Below, piece by piece: positions 1-64,000 of a stretch of DNA of 64,000 nucleotides. Source of the DNA: Cliona cf. orientalis. Lineage: Eukaryota; Porifera; Demospongiae; Clionaida; Clionaidae. The DNA lies in contig OZ005705.1 of the NCBI GenBank assembly GCA_963930775.1, forward strand, positions 3,720,001-3,784,000, in the 5' to 3' direction. The stretch's first letter is position 1, and each line of letters begins with the position of its first letter. The position numbers and the translations under genes were made by a program. The notes beneath the pieces are model-generated. The model saw only the letters and a list, made by a program, of their open reading frames with translations, made no database searches and was not told the origin of the DNA.

Positions 1-857
1 CCTCAAAATGAAGGATCTTTCAACTTTATAACTCATGGCTTTAAAAACTTGACCTGGACGTGATGGAATTGGGCCTTTATAACTTTGACCTGAGGTATTA
101 GATACGGGCATTACGCAACTTGTGTGTTGATCCCATACAGACTTTTGCAAATCCAGTCATGTAATATATTGTAATATATCTGCATGAAACCACACTTCAA
201 AGGAAAACAGTTATTACAAATCTTGGGCCATGTACTGTAATTGATATTAATTTCGTTTACAAACTTTTTGCGTTAGAAATTTCATGTAACAATATTTCTG
301 TCAACTTCAAGCGCGTGCAATGTTTGCTGTATAAGTTAGTATAGGTGATTTATTTTCGTGTAAAATTTTTTGTCATTTCGTGCAAATAAAAATTTAACAA
401 TGAAGATTTCGTGAATTATGGTACTCTAGCTCAAGTCTCATACACCCTAGGGTATATGAAAATATACCTTACCTGCATAGTAAAGTATGCCAGAAAACAC
501 TTGATCCCTAATATACACTTTGTGGAATCACAGTATAAGTTATAGCTGTGCAATGGTTTTCTAAGGTGTACAGGTTGTACCCTTCGTGTGGCATGGTATA
601 ATGTGGTATAATGGTGTTCTAAGGGCTTCACGGGTATAATACCCATACACCTTAGAAAACCATGGTACAACTATTACAAGCCCAATGCATTCAAAATTTT
701 TTATTCCTACGGTGTATGCTGTCTGATCCATTTCCTACTATGGCGAAACCCTCATGCCATACAACTTAATATTATAACCATATAATTATAAATTATCTAA
801 CCTGTAGGGCAGAATATCACTCATCAACATAGTTAATTTTATGCCCATGTCACCAGG
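1..857. other. AT-rich sequence, nothing recognised
   Basis: No convincing coding exon, RNA gene or bounded repeat is visible. The stretch would lie downstream of the last placed exon of the minus-strand Lgl/tomosyn-like gene, so it may be intron or 3' flank. Further 3' exons of that gene were looked for here and not seen. Confidence 0.3.
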
Positions 858-1812
858 TATGTGACAGTATCTGAAAAAAGGGGCACTTCGCGCTAAATGC
901 CATTTTGTTTGCTGCTTTTCAAACTGTCACCATCCTCAAGAGCCCTAGGCTTCTGGCTTATTGGTTTATTAGCAGTTTGGTCCTATTACTTCACAGTTCC
1001 AACGTTAGAAGCTAGAGCAAGCCTCCTGCCTCCTATACCGAGCGTTGAGCTGCCAAAGAGAGGTGGCAATTTTCGAATGTGATGGACGTGTTTGCCCCGC
1101 CCATACATGAGGTGGGCATGGCACAGAATTCATAGTGAGTGTAGTAGGATGATGGAATATATTTATGCCAAACTTCAAGTCCATAACCACTATGGTTCCT
1201 GAGATACCGTACCCTCGCGAAAGAGGGCCCACTACGGAATGTCAGCCCACCTCCCACTTTGGGCTCAATTTTCTGCATGCTAAGGTCCAGTGCGTACTCA
1301 AATATGCACCCATGTGTAGCTGCCCCTGAAAATGCAGCTCAAATGGCTGGTATATGAGGACTGATTGAACTTCGAATAGTCTACGTAAGATCGATAAGTA
1401 ACGAGCTAAATAGCTGTAAAACTAGCTTTATACCACGTTTCAGCGGAAATAAACAAGCGTACATGGCTAGCGATCATAGCCACGCCCACTTAATAGGGCT
1501 GAACTCAATAACACATGGTGAAGTATCGCGGCCGCCCTTGCTCTGGATTGGTAACTGTGCTTGAAAAAGGCTGAAATCAATAGTAGCCGACGCTATTCAA
1601 ATTATGAAGCTAGCGTGGGTAACTTACATTGTACCTCCATGGGTGCTCTTTCGCATATAAATGCAATACTGATACCTCAAATATCGGCCCATCTCCCAAT
1701 CTTGGCCCAATGTAAGGTGCACTGCCCATGGGCCCTCTTTTGCGAGAGTACATTAAAGTGAAAATTTGGGAATATAGGGCGAAATGCCCCCTTTCTCACA
1801 TCCTGTCACATA
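858..1812. mobile_element. TIR element, family B copy 1, carrying a nested MITE
   Basis: The left end begins TATGTGACAG followed by an A-rich stretch and GGGGCAC. The right end is an imperfect inverted copy (GCCCCCTTTCTCACATCC, then TGTCACATA). A related copy lies at 22566-22938 in the other orientation, and the two share interior sequence around 900-1080. The block 1207-1752 is a separate MITE inserted within it, so the uninterrupted element would be about 0.4 kb. The interior has a short open frame similar in both copies (LxxYGLLAVW-like). I treat it as shared element sequence, not a gene. Confidence 0.55.
1207..1752. mobile_element. MITE, family A copy 1 (nested)
   Basis: Left end CCGTACCCTCGCGAAAGAGG preceded by TA; right end CCTCTTTTGCGAGAGTAC in inverted orientation. 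A second copy at 10984-11505 lies in the opposite orientation, and shared interior sequence (the stretch around 'cggcccatctcccaatcttg') confirms the family. The right end of this copy is decayed. No coding capacity. Confidence 0.7.
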
Positions 1813-1964
1813 TAAGAGAATGATGCCACGAATGAATGCAAATTTAAAAAGCTCATGGCTAAAATAATCTGACATAATATGCGGTACTTCCCAGACAATA
1901 TACACTCCTGTTTAGCGTGTTAATTCTTTGCTTGAAAAAAGTTGTACGTGGGGCCTAGTCTCCT

Positions 1965-1986
1965 GGGGGGGGGGGGGGGGGGGGGG
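1965..1986 (+). repeat. poly-G homopolymer (22 G)
   Basis: An uninterrupted G run, flanked by non-repetitive sequence. Length is uncertain for most sequencing methods. Confidence 0.9.
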
Positions 1987-3023
1987 TGCATGGGGTGCTA
2001 TTGCATCCCCCTTGGGCTAGACACTGAGTTAGTTACTATCAGCTAGAGCTATTAGCCTATTGCACTGGCATGATGCTGCTGCCTAGTGAATCTCACTCAC
2101 TATTAAAGGTGATCTGAAACGGAAGTTATTATGTAATCGAACAATGTGTGAAAGTGCTAAGCGCATGCATGCACAGCGTTTTGCATATTATCGTAGTGTA
2201 AAAGGCTCGCGAGCACGAGGATAGGATCGTGAGCCATCTTCTCTACCTTTCACCTCGTGAATCGATCAATCGCTCATGTCGCGTGTCAATCAGGGCTAGG
2301 ACAAGCATGAAATATCGCTTGGTTACACCTTCACGATGACATTAGATTGACCAATCAGGTTTGAGCTTTGAAGGAATTCAAAAATGTAGGCAGGCGGTTC
2401 GACTCCAGTTTCAGAGTACCTTTTATTATACAACCATTTTCTGTTGATATCATATTATAAATAGATGAATACCGTAAATCAAATTTATGAGTGCATCTCA
2501 TTTATGCGTATTTATGCAGTGGTATGGCCTAGGGAATGAATACAATTACATTATTTTAACCAACGCAATTATTATACCCACGTGCATGCACCAGTGGTTT
2601 ACCACATGGTCACACACCAAGTGCTAGCGTGTTGTAGCTACGGTATTTTTTTAAAAAAGGAAGCTCTGCCTACACATGAGCAGACTGGAATCAGGCAGAG
2701 AGAAACAGCGAGGCTAATTAATGAATATCAGCAGTATTGCAGCAGTAAACTGATACTACAGAAGCAATATCCAATTCCGAAAAGATCAGTGAAAATAGTG
2801 ACCCATTCACAATTCTGATTGAGAGACTAGCTGTACATAAATATTTTATCAAGTATCCCACGGTTGAAATTCGCATGATTTTGATGACATTAATTTTTAA
2901 TTTGATCAAAGTGACACTGAACCACGACTTTAATGCAACATAAATTTCTTGATTTACAGTACAAGTATGTTTAATGTCACAATCGTGAGATGATGTGGCT
3001 AGTACGCATAAACATCAATTAAC
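1987..3023. other. non-coding stretch, nothing recognised
   Basis: AT-rich sequence with short open frames only and no bounded repeat that I can pair within the window. It contains no recognisable 3' exon of the minus-strand gene. Confidence 0.3.
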
Positions 3024-3556
3024 AGTACATGCTCACAAAACATAGAGACATAGTTCATGCACAAACAGTATCCTGCCTGGGCAAGATTGCCCATCAGTAC
3101 CGTGCGTATGCGCAGATAGAAGCGGTTGCACAGGCCACACCCCTCATAGCAACTAAGCTAGTGTACGTGTGCAATGGCGACATTTTTGCTCTGCTTGAAC
3201 GTTGCTACCGGACTACTGACAGGTATGATAAAGAACAAACCTTGCCTCCGAGGCTCGGTGGCTAGCACCAGCGCCTGCTCAGAAGGTCTCTCGAAACGCA
3301 CAGGGCTTTCACACCGATCGTTCGACCACAATATATCTCTAGCTGTAGCTATGGCCCGAGGCATTAAGGCCACCCTTCTTTGTGCACACGGCCCGGCCTA
3401 CAGTTCAGACCAATTAATCCTGAGCCTTGAAGTGCGGACTTCCTCTCCGCCCGCGTGCGCCGTGCATTCATAGCAACCAGGCGCATCCAAGACGCGTATA
3501 TCCATGCTCTTATGTAATGACATGGACTATATAAGAAAAATGATCGTCTGAAAAAT
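3024..3556 (-). repeat. dispersed repeat, family R copy 1
   Basis: About 530 bp matches 54761-55290 in reverse orientation. Shared landmarks are GTACATGCTCACAAAACAT at one end, the 'gcgacatttttgctctgctt' region and the 'ggcattaaggc' region in the middle, and TATATAAGAAAAATGA near the other end. Copy 2 has a short TATG tandem near one end. No terminal inverted repeats or coding frame were seen, so the class (SINE-like or MITE) is undetermined. Confidence 0.65.
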
Positions 3557-4143
3557 AGTTTCGTTGTATGCAGTATAATAAACGATGATTGACAGTTTTC
3601 TCTACAAGTCTCCGGCCATGAACTGAAATTTTTCTATTTAAAGAGCACTGCCAAGCCTAATTGTGGGCTAGCCTCATCAACAAAGGGACTTGGTCCAAAA
3701 AATTTCGCTCTTTACCTAAGCACACCCTATTCCAGAGATCCTGCAGGGATCTGCCCCTGTATGTACTAGCTAGCTGCATCATCATAATATCTCGCAATTT
3801 TATTCTTGCAGTACAACAGCATGTATGATCGATGAAACGCTTGAGTATGCAGTAGATATATAACAGCAAATCCAACTACCACAGTTAATCAAATACAATG
3901 CATGATCCAATTTAACACAATAGATTAGCATTTTTTGAATTCTCATATCATTTATATATGGAGTGATTGACGATCTTTACCAGAAAAATGTATGTTTTTC
4001 AAAATTGAAATTATTTTTTCCATGCGTAGAATTAGATAAGTATGGTATATTTAATACAAAATGTATCCTGTCACAAGCACACATACAATTTTGCTCTCTG
4101 GTGATGTAGTACCATATATGTATATAGTACTGGTAAGACTTAC

Positions 4144-4263
4144 TTGTTGGAATAAGTTCAATCCTCCTCTTGGTTTCTTCCGGTTCCCCCTTCATGATGT
4201 TAATTCCATAGGCCACAACATAGCCACTGGCAAGGCCAACCCACAATGTTAGTGTAGGAAGAG
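4144..4263 (-). CDS. Lgl/tomosyn-like gene, exon i (WD blade)
   Basis: This minus-strand exon lies between an acceptor (ATACAG at 4264-4269) and a donor (GTAAGT below 4144). It reads LWVGLASGYVVAYGI, the blade motif that in LLGL and tomosyn proteins follows the linker and is written LWVGT-SG-V in most members. It opens with two bases that complete the codon left by the exon ending at 10362, giving a serine across the junction, and it ends after one base of a codon. It is the most 3' exon I could place. Later blades and any C-terminal R-SNARE motif (which would separate tomosyn from Lgl) were not found below it and may lie outside the window. Confidence 0.7.
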
Positions 4264-4977
4264 CTGTATATTATGTATATTATAACAATGAAAAAGTACT
4301 ACTGTGCAAAAGCCAGCAGCACAGAAGTGCTGCAATAGAGTAACCAAAAGAATGCAATTCCATGCAATTATGTAATACAGTACCATACAGCAGGAGCATT
4401 AAATTAGGTGAAATTTAATTGGTAAGTTTTTAATTTGGCAATCTATACGGAATCACTGAATTAAATTCTTGCAAATGGCAAGTTTCTTGCTATGCGATAT
4501 GCAGAACTATGACACAACAGCCTAGATAAGCAGATTCAGGACTAGTACAAATGAGAGGAAAGGCAAGAAACATAGCAACTAAAATGATGGGTGCGTCATG
4601 AAGAGGTTGACAGAGAGCTGTATCTACATACTAGTCTTCTCCAAAAAAAAAAAAAAACCCATCACCTTTCTTTTGTTCACTGAGACCTCAAAATGAAGAA
4701 AAGCAGAGGTAGTCAGTAAATGTGACCTGCTCTGAGAAAAGGGATCTTACAGAAATTTTCAAGAACATTGCATGGATAGATAGCTCTGTCTATGCTGAGT
4801 ACAATGGTGCAAGTTTCAAAGAAAAATATTGATCACGAGTGGAGTTATGACCATTCTTATTCACTTGGGTGGATAGAGTCGTTCTCTGAAAATAGCTGTT
4901 AAAATTCTGTATTAAGTCGCATATATAATGTAATTGCACCCATAGCAACTTGATACAAATGTATATATAACATGATA

Positions 4978-5455
4978 CCGTACTCGCTCTAATTATCCGA
5001 ACGGCCAAAAATAATTATTAATATCGCCGTTCGGGGTTAATAAATAGAAAGTAAATCAATTCGGGCAATAGATTGTTCGAGTGTAAATAGAACGGATCCA
5101 GTGCAAATGGAGAACGAAGAAACAGCAGTTGATGTCCAACTATAGGTTTATCGTTGTCAGCGCTAGAGTTCTCAGTATCGCTGTGCTCTCAGGAGCGATC
5201 GCAAAATGATCGCCGTCTGTGTCTGTGTTACCTTTCCGCTCTTATATGCTGTCCAAGATGTGGTAGCCACACTCTTCGATGAACGTGGAAGAGTTGGCTC
5301 GAGCTACTGCCATGCCGTACCGCGTGGCTGTTCGGTTGATTTAGAGCGGATGAGAAACTTGAAGTTCAAGATGTTCGACGAATTAGAAAGGAAATAAATT
5401 ACTTAAACTTGCCGTTCGGGCTATTAGAATGTTCGAATAATTAGAGCGAGTATGG
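4978..5455. mobile_element. TA-flanked MITE with a small internal frame
   Basis: Ends CCGTACTCGCTCTAATTATC and, inverted, CCATACTCGCTCTAATTATT, each bordered by TA (4976-4977 and 5456-5457). The TA duplication places it with Tc1/mariner/pogo-type elements. An internal open frame, 5206-5397, reads MIAVCVCVTF... to ...FKMFDELERK. It is too short and unplaced to call a protein but may be the remnant of a parental gene. Confidence 0.75.
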
Positions 5456-5739
5456 TATATCAAAATGAAGCAAGAGCCTTCAATTTTTTGATGACTCAGA
5501 AGTGAAGTTTTACATTAAGGCAGTAACATAAAAGGTGGTGGTGTGGTCACAACATCCATCACAATGGCAGCCTCTACAGCTATCGTCCAAAGAGCTGATA
5601 GGAGTCTCCCAGTAGAAAATGAAGACCATATAATATTATGATCACAAAAGAACAATCAGGCTAAGTGTATAGAATGAATTTTGTCAACAAAAGAAGTAGC
5701 TCAACCACAAAATTGACAGTGTGAACAGCAAAGGAGTAC

Positions 5740-5978
5740 GATATTAATGCAGTGGTGGAGATGGAGGATATCCCATCAGAGTTGGCGTTCAACTGGGATC
5801 AGACTGGCATCAGCATTATCCCCCGTCCATCATGGATGATGGAAAGTAAGATATCTCAACAAGTGGAGATAGTGGAATAAAATTAATGGCAAATAGCCGC
5901 ATTTTGTGGCACACTGTTTGGTGAGTTTCTACCTACACAGCTTATCTATCAGGGAAAAATTGCAGCTTGTTGTTAGTA
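5740..5978 (+). pseudogene. DDE transposase remnant (pogo/DDE_1-like)
   Basis: A broken reading frame gives SELAFNWDQTGISIIP, where the aspartate of NWDQTG is the usual first catalytic residue of this transposase class. After a frame break it gives QIAAFCGTLFGEFLPTQLIY, the strand region that normally follows in the same proteins. Stops and shifts separate the pieces and the second and third catalytic residues were not found. The assignment is from remembered family motifs. Confidence 0.6.
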
Positions 5979-6654
5979 TGTACGTGAACTGTACCGATTG
6001 CTTATACCTTATGAATCTGAGTATCAACCAATCTGTGAAGGTGTTCATGTGAAGGAAATTCAAAGATAGGTATTCCAAGCAAGTTCAACAGTAGGTTAGG
6101 TAAGGAAGAGATCACACACGTAGATGTCTATAATGAAGCCACTTGGTGCTTGCTGGCTTGTCAGTCGTTATGAATACATTATTAAACAGAGTTATTGGTT
6201 TTAAAGCTGCTGGTTTACTACCTTGATCATTTCATGCACCAAGTACAACACTCATGAAAGCGGAGCCTTGATTGTATTTTTATATCATCATGATGTTAAT
6301 CAGTATTGTACAGTACACAATGATAATAATTAATATCAGTACCTTATGTAAATATTTCAATAACTAATGTATGAATCAGGAGAACAGACCAGCTGGAAAG
6401 GAGTCAGGAGAATGCTAGCTTAATTATGATGATTGCACAAAAGTGGTAACATAATATAATTGTGCTAATGTGGGAAAGGAGAAATAAGGAGAAATGTTTG
6501 CTAACAACAACTAAACTGTTGGTCTCCTTTCTCAAAACATGCCACCAGATGAGGCTGCACAGCACATTATTAATTAAACATGAATCATATTAGGGGTATT
6601 ATTTAAGAGCCAGAGCTGTAGAGATGGTAATAGCAAACAAACAACAATATAGCC

Positions 6655-7030
6655 CTCCTCTCTGATGGTTTGCTGGAATCATTCAGTGCAATAGACTGTA
6701 GCCCTATCTATGAAAATTGTACATTCAGCGTATTTTGTGCTAAGTTAATGTGCCAATCATCAAGCTTCTCTATAGCCAGGATATGCTCTTTATCAATAAT
6801 GACAAGACACAAGGCCTCTGCTGAACTGGATCCATTCCTGGGAAGTGGAGTCTTCTCAAGTTTCAGGCAAAATAGTGGGAATACCTGTCACTTTCCTCTT
6901 TTTGCCAGCAAATCAACGCTTGTGGTGCTCAATGATGATTCTATGAGCTTTTTACTTGCCTTTGCTGTCACTAGTTTGTCACTTTCAAATGTATGCATGC
7001 ACAAAATTCCAGCCAGTACTCGTCAGAGTA
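6655..7030 (-). pseudogene. transposon ORF remnant
   Basis: On the minus strand an interrupted frame reads EHILAIEKLDDWHINLAQ and continues with QSIALNDSSKPSERRAILL after an in-frame stop. Proteins with this style of motif accompany transposons in invertebrates, sometimes beside a Ulp1-like protease domain. No protease residues are visible here. The match is from memory and weak. Confidence 0.35.
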
Positions 7031-8689
7031 CCACTTCGCAGGTTGTTAAGGTTACATGATAGTATTCAATGCGCAATATATAAATAATTGCGCATGGACA
7101 CAATTTACGTATTGGAAAAGCGAAGGAATGTCGATCATTACCAAATGTAAATAAAGTCCAGATTTCTGCGTCAACTTCTGAAGACCAGAGATTCGAACGA
7201 ACTGACTCTACTGTCGTTCACGATAGTCCATCGATTAGAGCAGGGCCAAGTACAACGCTTTTTCAAAAACTCGAAGATGGTGAATCGTCAGACAAGGCTT
7301 TGTCCCAGAGGAGGTTGGACATTGTCCTATACATATTTAAGGAAATTTGGAACTGAGGAATAAAACTTTGCCAGTGTCTCTATCTTGACAAAAGATGTCT
7401 GAGCCCAACCTGAGCCCCATGCGCAATCAACTATGGAATACTAATGAGCTTTTTTTGTGTACAACGGAATGCAATTAAGCAACAAGATATAGTGTGAATA
7501 TGCACCTCACCTTACAACACTGTTTTTTTGGATCTTAATGGGCCAGAATGTAATATTTCATCAGTATGGAGTCGCTGACAAAGTATTATCCCTCAATTCA
7601 AAGATTTTTGTTTTTATGTATAATTTGTACTATAGCATGTCTAACCTAGCTCCTCTGGTTTTGTCCTGGAGGGTCGCCACTAAGCAAGTCACATGGCAGC
7701 TGAGCAGTAAGTTTTTATGTTCGCTTTCTGTTCGTGTAACTTGACCGAGTTCAAATACTATACTTGGCCAGGTAGAGTCTCGTAAGCTATCGTTTTGTTT
7801 GTTTGTCACTACATACAGGCTGTTTACCCTGGCAAAAACTGACGCAGAAACTTGCAATACTTACCCACGCTTGCAGACTGGCAGCGGCAGGTTTGCTTTC
7901 GTTTTTGTGGTCCATGGGGCTGGCATCAGGAGAGCTACTTACCTGTGCCTTGACTGTGCAAAGAACGTGGACAAAAACTGGAATACAACTGTCTCATTTA
8001 TTATTCATGTGAACTTTGACCATGCGTGGGCGAAACACTATCCCGTAACCTTAAGTCTTATCAGTGCAAAAAGAGTGAACAAATCGAGTTTTTCTCCAAT
8101 GACAGCATCACCTTCTCACTACCGCCATAGCAAAAGGATGTGATCTCTCTTTTGCAAGGAAATCCTTCGCTAATGGCAGCAGTTTAAATACTCTTATAGA
8201 CATGGCAGCCTCTCACCTTTGCTTAAATCGAGAAATTTGCTATGTCTCTCTTTGGCATGCGTGAAAAGCAATTGGGCGTGGCCTAGCTATCATTACCGCA
8301 TATGTACTAGTGCTACCATCTATGCATGCACGCACGCAATCTCACACTGCAAGCATACGATAAAAATATGAAACTAAGGGAGCTTTATAATTGCATGATC
8401 AATCATATAAAATTATCGTAATTAAAGCGCATCTCTAATAAACTTGTCACCTACGACAGGACCCTAATTTTCACACTCTAATTATATTATAATATTATAT
8501 GTGCCATGTGGTCACGCTCTTTTTTTCCAGGTGTGTTCTAATCAGAGTGGTACCAGTGTATACTAATAACTCGAGAGTACATGTACTGGAGGCCATATGT
8601 TGTCCGGCCACTTTAATTAATTACAACGCACCTCTGTAAATGATGTACCACTTCGACTAGAATGTTAAGTAATAGAAATATCACAGGTG

Positions 8690-9225
8690 CTAGGGATCTA
8701 TGCGATATATTGCATCGAAGCCCGAGGGCGCTTTGCGCCCGAGATATGTCGCCATCAGAGGAGGTTCGACAGGGTCAAAAGGTCAGCAATAACCCTCCGT
8801 TAACGAGCATTCTTGTACCTTGACCCCGAATTTAGACAGTCCTGATTTATCATGGAGACAGGCGCTGCTTTCTCCAAGGCGGATGACAGACATTCTAGAA
8901 GTAATCGGCGGCTTTTCTATGCCATCATTCTCACTACAGCAGCTTGCCTTGCTGTTCAAGGTCGCAAAGGTCAGCCATATGGTAGCCTAGAAAATCGTTC
9001 ACGAAGGGTACAGGGCTCGAACCAGTATTAGACACGACGAAAAACATGATAGAGACACTTTCGTAGCAAGATAGCTGGGGTACAACGGAGAAATTAGTAC
9101 TCCCATGCAAACATATGGGAGCACGTGATTAGCTAATTGTGACCTTTTGACCCTGTCGAACCTCCTCTGTGTCGCCATGCATAGATCCTGAGTGCATGTG
9201 ATATACCCAATTTATATCTCGAGGA
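8690..9225. repeat. hairpin repeat (split by a MITE)
   Basis: A repeat with the hairpin CCCGAGGGCGCTTTGCGCCC and outer arms near 8695 (AGGGATCTATG) and 9177 (CATAGATCC). A second copy at about 53905-54005 has the same layout with no insertion (AAGCCCGAGGGC, GTGCCCGAGG). The comparison shows that the 8756-9169 block was inserted later. Confidence 0.6.
8756..9169. mobile_element. MULE-type MITE with 9-bp target duplication
   Basis: Thirty-base terminal inverted repeats begin CAGAGGAGGTTCGACAGGGT at 8756 and appear inverted ending at 9169. The element is flanked on both sides by TGTCGCCAT (8747-8755 and 9170-9178). A 9-bp duplication is typical of Mutator-like elements. It has no coding capacity and is therefore non-autonomous. 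Confidence 0.85.
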
Positions 9226-10361
9226 AGTAAACAGTGGCCCCCGCAGTGTTCTATCTCACCGCTGATTGGTAAGTGGCTCCTCTCCTTGGAAATAAGCCAC
9301 TCCATAGAAACAAATTCAACTTTGACAGTGATGAGACAAAAAACCATCCAAATCTAACTTGCTGACTAAGGGATCGAGGTTAGCTTTTGACTGTGTGTAG
9401 CCAAGCTAGCTAGCTACGAGTGTTAATTTTGAATAGCTATCTATCTGTACTATACTAATAATAGTCCAGCATCGGTTTGGTCAACAGTAGTGGCATCCTT
9501 TAGTTTCTTAACTGAGAGTAGCATGGAACACTGTATGAAGTAGCTAGCTAGTTGTTGCACGTGGCAAGTATCAATTGAATGATTGCTAAACTGTATCCTG
9601 TGTGGTGTCAATTAGCGCGCCTATGCTTCTTGTACCTATGTAAACCAAGTCTGTAGTGCTGCATTTTTGATGGTGAAAACCTATCCCTCCCTTCTACACC
9701 CATCATCAGGGGCAGTGGAAGGATCAGAAATTGGTACGGCTGGACTCAGTTGTTGGATTGATTAACAGCGCGTGCGCGCAAAAATTTTTGGCCACGCCCC
9801 CTAATTATCGAAAAGCGCACTCCTATGTAGATAATGCCAGAAACAACTGCGCGTGCGCATATCGAGTGGGGCATTCCCACGAAATATCCACCTGCCGTGC
9901 CGGGCCTCGCTGCTGTCTCCACTCCAGTTTTGGTACGGCTCAGCACCACCTGCTTGAGTTTTGGTACAGCTATAGCCGTTCTAGCTGTACCGGTTCCGCC
10001 GCCTCTGATCATACTGACTGTTATCTCAGTATCAAGTACACAGTATTAGTACACCCTAAAGGAATTAGTATCGCACTGTATACCCTAAGGGGGTTAATAT
10101 TGCACACACAGCAGTGCCATATTAAGAATAATTGTCCTAGAAAACTATGTAAAAAGGATGCTTTTAAATAATTCTTTGCCACCCACTATCGGTAATTATA
10201 TATTATAGAGGGTTGTTTATTAGAATGTGCACAATATCACCAACGAAAATTTCCATCATACAGAGTATGTAGGTGCACCAGATTGACTACAGTAATCCCT
10301 GTGCATGGGCCAAGGGTTAATTATCATAATATTATCATAACAGTTATTCCCCTACACTCAC

Positions 10362-10679
10362 ACTGCTTATCAAGCTGAAGTTGAACTATCTCCAATGCAG
10401 AAACACAACTATCCAACTCAGACAGTGTCACCATACCGTTGTGTTCCTCTGTAGTCACGGCTGCTGCTGTAAAGTGTGGTTGAGATTGTGCTCGGGGTGC
10501 AGTTGTGAACATCTTAGCTGATTGGACACGTTTGGTTGGACTTTGTTCCCCTTCTTTAATCTTAACGGAAAAAGCCATGGAAGTAGCATGTCTCTTGATG
10601 GTAGCTTTTCGTAATTCAGCTAAGGACAATTGAGATTCCCTTTTCATTTGACGGGTAAATCTGGTAGGATCTGCCATAT
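10362..10679 (-). CDS. Lgl/tomosyn-like gene, exon h (basic linker)
   Basis: The exon runs from an acceptor TGCATGCAG to a donor GTGAGT. Two leading bases complete a tyrosine codon from exon g, giving LYMADPTRF, equivalent to the post-blade linker of Lgl and tomosyn proteins. The linker is basic and serine/threonine rich: FTRQMKRESQLSLAELRKAT then IKRHATSMAFSVK. In Lgl proteins the corresponding region carries the aPKC phosphorylation sites that control cortical release. The basic-serine pattern could serve the same role, which is inference. The exon ends TLSELDSCVSALEIVQLQLD, leading into the LWVG blade of exon i. Confidence 0.7.
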
Positions 10680-10983
10680 CTGCATGCATGATGCATGTAT
10701 GAATGGTTCAAGGAGGTATGAAAACATCTTCTGAGGTATGTATATGTAGGTGGCTGTGTCCAGTTCATTCCATTCATGAGTCATGTATGAACTGACTCAG
10801 CAAATTGGGTCTCTATGTAGCTGAATATGGGTTTACATAATACTAACTTACGTACAAGATGGGAATTTGCAATATATATGGATCAGCAGTAACAATCTAC
10901 CTACAACAATACTGTGCAAGGCTACTGTTCTAATCCACACACAGAGTTTGAATAATGGTCGGATATTGGACATTTTCTATATA

Positions 10984-11505
10984 CCGTACCCTCGTGAAAG
11001 AGGGCCCATGGGCCGTGCACCTTATATTGGGCCAAGATTGGGGGATGGGCCGATATTTGAGGTATCAGTATCGCGTATATTCGAAAGAGCGCCCACGTAA
11101 GTTACCCATGCTAGCTTAATAATTTGAATAGTAGCAGCGGCTACTATTGATTTCAGCCTTATTCAAGCACGGTTACCAATCCAGAGCAAGGGCGGCCGCG
11201 ATACTTCACCGTGTGTCGTTGAGTGCAGCTGTATTCAGTGGGCGTGGCTACGATCGTTTATTTGTGCTGAAACGTGGCATAAAGTTAGCTAGGCTTAGTT
11301 TTACGGCTGTTTAGAACGTTACTTATCGATCTTACATAGATTATTCGAAGTACAACCCAGCCATTTCATGCATTTGAGCTGTGCTTTCAAGGGCAGCTAC
11401 GTATGGGCGCATATTCGAGTAAACACTAGACCGTAGCAGGAAATTGAGCCCAAAGTGGGGGGCAGGCCGACATTCCGTAGTGGGCCCTCTTTCACGAGGG
11501 TACGG
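10984..11505. mobile_element. MITE, family A copy 2
   Basis: Ends CCGTACCCTCGTGAAAGAGG and its near-perfect inverted copy, each flanked by TA (10982-10983 and 11506-11507). It matches 1207-1752 in inverted orientation. Better preserved than copy 1. Non-coding. Confidence 0.85.
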
Positions 11506-11955
11506 TATAATACTATGCATATTGCCAAGCTGTCCGAACACAAGCATACTTTGTGCTGATATAACGTCCACATGTAGCCTAGCTGAGCAGTGGGGTTGCC
11601 TACAGCCACAACTAGTCGCTCCAAGTGGATAACAGTTAATTTACATTAGTACTATTTGTCAAACTACAGTCTATTTTGGTGGTACATATTGGAGTTTGTC
11701 AAATCAGCCACAAACTGTACTATAACAAAGTCTAGTTACACAACTTGCTGGTCACAGTGACAGTTGCTACAGAATCTGAAATGTCCGAACAAGATTTGAA
11801 AACGTACTGATAGTGTACAGATATAACATACGTCTGTAGGTAGAGAATCTTTATTTCAAATTCTGAAACCCTAACCTCTACCCTCTTCCTAATCCTGGGT
11901 TATGCATATAATGAATCCCATAAAACATGTTGATAGCCCCTGGGCACCCTTGATT

Positions 11956-12775
11956 AACCCTCGGCGCATGCGCCACAGGGTTACGGTAGTCATTCTGTCT
12001 GTCTGTTACCACGCTAGCTGCTACATACCTCGTTTGCGAGTCCAATTTTCGGTGTTGTAAGATTCGTTATGACGTTCCAAACGCATAATTTGTGTGGATT
12101 TCGCCAAAAATGCTTCGTTCACCATTTTTGGCGTCATTTCAATTCTAAGCTTCTTGATTTTTCCAGGCTAGCGTTAGCATGACTCTACGTATAAATAGAA
12201 CTTTGTGTGTTGTGCGCTATAATATACGGTAAGTTTATAATTATTATACTAGTCCTCAGTGCATGTGCAGTAGGATAATCGTTGACGCTGGTAACCGCCG
12301 CCTTCTTCGCTGGCGAGCTTACGATGGATGAAGCCGACGACAGTGGCTTTCTTTCAACTCGAAGGAGATGTATGGTTAGCTGTAGCTACTTGTACATCCA
12401 ATAAGATGACTAGCTCATCACTGATTGGAGCAATGTGGCAGCGCTGACTTGGCCGGCATGACAGTCATTTGCATGCATGCATGCATAATAATAATATGGT
12501 CATTGTCCTCAAGGACTCTTGGAGGCTGGAAGCTGACTTGGTGCATGTAGGCACTGCCATGATTGTGGAGTTCGATACAACACATCAAGGTTGCTGCTAT
12601 GAGCCATTTATAGCTAAATCTTGAACAACACATTAGCGTCGCCCCTAGCCCTCATGCATTTGGTCCTTGACCCTTTTCTACATGCAATATTGAAAGTAGG
12701 TGAAGGGAAGCTACTATAACATTGTATTGTCATTACCTGTTTGTGCAGCTAATGCCATGCAACGCGCCGAGGGTT
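11956..12775. mobile_element. TIR element beginning AACCCTCGGCGC
   Basis: AACCCTCGGCGC at 11956 is repeated inverted (GCGCCGAGGGTT) ending at 12775. The left 85 bases (GGTTACGGTAGTC, then TCTGTCTGT repeats) resemble 20814-20900, so this is a family. A short frame starting near 12332 (MDEADDSGFLSTRRR) abuts a GT and could be a small exon carried by the element. I cannot confirm it. Confidence 0.5.
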
Positions 12776-13189
12776 TTGTGCTCTAGAGAGCTCTAGTCAT
12801 AATATTTGTCTATTCACCCTACTGGGATCCTATTTCATACGAGTTCAACACTTGTATCTCATCTACTCCTAATCTCATAAACGTACTTCATAAAATTAAG
12901 ACTCATGTCATTAAGAGCAAGCTACATAGTGGCAATTTTACAGATTATCGAAAAAAGCTCATATTGCACACAAGGTACATAATATATCTAGAACTAACTA
13001 CTCCATATACACAGTACTGTACCCAGATGACATCATCACTGCAGTGTAGCAGCTAGCGATATTGCTGTAGTTTAAATTGATTGATCATAGATAGGGGGTC
13101 CAAGGGCGATTCTAGGAGTAACAGTTCAAGCTGCCATAGGTAGCTTCCTTCTAGGGGGATCTGCATGGCGGCGTGCCACCACCCCCTCC

Positions 13190-13216
13190 CCCCTCCCCAC
13201 CCCCCCCCCCCCCCCA
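13190..13216 (+). repeat. C-rich homopolymer tract
   Basis: C-rich low-complexity run ending in a long C homopolymer just before 'aaaggaaaatt'. Length may be imprecise. Confidence 0.8.
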
Positions 13217-13765
13217 AAGGAAAATTTTGAAGGATATCATATAGATTATATATCTGATATGCCTCCTGGAGTCATTTTCTTTTAACAAACATCACAAAAT
13301 AAAAAGCAAAGAAACAATCAATACAGGGCACTTTAATAAACTTATTAGCCTATAGTTTATAGCTATAGCTACCAGGCCTGATACAAATAGTTAGCTCTAG
13401 CTGTATAAATGACATCTTGCATGCATGCATGCCTGAACTACCTTAGATACATGTATACTCCTTGTTTAAGTGTCTTATTGGTAGGGGTGGCTTGGTAGGC
13501 TCGATCAGCACTCTTGATCATCCTGACTAGTCCTGCTCCCCTCAGACATGTCAATAGCACTGAATGTTAACTTCAGCTGACTTATATAGCTGCCTAGCTA
13601 TCTAGGCACATATTTAGCAAGCATTAAATAGAATACGTACCCAGCTGGTAAGGGTTTAATTTCACAGAAATCTTGGAACCCCCCCCCTTAAAACCACCTA
13701 TGGGGCCTAAGTTCAAGTTACTGAGTATACAGTCAACAGGGATGGCGAATGTGCATACATGATAT

Positions 13766-14109
13766 ATAGGCGTAGGAAGATACACAAAAGGTTGGGGGGC
13801 TAAATATCCAATTGTGCGCGCAAAAATTTTACGACTATGCCCACTTTGTGACAAACCACGCCCATTTTTTCACGATCGAGGCTGCTATCACAAGTTTTTC
13901 GGTGAAAAAATAAACTGTAAGTTAAGTGGAATAGATTTGGCAGCTATTGAAGCACATTTACTCATAATATTGCAGGCCTGGTAAAAGTTTAGAAATCTGT
14001 GTTGCAACAATACTGGGCTGGAGAACAAAGGAGGGCTCTGCCCCCTTCCTGGAATATTGGGGAGGGGGGGGCTGTAGCCCCCCAGCCCTCTCCCAGTTCC
14101 TACGCCTAT
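13766..14109. mobile_element. MITE with ATAGGCGTAGGAA ends
   Basis: ATAGGCGTAGGAA at the left end and TTCCTACGCCTAT at the right end form a terminal inverted repeat. The interior has the CpG-type stretches 'gtgcgcgcaaaaatttt' and a G/C foldback (GGGGGGCTGTAGCCCCCC). No coding capacity. Confidence 0.65.
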
Positions 14110-14617
14110 GATGATGCATAGTGCTTGTGGCTATAGTATATGAAGGCAGTTTCATAATCAAACTCCACATACAATATGCTCATAATTAACACCTACCAAC
14201 CATAAACGCAGAAATTGTCGCCAAAAGAAATTTAGCCAATTTTGTCACCACTCTCAGTTTGTCCTGTGTTAAGGACTGTATAGAGGATATGGTGACCTTT
14301 GCCACATGCATTAATAATTGGCAAAAAATTTTTCTCTGACATTTTTCTGCAATGCAAATTAAGGCAGTTAGGCTTGCATGGTGCATGAATATTTAATCCA
14401 GTGAAAATTTTTACACATACGCGGTACTATTATATCCCCAGTAGCAATTTACTTTTCTGTGGTTAAGATCAAGGTGATTGTGCATGGTGTAATTTATGAT
14501 GAACAGTAATTGATGAGGTACGTAAATATGAGAAAATTGAGGGTCTCGATGGAGCCATTCTGAGACTTAAAATGTGGTAAGTATGTAGGAGTATCTGACG
14601 CTTGTATCCAGCGAATA

Positions 14618-15347
14618 CCGTATAGCGGGAAATTTTCGAGGGTAGCAATTTTCGTGGATGTGGGTTTTAATTTTCGAGGATCAGCCCTGAGACAAAGCCA
14701 CACTCCCAAATTGGATGCAATAAAAACCACGCCCCTCTTCTTTCATACGTGCGTGCAAATCATAGCAGATAGTGTTAAACACGAGCTAACTATGTCTGAA
14801 CTACGAAGCTGTGTTGTGGAGGTGATAATCCGTGGCTACCATGAGTATCAAAGCATTTGGGAGGCTGAAGTTGGAGAAACTCTAACGTGTATCTGAGAGC
14901 CCGGCACTTGGAATAGGGACCACGCTTCTTAGACTCCGAATTCTCAGAAGATAAGAGGCGATCTTCTTTACCTCGTTGTTAGCAGATACAATTGCTGACG
15001 AAGGTACTTCCCTTGAAAGCGCACCAGTGGGGTCAGGAAGATCCGTCTTATTTTGCTTCGCAAACTAATCTCGTTCCACGTTCAAGGTGCTAGTTGGCTA
15101 GCTAGCTAGCCTCGTACCCAGGCCCTTTGAGGAGGAGGGGCCTGGGTACGAGGCTACTAGCTAGCTAGAGAATATAATAGAAGCAAAACGTGTCACGTGA
15201 TGGCATTTACTTGCATGTGACGTAAACAGCGCTGGCTTGCTATGTGGAAGTGGTCGTAAGTATTAAAAATTTCAAAATTTTCGCGGATTCATCCTGATCC
15301 GTGAAAACAGCGAAAATTAATACCCTCGAAAATTTCCTGCTATACGG
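14618..15347. mobile_element. MITE with CCGTATAGC ends, nested
   Basis: Terminal inverted repeats start CCGTATAGCGGGAAATTTTC at 14618 and appear inverted ending 15347 (one arm has A for G). The left flank is TA. The empty site is visible in the related copy near 18781 ('ccagcgaataga'). Inside it is the 'ctcgtaccca' hairpin at 15097-15170, making at least a three-level nest. Confidence 0.75.
15097..15170. repeat. short near-perfect hairpin
   Basis: Arms TAGCCTCGTACCCAGGCCC and its inverse surround a purine-rich loop (GAGGAGGA); CTAGCTAG repeats extend both arms. It resembles a small foldback element. Confidence 0.8.
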
Positions 15348-15825
15348 TGCATTAAAAGCTCAGTGAGACTTTCTCTGACATGTAAATTTCATGCGTTCTC
15401 TAGGCTGACGTAATCCTGCAGATAAGTAAAGCTAGCCTTGTGCTATATATAGCATCATGCATGCTGCAGTGCTTACCATGATCTGAAATTCGCGGGTAAG
15501 CTGTATGGCCCTGTCGAGTTGGTCTCTTGTGATCAAAGCATCGAAACGTGTCACTGTCGAGGTCGAAAGTAGGCTTCATACTCCATCTCTGTGACTGCAG
15601 CGCCGGTGTATCAGTGTACGTAGATAGTGTACGTACTATATTGACAATCTTTACCATGTACACCATTATAACTATGCAGCTACTGGGGATGTGGTCAAGT
15701 TTTTCATACCAATTACAAGAGAGAGAAAGGAAAATTACAGAACCTATTAATTAACTGACACCTTGTGTGTATATGCATGCATAGGGGTTAATCACAAGTA
15801 TATACACACAATGAATATAACTCAC

Positions 15826-15917
15826 AGAGAATGCTGGTCAGTGAACTAAGGATGCATAGACAGGTGTTGCTGAACGTGTCGATGATGGTAAAACCACTGT
15901 TTGTACCAATGGCCAAC
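15826..15917 (-). CDS. Lgl/tomosyn-like gene, exon g (WD blade)
   Basis: A 92-base exon between CTCTACAG and GTGAG. It supplies LLAIGTNSGFTIIDTF across the junction with exon f, matching the LVAFG-S-GF-IVD blade of Lgl/tomosyn proteins. It ends SSLTSIL plus one base. Both junction phases fit exons f and h exactly, which is strong support for real splicing. Confidence 0.8.
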
Positions 15918-18230
15918 CTGTAGAGAGCAGAAGTATAAGCAGGACCTACAGTAGCACAGTTGTTCGGCTGCTATCAGAATATAACACGGACACAAGAATA
16001 AACAACTGATAGATGAAGAAGGGATGATTGTACAAATAAGGGCACTATTAAGCGTATTAAGGACAATATGATAATATTATGTTGCATCCCTATTGCTTTC
16101 CAAGTGATGGTCACGGGGCGAATCTAAAGATATAATATTCATCGGTTTGGGAATAGTCCTGCAGCTACTAGGAATGTGATAGGTTATAGTGAGCGATCGT
16201 AATAACGCCCAATTAATAGTGACCAGGAAGAAGATATCATCAGGTGGGGTAAGCCTTCGCTCATGGCATCAGCTATACTCCAGGGTTTTCATGTAAAGGG
16301 TAATCAAAGTGTTATTAAAATTACCTTGGTTTTGAGTCACTAACTGGGCAGGCTAAGCACAACCAAATGACTGAATTGGAGCAGCCAGGCTCTCAGTTTG
16401 GCCATGGAATGATTCTTGACATCATTGAGTACAGCATTAAAGCTGGAGAAAGGTATCTGTAGCTACAGTACAACTGAAAACAATACCAACCGTGAATGAC
16501 TGCCACTGCCATGGCTACAATTTGAGATGAATCAGGTCGAAAGTTACCCGCCTAAGGCCCTTGAGCTCAAGCCACACTGCACTGCCACAATTCTACAAAT
16601 CTGACCTTCGATCTGTGTTGATGACGACCTTTACCTGTCATGGTAAGGTCTACCACGTGGTGTCTGCAAAGCAGATTATAATGGTCGGCCATCGGCCATT
16701 TTCCGGGTCAAAAGGTCACATATCCGGTCAATTGATCTTCTAAACAGACAGTATGTCTGTTCACAATACACAGTACAGTCCAGAGTGCACCGTAGTGCAC
16801 AGTTTATACGATAACTAGACTGAGGTCAATGGGCTGTACTACTAAGTGAGCAGGTGTTCCCCATCAATACTATTTAACACTCACTTTGTGGTACACCACT
16901 AACAGGCTAGCTGATACTGGCACTATGTACACAGTACTTTCACACACAATCTATAGCAAGGGTGGGTAGTTTTGTATGTAGCTAAATGGGACCATACAAC
17001 TTGATGTCAGATCATATCCGGCCAACATTGGTGTTGGTCTGACATAGTATCAGGGCAACTTTCAATAATTATAATCTGCTCTGGTCTGAGCATGCGCATT
17101 GAGTCGTTGCCATGCAAGATCATGCACTAATATATATATATATAATACATATATGTTTATATACTGCTTCCGGTTTCTTGTGTATTCGGGGCTCGCTCAG
17201 GCTCGCCCAGAATTATGCGTGGTTCCAAGGTGGCTACATATCTGTATATACTAGAGTCAACTTAGAATAGTCAGCCAAAACAAGAGTGATAGTGATGGAA
17301 AATTAACACTAGGAACATCGCATTTATTTGTTTTGGTGCTTTTTATTACTAACACTCCTACTTTTGTTTCATTTTCTAATTGTAAGTCCTATCGATTTAC
17401 TAACTTTTTGTGCTCGTGTATCAATGTTTATCAATATCAAATGCCTGCCATACTGTATAATAGGAATTGTTTTGGGATCTAATTTTCAACCTTCAAAGTT
17501 TTCATAGTTTAACTTTTATGAAGGTACCATTATACACTGCACAATTGTGCTTGTTTCACGGGGCAACTTTTTGCAGACAGTAGCTTATCTGTGATAATAG
17601 GATCCCACGACTATATGAAAACATCCTGCTATACAATACATCCTCTTCGTGCAAAATGTAAAGTTGAAAAAATTTGCGAATTTACAGCATGTGCTCTAAG
17701 ACGTTCTAGTCATAATAATTAAAAAAAAAAATTCGGCAGCACTGTGAGCAGCAGTTTGAGAACTATATTAATAGGTGGGGTACGTATACGTATATACATG
17801 ATGCAAGCTATTCAAACCTGCACTCTAGGAACTGAGTTCACCGAAAGTTCCAGTGAAGATATATACTGATATGTACATGTATCCAAACAAAGGTAAGAGA
17901 TTTGAGGCATTGTCCAGTTAAATTGGATAATGATCATGCGAATGATGACAAAACTATAAATTTTGGAATAGTACCCAATAGTAATAGTCCTTTACATAGT
18001 AAGGCGACTTTAGATTTGAAATACAAAAATTTAACTGGGCTGAGGCTTTACTTTAAATAAATAACTGAATTACGCACACATATATCGGCATATCTAGGCC
18101 ACCAACAATAATAGTCCATCAACTCTATGATAAAATTATCAACACACACACATATTATATTCGAGTGCTATATTAGTACTACCACTCTTTTGCACAAAAA
18201 TCACACAGTATAATTAACATTTTTACTCAC
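15918..18230 (-). other. intron between exons f and g
   Basis: About 2.3 kb of AT-rich sequence. A TATATATA run lies near 17130. Sequence near 17326-17372 resembles 32966-33013 (TTTTG-TGCTTT...CTACTTTTG), which suggests an unbounded repeat. Nothing else is recognised. Confidence 0.45.
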
Positions 18231-18571
18231 AGTCCCATATCAATGCTGTACTGCATGCTTGAAATCGTCACGGGTTTCTGACTGCCACTACAATCAGATG
18301 TAGCACTTTCTTTTCCATTGGTACCACCATTAAAGCTACTGGAAGAAAAAGCTGAACAGAACACCACTTGCACAAGCTGAAAGCCTGGCTTGACATCATA
18401 GGCCTTCTCTTCAAACACCCACTGACCAGAAGAAGACGATTGGATGTCTGGAGAGAAGAGGGAAGCGGGGGAAGCAGAGGGAGACATTCTTGTACTACGT
18501 TTGGGGGTCCTTGCTGATCCAGGCACATACTGTTTCACCACTGAGTCAGAATCAAAATTCACCTCAAGGCA
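18231..18571 (-). CDS. Lgl/tomosyn-like gene, exon f
   Basis: Exon from acceptor TTTCAG to donor GTGAGT. It begins CLEVNFDSDSVV and runs through a Ser/Pro-rich stretch (RMSPSASPASLFSPDIQSSS). It then enters the next blade: YDVKPGFQLVQVVFCSAF ... PVTISSMQYSIDMGL. The pattern of a '-PGFQ-' strand, then a loop, then '-VT-L-----GL' at an exon end is that of Lgl/tomosyn proteins. The start is in phase with exon e and the end with exon g. Confidence 0.75.
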
Positions 18572-18607
18572 CTGAAACAGAGTAATAATTATGTTTAACT
18601 TATTATC

Positions 18608-19147
18608 TCCCCAGTAGCAATTTACTTTTCTGTGGTTATGAGGTAATTATAGTGTAATTATGATGAAACCTATGGTGTAATCTATGAGGTAATTATGAGA
18701 AAATTCAGGGCCTCGCTGGAGCCTTTCCGAGACTTGAAAATCAGTAAATATGTAGAGTATCTTACGCGTGTATCCAGCGAATAGATTACAATCTGAGCGC
18801 TACTTTCTCTGAGAAGTACTGTTGGTTGAACTTCACGTGTTTTCTTGGCTTACGTAATGCCATGGATAAATAAAGCTAGCCTTGCGCTATATATAGCACG
18901 CATCACTGCCACAAGGGGCTGGCCCGCGCGCGACTGCAGCAGCGTGACCAACCTGAAGTTCGGAAGGAATACTGTGTTGTCGAGTTCGTCTCTGTGATTT
19001 AAGCATCGAAACTTGTCGCTATCAAGGTTGAGAGTCGATCTTAGACGCCATCTCCACGATTTCTGGGGCCAGCATCGATCGATGTGTACGCATTCTATTG
19101 ACGACCTTTTACCACATGCACCATTACACTGTGCAGCTACTGGGGAG
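18608..19147. mobile_element. TIR element, family C copy 2
   Basis: Starts CCCCAGTAGCAATTTACTTT and ends GCAGCTACTGGGG. It aligns with 14436-15689 and shows the uninterrupted state, giving an element of about 540 bp. It lies 37 bases upstream (in gene orientation) of exon f, within the intron. Confidence 0.7.
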
Positions 19148-19591
19148 ATGGTCAAGGGTTCATTGGTTACCAAACTGCGTATTGTTTGTGCATACTTGAG
19201 TATGTCTATCACCAAATAGCTGCTACACAGTACACAAACTGAAACGCAGGGGGTGGGGGTGGGAGAGAGATGCTCAGGAAGGCTAAAACATTTGCGCATA
19301 AAATGGCTGTCAAGCTAGCTTGATTGCCTAGCCAGCTCACTAATGGTTACTTTTAACGTCTTGGAGTCTTCTCCTCTGCAAGATGTTAATGACATAGGTA
19401 CAAAACTTTTTTGATTAGTGAAATGTCTGAGAAGTTGGTATATTATATGATATACCGTAAATCGTGAATATTTCAATGTTAAAATATTTTCGGATAGCAT
19501 GGCTTGTGCGAAAATTAAACGCACGAAATACATGTGCAATATTAATGTCAATGTGGTACAGGGTCGTTTACGGTACAGTGTAAACGATATA

Positions 19592-20047
19592 CTGTATTTT
19601 CTCGCTATTAAGCGCATGCGCTTATATCTCCACAGGAAGAAAACCTGCGCTTAATAACGAAGTGCGCCTAACAGCGAGATGCGCCTAACAAAAAATAGCT
19701 ACATCAAGAACGCATGCGCGTTCGCGGTATCATTTAAGGGGCGTGGCCAATCGATCGATCGCACGATCGTTCACGTTGCTACATTCCGCCGAGGTCGAAA
19801 TGGCGTTCATTACTGGAAGAACCTGAGAATCGACAGTAGCCATCGTAATTTCGACTAACTTGAAAAGGTTGGAGCCTTGGGCAAGCTAGCAAGCGTGCAG
19901 ATATCGAGGTCAATGGTCACATAACATTAGTATGCGCTTATATGCGAAATGCGCCTAATAACGAGGGCTTAGGCCAACAAAATAGCATGCGCTTAATAAC
20001 GAATATGCGCTTATAAGCGAAATACGCCTAATAACGAGAAAATACGG
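19592..20047. mobile_element. MITE, family D copy 1
   Basis: Ends CTGTATTTTCTCGCTATTAA and, inverted, CCGTATTTTCTCGTTATTAG. TA lies on both sides (19590-19591, 20048-20049). Internal repeats of GCGCTTAATA/AAGCGCATGC form multiple small foldbacks. Copy 2 at 26759-27186 shares the interior ('gatatcgaggtca', 'gcgtggccaatcgatcgatc'). Non-coding. Confidence 0.85.
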
Positions 20048-20813
20048 TACCGCATGGCAGGTCACTGTTAAGGAAGAATTTTTTTTTACAAATGTCGTTG
20101 TTGAACAACCACTTGCAAAAGTTTTCTCCATGAAATTAAGGGCATTCCCCACCCACTTACATGAGATCGCATCCCACTAAATATTTTCGCATGAAATGCT
20201 CACTTCCTACTCATCTGTAAAATTTTTCTCCTTCATAATTATATCATACACTTGTGTGTGTGACCCATATGGATACATGTAACTCAATGATTTTCATGAA
20301 AATAGTGTATCAAGTACAGATTGATACAAATTTTACTAGAGGTCAATGATCCAAGAATCACGCTCTAAATAGTTCCTAAGCTGAATTATGGACAACATGG
20401 ACAACCTGTGCCTCAGTTTACAACTTTTTGAGGTTTGCATATATACATATGATAGCTCAAATTTCAGTTAGTGTTTTGGTATACCTTCAGTATTACATTA
20501 GCTAGTTTGTCTGGCTATTACAAATATGTTACATCTGTGAAGAACTACCTCCAGCAGACAGCTGACTAGCAGATGTCAGCATCAGATAGTCTCTCGAGTG
20601 CCATGTGCTCACTACTGCACTTTAGAACGAGCATGTGCAAAATAGATAGTTGATCTTTAACCCTATATACTATAATTATAACAGCAGGAAGTCTTTGCAG
20701 GATCCAGTTGTTGTGGCAGGCCATCTTATGAAGTTTATGTGGTTTAATTTTCTCCAATGCTCGCGATCATGCTCATTATACACTGTATAGTCATGCTTAT
20801 TTCGTTTGTCTAT

Positions 20814-20900
20814 TTTTAACGCTTGGCGTGCATGCACACGAGGGTTACAGTAGTCTGTTTGTTTGTCTACTACCACTCTACTACCTGCGTAGGACATTTA
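20814..20900 (+). repeat. partial copy of the 11956 TIR family
   Basis: TTAACGCTTGGCGTGCATGC followed by GAGGGTTACAGTAGTCTGT parallels the left end of 11956-12775. The right end was not found. Confidence 0.4.
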
Positions 20901-22565
20901 TATAACAAAATGAACGTACCAGCCAATTTTGCGCCAAACTCCAAAGGTTTTCAACTAAGGGATTTTGCTAAAAAGCTTTCTCTCACGAGTTAGAGCTTAT
21001 TCTTCGTTTTTAGCATATTGAAGTCAGCCATTTTTCAGTTCCCAGTACCGTAAACTATGGTTAAATCCCTCCGTATACTACTTATGGTAACGCCTGCCTA
21101 TAACCATATACGGCTATAGGATACAGTTCATAGGCTATAGGGCAAACTCAGGAATGTAATCTGCAGTTGCCACATGGTAGTGTATGTCTAATAAAATTAA
21201 GCCCACCATCCATCCTGAAGTGAGCTTGGGTTTGAGGCTAGATCATACATGTAGCTATATGGTCTCATCTTAGAATTAAGTGAGTTGCATACATATGTAC
21301 TCACTATCCTGTCATAGCTTTGTAGTGCATGAGGCCAAGTTTGCATGCATAATATGGTTGCACGTGTATCTTATAATGACAGTATAACTAGCTGTCTGCA
21401 GTCTAGCAACCTGGCCAGTATTACTGTTTTATTGAATAACAGCTCACACACATCAGCACAATTTTAATAATCACTGCAAGAACACCCCAAAACGTCATCT
21501 TCACAAAATAACTATTCCATTTAACACCAATCTTGACTTATGGCTCACATTGCACATCTCAGCATTATTAACCATCAACAGTATAAGTATATACTGAATT
21601 TGCGCCGAGCATTATGCACTTTAAAATTAGCGCTTTCATTTTTGTTAGTTAATCGTTTGTGAAAATGGGACCCATTGAAACTTTCCCACTATGCAGGATT
21701 TTCCAATATCTTGGTCTCGAACAATCACTACTGGATATACAAACTATATCCAATGAGCTTCTAACACACTAGTAAATATCCAAAGAGCCACTACCCAAAC
21801 TGCAATACACAGTGCTGCCAGCTGGGTAATACTGCTCGAGCCTGTCAGTGTCAGTACATACTAAATCAGATATGAAGGAGCAATATGATTGCTGAACCAA
21901 GAGCCAGGAGTGGCATGTAGGACAATCTGTAATGGCACAAACTTTGCAACCAGGTCCCAATTGGATCCCTGGTGTCATCACTGAATGAGCTAGACCACTC
22001 TGATACGCGACAGAAACAGAAGATATGCAGATCTGATGAAGGCATGTTGATCAGCTAAAAGGTTTGAGTAGTAAACTTCTGTACTGAAACAAGTTCATTC
22101 GATAATAGAAGCTATTTGTATGCAGATATCAGTGATAGTGAACTTAATTCCAGGCTGGCTACTTCAGTAACTGATTACTGTTTGTTGTATAGGTAGTACC
22201 ACCTAATGAATGACATGCAGATTGTAGTTAATGGGTGATCGTTTGTTCTCCCCCACCTGCTGTAGGCTGTAGTGTAAGCATGGATGCTATATGCTGATAT
22301 CCAAATAGCATCTGTACATACTTACTGCTCTCTCCCCCTCAGGGCAGGGTTGCTACTTGACTGTTTTACTGTGCTGTGCTCACTATCGATAATAATATTG
22401 TCATGGAATTGACAGTAACTAGTCATTTTGATTGATTGATAATACCACCCATCTGTCATGTAGCTAACAAAAAGTGAATGCTACTCCTAGCAATAAATGA
22501 GTTTGAGTATGAGCCCCACGAGTGGTCAACGTTTTCATTGAGGGTCACATACGAGTGTTATGTTA

Positions 22566-22938
22566 AGTGAAATTAATGAGAAAAGGGACCATATCGTGTA
22601 TTTCCCAAATTTTCACTTTAAAATACTTAAGAATCCTGTTACACTCACTATAAATCACTAGCCCTGCCCATTTCCGGTGTGGGCGGGGCGAGTGTGTGCA
22701 TCCATCATGTCCAACAATCGCCGTTTTATGCCTTGCTCTAGCGGCTCACTACTCGGGACAGGATACTTCCTGCATGCAGCTTCTAATGCTGGATCTGTCA
22801 AGTAAGAAACCCAAACAGCTAATAACCCATATGCCAGAAGCCTAGGGCTCTTGAGGCCTTGGAATGGTGACAGTTTGAAAAATGATAAAAAATGATGTTT
22901 TGTGTGATGGTCCCTTTTCTCATATCTTATCACATACC
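22566..22938. mobile_element. TIR element, family B copy 2
   Basis: GAGAAAAGGGACCAT near the left end and ATGGTCCCTTTTCTCAT near the right end form the inverted repeat. The interior is similar to family B copy 1 in the opposite orientation. A minus-strand open frame (LLAYGLLAVWVSYLTDPALE) parallels a frame in copy 1 but has no recognisable domain. Confidence 0.55.
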
Positions 22939-23212
22939 ATTAATTATATATAATACAGGCACCCTTTTTGAGACCTGCAAAATCTTTTGGTTCTAATTTA
23001 AGGCACCTGGACATCAATTAATTTTAGGTGGCACCTATTTAATTAGAATGTATTAATTGCCACGTGCGATATCACACTACCATGATACAGTTGATCGATC
23101 TATTGAGCTAGCAGTTTTAATGTCAAACTAAGCTGTCTCTTAGATTTATATGGGCACTTCCATACTGCTTTGATGTCATTGTGGAGATAGAGATAACCGT
23201 TCTAATGGCTAC

Positions 23213-24229
23213 ACAGTCTACACTAAGACCTCCCATTTAATGGCAAAACGGAAATGATGTTTTGCTGCGTATGATTACGCACGCGCGCGTACGTATTACG
23301 CGCGTAATACGTACGCGCGCGTGCGTAATCATACGCAGCAAAACATCATTTCCGTTTTGCCATTAAATGGGAGGTCTTAGTGTGGGTATACGCAATAATC
23401 TCATGTACGTCCGCATATCTATCCATGTACCGCGCCCTACCCAGAATTTTTCTCGTTTTCGAAGGCTCGTTTCTCGAAGCGCCTCGAGCGGTTCTGTTCC
23501 ACGCTACTGCTATACACTGCCACTATGGTATAGACATCGAGGATGCCTCGTTTTTGGTTCTGGAACGAGAGTTACTGATTTGCCCCCAATTCAAAGTTCC
23601 ATTCAGCCAGAAAAGATCGAAAAATGGACGAGCGAGTTGAAGTATCACGAAGAAAGTACTCAAGACGAAGAGTTGGTAGCTATAACCTAGCTAGTTTAGT
23701 AGCTAAAGTTTAGTATTTTCTTTGGTTGATAGTCTAGTTAACTACTACTAAGAAAACAGAACAGACTAAAGTGATAAATTATTTTCGATCTTCAAAGAGC
23801 GCTTGTGGTGGCAGAGTGGTCCTGGAAGACTCGGGATTCAGCGGAATAACTGCTCTGGTACTTACCTACTTGTGGACCAAGTCCCCTAGCGCTGGTTAAT
23901 TTGATAGTTACTGATTTGCCCCCAATTCAAAGATGCCCTCAGCCATATGCAGCCGAAATCTCTGCCATCTCTACATCTGTCATCTCGGCACACTTAGTCT
24001 TGTTCTTGGTATCAACGTGAGGCTCAGCTCTTTCTCTTTTCAATGGTACTTGATATAGAACGATAGCTATCTCACACTAGAAGATACAGTTGTACATAGA
24101 CATGCACTATTTTTGACCCATATGCATGGCATGCATATCATTAACCCCCATAGGCACCATACAAACCACGCGTTGACATTAAAATGTATTGTACGTATAT
24201 GGACTTCCGGTGGTCTTAGTGTAGACTGT
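23213..24229. mobile_element. 1-kb TIR element with palindromic left arm
   Basis: An 18-base inverted repeat, ACAGTCTACACTAAGACC, bounds 23213-23230 and 24212-24229. The left end continues into a perfect palindrome (see 23221-23382). A short direct repeat (GTTACTGATTTGCCCCCAAT) occurs near 23570 and 23908. The interior open frame starting at 23367 overlaps the palindrome and is not called as a gene. No clear target duplication was found. Confidence 0.6.
23221..23382. repeat. 162-bp perfect palindrome
   Basis: Each 81-base arm runs from CACTAAGACCTCCCATTTAA inward to the alternating GCGCGC/ACGTATTACG centre at 23301/23302. I found no mismatch by eye and no spacer. A near-perfect cruciform of this length is unstable in cloning and suggests recent formation or a transposon end duplication. 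Confidence 0.9.
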
Positions 24230-24540
24230 ACAGTACTGAGTATGATTCAGCAATCAGAGTGAAACTTCCAAAAAGAACTGAATTAAACTAGAAGCATATT
24301 TTTGTTGTTTTTGCTACTGACACATTCAAATAGTACCAGTTAGTATAATAACCCTTGGGCTCTGGTAAAACTTCCAGAACTGATCGTCTTAATTGCAGCT
24401 CTTAGGTGCCTCTCTAATTTAGGCCCCTTTGACCTGCTCATGAATTTTTTGGTTTCAATTGGAGGCGCCTGTGAGATCTATAATTATTTTTAGTACATGG
24501 TGACTATATATTAGAAAGTATATGGTATTATAGTTCTCAC

Positions 24541-25331
24541 CTTTGGTTCCTTCTTTTCAGACTTTTTGAGCCCAAAATCAAAAGCCATAACTACCCCTCC
24601 AATGTTGGATACACATAACCATTGGCCACATATGCACATATGCATCTCATTAATAGTAAAGAAGTCTTCTCCATCGGTGAACTGAGTACCGGTTGAAAAT
24701 ATAGGAGGTAGAGAAGGACTTTCCTCAGTCTCTGACAGCTTAGGTAAGGTTGGATTGCTTTGTGTTTGAGGAGGTCTGCTCCTTTCCTGGCTCAGTTTGG
24801 AAGAGTCATCTGAAGGTTGGATTGGCAATGATACATGGATGAAATCGTCAGATGAGCTGCTACTAGACTTCTGGACATGACAATTAGTATCAGAGGTACT
24901 AGTGGAAATATCAGATGAAATACTGCTGGCTGTTGTCACTACAGCCTCCATAGAGGATATCTGTCTGAGTATAATATCAGTGGGACGCTTACGAGGATCA
25001 CCGGGATCTTGCTCTGCCATTACCTGCCTAGAAGCCAGATTAGTAGCCTCTTGACTCTCAATACCCTGCTCTCTTCCGTCCATTTCCTCATCATCACCTT
25101 GCTCTAATTTCTTTTGTGATTTTTTCACTCCTCCACTTAACTTTACAATCTTTGCTACTTTCCTGAATGATTTTGATGATAACTTGGGGGAAAATTTCTT
25201 TTCTTCTTTCCCTGACGGAGAAACATCAAGTTTTGAACCATCATGATTATCATTCCTTCTCTTTTTGAAAATGCTCTTCTTCTCTCGCGAAAATACTGTA
25301 CGTCTATCTGCTTCAGGAGTAACTTCACCAC
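24541..25331 (-). CDS. Lgl/tomosyn-like gene, exon e (low-complexity insert plus blade)
   Basis: A 791-base exon bounded by ATAAG and GTGAGA. The first two bases complete a glycine with exon d (TDG-GEVTPEADRR). The first 210 residues are highly charged and Ser-rich: a Lys-rich block (SKSFRKVAKIVKLSGG), then a Ser/Asp-rich block (SSSSSSDDFIHVSL) and a Pro/Ser block. The last part returns to a blade, INEMHMCICGQWLCVSNIGG then VVMAFDFGL, corresponding to the '-LCVSG-S--V--Y-F' strand of tomosyn or the equivalent in Lgl. The long insert is not typical of the family as I know it. Confidence 0.75.
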
Positions 25332-26758
25332 CTTATAAGAAGCAATACAGTAATATTAACTTGTACAAGTGTAGGCTAGAGGTAATTATGTATATCGAAC
25401 AGGAAACAAACAGATCACACAAAACACTTCTAATAAAGGCACCCATAATTGCGTCCTATGCAATTTTTAGGTTCTAATTAGAGTCACCTTCACATGTGTA
25501 AATTACTTTTAGGTGGCGCCTATTTTAATTAATGGGAACATGGACATTGCAAGGTGCAATACTTGTACTGTTGATCGACTCGATCAAGTACCACATAGCT
25601 TTTATACTATTAAACTGCATGCTTAGGTGTCGAACTTAGCTACATTTATATGATGGGCACTTATCTACTGCTATGATACCATTTTGGAGTTATACAATGA
25701 TCAATCTGATGGCTACTGTACCAGCAACTCCAGCACGACTGAGCAATCAACTTTTAAAAGGACCTTAAAGAGTGAAATAGTATTTGTTGTCTTGCCACTG
25801 ATACACTAGCTCATTGCCACCAACTAGGACCGGTAAATGATAGCACTTGTGCTCTGGTAAAACTTTAAAAATTGTTCTAATTGCAGCTCTTAGAAGCTTC
25901 CCTACTTTAGGTGCCCTGTGACGTACCCTTTTCAGCTTTAATTCGAAGTACCTTTGCAAGATGTGATTAGGTCCCAGCATGGCGCATAAATTACAGTAGT
26001 TTGACAACCAAACGAAGCTTCATGAAGAGAAGACAATTGACTACATGATGTACATTACCAATCCTAGTTTCACGGTGAACATGCAGCTCGATACACTTCA
26101 TTGACAGCTACAGCTTATCAAATAATTGCAATCAGTGACCTCTTCATTATTTTGTACATATTTTGGGGATGTTTCAGAGTAGCCCAATGCGTTACTCTGG
26201 GTGGCAGATGCTATCCTAATTACTGTATAGCTGGAAATCTTGGCAGAAATCAAATTTGGCTGTTTGACCCAAAAATATTGGTAAATTTAAGTTTGGTGGT
26301 TCAGTACACCAAAGACATATATATTATGGGCAAATACATGACATTGTCAGAACTTTAGGTGAAGCTTCATTTGGCCAGTTGCCAAGGAAGATCAGAATTT
26401 TCCGGTAATTTGATATTAATTTTAGTGAAAGCAATTTCAAAACATATTATGATAAAAACCACCATCACCCATCTAGATTTGTGACCCACATCATAAGTAA
26501 AGTATTGGCCACTATTACTATGTAGTTGAAAAGAGAAGACAGCTAGCTGCTGTGCAGCAAAGTATAAATACCACTGTCATAGCAGTGGGCTGTCTATGTT
26601 CACTAGCATGTTGATTTAAAAGTATTTTGGACAAAAGATGGTGGCTGCTGACGGTGTTCATTTCATTCAACAGTTACCATTGCCAGTTATATGTTATATG
26701 TTCTATAACAACTTTTATCTTCAGGAGATGTGGTTGCGAATATTCGCCAGGTTAGATA

Positions 26759-27186
26759 CCGTATTTTCCCGCTATTAAGCGCATGCGCTTATATCGCCAC
26801 AGGAAGAAAAACTGCACTTAATAGTGAAGTGCGCCTAATAGCGAGATGCGCCTAATAAAGAATAGCTGCATCCAAGAACATATGCACGCTCGCGGTATCA
26901 TTTAGGGGCGTAGCCAATCGATCGATCGCGCAATCATTTGTTCCACCCAGCTCGAAATAGCGCTCATAGCTTAAAAATCGATAGTAGCCATCATGATTTC
27001 AAGTAACTTGCAACGGCTGGAATCTTGGGCTAGCAAGAAAGCATGCAGATATCGAGGTCAAGGGTCACATATGCGCTTATACACAAAATACGCCTAACAA
27101 CGAGTGCTTAGGTCAGGAAAATAGTATGCGCTTAATAACGAATACGTGCTTATAAGCGAGATACACCTAATAACGAGAAAATACAG
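26759..27186. mobile_element. MITE, family D copy 2
   Basis: Ends CCGTATTTTCCCGCTATTAA and inverted CTGTATTTTCTCGTTATTAG with TA at 26757-26758 and 27187-27188. Interior matches 19592-20047. The two copies have diverged moderately, so insertion was not very recent. Confidence 0.85.
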
Positions 27187-27317
27187 TATAACATGATAAA
27201 AATAAAATCACCTAGTAAAAAGTAATACCTAGGAAATATCACTTGTTTGTTGCCTCAGGAATTGTAACTTGTGCTATGATAAGATTAATATCACCATATG
27301 TATATACAGGTATAAAA

Positions 27318-27392
27318 ACAATTGAATAAAATTGAAGGATGAAGTAGGGATGGCAGGATCAAACAGTACACAAACAAGATTTGTAAGGGATA
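27318..27392 (+). repeat. half copy of the 33059 inverted-repeat family
   Basis: The run AAGTAGGGATGGCAGGATCA and following ACACAAACAAGATTTGTA match the arms at 33059-33285. Only one arm is present here. Confidence 0.7.
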
Positions 27393-29114
27393 CAGTGCTA
27401 CTGAGCAAAAGAGTACATTTTTTTATAACTTTGCATGTGCACTTGTGTGGACCGGTAATGAATAGAAATAGTACTTTTAGCTGCAGTAGTAGTGTACAAG
27501 GCTCCAAAGGAAGACCGTTCCATAACAGAAGGCATGACATGTCGTGACGTCAATGTAATATCACGTGCACAATATATAGCAATGTAAATCGAGAATAAAT
27601 CGGCTGTTGGAAGACTTGGAGAGCATAAGGCAAGACTTAATAAGCTAGCATATGCCTATTACTGTATAATATTAATGTACAAGGCTGATACGAGCGGCCG
27701 TCTAGTCAAGCACAACGTGTCCGCCCTACCACACTTCTTTTGAGGCTTTGGAGGAAACAAACGTTAGTGACCTGACTATTGCTAGTATCTTACCTCGTTT
27801 AGATCGTTAAGAAGCGATGAGCTTCTCAACGTTCGACGTTTACAAGCGCCATTCTCGCCATCGTCTCGTTTCAGATAGTTAGGGGGCGTGGTCAATCAAA
27901 ATGTCATTTTAATGCACGTGCATTCAGGGTAACATCATCAATGAGAATCCTGACCCGTCTGGAGCAACTGGCGGAAATGTTTGCTTCCGGATTTGGCGTT
28001 TCCTGCAAAATATTCACAGTTCCATGCATGCACTAGGATTGTTATGCATAAGGATGCATAAAGCGTAATATCAGCTCTTAACTAAAAATTTCATGCAAGA
28101 TTGAGTGCCTAACTTAAGTTGGCCATGCATGCACAATAGTGTATGATGCAAAAGAAGACATCCTGGGTATCAAAAGACTGAATTAGCACTTATAGGAGTA
28201 TTCCAGGCCTATGGGGTGAAGCTCTTGTCAGAGTATGGCATTCAGGCTACAAGGCTTAATAGAAAAAACGGTGCTCTAGCCACAGAGCAAACGTTTGGAG
28301 ACAAGGCATACCATGGGCCCTCACTGCTACACTGCCATATCTGAGTTTACAAAACATCTCAAGGATTACTACTTGGACACTATCGTAAGGTGGCGAAGTG
28401 GAAACAGCTTCAATACAAATTAGACAGAAGCCTCCATGAACTTCCAACCAGGTAACCTAACTTATTTACAACCAAACCCATGCAAATCACCTCCTCACAT
28501 AATTAAAATTTATTATTGGTTGTCGTGCAACATAATAATTTTTCGCTGGAGGCTGTACATGGCACCTCCCTTCTATAATCCTAGGTACACATATTCACTG
28601 GAAGTTGTACTTAAAATCCCTATGCTTGTATACGCTTATTGAGTAGCTATAACGTGGGGCGCAGAAATAACTAGAGTATATCATAGAGTTGGTATACTCT
28701 GTAAGTAGGATCGATGGCCTGGATATGCCATATATGTAATACATTACAAAAACGTTAATACCTCAGAGCAACTTAAATGTTTAGATTTTTAACTTTCATA
28801 TTCATGATCTACGCCAGAGTATCTATCTATCAAGGCCCCACTATCCATAGACATGTATGATCAGATATGCCTGAACAAGCTGTTTTTAGAGCTGTATAAA
28901 AAATGCATGTTATATCTGCTCACATACGTTAAAGAGTAACCTAATACCATAATATAGAGTGCCAATAATCGTACATTAGCACCGTTGCTTATGCTACTCA
29001 CTCGTAATAATGCATGGTTATACACTTATAGTACCATCGTTCTATTATGACAACGAGATTACACTATTATGCGCTAATGAAAGTGGTACATGAATGTGCG
29101 TACATCATACATAC

Positions 29115-29498
29115 CATCTGTCAATTCTTGAGACTCGGGTCGTAATTGGCCAGTGGCAGGAGAAGTTGCATTATTCATCCGTTCATCTAGAGTCTCTGTT
29201 TTGGCTTCTGTAAGACTAATAGAAAGGTGTGGATGAGACACAGAGGTGGATTCCTTAGTATCAGCCATGAAACCAGTATGTGTAGTAGAACATGTGTTGG
29301 TAGGCTGTGACAGCTGCGATTCAAATGAATGAGGAGGCTTTAAAGGAGGAGGAGGACGGGGAGGGGGCACTTTTATGCTATCTTGGAGAACAGTAGATGC
29401 AACTCCAGCAGGAGGAGACTTGAGACCAATAGTGGATGGTTGGTAATTCATTTTGAAGTGTGTATTTGTATGAAGAGTAAAGAATGGCTGAAGAACAA
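29115..29498 (-). CDS. Lgl/tomosyn-like gene, exon d (blade end, proline-rich linker)
   Basis: Bounded by acceptor CTGCAG and donor GTATGT. It opens VVLQPFFTLHTNTHFKM, the strand that follows the 'GH-DGS-R-W' blade in Lgl/tomosyn proteins. It then leaves the fold for a linker with a polyproline segment (VPPPRPPPPLKPP), a plausible SH3 or EVH1 ligand, and Ser/Thr-rich sequence ending QELTDG. Phases on both sides fit exons c and e. Confidence 0.75.
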
Positions 29499-29555
29499 CT
29501 GCAGAAGGAAACTATAATATTACGATAAATCCTTTAAATCTTCATAATTACATAC

Positions 29556-29596
29556 CTGAACTGCAGTGCCAAAGGCGAACAGATCCATCAGTGTGC
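29556..29596 (-). CDS. Lgl/tomosyn-like gene, exon c (41-bp microexon)
   Basis: A microexon between AATTCCAG and GTATGT encoding HTDGSVRLWHCSS, one diagnostic WD strand. It is separated from exon d by a 57-base intron and from exon b by 12 kb. The first base completes a glycine codon begun in exon b (LTG-HTDGS) and the last base a valine with exon d. Because phase and motif both fit, I am confident despite the length. Confidence 0.8.
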
Positions 29597-30909
29597 CTGG
29601 AATTCAAATAATAATGGTACATCTAGCACATGCACATGCATGGAGGTACATACTATTATGTGCCCTTCCATGCAGTAAATGCCATTCACCAGGGAGTTAC
29701 AATGCATATGGTATTACCAAGAGTGCCCGTGTTAATGCTAATAAGATGCAAGATATAACTAGCGCAAGAAAATTCACGTTCTAGGACTTTTACTTTGTGT
29801 AGAGAACGTAAAGATCTTTACCAGAAAATCACATAAAAATTATATTTTTTAGCTTGCGTTCTATTGGAATAAACATGGTACATTAGAGGAAGAGTACGTA
29901 TCTCCTGTGGCACCTATGTTGTGTGATGGTGGCGTCACAGCACATAGGTAAATACCAGAGAAACGCTGTACAAGTACATGAATATATATGATACTTAAGC
30001 TCTATCATAGACAATAGAGCTAACCCGTGATCAAGTTTTAGACCGATTGCACGCTTTGATACACTTTGTTTGTGATCATGCCACACCCCCAACAATCGAG
30101 AAATTATGGTCTAAAGGCGTTGCTATGCATGCGAAGGCATTTCTGCATATTATACATGAATCAGAAATCGATAAAATGGACCTGGGTGGAGCCATTTAAA
30201 ATGAATGTAAAGATCAAGTAAGGGTTAAATTTCGTTGTTGACAACAAGAGTTGCTTGTTCTTTGATGCCCAAGAAGGTGAGCAAACGTACAGTAGTTCGA
30301 TGAATTTAGCTTTAGCTAGATAGCAAACTCGCTAATTAGCACCATTTAGCAACGGGCTCCGGGTACGGCAGCTGTACAGACTAGGTGGATTGAAATGAAG
30401 GCTTGTTTCATCTTTGTATCTCACAGCTAGTCTCCATAGATACAGGAAGGGCGTGTTTGACATGGACATGACAAAATCTGGACTTTGATAAATTTCGACC
30501 TGGGCTACTAAAAACGCGTATTATGCGAATCCCGTGTGGATCTCATACAAAGAATTGTCATAAACCTGGTCACATATTATTATGAAAACAGTGTGGCCAC
30601 AAGTTATGAATAATAACATAGGGTAGTTCCATATTATGATCACTGTGTAAATGAAATATGGAATCTGCACAGCTATGATTAGGCTGATACATGTAGTACA
30701 CATGTAGGTAGGTAGGATGAAGTCACAATTGAGAAACGACGAAACTGCAGTGACAGGTGGGTCATAACAGCAGAGTCTCCATGCACTAGTAACATAAGAG
30801 ATCATACTAAAGCCGATCAGCACCAGCATGCTATGATGCTGTGGAGAAAAGCAAAAAGCTACTGCTAGGGGACCGAGACCAGCCAATTCTCCCATTGAAT
30901 GACTTCTGA

Positions 30910-31370
30910 GTGATATTTCAGAAGATGCAATAGCTAAACTTCAAGTGATATTTGACTAGGCCCATTTTTTGCCACTGAAAAGATTGCATTGAGCAAGTAT
31001 CCAGCCTTATGTAAGCTAGCTATAGAGGCCCACCATGGAGTCACTGTTGGCATCAAGTACAATGAGCATGCAGCAAAACATTCTGTCACTACATTGCCAA
31101 AACGAGAAGGCAAGGTTTGGTAGCAAAGGCCAAGTTCTTCTTTTCAATTTTAATGGATGGAACATACGCTAGTGGTAATATTGACGATGAAATACTTCTA
31201 GTGGTATGGTGCGATACTGAAGCTAGTGATGGAAAGGTGCATACAAGGATGACGTCCTTTAGCCTGACAAGGCCTAAGTGTGTAACTGCAACTGGGCTCT
31301 TTCAGTGTCTTGAATCATCGCAGCAGGCATTACAAATATCAGCTATAAATGCTGAAGAGTGAAAAAAGTT
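30910..31370 (+). pseudogene. hAT-like transposase remnant (ZNF862/TTF type)
   Basis: Broken frames give FFATEKIALSKYPALCKLA near 30970 and then KFFFSILMDGTYASGNIDDE, ILLVVWCDTEASDGKV, ALQISAINAEE from 31140. The string SILMDG-----NIDDE--VVWCD is characteristic of hAT-derived proteins annotated as zinc finger 862-like. The remaining catalytic region is not found in frame; scattered short similarities may continue to about 31960. No TIRs or 8-bp duplication were identified. Confidence 0.65.
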
Positions 31371-33058
31371 AGTTGGCATTGCATCTTCCAACTCAAATTA
31401 AAAAAAAATTATATATGTAGTATAGATGCAAGAGCATCTCATCGACTTGATTAAAGAAGTGCCCTTGAGGGCATCCTTGACAGAGTTCTAACCTGTGAGC
31501 TAAACACCACATTCAAAATATCCAAGGAAGCTCATTTTCAACCAAGCTATTCAATCCACCAGCAGCTATGTTTGAACTAGCACCATCCTTTCTGAATAAA
31601 TGCACTGAATTTGATGACCCGAGTGGATCAAGGTTGGTGACACTCAAAACTCGGTGCAGTGAATGTGTAGGTATATAAAGTTTGGCATCTACACTGTTCT
31701 AGAGGGTTCTGAAGCCTTGCACAGAGTAGATACAAAATACTTAGAAAAAATTGACCTGTTCCGATAATACCATTATCTTTGGTTACACAGGGGTCCTGCA
31801 GCAGTATCTTTTGGAATATCATCAGCAGCGCAGGCGATGTGAGGGGGGACCTTGGAGGAGGATGTGGCTTGCAAGACCGAGGTGGCTAACTTTGGTACAT
31901 GCTCGGGCTCCTGGGATTTTGACTAGATTAAAAGCTTTCAAGATAGCTACAGTCAATCATAGAAGATAGCTACAGTCAATCATAGACAACAATTTACTGG
32001 GACACAACCAGTGCATAGACCCATGAAGGCCCTGGTGTAGCTATGCCAGTTAATAGCACCCTGCAGGTATATACAAGTTGTACTCAGGACCCTCTATCTT
32101 GTATTCCAGTCTAAACTCAGTCTGTGTTCATCACAATGCAGGGCCAGAGGAAGCAATTTTTATGTGGTCAGGCAGAGTATTACGTTGGGTAGTGGCATAT
32201 GTATGTAACCATGCTGAAACTGGGGGAGGGGGGGAGGCATCTGGAGACATACTCCCACCGGATAAGTTTGCAATTTACAGTCTCAGAGACTGCTTCTGGT
32301 GGCCTCTGAGTCCAGTTTTAAGAGCCAAAATTAAGATATCCAAGATTATAGCTAGATCCAATTCCATTTTTTGTAGGAATTTTACATCAATAGAGAAGCA
32401 GAAGGTACTCAGATGAGCAGTACATTCCATCACAGACAATACTAGTGGCGAGCTATGAATCATTGATCCCACATTCTATCCACAGTTATGTGGCTCACTT
32501 TAATACCAGCAGCTGAACTTAAGAACGTTTACATTAGATATTTATACCTTAGTATATATAGTAATGCCTGTAGGTCTAGACAACTGTCTGCTTATAATTA
32601 TGGAGGATGCGAGTTCCTAACGATCTTTACTACACGATCAATAAAGTTAACGACCATTACTCAACTGAACGACAAAACAAGTGGTCTGGTTTTGACCTGA
32701 TAAACTGTACTGGTTCTGCCGGCCCTGGAATGGGACCATGCTTGAAATGTAGAGCCTTAGTTGCATGCTCTCTCTGGGATTCGCTTATAGACTAGGACTA
32801 GGATTCTACAGTGTGTTCAGACTGGTGATTGTTTCATTCAAATAGCTGCAATAATTTCTGAGATGAAGTTCCCTAGCAACCACTCAAAAAACTTCGTGAA
32901 AGTTATGAAACAACCTTAGTGATGAAGCATAGGATGTCTCCTAGTATTAATTATCCATTGCTACCACTCTTGTTTTGATGCTTTGTGTTACTGCCCCCCT
33001 ACTTTTGCTTCAATTTATATATTCATCCGTATGCATACTTATACTACAAGTTAAAACC

Positions 33059-33285
33059 AATTGAATATAATTGGATGGATGAAGTAGGGATGGCAGGGTC
33101 AAAAAGTACACAAACAAGATTTGTAGGGATAATCATATCCACTATGCATCCCCACGCTTACTTTTTGAGTAGCTGGGGTGCAAAAATAGTATGAATGTAT
33201 AGTGGATGTTATTATCCTTACAAATCTTGTTTGTGTACTTTTTGACCCTGCCATCCCTACTTCATCCTTCAATTTTATTCATACT
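33059..33285. repeat. inverted repeat with ~75-bp arms
   Basis: Arms 33059-33133 and 33208-33285 share AAGTAGGGATGGCAGGGTCA and ACACAAACAAGATTTGTA in inverted orientation, separated by about 75 bp. A single arm occurs at 27318-27392. Likely a small foldback element. Confidence 0.75.
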
Positions 33286-33699
33286 TGTTTCTGTTCCTTT
33301 TTCAATTTTTTTTATTGTTCTCAGTATAATTCATCTCACATGATTTGCTCATTCAACTGTCAATGGTCCAGTGTAATTTAATAGGAACTGGGAGGTACCA
33401 AAGTTTGTGGGTGTGTGCAAAATTTGTAACCACGCTCCTCACATTCCTGTGCTGACAAAGAAGCTATCATTTGACTCTTCGGTTTAGAGAGAAAATTTTA
33501 AGCTTTGTTGGTAGTAGCTACCATTTATCGACTATCTTTGTCACTGAGGTACTGAGCTAGCTGACTGCTGAGGGACCACGCCTGAGGAACAGCCGCTCCT
33601 CAAGCCTCCATATTCATGATCAAGGTGTTCCAGAACTCTCAATAGCCGCTGATATTCTTCGCATGAATTTTGCCGGTTTTCTTAGGTATATAATTTTGA

Positions 33700-33890
33700 A
33701 CACATGTCTAGTTCTCCCAGTTACACCAAGAGTAATGGGCAGACCAAACAGGCAGTACAAACAGCAAAGGGCGTGATCAGGCTCGCCTCTATTATCAAAC
33801 AATGTCTCTACGTTGGTGTAATCTTAGTCTATAGAGCTACTGGTGGGCTGGTGATCAAGAACCTCCCACTAGTCAAGGAATGTCTACTCC
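33700..33890 (+). pseudogene. retrotransposon integrase remnant (Ty3/gypsy type)
   Basis: An open stretch contains SSSPSYTKSNGQTKQAVQTA, corresponding to the catalytic-core segment around the third acidic residue in Ty3/gypsy integrases, where a glutamate normally follows the SNGQ motif; here that position is lysine-rich and degenerate. The rest is frame-shifted. Fragment only, not functional. Confidence 0.55.
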
Positions 33891-35892
33891 CAAAATTGCC
33901 ATGTCTTGGATGATTCCGTAAGCTGATGTCATACCTTCAGAGTGGAACAATATGGTGGAACCGGCATCATTTCAAGTTTGATCCATTACCCGTAGAAAAC
34001 GATACATCTTCATTTGGAGGCTGAGCCTAACAAGACCTCGAAAATTATGATCAGATCACAAACTGGAACTCTGATACAACCACCTCAGAGCTTATGTAGT
34101 TGAATGGGAGATGTTGCATGTGTGACCATTAATGTTATAGTATCATTATATCATGGTGCATGTATAACTTTTCCTATGTTTATCAGAGTCGGTAGACTTT
34201 ATAAGTAGGGATGATCCAGACACTCCATATATAAATATAATACATCATAAATACCCAAATATCTCAAAACAGGTATCTTAGTGAAGTTCCTAAGTGTCAA
34301 AATTAGAATCTCCAGCAAATTATCTATCCAATAAGACCAAGATCATTCATCAAAATAATTGTATATGCCAGAATCAGATGTTCAAAGAAACGGCCATTAC
34401 TCAATCCTTTTTCTTTTTCTCTTTTTCATTTCCAGGGCTAACTCAAGACTGCCTTGACCGCTCATCTTAGTTTAAATCCAATCCACTTTGTAGCGCCCAG
34501 TGCAGTGGCATGCTAATGTTGTGTTGTCTTGATGGTTATGTAATTGTGGGTGTGTACAGCACATGGTGAAGTCATGTGACTGTAGTCAGTGGCACGTGCC
34601 ATGGCATCTGCATCCTAGCTAGCTACGCTAGCCAGCAGAGCACTATTTACAGGCTGGCCAGTAGCAGTGTGAGCACTAGCCCTAGTGGCTAGACTAGCAC
34701 AGTGTTAGTGCTGTGCTGAACCATTGAGCTACATTTTGAAGTCATCAACAGCCTTCTGGGATGAACAGAATATTTTCAAGTTGCATAAAGTTGACACAAA
34801 TTTAGTACGCAGGCGCAGTTTGCTCATATCATATCTGTACAAACAATCAAATTCTTGTAAATGTATGGACTTTCAGCAGGTGTAGTGTACACTGAAAAGG
34901 AGAACAATATGTGATTATTGTCAGTTATTTTTCAAGATACCCAGAATCCACCAAACTCAAACTACAACCTTGCCCACAGTTAAAACAGTGTTGAACTTAA
35001 TAATTTCCCGATATGATTACTAAACGAAGATAGATTTCAAGATTATCAGCTGCCAAATCAGTGAGCTGAAAGTGCCTGAGTAAATGCCATCTTTCAAACA
35101 TAGATAAGTTTTTGTGGCACACTTCAGTGAGAACAAAGCTTAGGCTTACAGACTTTAACATGGCATAGAAGAATCCTTGAACGATTAATATAATAATCGA
35201 GGATGATTATGCTTGAATATCTCAACACTTATGGAGGTACGAACATCAAAGACAATAGGGTAGCTTTAATAGTGAATAACTTTTATCCAGAATGTAGTTA
35301 GTAAACGACAAAGACAAGTTCTACCATAGCAATTGCTACTCTCTAACTCAAAGACTCCAGCACTAGTAACAAAATAAGTTGTGCAGTAAACATATTTCAC
35401 ATAGTTGCCTCGCGAGAACCAACTGCTTTGTGACTATAAAGTCGAATTCTAACACTTGAAAAAGTAAAAGAAACGCAGTGTTCTATCAGTTGATAGGTAT
35501 ACAATCATTGAAATGCTTGATATATAATATATGTATGCACGATTGAAACTGTGGGTGTGGCTTGGGCATGGTCGACATTATCCAAACTTCTTGCTTATCC
35601 GAACTCTCAATTTCTCCATGCATGGTGTGGATAATCAAGGTTGGACTGCACTATCAATCCTCTTCAGCATTTCAAATGAAGTTGTAGTTATAATGTACAG
35701 TGTCTTAGTCGGTGCCAGTGACTTGCAACGGATACTTAGGAAGTGGAGGGACTAAAAGTGGTGCTTGAAGTTGCTTCCCTTGCACACTGTAAACATCACT
35801 GAATCATTTCAGTGAGCTCCTTCATTACAATAGGCCACCAAACAGAAGTATTTGCTCGCATGCAGCAATGTTCAATTTCTTGATGCATTTTT

Positions 35893-36560
35893 TCATTTTC
35901 TCTTCTCACATAGACGAACTGGCACAATGTGATAAAAGTAGTGAAATGTGCGATGATCATTCCTGGCCTTCCAATATGGAATTAGATTAGCTGGAACTTT
36001 CTTTCGTGTAGGCCATCCAGAGAGGCAGTACTTCTTCATTTCAGGACACTCAGGGTCTGCATATTGATCCTGCAATTGGAGCGAGCTGAACTCGATCTCC
36101 AAGGGTGCTCAAGATAGAGTGTTAGCCGTGTACGAAAATTTTACAGGAACATGCCGAGCAAAGTACTCAATCTTGTCAATTGGAATCAAATTACTTGCAG
36201 AGTAACAGATAGCAGTTGGCATTGTCATGTTGTTCTTCTTTTGACATCTTGTAGTGTCCTGCTGCACCAGGGCATAAAGAATGGTATTCCTCGATCGATT
36301 CACCCTCCTATAGGTTCCTACTGTTGAACCTTGTACATTCAAAGAATCTTGTCTATTCCAAATATCATTAAACTTGGCTGAAACAGGCATATGATTTCCT
36401 TTTGTCTTCTGTGGTGTTGGAGGTTAGAATATCTTTCGCTTCCTCTCCAAGGTAGTAAATTAAAATTCTGACCTCTCTTGTTTTGCAAGACATGTGGTAT
36501 GGTGAAACAGTTCGTATCGCTTCTTCCATTTTAAACGGTTATCTGGCAGTTTGAGTTGCA
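35893..36560 (-). pseudogene. Ty3/gypsy gag and integrase remnant
   Basis: On the minus strand, frames from 36560 to 36109 resemble a gag capsid region (VRILIYYLGEEAEDILTS and a downstream basic stretch). After an internal deletion, 36102-35893 matches the integrase zinc-binding and linker region (DPECPEMKKYCLSGWP then PYWKARND). Reverse transcriptase is missing between them. It ends about 75 bp from the TIR of the Tc1-type element. Confidence 0.55.
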
Positions 36561-36903
36561 GTTGAGCTCCATAATGTGGTCGTTTTACTCTTCACAGTGG
36601 CTCAGAGTACAACTCCTTATAAACAACACTTCTACAGAGTGTTTTGCTTCCCTTTGAATTCTGCTGTCTTCAGTAGACAGCTGTAGTACACTTGTAGGCA
36701 TAAATGAATTAGTGGTTGCACTAAAACAACTCCATGCCTATGCCTTAAAACAACTAGTGTGTACATGCAGAACTGGCTTGGACCAGTTTTGAGCACCCGG
36801 TTTGGACCAGTTTAGGAGCTGGTAGACTACTGTCAAGTAGCTGTTTGTTGCGAGATTGAGACTCTACAGTGCTACACTGCGCCTGCCTGCCTGCCTATCA
36901 AAA

Positions 36904-38368
36904 ATGACTCAACAGCGGCCGGGACAGAATCCACAGCAGTATGGATATCCTCCTCAATCTGTCGTTGACTGGCGTTTTGTGGTGAATTCGGGACAGTATG
37001 TGGACTTGACATCACCTGTACATGTTCCTGCACCGGGACAACAGTGGGTTCATGGACAACCTCACGGAGCTCGAGGCACTAGCAGCAGCCACACTGTTGT
37101 AGCACCGCAAATGATGCAGGTATGCCCATGTATGCCGCACAGTGTTGTGTACAGTGTAGCTATCTATATGAAACTGTAAGATCATGACTGTGCTTGTACT
37201 TTTGTGTTACGTATGTGCACATGCTGTGATCGGGCTCGAGTTTGCCTACATAGAGCCGTACTGTGTACAGGTGTGCTGCTATCAATTTTGGTGACTGTAT
37301 GTGTATGTATGAGGAGCCATGTGCTGGTGTGCATTAATAGGAAAATCCGTGTGTGTGTGTGTGTGTGTGTATGCTTGGCCAGATATCTACGTATACAGTG
37401 TATCTATGCCCCTGATTAGCTTTACATGTACATACTTATATTTACAGAATCTGCCGCATAGATACGGCCTGCTTCAAACCGCACCCCAAATGCAGCATTC
37501 ACCAGTTATAGACTTGGATTCAGAACAGGGAGGAAAATCTGATCAAGAGTGTAGTGTGTCGTCAGATCCTAGTGAAAGTAGACCACAGCAAGTGCACCTT
37601 TCCTCCAAGTGCTTGGAATATTCAGTCAAAGTTGTACCACCCGACAGGAAGGCAGGTTATCAGATCCATAAACTACGCGCTTACACGGGAAAAAGATTTA
37701 TGAATGTTGAAGAGCTTAAATCACAACTACAGAAATCTCTCGATGAGCATATTTCAGATGAGAGTGCCATGAACTTTGGATATATTGAACCTAGCAAGCA
37801 AGGAGTACGTGGTAAGATGAGATGGATATTCACTGCTGATGATCTTAAGGATATGTACGCTGCATATGAGCAAAAAAACGCTAACTGAAGTTCTATTATG
37901 GTGTGATGGACGAAAAGTGGTAAAAGAAGATGATGTCCCACGGCCAAAACGTCCACATGTTGCTGCAGAAAACAGCTGCACCAAAAAAAGGTCACCTGTT
38001 GCAGTGTCTCAGGATAAGAAGCTTGGTGAGGTGCAGGAAATCTATGAGAAACTCAAATCAACACATACAAGCTATGATCAGGAGCGGTTGCGAATGAGGG
38101 CTCATTTAATACAGATGGGCAAGCATGAATCATACGAGATCCCACCAAACCAGCCATTCTTTAAGGATGCAAAGTCTCGGAAAAAAGACAAAACTACTGA
38201 AGGGCCAGCTGCTCAAGATGTATATCTCCTGGGAAGCGCTCTAACTTACGCAGTGCATACATGAGTCAAGTGAAGGAATGGCATGGTCTTTTTAAGGATG
38301 GAGCCATAACAGAAGAAGAGTATGAACAGCAGAAAGAAAAGATACTTGGTGATTTAGGAAAGCTTTGA
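36904..38368 (+). pseudogene. accessory gene carried inside the Tc1-type element
   Basis: Exon 1 (36904-37119) begins MTQQRPGQNPQQYGYPPQ and ends QMMQ at a GT. Exon 2 starts at 37448 after TTTACAG with phase 0. It contains an acidic Ser-rich stretch, then LEYSVKVVPPDRKAGYQIHK ... FMNVEELKSQLQKSL ... SAMNFGYIEP ... WIFTADDLKDMYAAYE, which looks like a small alpha/beta domain, perhaps beta-grasp/PB1-like (inference). The frame shifts at a 7-A run (37872-37878) into a Lys-rich segment (DVPRPKRPHVAAEN) and a helix (EVQEIYEKLKSTH). It shifts again near 38215-38240 into a C-terminal LFKDGAITEEEYEQQKEKIL, a SHOCT-like helical hairpin. Two shifts mean either a pseudogene or homopolymer sequence errors. 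I do not recognise the protein. Confidence 0.6.
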
Positions 38369-39139
38369 TTTATGGCAAGACAATACTATACATTATACTA
38401 TTGTTGTACAATAAGAATCTGACATGTATATACAATTATATACATAATAGTTATTCACACTTGGTAGCTGCAATGTTGTATCCATCCACGACAGTCCTCC
38501 TCAGTTACTGTATCAAATGCTGCTCTTACCAAAGGAGTTACATCATCCACAATTTGGACCAGCTCATCGTGTCTCCTCAGGTAATTCTTAACCTTACTGA
38601 AGGTGTGCTCGATAGGGTTCATATCTGGACTATATGGTGGTAAGAATAGGACTAGTATGCCTGCATCACGAAAGAGTTGTTCAACACAGTCCACATGATG
38701 TATTGAGCAGTTGTCCATGATGACAACTGACTTGGAATTCTGGCCATTAAACGGAAGGAGGTTTGGAATGAGTGATCCTCGAGCAAACTCATAGAAGAAT
38801 TCAGCATTCATTGAATTGTGGGTGAAATCTACAGCTACGACACCATCAACAGCGATAGCAGCAACAGATGAGAGCCTTCTTCCCTTCACTAGCTTCCGAT
38901 GGTACTCGGGTGTGATACCCCTCAGAGCGTAGCCAGCTTTGCGAATAGCACTTTTCTTATCGCACCCTGTTTCATCCACCCATACCAGTTGGTCCACTGA
39001 AAAGAAACTCATCTCTGCTCTGAATCTTGCCCGTAATTCAGTACACCTTTGCTGTGCAACCTGTCTGATCTTCTTCCTAGTAAAACCATGCTTTCTTAAA
39101 ATCCTACAGATGGTTGCATTAGACACTTCAACTCCAATA

Positions 39140-39977
39140 CAGTCGTTAGGCCAGCGGTCCAATTGTTGAAGTGCATCCGGTGGCACATTCCAGTGCATGC
39201 AATTTTTGCCGTTTTTTATCTATTTTTCTTACCTGTCCTATCTAGGCCATCCTTCACTTCTATGACTCCAAACAAAGACCAGAAGACAGAGGAACTCTTC
39301 TACTTTCTTCTCGTTCAGGTCCTATAACCCGGAGACATTCATGAGCTCCGCGGCGACCGCTTTTGTGCATGCTACTATCAAGCGCTCACAAAAAGTGCCT
39401 CGCGCAAAAAGTGGCACGTTTTGGTTCCCCTGGATAAATTCCCATGATTCAAGCACCATTCAATAGCTCTTGTGTTGCTCTACAATATAAGACTGGAACG
39501 AAGTTTTTCCATCGAGCGGTTCCAGAGTTACATACTGTTAAAAATAGTATAAAATTTTGTTATTTTATCATAGAAACATTGAATAAAATACGTATAAATC
39601 AATGACAGAACTTTCTAGGTGGTACAAAGATATTATGCAGCTATCAAAGGCCTTCTTGAAGATTTGTAGAAGGTTGTTAAAACTTTCACAACCAGTCTCC
39701 TATGCCATCATGACACACTGATAGCTACGGTTGACCAGAGTAAGCTTAAGTGCTCCAGCAGCCACAGGGGTGGTGCGAGGACCTAGACCGAGTAGCTAGC
39801 ACCTCAAAAGATAGCTTCAAAACAAAAGCTATACCTGAGGCCTAGGCAGCACCTTCTCTTTGGCAGTGGAACTCCATTGTTCCCCCTCTCACCATCTCGT
39901 ACTCATCAATAGCTGACCATCACCTAAGAGATTGTGCACGTGTATATACAAGGGGGGTAGGGGTGTGTGTAAGAGGT

Positions 39978-40017
<40 letters not shown>

Positions 40018-40780
40018 TGGGACCTGGGAAAACTGCTATCTTATTTAACTTTCATAAATGTGAACTTGTGCTTTTCAGCTTCATCGTCAGCTGATTTACA
40101 CAAATTATGGCATAGGTCTTTTGCCATTTCAGCTGGTAAGGCTCACCCTCATCCCTGGACTTCATTATTTGCTTGAAGATTTGAATATAGAAAGAAACTA
40201 ACCATTTGAATGATGATGTCTGCTCCCTAGGAAAATGGAGCTTCATATTGAGCACTCCCCTCCTTGGTATTTACTGGACAAAGCGTCAGACACTCGATAA
40301 AACTTTTAGAAGACATGGAGAATACCACGCGGTTGTACTGAAATTTTCCAATTTTTTGATGCCGTGTAACTCTGGAACCGCTCGATGGAAAAACTTCGTT
40401 CCAGTCTTATATTGTAGAGCAACAAAAGAGCTATTGAATGGTGCTTGAATCATGGGAATCCATCCAGGGGAACCAAAACGTGCCACTTTTTGCGCGAGGC
40501 ACTTTTTGTGAGCGCTTGAGAGTAGCATGCACAAAAGCGGTCGCCGCGGAGCTCATGAATGTCTCCGGGTTATAGGACTTGAACGAGCAGAAAGTAGAAG
40601 AGTTCCTCTGTCTTCTGGTCTTTGTTTGGAGTCCTAGAAGTGAAGAATGGCCTAGATAGGACAGGTAAGAAAAATAGATAAAAAAACGGCAAAAATTGCA
40701 TGCACTGGAATGTGCCACCGGATGCACTTCCTGGATCTGCAACGTTTGTACTATTTTGGACCGCTGGCCTATTACGACTG
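39140..40780. mobile_element. 1641-bp long-inverted-repeat element inside the transposase
   Basis: Ends CAGTCGTTAGGCCAGCGGTC and inverted CAGTCGTAATAGGCCAGCGG, flanked by AATA at 39136-39139 and 40781-40784. The inverted repeats extend inward about 400 bases on each side (to about 39535 and 40365), with a 22-base gap in one arm. The middle has a GA microsatellite and no recognisable transposase. The 4-bp duplication is not that of Tc1/mariner; the superfamily is unassigned. Confidence 0.85.
39980..40012 (+). repeat. (GA)n microsatellite
   Basis: Uninterrupted AG dinucleotide tract in the centre of the long-inverted-repeat element. Confidence 0.9.
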
Positions 40781-41470
40781 AATAAGATCGTGAATGTGCT
40801 GTCGCATTTCAGAGATATACAACTGAGGTTGTTCCAAAATTAAGCCAGTTAGCAAAAGCTCTTCGTAGTCATCTAACTTTCTCTTGTTGTACCTTGGTGG
40901 CTGCTTTTTAGCACTGACTTCTCCTGTCAGCATGAATCTTGACCAGATGTTGTGAGTTGTTCCCACAGCTATATTCAAATTCTTGGCTATTTCACTAAAG
41001 GACAGCTCTCTAACCAATCTCTGCCAAATGACCCTCCATCGAATATCATCAGAATAGGCGGTAGTACGGCCTGGCTCGGCACTAAACGCATTAGCCATGG
41101 ATGAACGCTGTACTGAAATTTGAATTACGCGCTATTGCAAGAAGCACACCCACCTTTAAACCACGCTTCAAATTTGCGCATGCGCTTATGATTGTGTTGG
41201 CATGCCTGTGGGGCGCTAATTAATGTAGGGTGGTTACACATGTAGTACATGGTGGTTAGAATGTGATGAGGCTTCATTCAAAGGGAAGCAAAACACTCTG
41301 TATATGCATACACAAATAATGTGATACAATGATATAAATAGTCACACATGCCACATGTACAATGATAAGCATATCGAGTTAAAAAAACAAAGCTTATACT
41401 ATTGTCTGGCTGAGGAACAAGGTTAGCAGGTTACCCTATCCCTGACTCGAGATTGACGATAAGACTTAAG

Positions 41471-41504
41471 TCAATGTTGTTGAAATTTCAACAACATTGA
41501 CTTT
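41471..41504. repeat. perfect short hairpin
   Basis: AGTCAATGTTGTTGAAA is followed directly by its inverse. No T-run follows, so it is not a terminator. Just beyond it, 'gctaccctgcctgcttacac' recurs in altered form near 41653. Confidence 0.7.
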
Positions 41505-41842
41505 GAACTGCTTTACTGCTACCCTGCCTGCTTACACAACTCAATTGAGGGGGGTTTATGGAATACTGGAGATAGCATGGGGCTAGCTAATTCTTTGGTA
41601 CCCATAACAATAATATGATTCCCGATCACACTCAAACTGCTTAGCTATTAATGCTACCCTACCCGCTTGCACAACTCTATTGTAGAGTGCTACAGACACC
41701 ATGGTACCAGTAAATTATTTGAAACCATGGCCATACGTGTATTAGCATGCAGTCAGCGCAATATCATTTTGCGTTTAGTAAAATGAGGCATAGCAATTAG
41801 CAATAATGTAGCAAAACAACATGCTTATCAAGTGGTGCTTAC

Positions 41843-41913
41843 CCCGTGAGGATTACATCAGTAGAGGTATGTGGCACTTCTTGACCCCACTTGCCACCCT
41901 TCAAGGGCCAGGG
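41843..41913 (-). CDS. Lgl/tomosyn-like gene, exon b
   Basis: A 71-base exon between ACTCAG and GTAAGC encoding PWPLKGGKWGQEVPHTSTDV then ILTG. In Lgl and tomosyn proteins 'WPI-GG' precedes 'LTGH-DGS-RFWD', and the latter continues exactly in exon c after splicing. Starts in phase 0 after exon a and ends after two bases of a glycine codon. Confidence 0.8.
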
Positions 41914-42064
41914 CTGAGTAATAAAATCATGACAGATACATGTAAGTATATCTTGGTATTGTTGAATAAGTGTATGGATTGATTGCATTAATTTCACTCC
42001 CCATAGTATTACATATTGGGCTGTCTAGAGTGTACTCTACATGCATTAATGGCATAATCTGTCG

Positions 42065-42280
42065 CACTTGTATACAAGTCCCGAGATTCCCGAGATTTTC
42101 CATGAAAAAAATTAGGACTTCACTGGGTATCAAACCCATACACTCATATCTCTTGTGTTATGCTCTACCAGTTGAGCCACCAAGCCAAAAAGAGCAAGGT
42201 GGTGAGGAGGAAGGGAATACAAGTGCTAGTTCTTCAAGTTTTTTTCCATGGAAAATCTCAGGACTTGTATATACAAGTGC
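42065..42280. mobile_element. foldback element with a tRNA-like core
   Basis: Outer arms CACTTGTATACAAGTCCC and inverted CACTTGTATATACAAGTCCT, continuing into AGATTTTCCATG on both sides, make a TIR structure of about 215 bp. The core is the tRNA-like sequence at 42116-42186. Confidence 0.65.
42116..42186 (-). tRNA. degenerate tRNA-like sequence
   Basis: On the minus strand GGCTTGGTGGCTCAACTGGT begins a 71-base stretch with a good A-box (TGGCTCAACTGGTAGAG) and a B-box/T-arm (GGGTTTGATACCCA) at the right spacing. The acceptor stem pairs only partly and the anticodon loop lacks the conserved U33. It is a tRNA pseudogene or the head of a tRNA-derived SINE, not a working tRNA. Confidence 0.6.
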
Positions 42281-42812
42281 AACACCTTATGTTTCCCTGA
42301 TTAGTTAGGCCTGATGGCTCGAGAATCTAGCTGAGTGCCGCAGGTGACAGTATTGCCACCTAGAGGTGTCCCATAAGAGAAGCTTTGACTTTGATTAATG
42401 ATGCTTTGATAGTGGCTATATTGCACAATGTACACGTACTCATGTGACAACTAGAACTATAGGATATATAGTATAGCTAGCAGATAAGTTTACACTAAAT
42501 TTGGCAAATTCTGAGGTGGTTAAAGTTGTAATGTTCAGAGTCTTATAGGTGTGCATATACCATAAATTCAATGTGGTGATTTTAAACGAGCATGTGCCAA
42601 ATAAAAGGGGAGGGGCCAAGCCAAAGAGGGCTTTAAGATTTATGAGCATGGAAAATGGTTGCCCTATGAACAACTGTACAAAAACACTGCATTACAAAGA
42701 GCATCCAGTATACCCGTAGACAGTCTTAGTTATTGACTATCATGTTAATGTTATGTGTTACTGTAAATTATCACATGCAACACATGTTATTTGTGCAAGG
42801 TCATGGTGTATT

Positions 42813-43148
42813 CAGTGGCGGATCCAGAGGGGGATCCAGGGGTGCACAGGAACCCCCCTTTCGGCTACACCTAGCACTAAGAAGTATACTGATGTTAGAT
42901 AAATGGAACCCCCCTTTCTGACTACACAACTAAGAAAACTGCTGCTACGGCTCACCTTAGAATGCTTTAGAAGAAATTCATTCGAAAATAGATCGACTGG
43001 ACTGGTAGAGCTGGTAGTTTGTCACAAAAACGATCGAAAGTGGGCGGGATTTTGTTCAAAAGTGGGCGTGGCTAGTAAAAATTCGCACGCGCTCTGCGCG
43101 CAACAGTATATCAGAACCCCCCTTCTGGAAATCCTGGATCCGCCACTG
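42813..43148. mobile_element. MITE with CAGTGGCGGATCCAG ends (hAT-type)
   Basis: CAGTGGCGGATCCAG at 42813 and its inverse CTGGATCCGCCACTG ending at 43148. This end sequence is common among hAT-derived MITEs. No clean 8-bp duplication is visible (flanks GGTGTATT and GTACTGAC). Interior has direct repeats of GAACCCCCCTTTC. Confidence 0.7.
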
Positions 43149-43599
43149 GTACTGACAGTGGAGTAGAAACCAGGGGATCACTGCCCCCCTCCCCAATATT
43201 TTAGAAGGGGGAGCCTAGCTGGCCCTCCCAATAATCAGGCTTGATACATAACATAACCCTTGTGTAAGTATATTCTTGCAATTTTTATCGTATATCAGAC
43301 TTTCTTCGTAAAAGTCTGGTTTAAATCATTGAAATACAACCTCTACAAAAGAATAATTGTGGTCACAAAATTCAGTAATCAAAGCCACACCCACAATTTG
43401 TATCGGTGGCCCCCGCAGCATGCAATTGCTTCCTACTCCATTGACTGATAGTTATAAGCCACAGTGATTCTATATGGAAGTTCTGTTGGTTAGACTGGTA
43501 GCACAGGGACAGTTTAAGTAGTTGTTAGGACACTGGAGAGACTGTTAAAGCAGCTATTTGAGGAGTACAAAGAGTAAAGAAGTAAGCACAATTAAGCAT

Positions 43600-44310
43600 A
43601 CAAGTCAGCCAAGATATTTTGAAGTGGAGATGTTAATGAATGGTTCAAGTGGTTTGAGATCAACTAATCATTGGAGCGACACCACTAAATTGTTGAAATT
43701 ACCGACACCAATAGAAGGAGAAGCCCTCACTGTATGGTTCGAATTGAGCGAGAAGATAAAAAATAGTTACAGCAAAGCAAGTAATCACAAAATGATGCCA
43801 CAATCCTTCATACCGCATGACAATTTTCACAAACATACGCTCCATCCAGGTGAGCCAATCTCCGTGTATGTACACGAGCTCAAGTTCAATTGCTTTACAC
43901 CAATTTTTGGCTGGGATTCTATGTGATACCAGTAAGCCATTCGAGCAGCCAGTGATGTCAAGACTCTTGAGCAAGCAACCAAGTAGGGCATGGCTACTGA
44001 TGGCTGTTGATAATGATGGTCCATTTCCAGTCACAGTAACTGGAGACTCAACTGCCCGTGGCCATGATATCGAGAATTAATTAACTGTGTGGTGTCACAG
44101 TTGCGATTGCACAAGTGCTGTGAATGCCCAACCCACCACAGGGTTCAACAAAGTCGATACTGTTTTAATTGCTGATTACCCAGTCACATGTAACAATACC
44201 CAGTCACATGTAACAAACATGCCCAGTGCCATGACGAAGCAATCTTCAGGGAAACGATGGAGGGACGAATGCACCGGGCAACAATTGTCCTTTTCAAGCG
44301 TAAGCCCGGC
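43600..44310 (+). pseudogene. Ty3/gypsy gag remnant
   Basis: The frame from 43558 matches a gag capsid region: WSDTTKLLKLPTPIEGEAL, then DNFHKHTLHPGEPISVYVHE. A frameshift near 43890 leads to ALHQFLAGILCDTSK and RAWLLMAVD. Farther on, a broken zinc-knuckle-like YCFNC can be read near 44160. Directly upstream of the element at 44396. Non-functional. Confidence 0.65.
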
Positions 44311-44573
44311 AGATAACCCGACTGTAATTTTAGCCACTACCATATTATATAGGTGGCACCTGCCATTATATCCACATTGCAAATCCAATGAGGTACCGTA
44401 GAAAATGGTTGTTAAGCGCTGTTTGTTGTTAAGTGCATACTTTTTATTTAGCACATAGTTTTAAGAGGGTTTTCCCCCACATTTATTAAGCGCATGTGCC
44501 AAACAAACGTATGTATTACGTGGACATCAGTACGTGTGATTATTGAGGTGTCAAAGTTCATTCTTTGATCGAG

Positions 44574-46122
44574 ATGGCAGAGCAACAAGTTCTCGTTGAA
44601 TCCACGTTGAAGAAGGCAAGAAAGAGCTATAGCCGGAAGGAGAGTAGGTTGCTCTCCCAGCAATGGATGCCAAATGCTTTGTAGATGTGATGTCCTCGAA
44701 CGACACTCTCCATAATATACTCTTCCATCGTGATCAAGACGCATGGACAACTTTTAACACCACTCAGTTGATGGTCCCGCCTTAATTTAATGCCTACAAA
44801 TCATGGACAACTTTTAACACCACACAGTTGATGGTCCCGCCTTAATTTAATGCCTACAAATCAGGAACTCATTTTGTAGTGACGAGTCGAATGTACTGAT
44901 GAATATACTTGATTCTATCCAGGCTTGGTGATTCCATTGCCTCAATTCAACCACAAGCTAGACTTTGAAAAGATAGCTAATTAACCCTTCATGCAGTCAC
45001 ACACTGCAGCAGAAGCCTCGTCTAGTCTAGAGATGCAAGTGTTGACAGTTTTAGTAATCATGCACTAGCACTGCTTGAAGCACTCAAGCATGCACAATAG
45101 AATAATTTACTGTATCAAATATCACATGCTGTCTTATATATTTAGTTGAGATTGTTCAGAATTGCCCCAAATATATTATAAATGTTATCTGTATACCACT
45201 CTTCAATCTATGCACTCACCATCTAGTTCTTTACATTATTGTTCTTCACTCCAATGAGGAGGAGCATACTGTACCTCTTAATCAGCTTGAAGATCACAAT
45301 GGCCTAGCCCTGTCTAAGAAGGATGCCACAATTGACGCTAGTGTTATTTGGATGCACAAGGGAAAAACTTCATATGAGGCAACGATTGTAGGCATCCACC
45401 CAGATAAAGATAAAGCATGTACATAAACTTACAGAGGGTAGGAGTCACCCATACACCTGTGTTTGAGTGCATGTGCATATTACTTTTTAAAAAATTGTTT
45501 ATACACCGCTAAGAAGGCATGTAAACGTAATACTTACCTACATTGGATTGAGGGGGGTCATACTTTACATTTCTCAGCCTTTGCAGTTATTTATTGTAAT
45601 TAAATTGATATACAGGGACATGGAGCGTTGCAGCTGAAGGAGTAAGCCCAGCAGAAGTCATCATGCCAGCAGAAGCCATCATGCCAGCCGAAACAGGCAC
45701 AGCAATGCCAGCTGAAGCCGGCACAGCATGGACGAATCTATTGCAAGTCACATTGATCTCAAGTGTCTCCCAGGGTCAACTGCAGTAAAATATACTCTCA
45801 ATCTTTTGGATTCATTTTTTACCGATGAAGATATGAAAGGCAATCTCTTCATCAAAAGTTCAAGATCAAGAACCGTACGGGGTCTATTGCCACAAGATAA
45901 AGTAAAGAAAATTCTATGTAAGTGCAGCTGTTTCTTAAGTTTCTTTGACCCTACTAATACACTGTTAACATGTTTGTAGCATGCATTACGGAGCGGTTTG
46001 GCAAGGATGAAACACGACAGGAATTCAAAGCGATAGTGGAGTCCTGCAATCAGAAACGCCGGGACGCAGACAAGAAATTTCGAGGAGACAAAGAGAATCT
46101 ATTGGACCAGTTTGGACTGTAA
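44574..46122 (+). CDS. BEN-domain-like gene inside the transposon
   Basis: Candidate first exon at 44574 reads MAEQQVLVESTLKKARKSYS. An open stretch at 45235-45426 reads ASVIWMHKGKTSYEATIVGI, tudor/chromo-barrel-like in pattern. Exon 45728-45917 reads VKYTLNLLDSFFTDEDMKGN ... LLPQDKVKKIL, a GTAAGT donor follows, and exon 45980-46122 continues SCITERFGKDETRQEFKAIV to a TAA. The last two exons join in phase and have the helical layout of a BEN domain (leucine-rich first helix, then a basic loop, 'L-P-K---I', 'I--RF'). BEN domains bind DNA or chromatin. Joins between the earlier pieces are unproven. Confidence 0.5.
44743..44862 (+). repeat. 60-bp tandem duplication
   Basis: Two copies of a 60-base unit beginning ATGGACAACTTTTAACACCA, differing by one base (T/A near position 22). 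Lies inside the BEN-bearing transposon. Confidence 0.95.
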
Positions 46123-46554
46123 TGGTACTATGTAGTTGGACAAGTTTTAAATAATAACGCTCATGTAATTAAGGTCTAATCCATCCCGTTGATTCATGCA
46201 ATTCTCTTTCGCATCTTATTTTGTACATCTTCAATTGCTCTTTTATTTTTAATAAACATTTTTATGGATCTAAAGAAGTATGTATCTAAGAAACTAAGTA
46301 AGATATAAGAAGTACAAAGAACTAGTCAGATCTTGATTTCATAATCTTACCTCTTAGTGAGATCTTGGTAAGAATCGTACCAGGATCTGAGTAAGATCCT
46401 TTAAGTTAGATCTGAGTAAGATTTTGTTGCTGTGCTACGCCCTTTCTATTAAGTGCACACTCACTATTAAGCGCATACTATTAATTTTATTAAGCGCCTA
46501 GTTTCAATTGTTATAAGCGCATGCACTTAACAACCAGTTTCTACTGTAAGTTGC

Positions 46555-46800
46555 CCCTGGAAATCAGTTCTGAACCACATCAGGTAGTGGTAATGGGTAG
46601 GCATCTTTGGTTGTGTCTCTGTTCAGTTTGCGATGATTCACACAGATGTGAAGTTTTCTTCACAAAGATGGCAGGTGCCATCCACCAACTGCTAATTTCT
46701 TCAATTACACCTTGTTCCAATATTCAATAAGACTGAACCCCTACTTTATCTTGGGAATACGCCATGGTTGCACTCACACTGGAGATAGAAAAGAGCCTGT
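46555..46800 (-). pseudogene. Ty3/gypsy reverse transcriptase remnant
   Basis: Minus-strand frames give ILEQGVIEEISSWWMAPAIF and, after a shift, CVNHRKLNRDTTKDAYPLPL, the N-terminal palm/fingers region of a Ty3/gypsy reverse transcriptase. The catalytic YxDD motif is not present. It abuts the right end of the BEN-bearing element. Confidence 0.65.
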
Positions 46801-47879
46801 GGTGTACATGTATACTCCTCAGTATGTTTTAGTACTTGGTGATGTCGGATAGCAGATATTCAATTTCACACTTACAGAGGCTGTATCTAGTTTATGTACT
46901 GAAAAGGGGAATGCTACATTTGTTCACTGGGCTATCGTCAAGAATAGCTGCTACACACACCTTGCTTTTCTTGTTATATCTGGTACCCCACATTTCCGGA
47001 GTTCTTGGGAAGTTCCTGACAAAGTTCAATCCATGGAAGTGTACACCATGCATTAATACAAATCTCCCATGATAACAGCTTATGCAATAGTAGAGAAGAG
47101 TGACTCTGCTGGGAAGGAAAGCTTTCGAGCACCATCACAGTACCCTAGGGCTAGAAATGGATAGTTTAACTTATAGATACTGCCAGGTAGTGGTCCCAGT
47201 TGGAAATTGTGCAGGGCACACCTACACTCCTGACCCTACAGGCGACTCTGTTACAGGGTGTCCAAAAAGAGGACATAGGTAGATTATCATCCTCAAGGAG
47301 ACGGTATGGTTGTACAGTTTAACTGTTCACTCCTACAGTTTCTCCATGACATGTAAGTAGAAGAAAGCGATTGGGAGCGATGGTTAGGTACCCTTGGTTC
47401 TACATGCCTACATAACTTCTATTCATTCTTCCATAGGAGTATCTTCCTTTGTGATTATGTTTGATAGACAGCTAAAGGAGCCAGATCAGGCTCAAGTATG
47501 TGCAAAATGCACCAACAAACATGCACTGAAATTACTAAACAACAGTTACACATAAAAAATGCAGGTTTTCCATACATGATGTATGGGTGGTTCCAGTCCC
47601 TCTGTCCTCTATGCTAAAGGTACACGTAACTTCTAAGACATGTATTATAAGTGGACAGGTTTAGTATCAGTTAGACCACACGTCCTGGTGGTATAAATCC
47701 CCAAGGCCATAATTTACTGTGATTTATACCAGGTTACCATGGTTTCAACATGCATGTGGTTAATTAATGTGCATACATGAACCGTACACATAACCATCTT
47801 CATTTGGCATTTCAGTGATCTGACTAATCTTTAGCCATAGTGCTCAGAGTCACATAGAGTGAACTGACACCATTCAACA

Positions 47880-48408
47880 AAGGGCTGGTGCTTTGGACGA
47901 GTCAGAACTCAGAATACCAAAGTCTCTCAACTTCTTCCTCTATCAGTGGTTGAGTAGATTTCTTTTTTTATACACCTATATTCCACTGGCACCAAGCTCT
48001 CGGTAGGGCCTATCAGTTGAAGCATTCAGTTCCCTGAAAGCAAGATTTTTCCTACACAGCAGTGATTGCATGTAGCGGTAGATCCCACACAGATTGTATC
48101 TGGCGGATTAAGTTGTCAGTTAGCCCTCCTGGTGCCTTAACTTGGTGAGCCATATTTTATGTATTGCAGCATTACGGTCACAATCTGTTTGCTCCAAAGA
48201 TCCAACGGATACATTTAGATCTCAGTAGCCAATCACTGAACACTTTAACACACCATCTGCTTGATACTGGTACAAATGGCTTGGTAAAAGAGGACAGTTC
48301 GGTATCACTGATGGGATTACCAAACTGCGACTTCTTATCTTTTTGTGCTTCAGCATTGTATATAAGCCTTTGGGATGCTTCAGTGTTATGTGAGTTGGTC
48401 ATTGACAC
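47880..48408 (-). pseudogene. Crypton-like recombinase N-terminal remnant
   Basis: The open frame 48408-48178 contains FTKPFVPVSSRWCVKVFSDW, the helical core-binding motif of Crypton-derived proteins (the family behind KCTD1/ZMYM C-termini). Below it, frame-shifted pieces read LIEEEVERLWYSEF and SSKAPALLNGVSSL, which fit the following segment. Opposite in direction to the remnant at 48780. Confidence 0.55.
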
Positions 48409-48779
48409 ATAAGGAAGTGGATTTAGATAAGTTCTTAATCGTTAGTTACCCACCACATTGTGGTGCCCGACTGTGAAAGGTCGATATTTTCAATGTAAGA
48501 CTCCTGCCAAGTTGAAGTCACTCCCCAAATCTTCCAAACTACAACCAGCTTTAATTGACACTACCTGCATTTGTAGCTCACGTAACTACCTACTTTAGCT
48601 CACACAACTACATGTACCTGGACCCACCAAAACAGGTTGACCTTTGGATCTATGCAAAGGAGGATTGCAAGATTTCCGAGTTCCAAACAAGCAAGTCCCA
48701 AAGTATAGATGCCCCAAAGCTCAAGACAGGTGCTTTGCTTATCACTGGACTTATTACCTATCTAAACTAGCATTCCTAA

Positions 48780-49120
48780 GCAACACTTTATACATGTGAC
48801 CCCTTGGTGCCATTCCTGCAGCTGCTCATGTTTCCTGAACTACGAATACCCCGTAAGGGAAACATGCTATTTCTCACATTTTGACCAAGATGTATAGCGA
48901 TGCTGTTACAGTAATGGAGAAAAACAAACCATTCTTTATGCATTACTGGAGCAACATCTCTCTTTGAGAAACAAGTTGCCGAAAAGATAGTGAAGGAAAG
49001 AACCAGGCACGGAAGCCAGACTGCTTTGAGAATGTATGAGCATACTAGCAGTGCTCAGCATAAGGCCGTGTTGAGTAACTTGAGTGGATCTAAGAGAAAT
49101 TTCAAAAAAGAGATGCACGA
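48780..49120 (+). pseudogene. Crypton-like tyrosine recombinase C-terminal remnant
   Basis: Broken frames read GKHAISHILTKMYSDAV, then SLFEKQVAEKIVKERTRHGS and ALRMYEHTSSAQHKAVLSNL. These correspond to the end of a tyrosine recombinase catalytic domain, with the histidine of ERT-H and the tyrosine in RMYEH at the expected places. The upstream arginine of HSLR is lost here (reads MHYWSN). Non-functional. Confidence 0.6.
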
Positions 49121-49519
49121 AGAATAACCAGCAAATTAGGCAAAAGTGTCTACAGCTGGAAAGGAGTGACTACATCCCAGAGAATTGTATATTGACTGTT
49201 TATGCAAGAGGATCAATGGATAATGTCCAACCACTTCAAAGTAATGCATTTTCTGCCAGCTCATCCTCAGATAACGAATCTGATATGGATTATTCTTTGT
49301 CAATATTGTTCACTTAATCCCATAAGGTTTGAGTATCCCGTCTCTTGTAACTAACTGATTTACCCAAGGCATCACCTCATCATTCTTTATTCTTTAAATT
49401 ATCTCTTGTCCCCACACGGTTACTTTGTTCCCGGATTGATGGGCAAAACTCAAGAATAACGACAAAGTAAGGCATAATATGATACGAAATAGCCAGATTG
49501 CTAACTGTAGCTACTGTGG

Positions 49520-49914
49520 CTTAGCCCAGGAGAAAAGGAACGCGTGCGCGCGCAGTTTATTGTCGAAAATACGCAGTTTTTATGCCAATTTTTGCACGTA
49601 TTATCGCACGGTACCGCCCCAAACCGTTTATTTCCAGTGTGATCGAAAACAAAGTTAAGAAAGGAGCGCTTCGATTCTGTGCGTGTTCGAACCTTCGGCT
49701 GCTAAGCTTCAACGACCCTGAGTATCGCTTGTTACAAGCTTGCTTTAATGTCAAAACGCCATCGTCGTTAATTCTTGAACTGCTTGCACCCGCGCGTTTG
49801 GGCGTGACCGGACGTTGAAGGATCAATATTTCACGTATATCCGCGGATATCCGTGTTGTATCCACCAACGCTCGCACTAACCGCGTATTTGCGTGGTCCT
49901 TTTCACCCAGGAGG
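49520..49914. other. CpG-richer block, possible TIR element
   Basis: A GC- and CpG-richer stretch within AT-rich DNA. Its edges show weak inverted similarity (CCCAGGAGAAAAGGAACGCG against CCTGGGTGAAAAGGACCACG). Open frames exist on both strands but neither has a recognisable domain. Confidence 0.35.
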
Positions 49915-50144
49915 GACTCTTAGACTAATGTCCACATTTTATAGTCAAAGGAGGGGCTTACACATCAGACCAAAATACCTATGCAGGAACTCGCTGAAAG
50001 TGAAGGGGGGCTTATGTGTGAGGGGGGCATAATTGTGCAATTCTACCACATTTGTATTATCCAGGGGGTTATGGAGGTATATAGGCCTAGGTGGCCCTTT
50101 GTATTATTGCATGTGTGTACAGCATAATGCACATACTACATGTA

Positions 50145-50649
50145 CAGTATCGGTCAAAAAACGTTGACATTTTCATTATCCGTCTACCTGTTTGTACGGC
50201 ATGCAATGCCTGTTCCATTGCCGTCTGTTCGTTCCGTTCCATGGTATAGAACGGGCTATCAAATTAATTGCTACAGTTGCTTCCTGTTTTGGTACAAGCT
50301 GGGCTGGCCCACTAGGTACTTGCAAAAGCTAGTTGTAGCCCAGGTGTAGATGGCCACCAGTGAGTTGACCTCTAATGAGATAACAATCCCATCACTGCTT
50401 GAGTGACTAGACCCAAGTACTGTAAACTATGGTTAGGTATATAGCCCACACTACGAGTTAGATAGTGCTTCCAGTAGTACTAACACCCATTCCACAGTAC
50501 AGAGCATGCTGCCTAGCCCAGTACACAACTGCAGGAAGAGAATGAAACGGAATGGACGGTGCTAGTCCGTGTTTGCAATGCTTCGTTTTGCAAGCGTACA
50601 AACGGTACGGACGGCAGCGGAAACAGCAACGATTTTTTGACTGCTACTG
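50145..50649. mobile_element. TA-flanked MITE with CAGTA ends
   Basis: Ends CAGTATCGGTCAAAAAACGT and inverted CAGTAGCAGTCAAAAAATCG, bordered by TA at 50143-50144 and 50650-50651. The subterminal CCGTCNG and GTACGG repeats pair within it. Non-coding, Tc1/mariner/pogo-type by its duplication. Confidence 0.8.
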
Positions 50650-50940
50650 TATCTACTGATACATGTATATAGAATGAGTACTAAGGGGTGGGCATGAGAG
50701 GGCGATGTACTCCTTTCAGCACAGAATTGGAAGTTGAAGATAATTAATTTTATGAGTCAAATGTGCATAAGAGCTACACTATTAGTACATCTGGCCTTCT
50801 ATATGTATATACAAGAATGAATGGTGGCCAAACTCTCAAGGAAGTAGGGATTCAAGGGGAGGGGAATAAATCCTCCGATCTTCCCTCCTCTGCAAACACA
50901 AAATGCAACCCTGGATAACGAGTTTGACAATTATACCTAC

Positions 50941-51091
50941 CTTGGCATGTGCAGTGACTACCTTTGATCTGATAGAGTGTAGTTGGCTCACAAACTCTTC
51001 TGGGCAATTAGCACAGTAGTATACAGATGACACTGGTGGGTGGTGGAAGTCTAGAGCATATGGCAAATGACAGCTATCAAATCTGGGGAAC
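50941..51091 (-). CDS. Lgl/tomosyn-like gene, exon a
   Basis: The most 5' exon placed, bounded by GATTCAG and GTAGGT. It encodes FPRFDSCHLPYALDFHHPPV then SSVYYCANCPEEFVSQLHSI. In tomosyn the matching strand pair reads FP-F--PYP-D-H-SPV, then an aromatic-rich strand ending in DCP, and LYSIG. The first base finishes a codon from an upstream exon that I could not find. Upstream blades normally contain an LLEKDLVVIDL-type strand; none is visible between here and 64 kb. Confidence 0.75.
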
Positions 51092-51365
51092 CTGAATCAA
51101 ACAAGAAACTATATTACAACGTTTACACACATACTGTAGTTTCCAGGGCAAGCACCCACTCCCAGGTAAGTGCCTATGCACTGTGTTTCATGGTGTCAAT
51201 GTAGCAAGCCCCATACAAATGTATTTATATCTCGGATAAGTGCCCATGCCCATGCAGGCGAAAATCGCAAGTTATGGTTACGGGTGCTTATCAGAGATTA
51301 GCAGAATAGAGTAAGACAGGGTACACCCAGCTTCAAATGTCATTCTACTTGCACATGATAAAGTA

Positions 51366-51470
51366 TTAGTTCACACCAAGGTCTTGAATGATCTCAGGTA
51401 TTCCACTATTGTACAGTTCTGTTACTCCAGTCGTTCTAAGACAATGGTTGATTTTATTTCCCTTGATTCC
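51366..51470 (-). pseudogene. Crypton-like recombinase fragment
   Basis: Minus-strand frame reads INHCLRTTGVTELYNSGIPE then IIQDLGVN and a stop, matching the 'NHSLR-TG-T-LF--GV-E' arginine-containing motif of Crypton-type recombinases. Only this segment is present. Confidence 0.6.
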
Positions 51471-51654
51471 TGCTTGTTTGTATAATAGTTTTTTCTGTAA
51501 CATGTCTCTTCCCACAGGAACAGAAGCATACCAAGGAGCACTTGGATCAGCAGGTACCCACTTGCAAATGATGAAGATAGCTAGAATGTGTCATGTTCAA
51601 ATGCATCTGGTGGTAATTTCCATATGTAATTGTCCATGATATTCATGGGGCATC

Positions 51655-53368
51655 CACTACTAGACAGTATTCTCATGAAATGTTCATGAAAGGTATAGGA
51701 AAACCCTATGAACTCATAAAATGATACCATGAAACTCGCGTCATAGCCAAATCCTAGGATATTCATGGGACATGAAAATCCCATGAAATAATTTCATGGG
51801 ATATGAAATACCTATAATTTTACCAAAAACCTATGAAAATAGAAATCATAGGTTTCAACAAACCTATGAAATAGTACAAAAGCTATGAAATTAATTTCAT
51901 GGGATTATATAGGATATGAAAATGCCATGAAATAATTTTCATGGGATATGAAATATCCATGAAAACAAAAGTCATAGGCTTTAATGAACCTATGATAAAG
52001 ATTTCATGGGATTTTCATGGAGACGACTGTGCACATGCATCGCATGTGACATGGGTGCAGTGGCAGCTGCTTCTATTTTAAATCCTAGCTCACAATAGTT
52101 TGTTTAAGATGGCAGTTCAGTAGAACAGCTAGACCAAGTTGTTAGAGCCTAGCTCTCTTAGCTTAGTTGGCTGTGTGGTGAACCATCTATCTGGACATCC
52201 CTATCAAAAGTGCACCTACTGAACAGCTGTTAGAAAGAAAGAAGAAACTCCAAGTTTTCAGATGCTAAGGGAATTTCCTTGTAAGAATTAGCATGCAATG
52301 TGGAAGCAGTAATTATTAGGTCTAAGAGTTGGTTGTGAGCAAGCCTATTAGTGAGTATTGGGTTGTCAAGTCAATAACCTATTTAAACTCCTGTATCAGT
52401 ATGTATTAATTTTGATCATAGCTGTAACATAGTATTATTGTGATTCAATTGGTCTGGAGGAGGTGTTTATTTCTCAAAGATACGTGTACCTATAAAATTC
52501 ATAGCTTGAAGCTTGACACCAAGCTTAATTGGTTCTTATACTATAATATCTTGCCTATCAATAGTTTGGTGGTAGATTCGACATTTAAACCAGTCGCCAT
52601 TATGCTAGCTTAGTGGCAGGTGCTATTGGTCAGCTGCAGTGAGGAGTGTGGGTTAAAGTTTGTGCCGTATCACACTGTACTGACGGGACATGTGGTTTGG
52701 GAGATAATACGGTCTACATTTTATCTGAGCATTTATTCTTGGTATCAGCCACATTATCCCATACTTGTGCCTTGTATCCATGGATACAAGAAAGATAGCC
52801 TAGTTGAGGCACCTATATCCAAGTACCTGTGGTTGAACACGCAACCACGAACTACGCAACCAATTCAGACAGGTTGAGTCCGTTTGGTGCCTGCTGTAGA
52901 GCTATAATATTATAGCAAGTTCACCTAAGAAGCAAAGGTAACAGTGACTTACCAGCATTAACTTGTCTGTTAATTAACTAAACTATATTCGTAGTATTAC
53001 TAATAGCAAAATTTCATAGGTAAATCATAGGCATATCATGACAATATATATACCATGAAGACTGCATGAAAATCCTAGCATTTTCATTGGCAAATATGCT
53101 ATGAAAACCCCATCAAATTACCCATGGTTTCATAGGTTGGAGTTTCATGGGGTTTTCATGGCTTTTGGTAGGTCAAAAATTTCATAGGTATTTCATTGGT
53201 CTATGTTTCATGGTAAAATCCTAGTATGTTCATGGTATATTCATGAGTAAGTGACCCCATGAAATGTTAACGTTTCCTAGGGTTGATGGTCATGAAAATG
53301 ACATGATATGAACATGAAATTATTCATGTGAATTTCATAGGGATTTCATACAAATACGTCTACTAGTG
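51655..53368. mobile_element. non-autonomous CACTA-type transposon
   Basis: Ends CACTACTAGAC and inverted CACTAGTAGAC, flanked by the 3-bp duplication ATC (51652-51654 and 53369-53371), as expected for the CACTA/EnSpm class. Both subterminal regions, about 51660-52030 and 53010-53350, are packed with repeats of TTTCATGG and CCATGAAA in both orientations; subterminal repeats are transposase binding arrays in this class. The centre has no recognisable transposase. Confidence 0.8.
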
Positions 53369-53420
53369 ATCTCTCCCCCACTTCCAGGCAAGCATATATT
53401 GGAACTACTTTCTTCTATAC

Positions 53421-53597
53421 CTGAATTTTCTTGAAAGTGCCATTATAATTTTTAGATACATTTTCATGGTAGACGTACTGGTCTGGATTCAACATTCTTG
53501 TTACTTGTGACAATTTTAGCAATCTGTGATCTGATGGCGTTGGGTGGTACTTAGCAAGGTCTGAAAGTTGCTCATTAACAAAGTTAACGTGAAAGTG
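53421..53597 (-). CDS. candidate exon, unrecognised protein
   Basis: A 177-base open stretch between CACTTCAG and GTATAG, 59 codons with no stop. It reads HFHVNFVNEQLSDLAKYHPT, then LLKLSQVTRMLNPDQYVYHE and NGTFKKIQ. Composition and clean splice signals favour a true exon. Phase 0 on both sides means it does not join exon a (which needs one leading base), so it may belong to another minus-strand gene. Confidence 0.4.
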
Positions 53598-53904
53598 CTG
53601 AAGTGAAGTGGAAGAGGCTCAATTTTTGCAGGCAAGTGTAAGCGAGAGTGGCTCACTTGCACTAGCTGAAGGAGGAGGAACCGGAACTAGTAGAGGGGAG
53701 TGGTTTGATAAAAGGGTGGAGTTTATCAGCCATGGCTGCACAGTTGGTTCTATCGCACATGCCCAAACAAAAATGAGAGATGGAGTAAGCACAAATGCAT
53801 CTTTCATCCTTTCAGATACTATACGTGTTGAAATTCAGTACATGATTTCTGTTTTAGCACTGGCAGTAGAAAAGATAGACTACCAGCTGGTTGTTATATC
53901 ACAG

Positions 53905-54005
53905 GTGCGAGGGATGTATGGCATTTATTGCACTGAAGCCCGAGGGCCTTGTGCCCGAGGGTTGAGGCCACTAAATGCCATGCATCCCGAGTGTGCATGA
54001 TATAA
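53905..54005 (+). repeat. hairpin repeat, uninterrupted copy
   Basis: AAGCCCGAGGGCCTTGTGCC and outer arms TGGCATTTA / TAAATGCCA. Same family as 8690-9225, showing its structure without the MULE-type insertion. Confidence 0.65.
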
Positions 54006-54078
54006 CTAGTCTATATCCCGTGGGCATAGCTACCACAGATGTACATAGAACACTAAAGTAAAGGCAAGGTTATCTTAC

Positions 54079-54206
54079 TCGAAACAGACACACAAAGCCG
54101 CTCTCTGAGTCAAGTTCTCGAACCTCAATCGAACTTCTAAGTTCTGAACGTCTCGTGACTGAGGGGTGTGGTCAAATCCACACAGCTCCAGTATGGCTCC
54201 AGCCAT
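54079..54206 (-). CDS. candidate first exon, unrecognised
   Basis: ATG at 54206 opens MAGAILELCGFDHTPQSRDV then QNLEVRLRFENLTQRAALCV, ending two bases into a codon at GTAAGA. The surrounding 54040-54300 is richer in CpG and TCGAG-type sequence than its neighbours, as would suit a promoter region. No family recognised; its phase does not match 53421-53597. Confidence 0.35.
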
Positions 54207-54760
54207 CCGACTCTTCACGATGAACTACCATCGTTAGCGTGACCTGCAATGTCGAGCTCAGAAGCCAAGAAACGAAGCTCGAGCTGTTGACTATCCTAAA
54301 ATCAAGGCTACATGCCTACGCAGTAAGCTTACCTAGATATGCGTATACTGTGTTGACTCGCTATCGCGTATCCTACTTTTAACTTCGTATCTCTCCAACT
54401 CTTTTATAACTTCTTTCTATATTATAATCAGGTTTCTTGAGTAATTTTTTTCAATTTTGGATGATTATTTATGGCCTTAAATGTACAGTTTTGATGGTTC
54501 ATTTTTGGGGAGCATGCCCCCAGACTCCATCAATACCTCTCAGAGAATTTGTTCTGGGGAGAATCCTGTCTCCTAGTACTGTAGTGTCCTGGGTAAGTGC
54601 CCATGGGTGTTCAATCATAACTACCTACCACAACATGATGTGCCTAACTGCACATCAAACTAGTGGGTGGAGTCAGCACAAAGACAAAACTCAATCATGA
54701 TTACTGTGTGTTTTAGATGTGTGACGTGGTTCAACTGATTACATATATACATCGAAAAAT

Positions 54761-55290
54761 ATTTTTCAGACAGTCATTTTTCTTATATAGTCCGTGTCAT
54801 TACATGAGGGCATGGATATGCGTCTTGGATGCGCCCAGTTGCTATGAACGCGCAGCGCGGGCAGAGAGAAAGTCCGCATTACAAGGCTCGGGATTGGTCA
54901 GGACTGCAGGGCCGTGTGCACAAAGAAGAGTAGCCTTAATGCCTCGGGACATAGATACAGCTAGAGACGCACTGTTGAACAATTGGCACAAAAGCGCTGC
55001 GCGTTTCGAGAGGCCTGCTCAGCAGGCGAGGTCTGTCTTGTCATACCTGTCAGTAGTCCTGTAGCGACGTTCAAGCAGAGTGAGAATGTCACGATTGCAC
55101 ACTTAGTTGAAGCCAAAGCAAAAATCTATGCTTGCAGTGAGGGGTGTGGCCTGTGCAATAATTGGTACAGGTTCAAAGTTCACGCCGCTTCCATCTGCGC
55201 ATGTGCACAGTGCTAATGGATAATCTTGCACTGGCAGGATACTGTATGTATGTATGTATGTATGTCTCCATGTTTTGTGAGCATGTACTG
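54761..55290 (+). repeat. dispersed repeat, family R copy 2
   Basis: Inverted relative to 3024-3556. It ends with a TATG tandem tract (about 55233-55264) and GAGCATGTACT. The tail-like microsatellite is compatible with a SINE, but no clear polymerase III promoter pair was found. Confidence 0.65.
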
Positions 55291-57248
55291 ATCATGCATA
55301 CTAGCCACATTATCCAATGATTGTGACATACTTGTTGTATTATAATAATATTGTGATTCTCGACAATAATATTGTTTTCTAGTGTTGGCTCCCTTGTTAC
55401 ACACAAGCAGGAAAAAAGAATTGGAGCATTAGGAAGCCTTTCAGGAAATAATTTACATTATGGGCATGTATAATGTTTCAAGACTATTCACACCTTTAAA
55501 GCAACCCTAGAATTTTCCAGGTACATGGTATGTTGATGACACTTTACTTAACATTCTGTATATTATAGCTATTTGGATGCCTCCTTTCAGCGTGTGGTCA
55601 TACTAAGTGTGTATCTAGGCTACGAGTTGTAACACTTTTTAGAAAGATTTTTCATTTATGCAGATCTTCACTCCATTTATCGCTGATAGTGTATCTATAC
55701 GCAGTGTTCTGGGTGCTTACCATGTGCTAAACCGTGAGAAAAATTAGTGAGTGGAATCAACGTATAAAAGCGATTGCAATAATAGTAACTCAATCATGAT
55801 CGCCACCTAGCTAGTGCGTTTTCAACACAAACAGTAGCTTTGTCGAAGTATAGAAGGTATATAATTATACAAAATTAGTGATCACGAGTATGCCAAATAG
55901 GTACAATCAAGCTAATAGTAGCCTACATATGTAGCTATTGAATGCAACGCATCCATTGGTAAGGATCTAGCCTTGGGGGCTCCCTATTTATGTACCCAAA
56001 ACAAGCACCAGGGTGCTTACTTAAGAATGGATGGTTGCCCAGGATACTACAGTAGATGCTCTAGAAAATCATGTTGATACAGCAAGTGAGCTTGCTTTGC
56101 TCGCTGACCCCTTATATTCACTACTTAGATATCCAATTAGACGGTGCTACCACAGAAGTTGGTGCAGGATGCAGCTTATATTCAGTTACTAGTTCGTGTT
56201 CGAGCGAACTTGAATAGGTTCTTTACTTTTTTTTAGACTTACATAAAATATATTGTGTAAGTTCAAGCAAAAATAAATATTAAAGATCACTACCAACATT
56301 CAGTGGCAAGAAATACACAAATTATTCGGCTGACAAACTGTTATGGATGGATGGACCGAGAGGCAGACAAATGCTTGGTAATAGGTGAGAGCATCATGAA
56401 AACCTAGCTTTGTCCGTAGGCTCTTTTCGGAGGGAGGGGAAAGACAGCCTAGAAACCACTGCATGAGCATGCGCCAACACTTACCAGCAAAACATGGTAA
56501 GCAAGATAGGTCCGTACATTCTTGGCATAATATTACAGTAATCACAAACTCTGTTCATAAGTACGCTAATTAAAATCATATTACTTTGCGATGGTGTGTG
56601 CATCCTTGGGTGTATCAGCATAGGACTTTGCTTAATATCATGTTGTGATGGTAAGAGTTGGCCCATGCACATGCAGAGAGCCTGGGGACAAGGCTACATG
56701 AAAACTATACTAAGAGTCTAGTATACCGTAGAATGTAGTTTGATTGCATATTTTTAATGATTGTGATTTTGGCTGGTCAGGCCTGCAAAGTGTAATAAAT
56801 ACGATAGTTGACACCGTACCACATACTACACAAGACACTAGAATTATTTCGCAAGCTTAATTATTGCTAGCACTAGAAAATCTCGCAATTCGCAATTGTT
56901 AAAATCTTGCAGTCAAAAGTCGACTACGTACGGTACTTCTTTAAAGAATCTGGATAAGTACAACAGAAAAACAACAAAATGAATATCATTAAAATTTAAT
57001 CCTGATAATGAATTGATGAACATTGCATAGAAGGTATATATACTCACTGAGTCAGCACTGCATGGCCATAATATATACGTAATCCACAAAGTACATAAAA
57101 ATTCGTACTAGAGTAAGTCAGCAAAAGTCGGACAACGTGAATAATCGGACGATGTTCCAGAGCGAGGTTGAAGGCATCCAGTCACTTCAATGGTATCAGG
57201 GGTTAGTATGACTAGTCGGTAACTAGCACAAGAGCAGAAGAGTCTCAC
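55291..57248. other. AT-rich stretch, nothing firm
   Basis: Short frames only. A minus-strand GTAAGT at about 56482 follows a short open stretch (MYGPILLTMFCW) but the frame has no recognisable content. Confidence 0.3.
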
Positions 57249-57300
57249 CTCCTCTCAGGGTAGTTTCTAGCCAGCTTTGAACCAGTAGTCCGAATTTCAT
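57249..57300 (-). CDS. candidate first coding exon, minus strand
   Basis: ATG at 57300 reads MKFGLLVQSWLETTLRG and reaches GTGAGA one base into the next codon. Upstream on the minus strand, the frame is open for about 60 bases more but with stops beyond. The promoter-like motifs at 57425-57452 support a transcription start. The protein family is not recognised. Confidence 0.3.
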
Positions 57301-57424
57301 GGAATATCGGCCAGATTCAACCAAACTACGGTCGGCTTCTCTCTCGGCGCGATGCCACCGACTCTTCTCGAGTCAATTCCACACAGACATAGGCCGGACC
57401 CTCCAGCAGCCAAGTCATGACTTA

Positions 57425-57452
57425 TGAGCCCCGCCCACTAACACTTCCGGGA
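57425..57452 (-). promoter_or_regulatory. GC box and ETS-like site
   Basis: On the minus strand CCCGGAAGTGTTAGTGGGCG followed by GGGC contains an ETS-type CGGAAGT and an Sp1-type GGGCGGGGC within 25 bases, typical of TATA-less animal promoters. It lies 125-150 bases upstream of the ATG at 57300. Motif evidence only. Confidence 0.35.
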
Positions 57453-59147
57453 TGGTACCTCAACGGAACAACTAATTTTTGATCTAAATATTCGGACATA
57501 TTGCGCATGCGTATTGGCTTCAATCTGTAATACACATTAATTGATTTCGACCTAGTAAAGCTGATTGGAGCTAGCTTAAATTTCCTTCGCTAAGTCAAAG
57601 GACTTATCGCACATCAAAAGGTGCAAAACCCTGGACACGGCCAACTGCTGGTAATTGTATTGCTCCTGCTTGCCCAGCAAAGTATAGGGAGACTTACAAT
57701 GACGAGTCCATGAGATCAGCACTGACTGCTACAGAGAAGGGGTTGAGCATCCGTAGAGCAGCCAGCGAATACAACATACCAAAATCAACTCTTGGTGATA
57801 GGGTATCTGGGAAAATGCCATACTTAACTCCAAATGAAGAGGATGAGTTGGTGAAGTTTCTTCTAAATTGTGCAGCTATTGGCTATGGACGTAGCAGAAA
57901 GGAAGTTATTGCAATGGTTCAAGGGATTCTGGAGACATGAGGTTTAGACGGACCCCTTACCTGTGGGTGGTGGGATGGTTTTAATCAAGGCAAGATACCC
58001 TCAACTCAGTCTACGCCAAGCATCATTGCTGTCGTACTCACGTGCCGTTGCCAGCGACAGAGATGTCATTGACCGGTATTTTGATCTGCTTGAGGAGACA
58101 CTAGAAAAGAATAATCTTAATGATAAACCCGCCCAAATCTTTAATTGTGATGAAACTGGGATGCCACTCGATCCAAAAGCAAGCAAAATTATTTCACAAA
58201 GAGGGGATAAGAATCCAGCTGCTATTGGAGGTAATACCAAGACACATATCACGGTTTTAGCGTGTGTAAGTGCAAGTGGTAAATTAATGCTATGCCCCTG
58301 ATGGTAGTGTGGGGTCGCAAAGTATTGAATTATCAGCTGACCATTGGTCCAGGAGAAGTTCCTGGTACTTTCTATGGATTATCGGATAATGGCTGGACGA
58401 CAGCTGAACTCCTTGATCAGTGGTTTGCTCACCATTTTTTGTTGTATGCTCCATCAGCAAGACCACTCCTGTTGCTACTGGATAGACATTCATTTCACTT
58501 TTGTCCAGATTTCGTGAGAAAAGCAGCACAGGAAGATGTTATTGTTTTTACAATCCCACCAAATACGACTCACCTCACACAACCACTTGACAAAGGGTGT
58601 TTTGGACCCTTGAAGAATATAGGAAACGTCGTCACCCAATTTGATTTTTCTCAGCTCTTGAGTTCAGCCTGGCTTATGGCAATGTCTATGCCAAACGTGA
58701 TCAATGGTTTTCGCACAACTGGAATTTACCCGGTGGACAGGGATAAGATTCAACTTCCAGAGCAAAAGCTGACCCCTGATGATAACTCTGTTACCAAGAA
58801 CAGTAACTTGGCTTTTGTTCCACTTTTCAGTCCATCCCGCTCAAGGCATCCACGTCACTCCTTCATGCAAGAAGATACCATAACTACACCTATATCACCC
58901 TCCAAATCATCTTCAAATTCTAATATTGAACTAATTTAAAATCTTCTTGCCCCCCAAAAGTCCTTAGCACTTTCAAGGTTACTAAAGTGTCCTGATCCAC
59001 CCTCTAAGTTGCCAAAAAAATATCCGAATTCTTCTGCACGCGTACTGACAAGTTTAGAATGTTTGGCTGAACTAGAAAGGAAGAAGAAACTAAAAGAAGA
59101 TAAGGAGAAACAGAAAGAAGCAAGAAGATTAAAAAAGAGTACACACA

Positions 59148-59618
59148 GGGAAACAAAGACCAAGAGACGCAAGTATATATTCAACTGTTAGGTATTGACA
59201 GTTGATTATGACATGCCATAATATTATACTTATATAGGCACAGCTAGGCCGTGTAATACTTTTACTGAGGCTGAAGAAAAAAGGTTTCGGCGTCGATATG
59301 ATGAAGGATATGACATCCAGACAGATGATAGATACAATGCTTGGTTAAGCTTTCATGGCCTAACGACCGATAATGCTTCCTTTGATCTGGGTGACTCACT
59401 TTTCGCCTCTTTAGATCAAGGTAAACTATCCCTGTAGACAGAGACCAAGAAGGACTGTCCACTTCCTTTTGTGCATGAACTAAGTTACCACGAATTTGTT
59501 GCAGGGAATGTATATTAGCACACAAGGAGTAATTTGAGGTGCTGCAATTTTGCAAATGGGTGGTCTTATAGTAACTAATTACATGGCTGGGCTAGACTTC
59601 CTAATTGGTAATGTATGG

Positions 59619-59688
<70 letters not shown>

Positions 59689-60412
59689 CATTTCAAAAAG
59701 GAGAGCAAAGTGGGATAGCCACAAACTTTCCGACTTCTGTAGGTGCTGAACGTGAACAGCCCAAAAGTAAGGAACTATATATATTCACAAACAGGGAAAC
59801 AAAGACCAAGAGACGTAAGTATTCAACTGTTACGGTATTGACAGCTGATTATGACATGTCGTACTTATAGGCACAGCTAGGCCATGTAATACTTTTACTG
59901 AGGCTGAAGAAGAAAGATTTTGGCGTCGATATGATGAAGGATATGACATCCAGACAGATAATAGATACAATGCTTGGCTAAGGTTTCATGGCCTAATGAC
60001 TGATAATGCTTCCTTTGATCTGGGTGACTCAATTTTTGGCTCTTTAGATCAAGGTAAACTATCGCTGTAATTTATGATAGACAGAGACCAAGAAGAATGT
60101 GTCTACAGTAACTTCTCCTTTCTGTGCATGAAGTACCACGAACTTGTTACAGAGAATGTGTGTTAGCGCACACGTACAGGGAATAATTTGAGATGCTGCT
60201 TTTTCCAAATGGGAGCATACTATAGTAACTAATTACGTGGCTGGACTAGACTTCTAAATTGGTAATGTATGGTTCCTGATCATATCTTTGGTGAGTGTGT
60301 GTGTGTGTACTTTCAAAAAGGCAAGCACAGTGGTGTACCTACAAACTTTCCGAGTTCTGCAGGTGTTGAAGATGAACAGCCCAAAAGTAAGGAACTATAG
60401 CTATTCATTATT
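59148..60412 (+). repeat. 646-bp tandem duplication with exon copies
   Basis: GGGAAACAAAGACCAAGAGA starts both units, at 59148 and 59794. Each unit contains a 183-base exon, a (GT)n tract, and a microexon ending CAGCCCAAAA before GTAAGG. The GT tract is long in unit 1 (59622-59682) and short in unit 2 (about 60294-60308). Both 183-base exons keep open frames. Confidence 0.9.
59622..59682 (+). repeat. (GT)n microsatellite
   Basis: About 30 uninterrupted TG dinucleotides within unit 1 of the tandem duplication. Confidence 0.95.
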
Positions 60413-61062
60413 ATTCAGCATGACATTGTCTTCATGTCACTATGTTACAATTTATCAGACAACTCTGTCAGAAGGACATGTGACAAAGATAGTACGTCTA
60501 GACAGAATGAATCTGAGAAGGAAAGCAGATAGAAGATCTACAATACAAGAGCAAGGAAGGCCAACTCAACAACTACAAAAGAAATCGGTGGTACTAAACC
60601 TTTGGCTAAGAAAATTAATTGTAAGTATGATATGCACAATCATGCAACAGATAGAGATGATCCATGTACCTTTTATCCTACTGCCTGTGCAGGCTTTACC
60701 TAATGAGGCTAGTACCAGAGATGGGGCTAAACAGTTGGACCACAAAGAAAGGCCACTGAGAGGTACATCATATGGACCATGTAAGCTCTACTTGTTTAAT
60801 TTGTCATTTTTCCCAGGTAAACGTCTTCAGAACTGCAAAAATTCTGATAGCAGTAAGATTCCAGATGGAGGAAATGGTGGCAGTTTAACAACTGAACATG
60901 TGAAAAGGAAAACACAGCATGAGCACCAAACAATACCAGCAGTTTGACACTTCAACCAATCATTACACAAGTAAGTGCTCTCTCTCTCTCTCTTAATATA
61001 GTGAAACTTCTGAACAGCGGACATTGTTGAGAGGTCGTCCCAGGCTATCTCGACGGCTCTTA

Positions 61063-61703
61063 GTCTGGGTGCCAGCCCCTTCATAAGATAGGAAGGGTCT
61101 GGTACACTTTCGCATCAACGATTTGTTCTGCTTAGTCAGCAAAAGTAGCTCTAACAAAGTGGGTGTGAATATAAATTCGGAAGTGCTAATTAAATAGACA
61201 AGGCTTCATGGGGGGTCGAGTTTGAAACGGCTACTATCGTGTGAATGCTATCGAACAATATTTGTAGGGTCAATCAAGAACGGAAATGCTCGCCTGCTAC
61301 TATTCTTATCCACTAAATGCGAGGACCAGGCCCACGCTGACGGTACAGCTAGTCTTGTACTTCCCGTGGCCTAGGTACAAGTACAGTCTACATGTAAAAA
61401 AACTACGAAGCGCTTGGCCCTCAAAATGTACCGAGAGGAGCCAGCTTGTCAGCTATTCAGTTCTTGGGCATCTTGGCAAAGAGCACGAGGCGATTTGATT
61501 TTCCTATCCACTGTACTCAAATTAATGGTATGGGTATAGCTATGAAATGCATGCACTTACGCAAGTATACGTCACAGCACGTATGGATGATGGTTTCATA
61601 CTCACTCGTCGCCCCACGGTACCCGTGGAGTATGAAGAACGAATTGGTAATGCGAACTGTACCAGACCCTTCCTCCCTCTTGTGAAGGGGCTGGCACCCA
61701 GAC
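61063..61703. mobile_element. TA-flanked TIR element
   Basis: GTCTGGGTGCCAGCCCCTTC at the left and its inverse at the right, flanked by TA (61061-61062 and 61704-61705). The inverted similarity extends about 45 bases (AAGGGTCTGGTAC). No coding capacity seen in its 641 bp. Confidence 0.75.
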
Positions 61704-61705
61704 TA

Positions 61706-62206
61706 GTCCACTCTCGGGTTTAATATTTTGTACAGATTGCTGTCGTTTGGCATGGGGGGCATGCTGGTTGTCCGATGTCTGGAGTAGAGAAGTATCTGCT
61801 TCTCAGAGGTTCCAAATGTACTATTTCCATAGGAAGAGCAATCAGGGAACATGGAATTTTCTATTAACTACCATGCCAATAGATTGTAATGTGGCAGTCA
61901 TCGTACGCAGAGCAAATAGATACTAATTAAAGATCATTCTTGTGAGATTAAGTTAAGGTTCCATTTCCTATTCTACTATCGTAGAATGATGAGAAAACAA
62001 GAACGAAATAGTAGCTGAACAGTATGGACAAAAAGATGACAAGCATTGTTTGGCAGGTGAAAATCTAGTGCGTACTAAGATAGCCGTAGTCGTCTGCTGT
62101 GCTAGCTTTTATGACTGCTAGGTGGCTCTACGTGGACGCTTGCTGGAAGCCAAACTGATATTTTTTTGCTTGAGGCGATTGCTTGGACTACTCGTGCGAA
62201 ACGTAC
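61706..62206. other. unassigned sequence
   Basis: No repeat boundary or coding stretch recognised. It would be intron if the candidate exon at 62207-62338 is real. Confidence 0.3.
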
Positions 62207-62338
62207 CTGGCGATCGATAAGATGCAAAATACATAGCTTTCTTTCAATGTCTGCTACATTATCGAGTCCGTACGAGGGTTGGTTGAGCTTCTGTTGCTCA
62301 TGGTTTTGTGAAAATTCGTTTCTTCCATGCGGCATCAA
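62207..62338 (-). CDS. candidate first exon, unrecognised
   Basis: ATG at 62338 reads MMPHGRNEFSQNHEQQKLNQ then YGLDNVADIERKLCILHLID and ends RQ at CAG/GTACGT, a strong donor, in phase 0. The exon at 53421-53597 also starts in phase 0, so the two could belong together, but nothing else shows this. Protein not recognised. Confidence 0.35.
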
Positions 62339-63563
62339 GAACGGTTAGTACGGTCACATCTACCAATTAAGCATTTTGTGCAAACGTACAAACAATTAAT
62401 AGATGTGCACATGTGCGTGCTCCCCCGTACTGTGGAACAGCGTGAAACAGAAATGCTCTCACCTTATATAACGGAACTGAATGCTATCTTTTTGCTACTG
62501 TACAGTAACACTCGATAAAAAGTTATTATTTTGTTTCTGTTCTACGATTATTCCAGCATAAATCTGCTTCCGTTTTCACACCATTCTGAAAAACGCGCAT
62601 ATGTTTCTACACATGCACACTCGAGCAATCATTTAGTGACGTGGCTGTAATGCAATAATTAATTGACTGTTTTGTTGTCGTGTGCAAAAAAAATCAACTC
62701 TTGGGAAGTAGTGAGCGACTGAGAAGTACAAGGCCTCACATACGACTAGCTAAAGTAATTGATGTCGAAAGAATGCAACCCTTTCAATTTTTGTCGCTTT
62801 GTCGCTGTATGTTTTGCGCAAGCAGATTGAGCAATCTCCTCAAACAAAAAATGCGATGAGCTCGATTTCAAATTAATGACGAATACATGGAAGTTAGAAA
62901 CAGCATAGCAATTGTAGTAGCCAACACTGGAGGCGACTAAGGCTATCGTAGTACGTACTGAGCTCACTAAGATCCTTTCTTGCCTGCAATAAACCATTGC
63001 CAAATTTTTATTTGTTATATTCAGCTTCCACTTCACACTAGCTCATGCCGCCGTCCAGCGATGCGTAGGATGAAATGAAACGCAAACTTTTTATTGGTCA
63101 CTACTGTATATGGAATGAATGATATGCAAGCCACGCATGTGACAGTAAAAATTATTGCTACACACTTTAGCTTGTATCTTTTGTTGTGAATAATTAATAA
63201 GCTACGACAGGGTCTAAGGTACCATCCATATTACAGTATAGCTAACCTATCAAACACAAGTTAAGCTAAACTATGGCACTAGTATTAGCTACAATCTAAG
63301 CAAAAACTCTTTGTGACAAATAGATTCTGCATGGTGAGTTGCTGACCTTGGACAAACATACATTGTCCAGAATAAATTTTGAATTCTGTACAAATCAGTA
63401 ATGGATACCCTAGAACGAGCATAAGGGTAGACTCACAATCAATACTATGTCCTCAACTTGTAGCTCAGAATCATGAAACTGATACAGTGTAAACCGTCCG
63501 AGAATAAAGCGTTGGAAATCAGGATAAATTTATTAAACAGCCTGGTTTCTATTACCCTTTATA
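62339..63563. other. unassigned sequence
   Basis: AT-rich; a 42-base minus-strand open stretch between TATCAG and GTGAGT (63437-63478, FHDSELQVEDIVLI) could be a small exon but stands alone. Confidence 0.25.
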
Positions 63564-63956
63564 CCAGACTGCTCTCACCGCAGTGTTTAGTTCTTTCAGA
63601 ATAAACACATACAGGGAGGGTCTGGGAAACTGTTTATACCATTTTGGATACCGATTATGCAAGATGTACATGACGACACACGTTGGGATCCACACACACG
63701 ATGTCAAGAGCCAGCCAGTTAATGCTCCTTTTGCTGCCAAAAACCCTCTCTAGCTTTCGAAAGGTATCCAGAGCTACAAAGAGAAAAGTCGATCTGGTTG
63801 GTTCAATTAAGATTTCACTCGCATTCCGTAATCTGATTGGCTGGCCAAGATCTGTGCATGCGGATCCATATAACTATTACAATATAGGCAGTCTCCCAGA
63901 TCCTCCCTCCGTGTGTTTATCCCAAAAGAACTAAACACTGCGGTGGGAGCATCTGG
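63564..63956. mobile_element. TA-flanked MITE with CCAGA ends
   Basis: Left CCAGACTGCTCTCACCGCAG and right, inverted, CCAGATGCTCCCACCGCAGT; the arms share TTTAGTTCTTT and run about 70 bases inward. TA flanks at 63562-63563 and 63957-63958. Non-coding. Confidence 0.85.
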
Positions 63957-64000
63957 TATCGACACTAGGTCTTTATGTCAAGCACAGTGGCCCGCACCCT

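What the first reader, a model, noticed from the sequence alone, without database searches (positions are those of the whole stretch)
36635..41300. A Tc1/mariner-type transposon that contains a second, spliced gene
Perfect 25-bp TIRs and a TA duplication enclose both a DD34E transposase and a convergent intron-bearing gene with 3' ends only 86 bp apart. Tc1/mariner elements are normally single-gene. The gene inside has a possible beta-grasp-like domain and a SHOCT-like tail. It could be an accessory factor, as the Myb-like protein is in Harbinger elements, or a captured host gene. This is the best candidate for an undescribed system in the window.
Basis: partly seen in the sequence, partly recalled or inferred. 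Interest (0 to 1): 0.85.

Follow-up and report, generated by a model that had tools for sequence, protein, structure and literature searches.

The report
Jumping DNA with conserved partner gene
A common kind of jumping DNA that normally carries a single gene turns out, in this eukaryotic genome, to carry a second gene at nearly every copy examined; selection has kept that second gene working, so it probably helps the DNA to spread.

Summary
The window element (36633-41302, perfect 27-bp TIRs including TA) has two more copies in the 217-Mb genome; 3 of 3 carry both genes, all broken; here a nested 1.64-kb insertion splits the transposase. Of 150 transposases found by homology 147, and of 150 picked by Pfam DDE_3 (an overlapping list) 143, have the second gene within 2.5 kb, nearest partner always convergent; 4 of 149 pogo-type hits do. 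Of 50 further regions opened, 50 hold both genes or pieces of them, convergent; in 29 both are whole. Eight of nine compared pairs are 98.7-99.8% identical two-gene units at separate sites. Second gene and transposase show similar purifying selection in six informative pairs; their trees correlate (Mantel r 0.89). The protein has a variable N-terminus, a possibly PB1-like domain, a conserved middle motif and a SHOCT tail. Most likely it is a dedicated accessory transposition factor (inferred). The only Tc1/mariner precedents found are ciliate TBE and Tec. Function, expression and host identity are untested.

The parts
36633..36659 (+). left terminal inverted repeat including the TA target duplication
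   Evidence: 27 nt, 100% complementary to 41276-41302; 6 genome hits = 3 elements
36904..37119 (+). second gene, exon 1 (variable Q/P/S-rich N-terminus)
   Evidence: open frame from ATG to GT, phase 0; splice sites the same in 3 of 3 copies
37120..37447 (+). predicted intron of the second gene
   Evidence: GT...AG in 3 of 3 copies; in 13 of 22 relatives exon 2 has no in-frame ATG before the domain, which suggests an upstream exon there too
37448..38368 (+). second gene, exon 2: PB1-like domain (about 37600-37900), linker, middle motif, SHOCT tail (about 38262-38368); two frame breaks in this copy
   Evidence: profile family A1; SHOCT PF09851 34.6 bits; breaks seen against the C1 and C3 copies
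38455..39139 (-). transposase, C-terminal part with the DDE catalytic domain
   Evidence: PF13358 E 1.9e-24
39140..40780 (.). nested 1641-bp element with long inverted arms, AATA on both sides, that splits the transposase
   Evidence: inverted arms 330 nt at 96%; absent from the C1 and C3 copies
40781..41098 (-). transposase, N-terminal part (HTH-like)
   Evidence: ORF 40772-41131; HTH_23 E 0.0068, below Pfam cut-off
41276..41302 (-). right terminal inverted repeat including TA

Best explanation
The element is a member of a large, diverse lineage of two-gene Tc1/mariner (DD34E, TA-inserting) transposons. One gene is a transposase without introns that should bind the TIRs and cut and paste at TA. 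The convergent, spliced second gene encodes a dedicated accessory protein that travels with the transposase. Shown: both genes lie inside the TIRs where both ends were seen, move as one unit, have largely shared their history and are both under purifying selection. Inferred: the protein acts in transposition itself, through a PB1-like interaction domain and a SHOCT hairpin that let it self-assemble or contact the transposase (helping nuclear entry, end synapsis or target choice). The window copy is a broken member of a three-copy family.
For: 3 of 3 TIR-matched copies hold both genes with unrelated flanks. 147 of 150 homologous and 143 of 150 DDE_3-picked transposases (overlapping lists) have the gene within 2.5 kb, nearest partner always convergent; random placement gave mean 1.6, maximum 6 of 150, with the 222 second-gene loci then known; DDE_1 hits gave 4 of 149. 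50 of 50 opened regions hold both genes or pieces of them, including 8 of 8 picked because one search had hit no second gene there. In the six pairs with second-gene dS 0.04-0.16, dN/dS is 0.07-0.29 for the second gene and 0.10-0.25 for the transposase. Mantel r 0.89, 0 of 9,999 permutations; 12 of 21 tree splits shared, permuted mean 0.16, maximum 3. Eight of nine compared pairs are 98.7-99.8% identical over the unit, the ninth 93.1%; 6 of 9 lie on different contigs.
Against: No experiment and no RNA. Correlated trees also follow from simple linkage and do not prove contact; 9 of 21 splits differ, among them 6 of the 15 well-supported second-gene splits and 3 of the 12 well-supported transposase splits that are not shared as well-supported ones. 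No DNA-binding domain was recognised in the second protein. The PB1 reading is weak (Pfam E 0.08-0.2 in 2 of 21; hhalign probability 42%, and only 2 of 21 members beat the best shuffled sequence). 86 of 257 second-gene loci had no transposase in the capped list; of four opened, three hold transposase pieces and the C11 fragment shows none. Three of the 150 homologous transposases had no gene hit; one of them, once opened, held gene fragments.
Confidence: 0.62

Rival explanations
1. The second protein does not act in the reaction but counters host silencing or drives transcription of the element, as transposon-encoded anti-silencing factors do in plants (recalled).
For: Shared inheritance and purifying selection are equally expected; a variable N-terminus and an interaction-type domain would suit a chromatin factor; no catalytic domain was matched.
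Against: No recognisable DNA-binding domain. No silencing data exist.
Confidence: 0.2
2. The second protein is a self-made brake (inhibitor or titrator of the transposase) that limits copy number.
For: Interaction-type domain architecture; convergent genes could also repress each other by antisense RNA, with only 39-216 bp (median 99) between the stop codons in the 29 elements whose genes are both whole.
Against: A brake would be expected to be lost from the most mobile copies (inference), yet many near-identical copies keep it whole.
Confidence: 0.1
3. A captured host gene carried as passive cargo.
For: It appears to have an intron while the transposase has none.
Against: Purifying selection, correlated trees and presence at nearly every listed transposase. 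No stand-alone host ancestor was seen, but 82 of 86 unpaired loci were not opened.
Confidence: 0.05
4. Chance neighbourhood or an assembly artefact.
For: None found.
Against: 50 of 50 convergent pairs, TA-TIRs around both genes, copies at separate sites, random expectation of 1-2 of 150.
Confidence: 0.01

Closest known systems
Ciliate TBE elements (Oxytricha; Tc1/mariner)
   Same: DD34E transposase plus further element-encoded proteins under purifying selection, proposed as accessory factors (PMC12242761, passages; PMC7325037, passages).
   Different: TBE has three ORFs; [quoted passage not shown] Here there is one extra, apparently spliced, convergent gene with a SHOCT tail; no zinc finger or kinase was matched. 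The sequences were not compared directly.
Ciliate Tec elements (recalled: of Euplotes)
   Same: Tc1/mariner transposase plus extra ORFs, one in complement (PMC7325037, passages).
   Different: TIRs of about 700 bp and a site-specific recombinase ORF (PMC7325037, passages); here 27-bp TIRs and no recombinase matched.
PIF/Harbinger two-gene elements
   Same: A transposase and a second element-encoded protein that is required for movement (recalled).
   Different: Different transposase superfamily (here DDE_3), TA rather than a 3-bp target (recalled for Harbinger), and no Myb/SANT match.
Canonical Tc1/mariner elements
   Same: DD34E, TA target, short TIRs, HTH-like N-terminus (weak match).
   Different: [quoted passage not shown]

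Membership tests
Tc1/mariner (IS630-Tc1-mariner) | DDE catalytic domain with DD34E spacing | tested here: met
   34 residues between second D and E in 47 of 47 scorable of 50 relatives; PF13358 in the window protein
Tc1/mariner (IS630-Tc1-mariner) | short TIRs and TA target duplication | tested here: met
   window family; TA-ended TIRs around both genes in 12 of 42 merged regions (one more) and 7 of 8 added loci; boundaries. Empty sites were not searched
Tc1/mariner (IS630-Tc1-mariner) | N-terminal helix-turn-helix DNA-binding region | tested here: inconclusive
   HTH_23 E 0.0068 and HTH_33 E 4.4e-5, both below Pfam cut-offs
Tc1/mariner (IS630-Tc1-mariner) | transposase as the only gene (typical rather than defining) | tested here: not met
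   50 of 50 opened regions carry a second gene or a piece of it
Ciliate TBE/Tec | zinc-finger/kinase protein or site-specific recombinase as extra ORF | tested here: not met
   Pfam on 17 relatives matched neither at E up to 1
Ciliate TBE/Tec | sequence homology of the accessory proteins | not tested
   TBE/Tec proteins were not fetched
PIF/Harbinger | Harbinger transposase and Myb-like partner | tested here: not met
   DDE_3 transposase; no Myb/SANT match
SHOCT domain (PF09851) | match over the Pfam gathering score at the C-terminus | tested here: met
   34.6 bits against 27 for the window tail; 12 of 17 relatives match at E up to 1, best 2.9e-7, the first one below the cut-off with 14.6 bits; how many of the 17 pass it was not shown
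PB1 domain (PF00564) | significant profile match or fold | tested here: inconclusive
   Pfam E 0.08-0.2 in 2 of 21; hhalign P 2.6e-4, probability 42%, controls 0.24-0.65; only 2 of 21 beat the best shuffle; no significant PDB sequence match; fold prediction never ran

The most novel reading that the evidence does not exclude
An undescribed, old and diverse lineage of obligately two-component Tc1/mariner transposons, in which a PB1-like/SHOCT scaffold protein is an essential partner of the transposase. It would be the first such system outside ciliates, and a possible source of domesticated host genes.
Probability: 0.45. Interest if true: 0.85.

Novelty: new variant of a known kind. Interest (0 to 1): 0.77.

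Why it matters
Tc1/mariner elements are the textbook one-gene transposons and are valued as tools because the transposase is thought to need no helper (recalled). A lineage that keeps a second gene at nearly every listed locus, under selection similar to that on the transposase, asks directly why a helper is needed and makes it testable: copies with both frames whole exist here. It would also widen the set of superfamilies with helper proteins, and gene models of this type in other eukaryotic genomes may turn out to be transposon proteins.

Tried and rejected
Prokaryote and virus relatives of the second protein: none confirmed in IMG/VR, GTDB genomes or phages. Database names: Pfam gave SHOCT only, apart from weak chance-level matches; NCBIfam showed nothing below E 0.016; PHROGs matches (best 1.6e-6, 3 of 17 members) are to families without a stated function and were not followed. 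PDB by sequence gave nothing convincing. Fold prediction was never accepted. A nuclear-localisation reading of the linker is weak (9 of 22 with 4 or more K/R in six residues; the linker was cut by a rough rule). Chance neighbourhood was rejected. The idea that transposases without a gene hit are single-gene outgroups was rejected where tested: 6 of 6 such loci in the first set and 8 of 8 picked for it hold a divergent second gene or a piece of it. Papers: searches listed none; others showed, by titles and starts of abstracts, no non-ciliate Tc1/mariner element with such a second gene. Passages were read in four papers. Repbase cannot be searched here, so it may be described there.
Full report
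What is in the window. The element runs from 36633 to 41302. Its ends are perfect 27-bp inverted repeats that include the TA duplication. On the plus strand lies a gene with exon 1 at 36904-37119, a predicted GT...AG intron at 37120-37447 and exon 2 at 37448-38368. On the minus strand lies a DDE_3 transposase that ends at 38455; 86 bp separate the two stop codons. The transposase frame is split by a nested 1641-bp element with long inverted arms at 39140-40780, with AATA on both sides. The second gene has two frame breaks in exon 2 when compared with the other copies.

The TIR family. The window lies in a 217-Mb genome of 149 contigs. It is not named; I suspect an early animal such as a sponge, but did not test this. 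The 27-mer occurs six times, which makes three elements; the reversed control gave none. The other two, at C1:24825969-24828936 and C3:8135270-8138674, have unrelated flanks and carry both genes; exon 2 is 97% and 91% identical to the window's. The splice sites are the same in all three. All three are broken in different ways: the C1 copy has deletions in the transposase N-terminus and a stop in the second gene; the C3 copy has its own nested insertion and many lesions. The second gene also occurs as rearranged, TIR-less fragments at C11:2796610-2797519, where the 3.9 kb held shows no match to the rest of the element.

The lineage. A 143-residue piece of the second protein matched 78 places in the genome, and the transposase matched 150, the best-scored part of 555 candidates. 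Of 75 merged second-gene loci, 57 lay convergent to a listed transposase (gap between matches 520-1158 bp), one in tandem, none divergent, and 17 had none listed. I then examined 50 regions outside the window family: 42 merged from 23 of the 30 loci and 28 of the 30 (the other nine belong to the window family or to C11), and 8 transposase loci chosen because one search had hit no second gene there. With profiles built from 17 second proteins and 15 transposases, 50 of 50 held both genes or pieces of them, and 50 of 50 were convergent. Some partners are only fragments, for example the transposase piece in L038. In 29 of 50 both genes are whole by profile coverage in one open frame (exon 1 not counted), with a median of 99 bp between the stop codons.

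The census. With four more second-gene queries, 147 of the 150 transposases and 143 of 150 picked with the Pfam DDE_3 model have a second gene within 2.5 kb, and the nearest one is convergent in every case. Before the last query, which came from the most divergent family, the first figure was 134 of 150. The two lists overlap and both are capped at 150. In the union of 179 transposase loci, 169 were convergent, 1 tandem and 9 without a hit. Random placement gave a mean of 1.6 and a maximum of 6 of 150 (with the 222 second-gene loci then known). As a control, 4 of 149 DDE_1 (pogo/Tigger) hits have a second gene near, against a random mean of 1.8 and maximum of 6 (one of 150 left out). Against the reading: 86 of 257 second-gene loci have no transposase in the capped list. 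Four of these were opened; three hold transposase pieces and the C11 fragments show none.

Ends and mobility. The TIR scan found TA-ended pairs around the genes in 12 of 42 merged regions (one more) and in 7 of the 8 added loci; several held regions stop inside an element, so absence there means little. The ends begin TACAG or TACTG in most cases (TACAC in L084), followed by a related motif. Of nine pairs compared, eight are 98.7-99.8% identical over the two-gene unit and one 93.1%; 6 of 9 pairs lie on different contigs. In most pairs the match stops at or within a few bases of TAC...GTA ends; in two pairs the edge of the held DNA cut the comparison, one pair is split by a GA repeat, and in the C3 pair that lies about 18 kb apart the match runs about 20 bp past one end. 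The spacing is 34 residues between the second D and E in 47 of 47 scorable of 50 transposases. Empty sites were not searched.

Selection and shared history. In the six pairs with second-gene dS of 0.04-0.16, dN/dS of the second gene was 0.17, 0.11, 0.10, 0.29, 0.07 and 0.15, and that of the transposase 0.11, 0.25, 0.17, 0.21, 0.10 and 0.11. Younger pairs have few changes and scatter (second gene up to 0.73, transposase up to 1.47). Between families second-gene dS is saturated in all listed pairs but one (dS 1.6, dN/dS 0.34), while the second proteins are 42-58% identical; pairs sharing few five-residue words were not compared. Trees of 24 families (of 41 long enough, thinned at 90% transposase identity) agree in good part: Mantel r 0.89 with 0 of 9,999 permutations as high; 12 of 21 splits shared against a permuted mean of 0.16 and maximum of 3. 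Nine splits differ. Of splits with support of 0.8 or more, 15 in the second-gene tree and 12 in the transposase tree, 9 are well supported in both, so some exchange or tree error is likely. The genes have largely travelled together; this follows from linkage plus retention and does not by itself prove that the proteins touch.

The second protein. It has a variable N-terminus; in 13 of 22 families there is no in-frame ATG before the conserved domain, which suggests a spliced upstream exon in them. Then come a domain with the pattern Y.VKI.NP.KKSE...GYIEPGHG.KGK.RWL..D.DL..MY...K.EI.LWC, a linker, a middle motif (QLR.WAH.I.MGKHSSYD.PPD.PFF), and a SHOCT tail. The first domain may be PB1-like: the match covers positions 34-81 of 84 in Pfam (E 0.2) and 60 columns, positions 23-83 of 86, in hhalign (P 2.6e-4, probability 42%; controls 0.24, 0.42 and 0.65, with PB1 sequences recalled from memory). 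A PB1 model built from them scored only 2 of 21 members above the best shuffled sequence. I regard this as suggestive only. PDB sequence searches gave no significant match and the fold job was never accepted.

Function. Selection on a transposon gene acts through the spread of the element. A gene kept at nearly all listed loci, whole in many recent copies and constrained about as much as the transposase, most likely helps the element spread. I favour an accessory factor of the transposition reaction (0.62), then an anti-silencing or transcription factor (0.2), then a brake (0.1). Steps shown: arrangement, joint movement, largely shared history, constraint. Steps inferred: protein contact; a role in nuclear entry, synapsis or targeting.

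What is known. Seen in passages only: PMC12242761 states that Oxytricha TBE elements encode two further proteins under purifying selection, proposed as accessory factors, and calls this surprising because Tc1/mariner elements typically encode only the transposase. PMC7325037 describes extra ORFs in TBE and Tec. PMC7386202 reports pogo elements with one or two ORFs encoding the transposase. Passages of PMC5753468 held nothing to the point. The searches, judged by titles and starts of abstracts, showed no comparable system outside ciliates. Repbase was not available, so prior description there cannot be excluded. I file the elements as Tc1/mariner by transposase, ends and target, in a new two-gene variant.

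Noticed in passing
window 39140-40780: Nested 1641-bp element with long inverted arms (330 nt at 96% plus 50 nt at 100%) and AATA on both sides; its coding capacity was not examined.
   Followed up: partly
window 58283-58939 (+): Fragment of a pogo/Tigger-type DDE_1 transposase (PF03184, E 3.1e-15).
   Followed up: no
L008 (C3:8134300-8139700): The C3 copy carries its own insertion of about 465 bp in the transposase, with TACAGTGGAACC near its start; another transposase of the lineage lies close by at C3:8133824-8134789.
   Followed up: no
C11:2796610-2797519 (L012, L013): Two rearranged second-gene fragments, 91-96% identical to the window family, without TIRs or transposase match in the 3.9 kb held.
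   Followed up: partly
C1:37209004, C1:37394201, C1:37463518 and other unpaired second-gene loci: Second-gene loci without a listed transposase; these three have equal scores and lie within 260 kb. They may be decayed elements, segmental copies or domesticated genes.
   Followed up: no
window 41468-41503: Perfect palindrome with 18-nt arms about 165 bp outside the right TIR.
   Followed up: no
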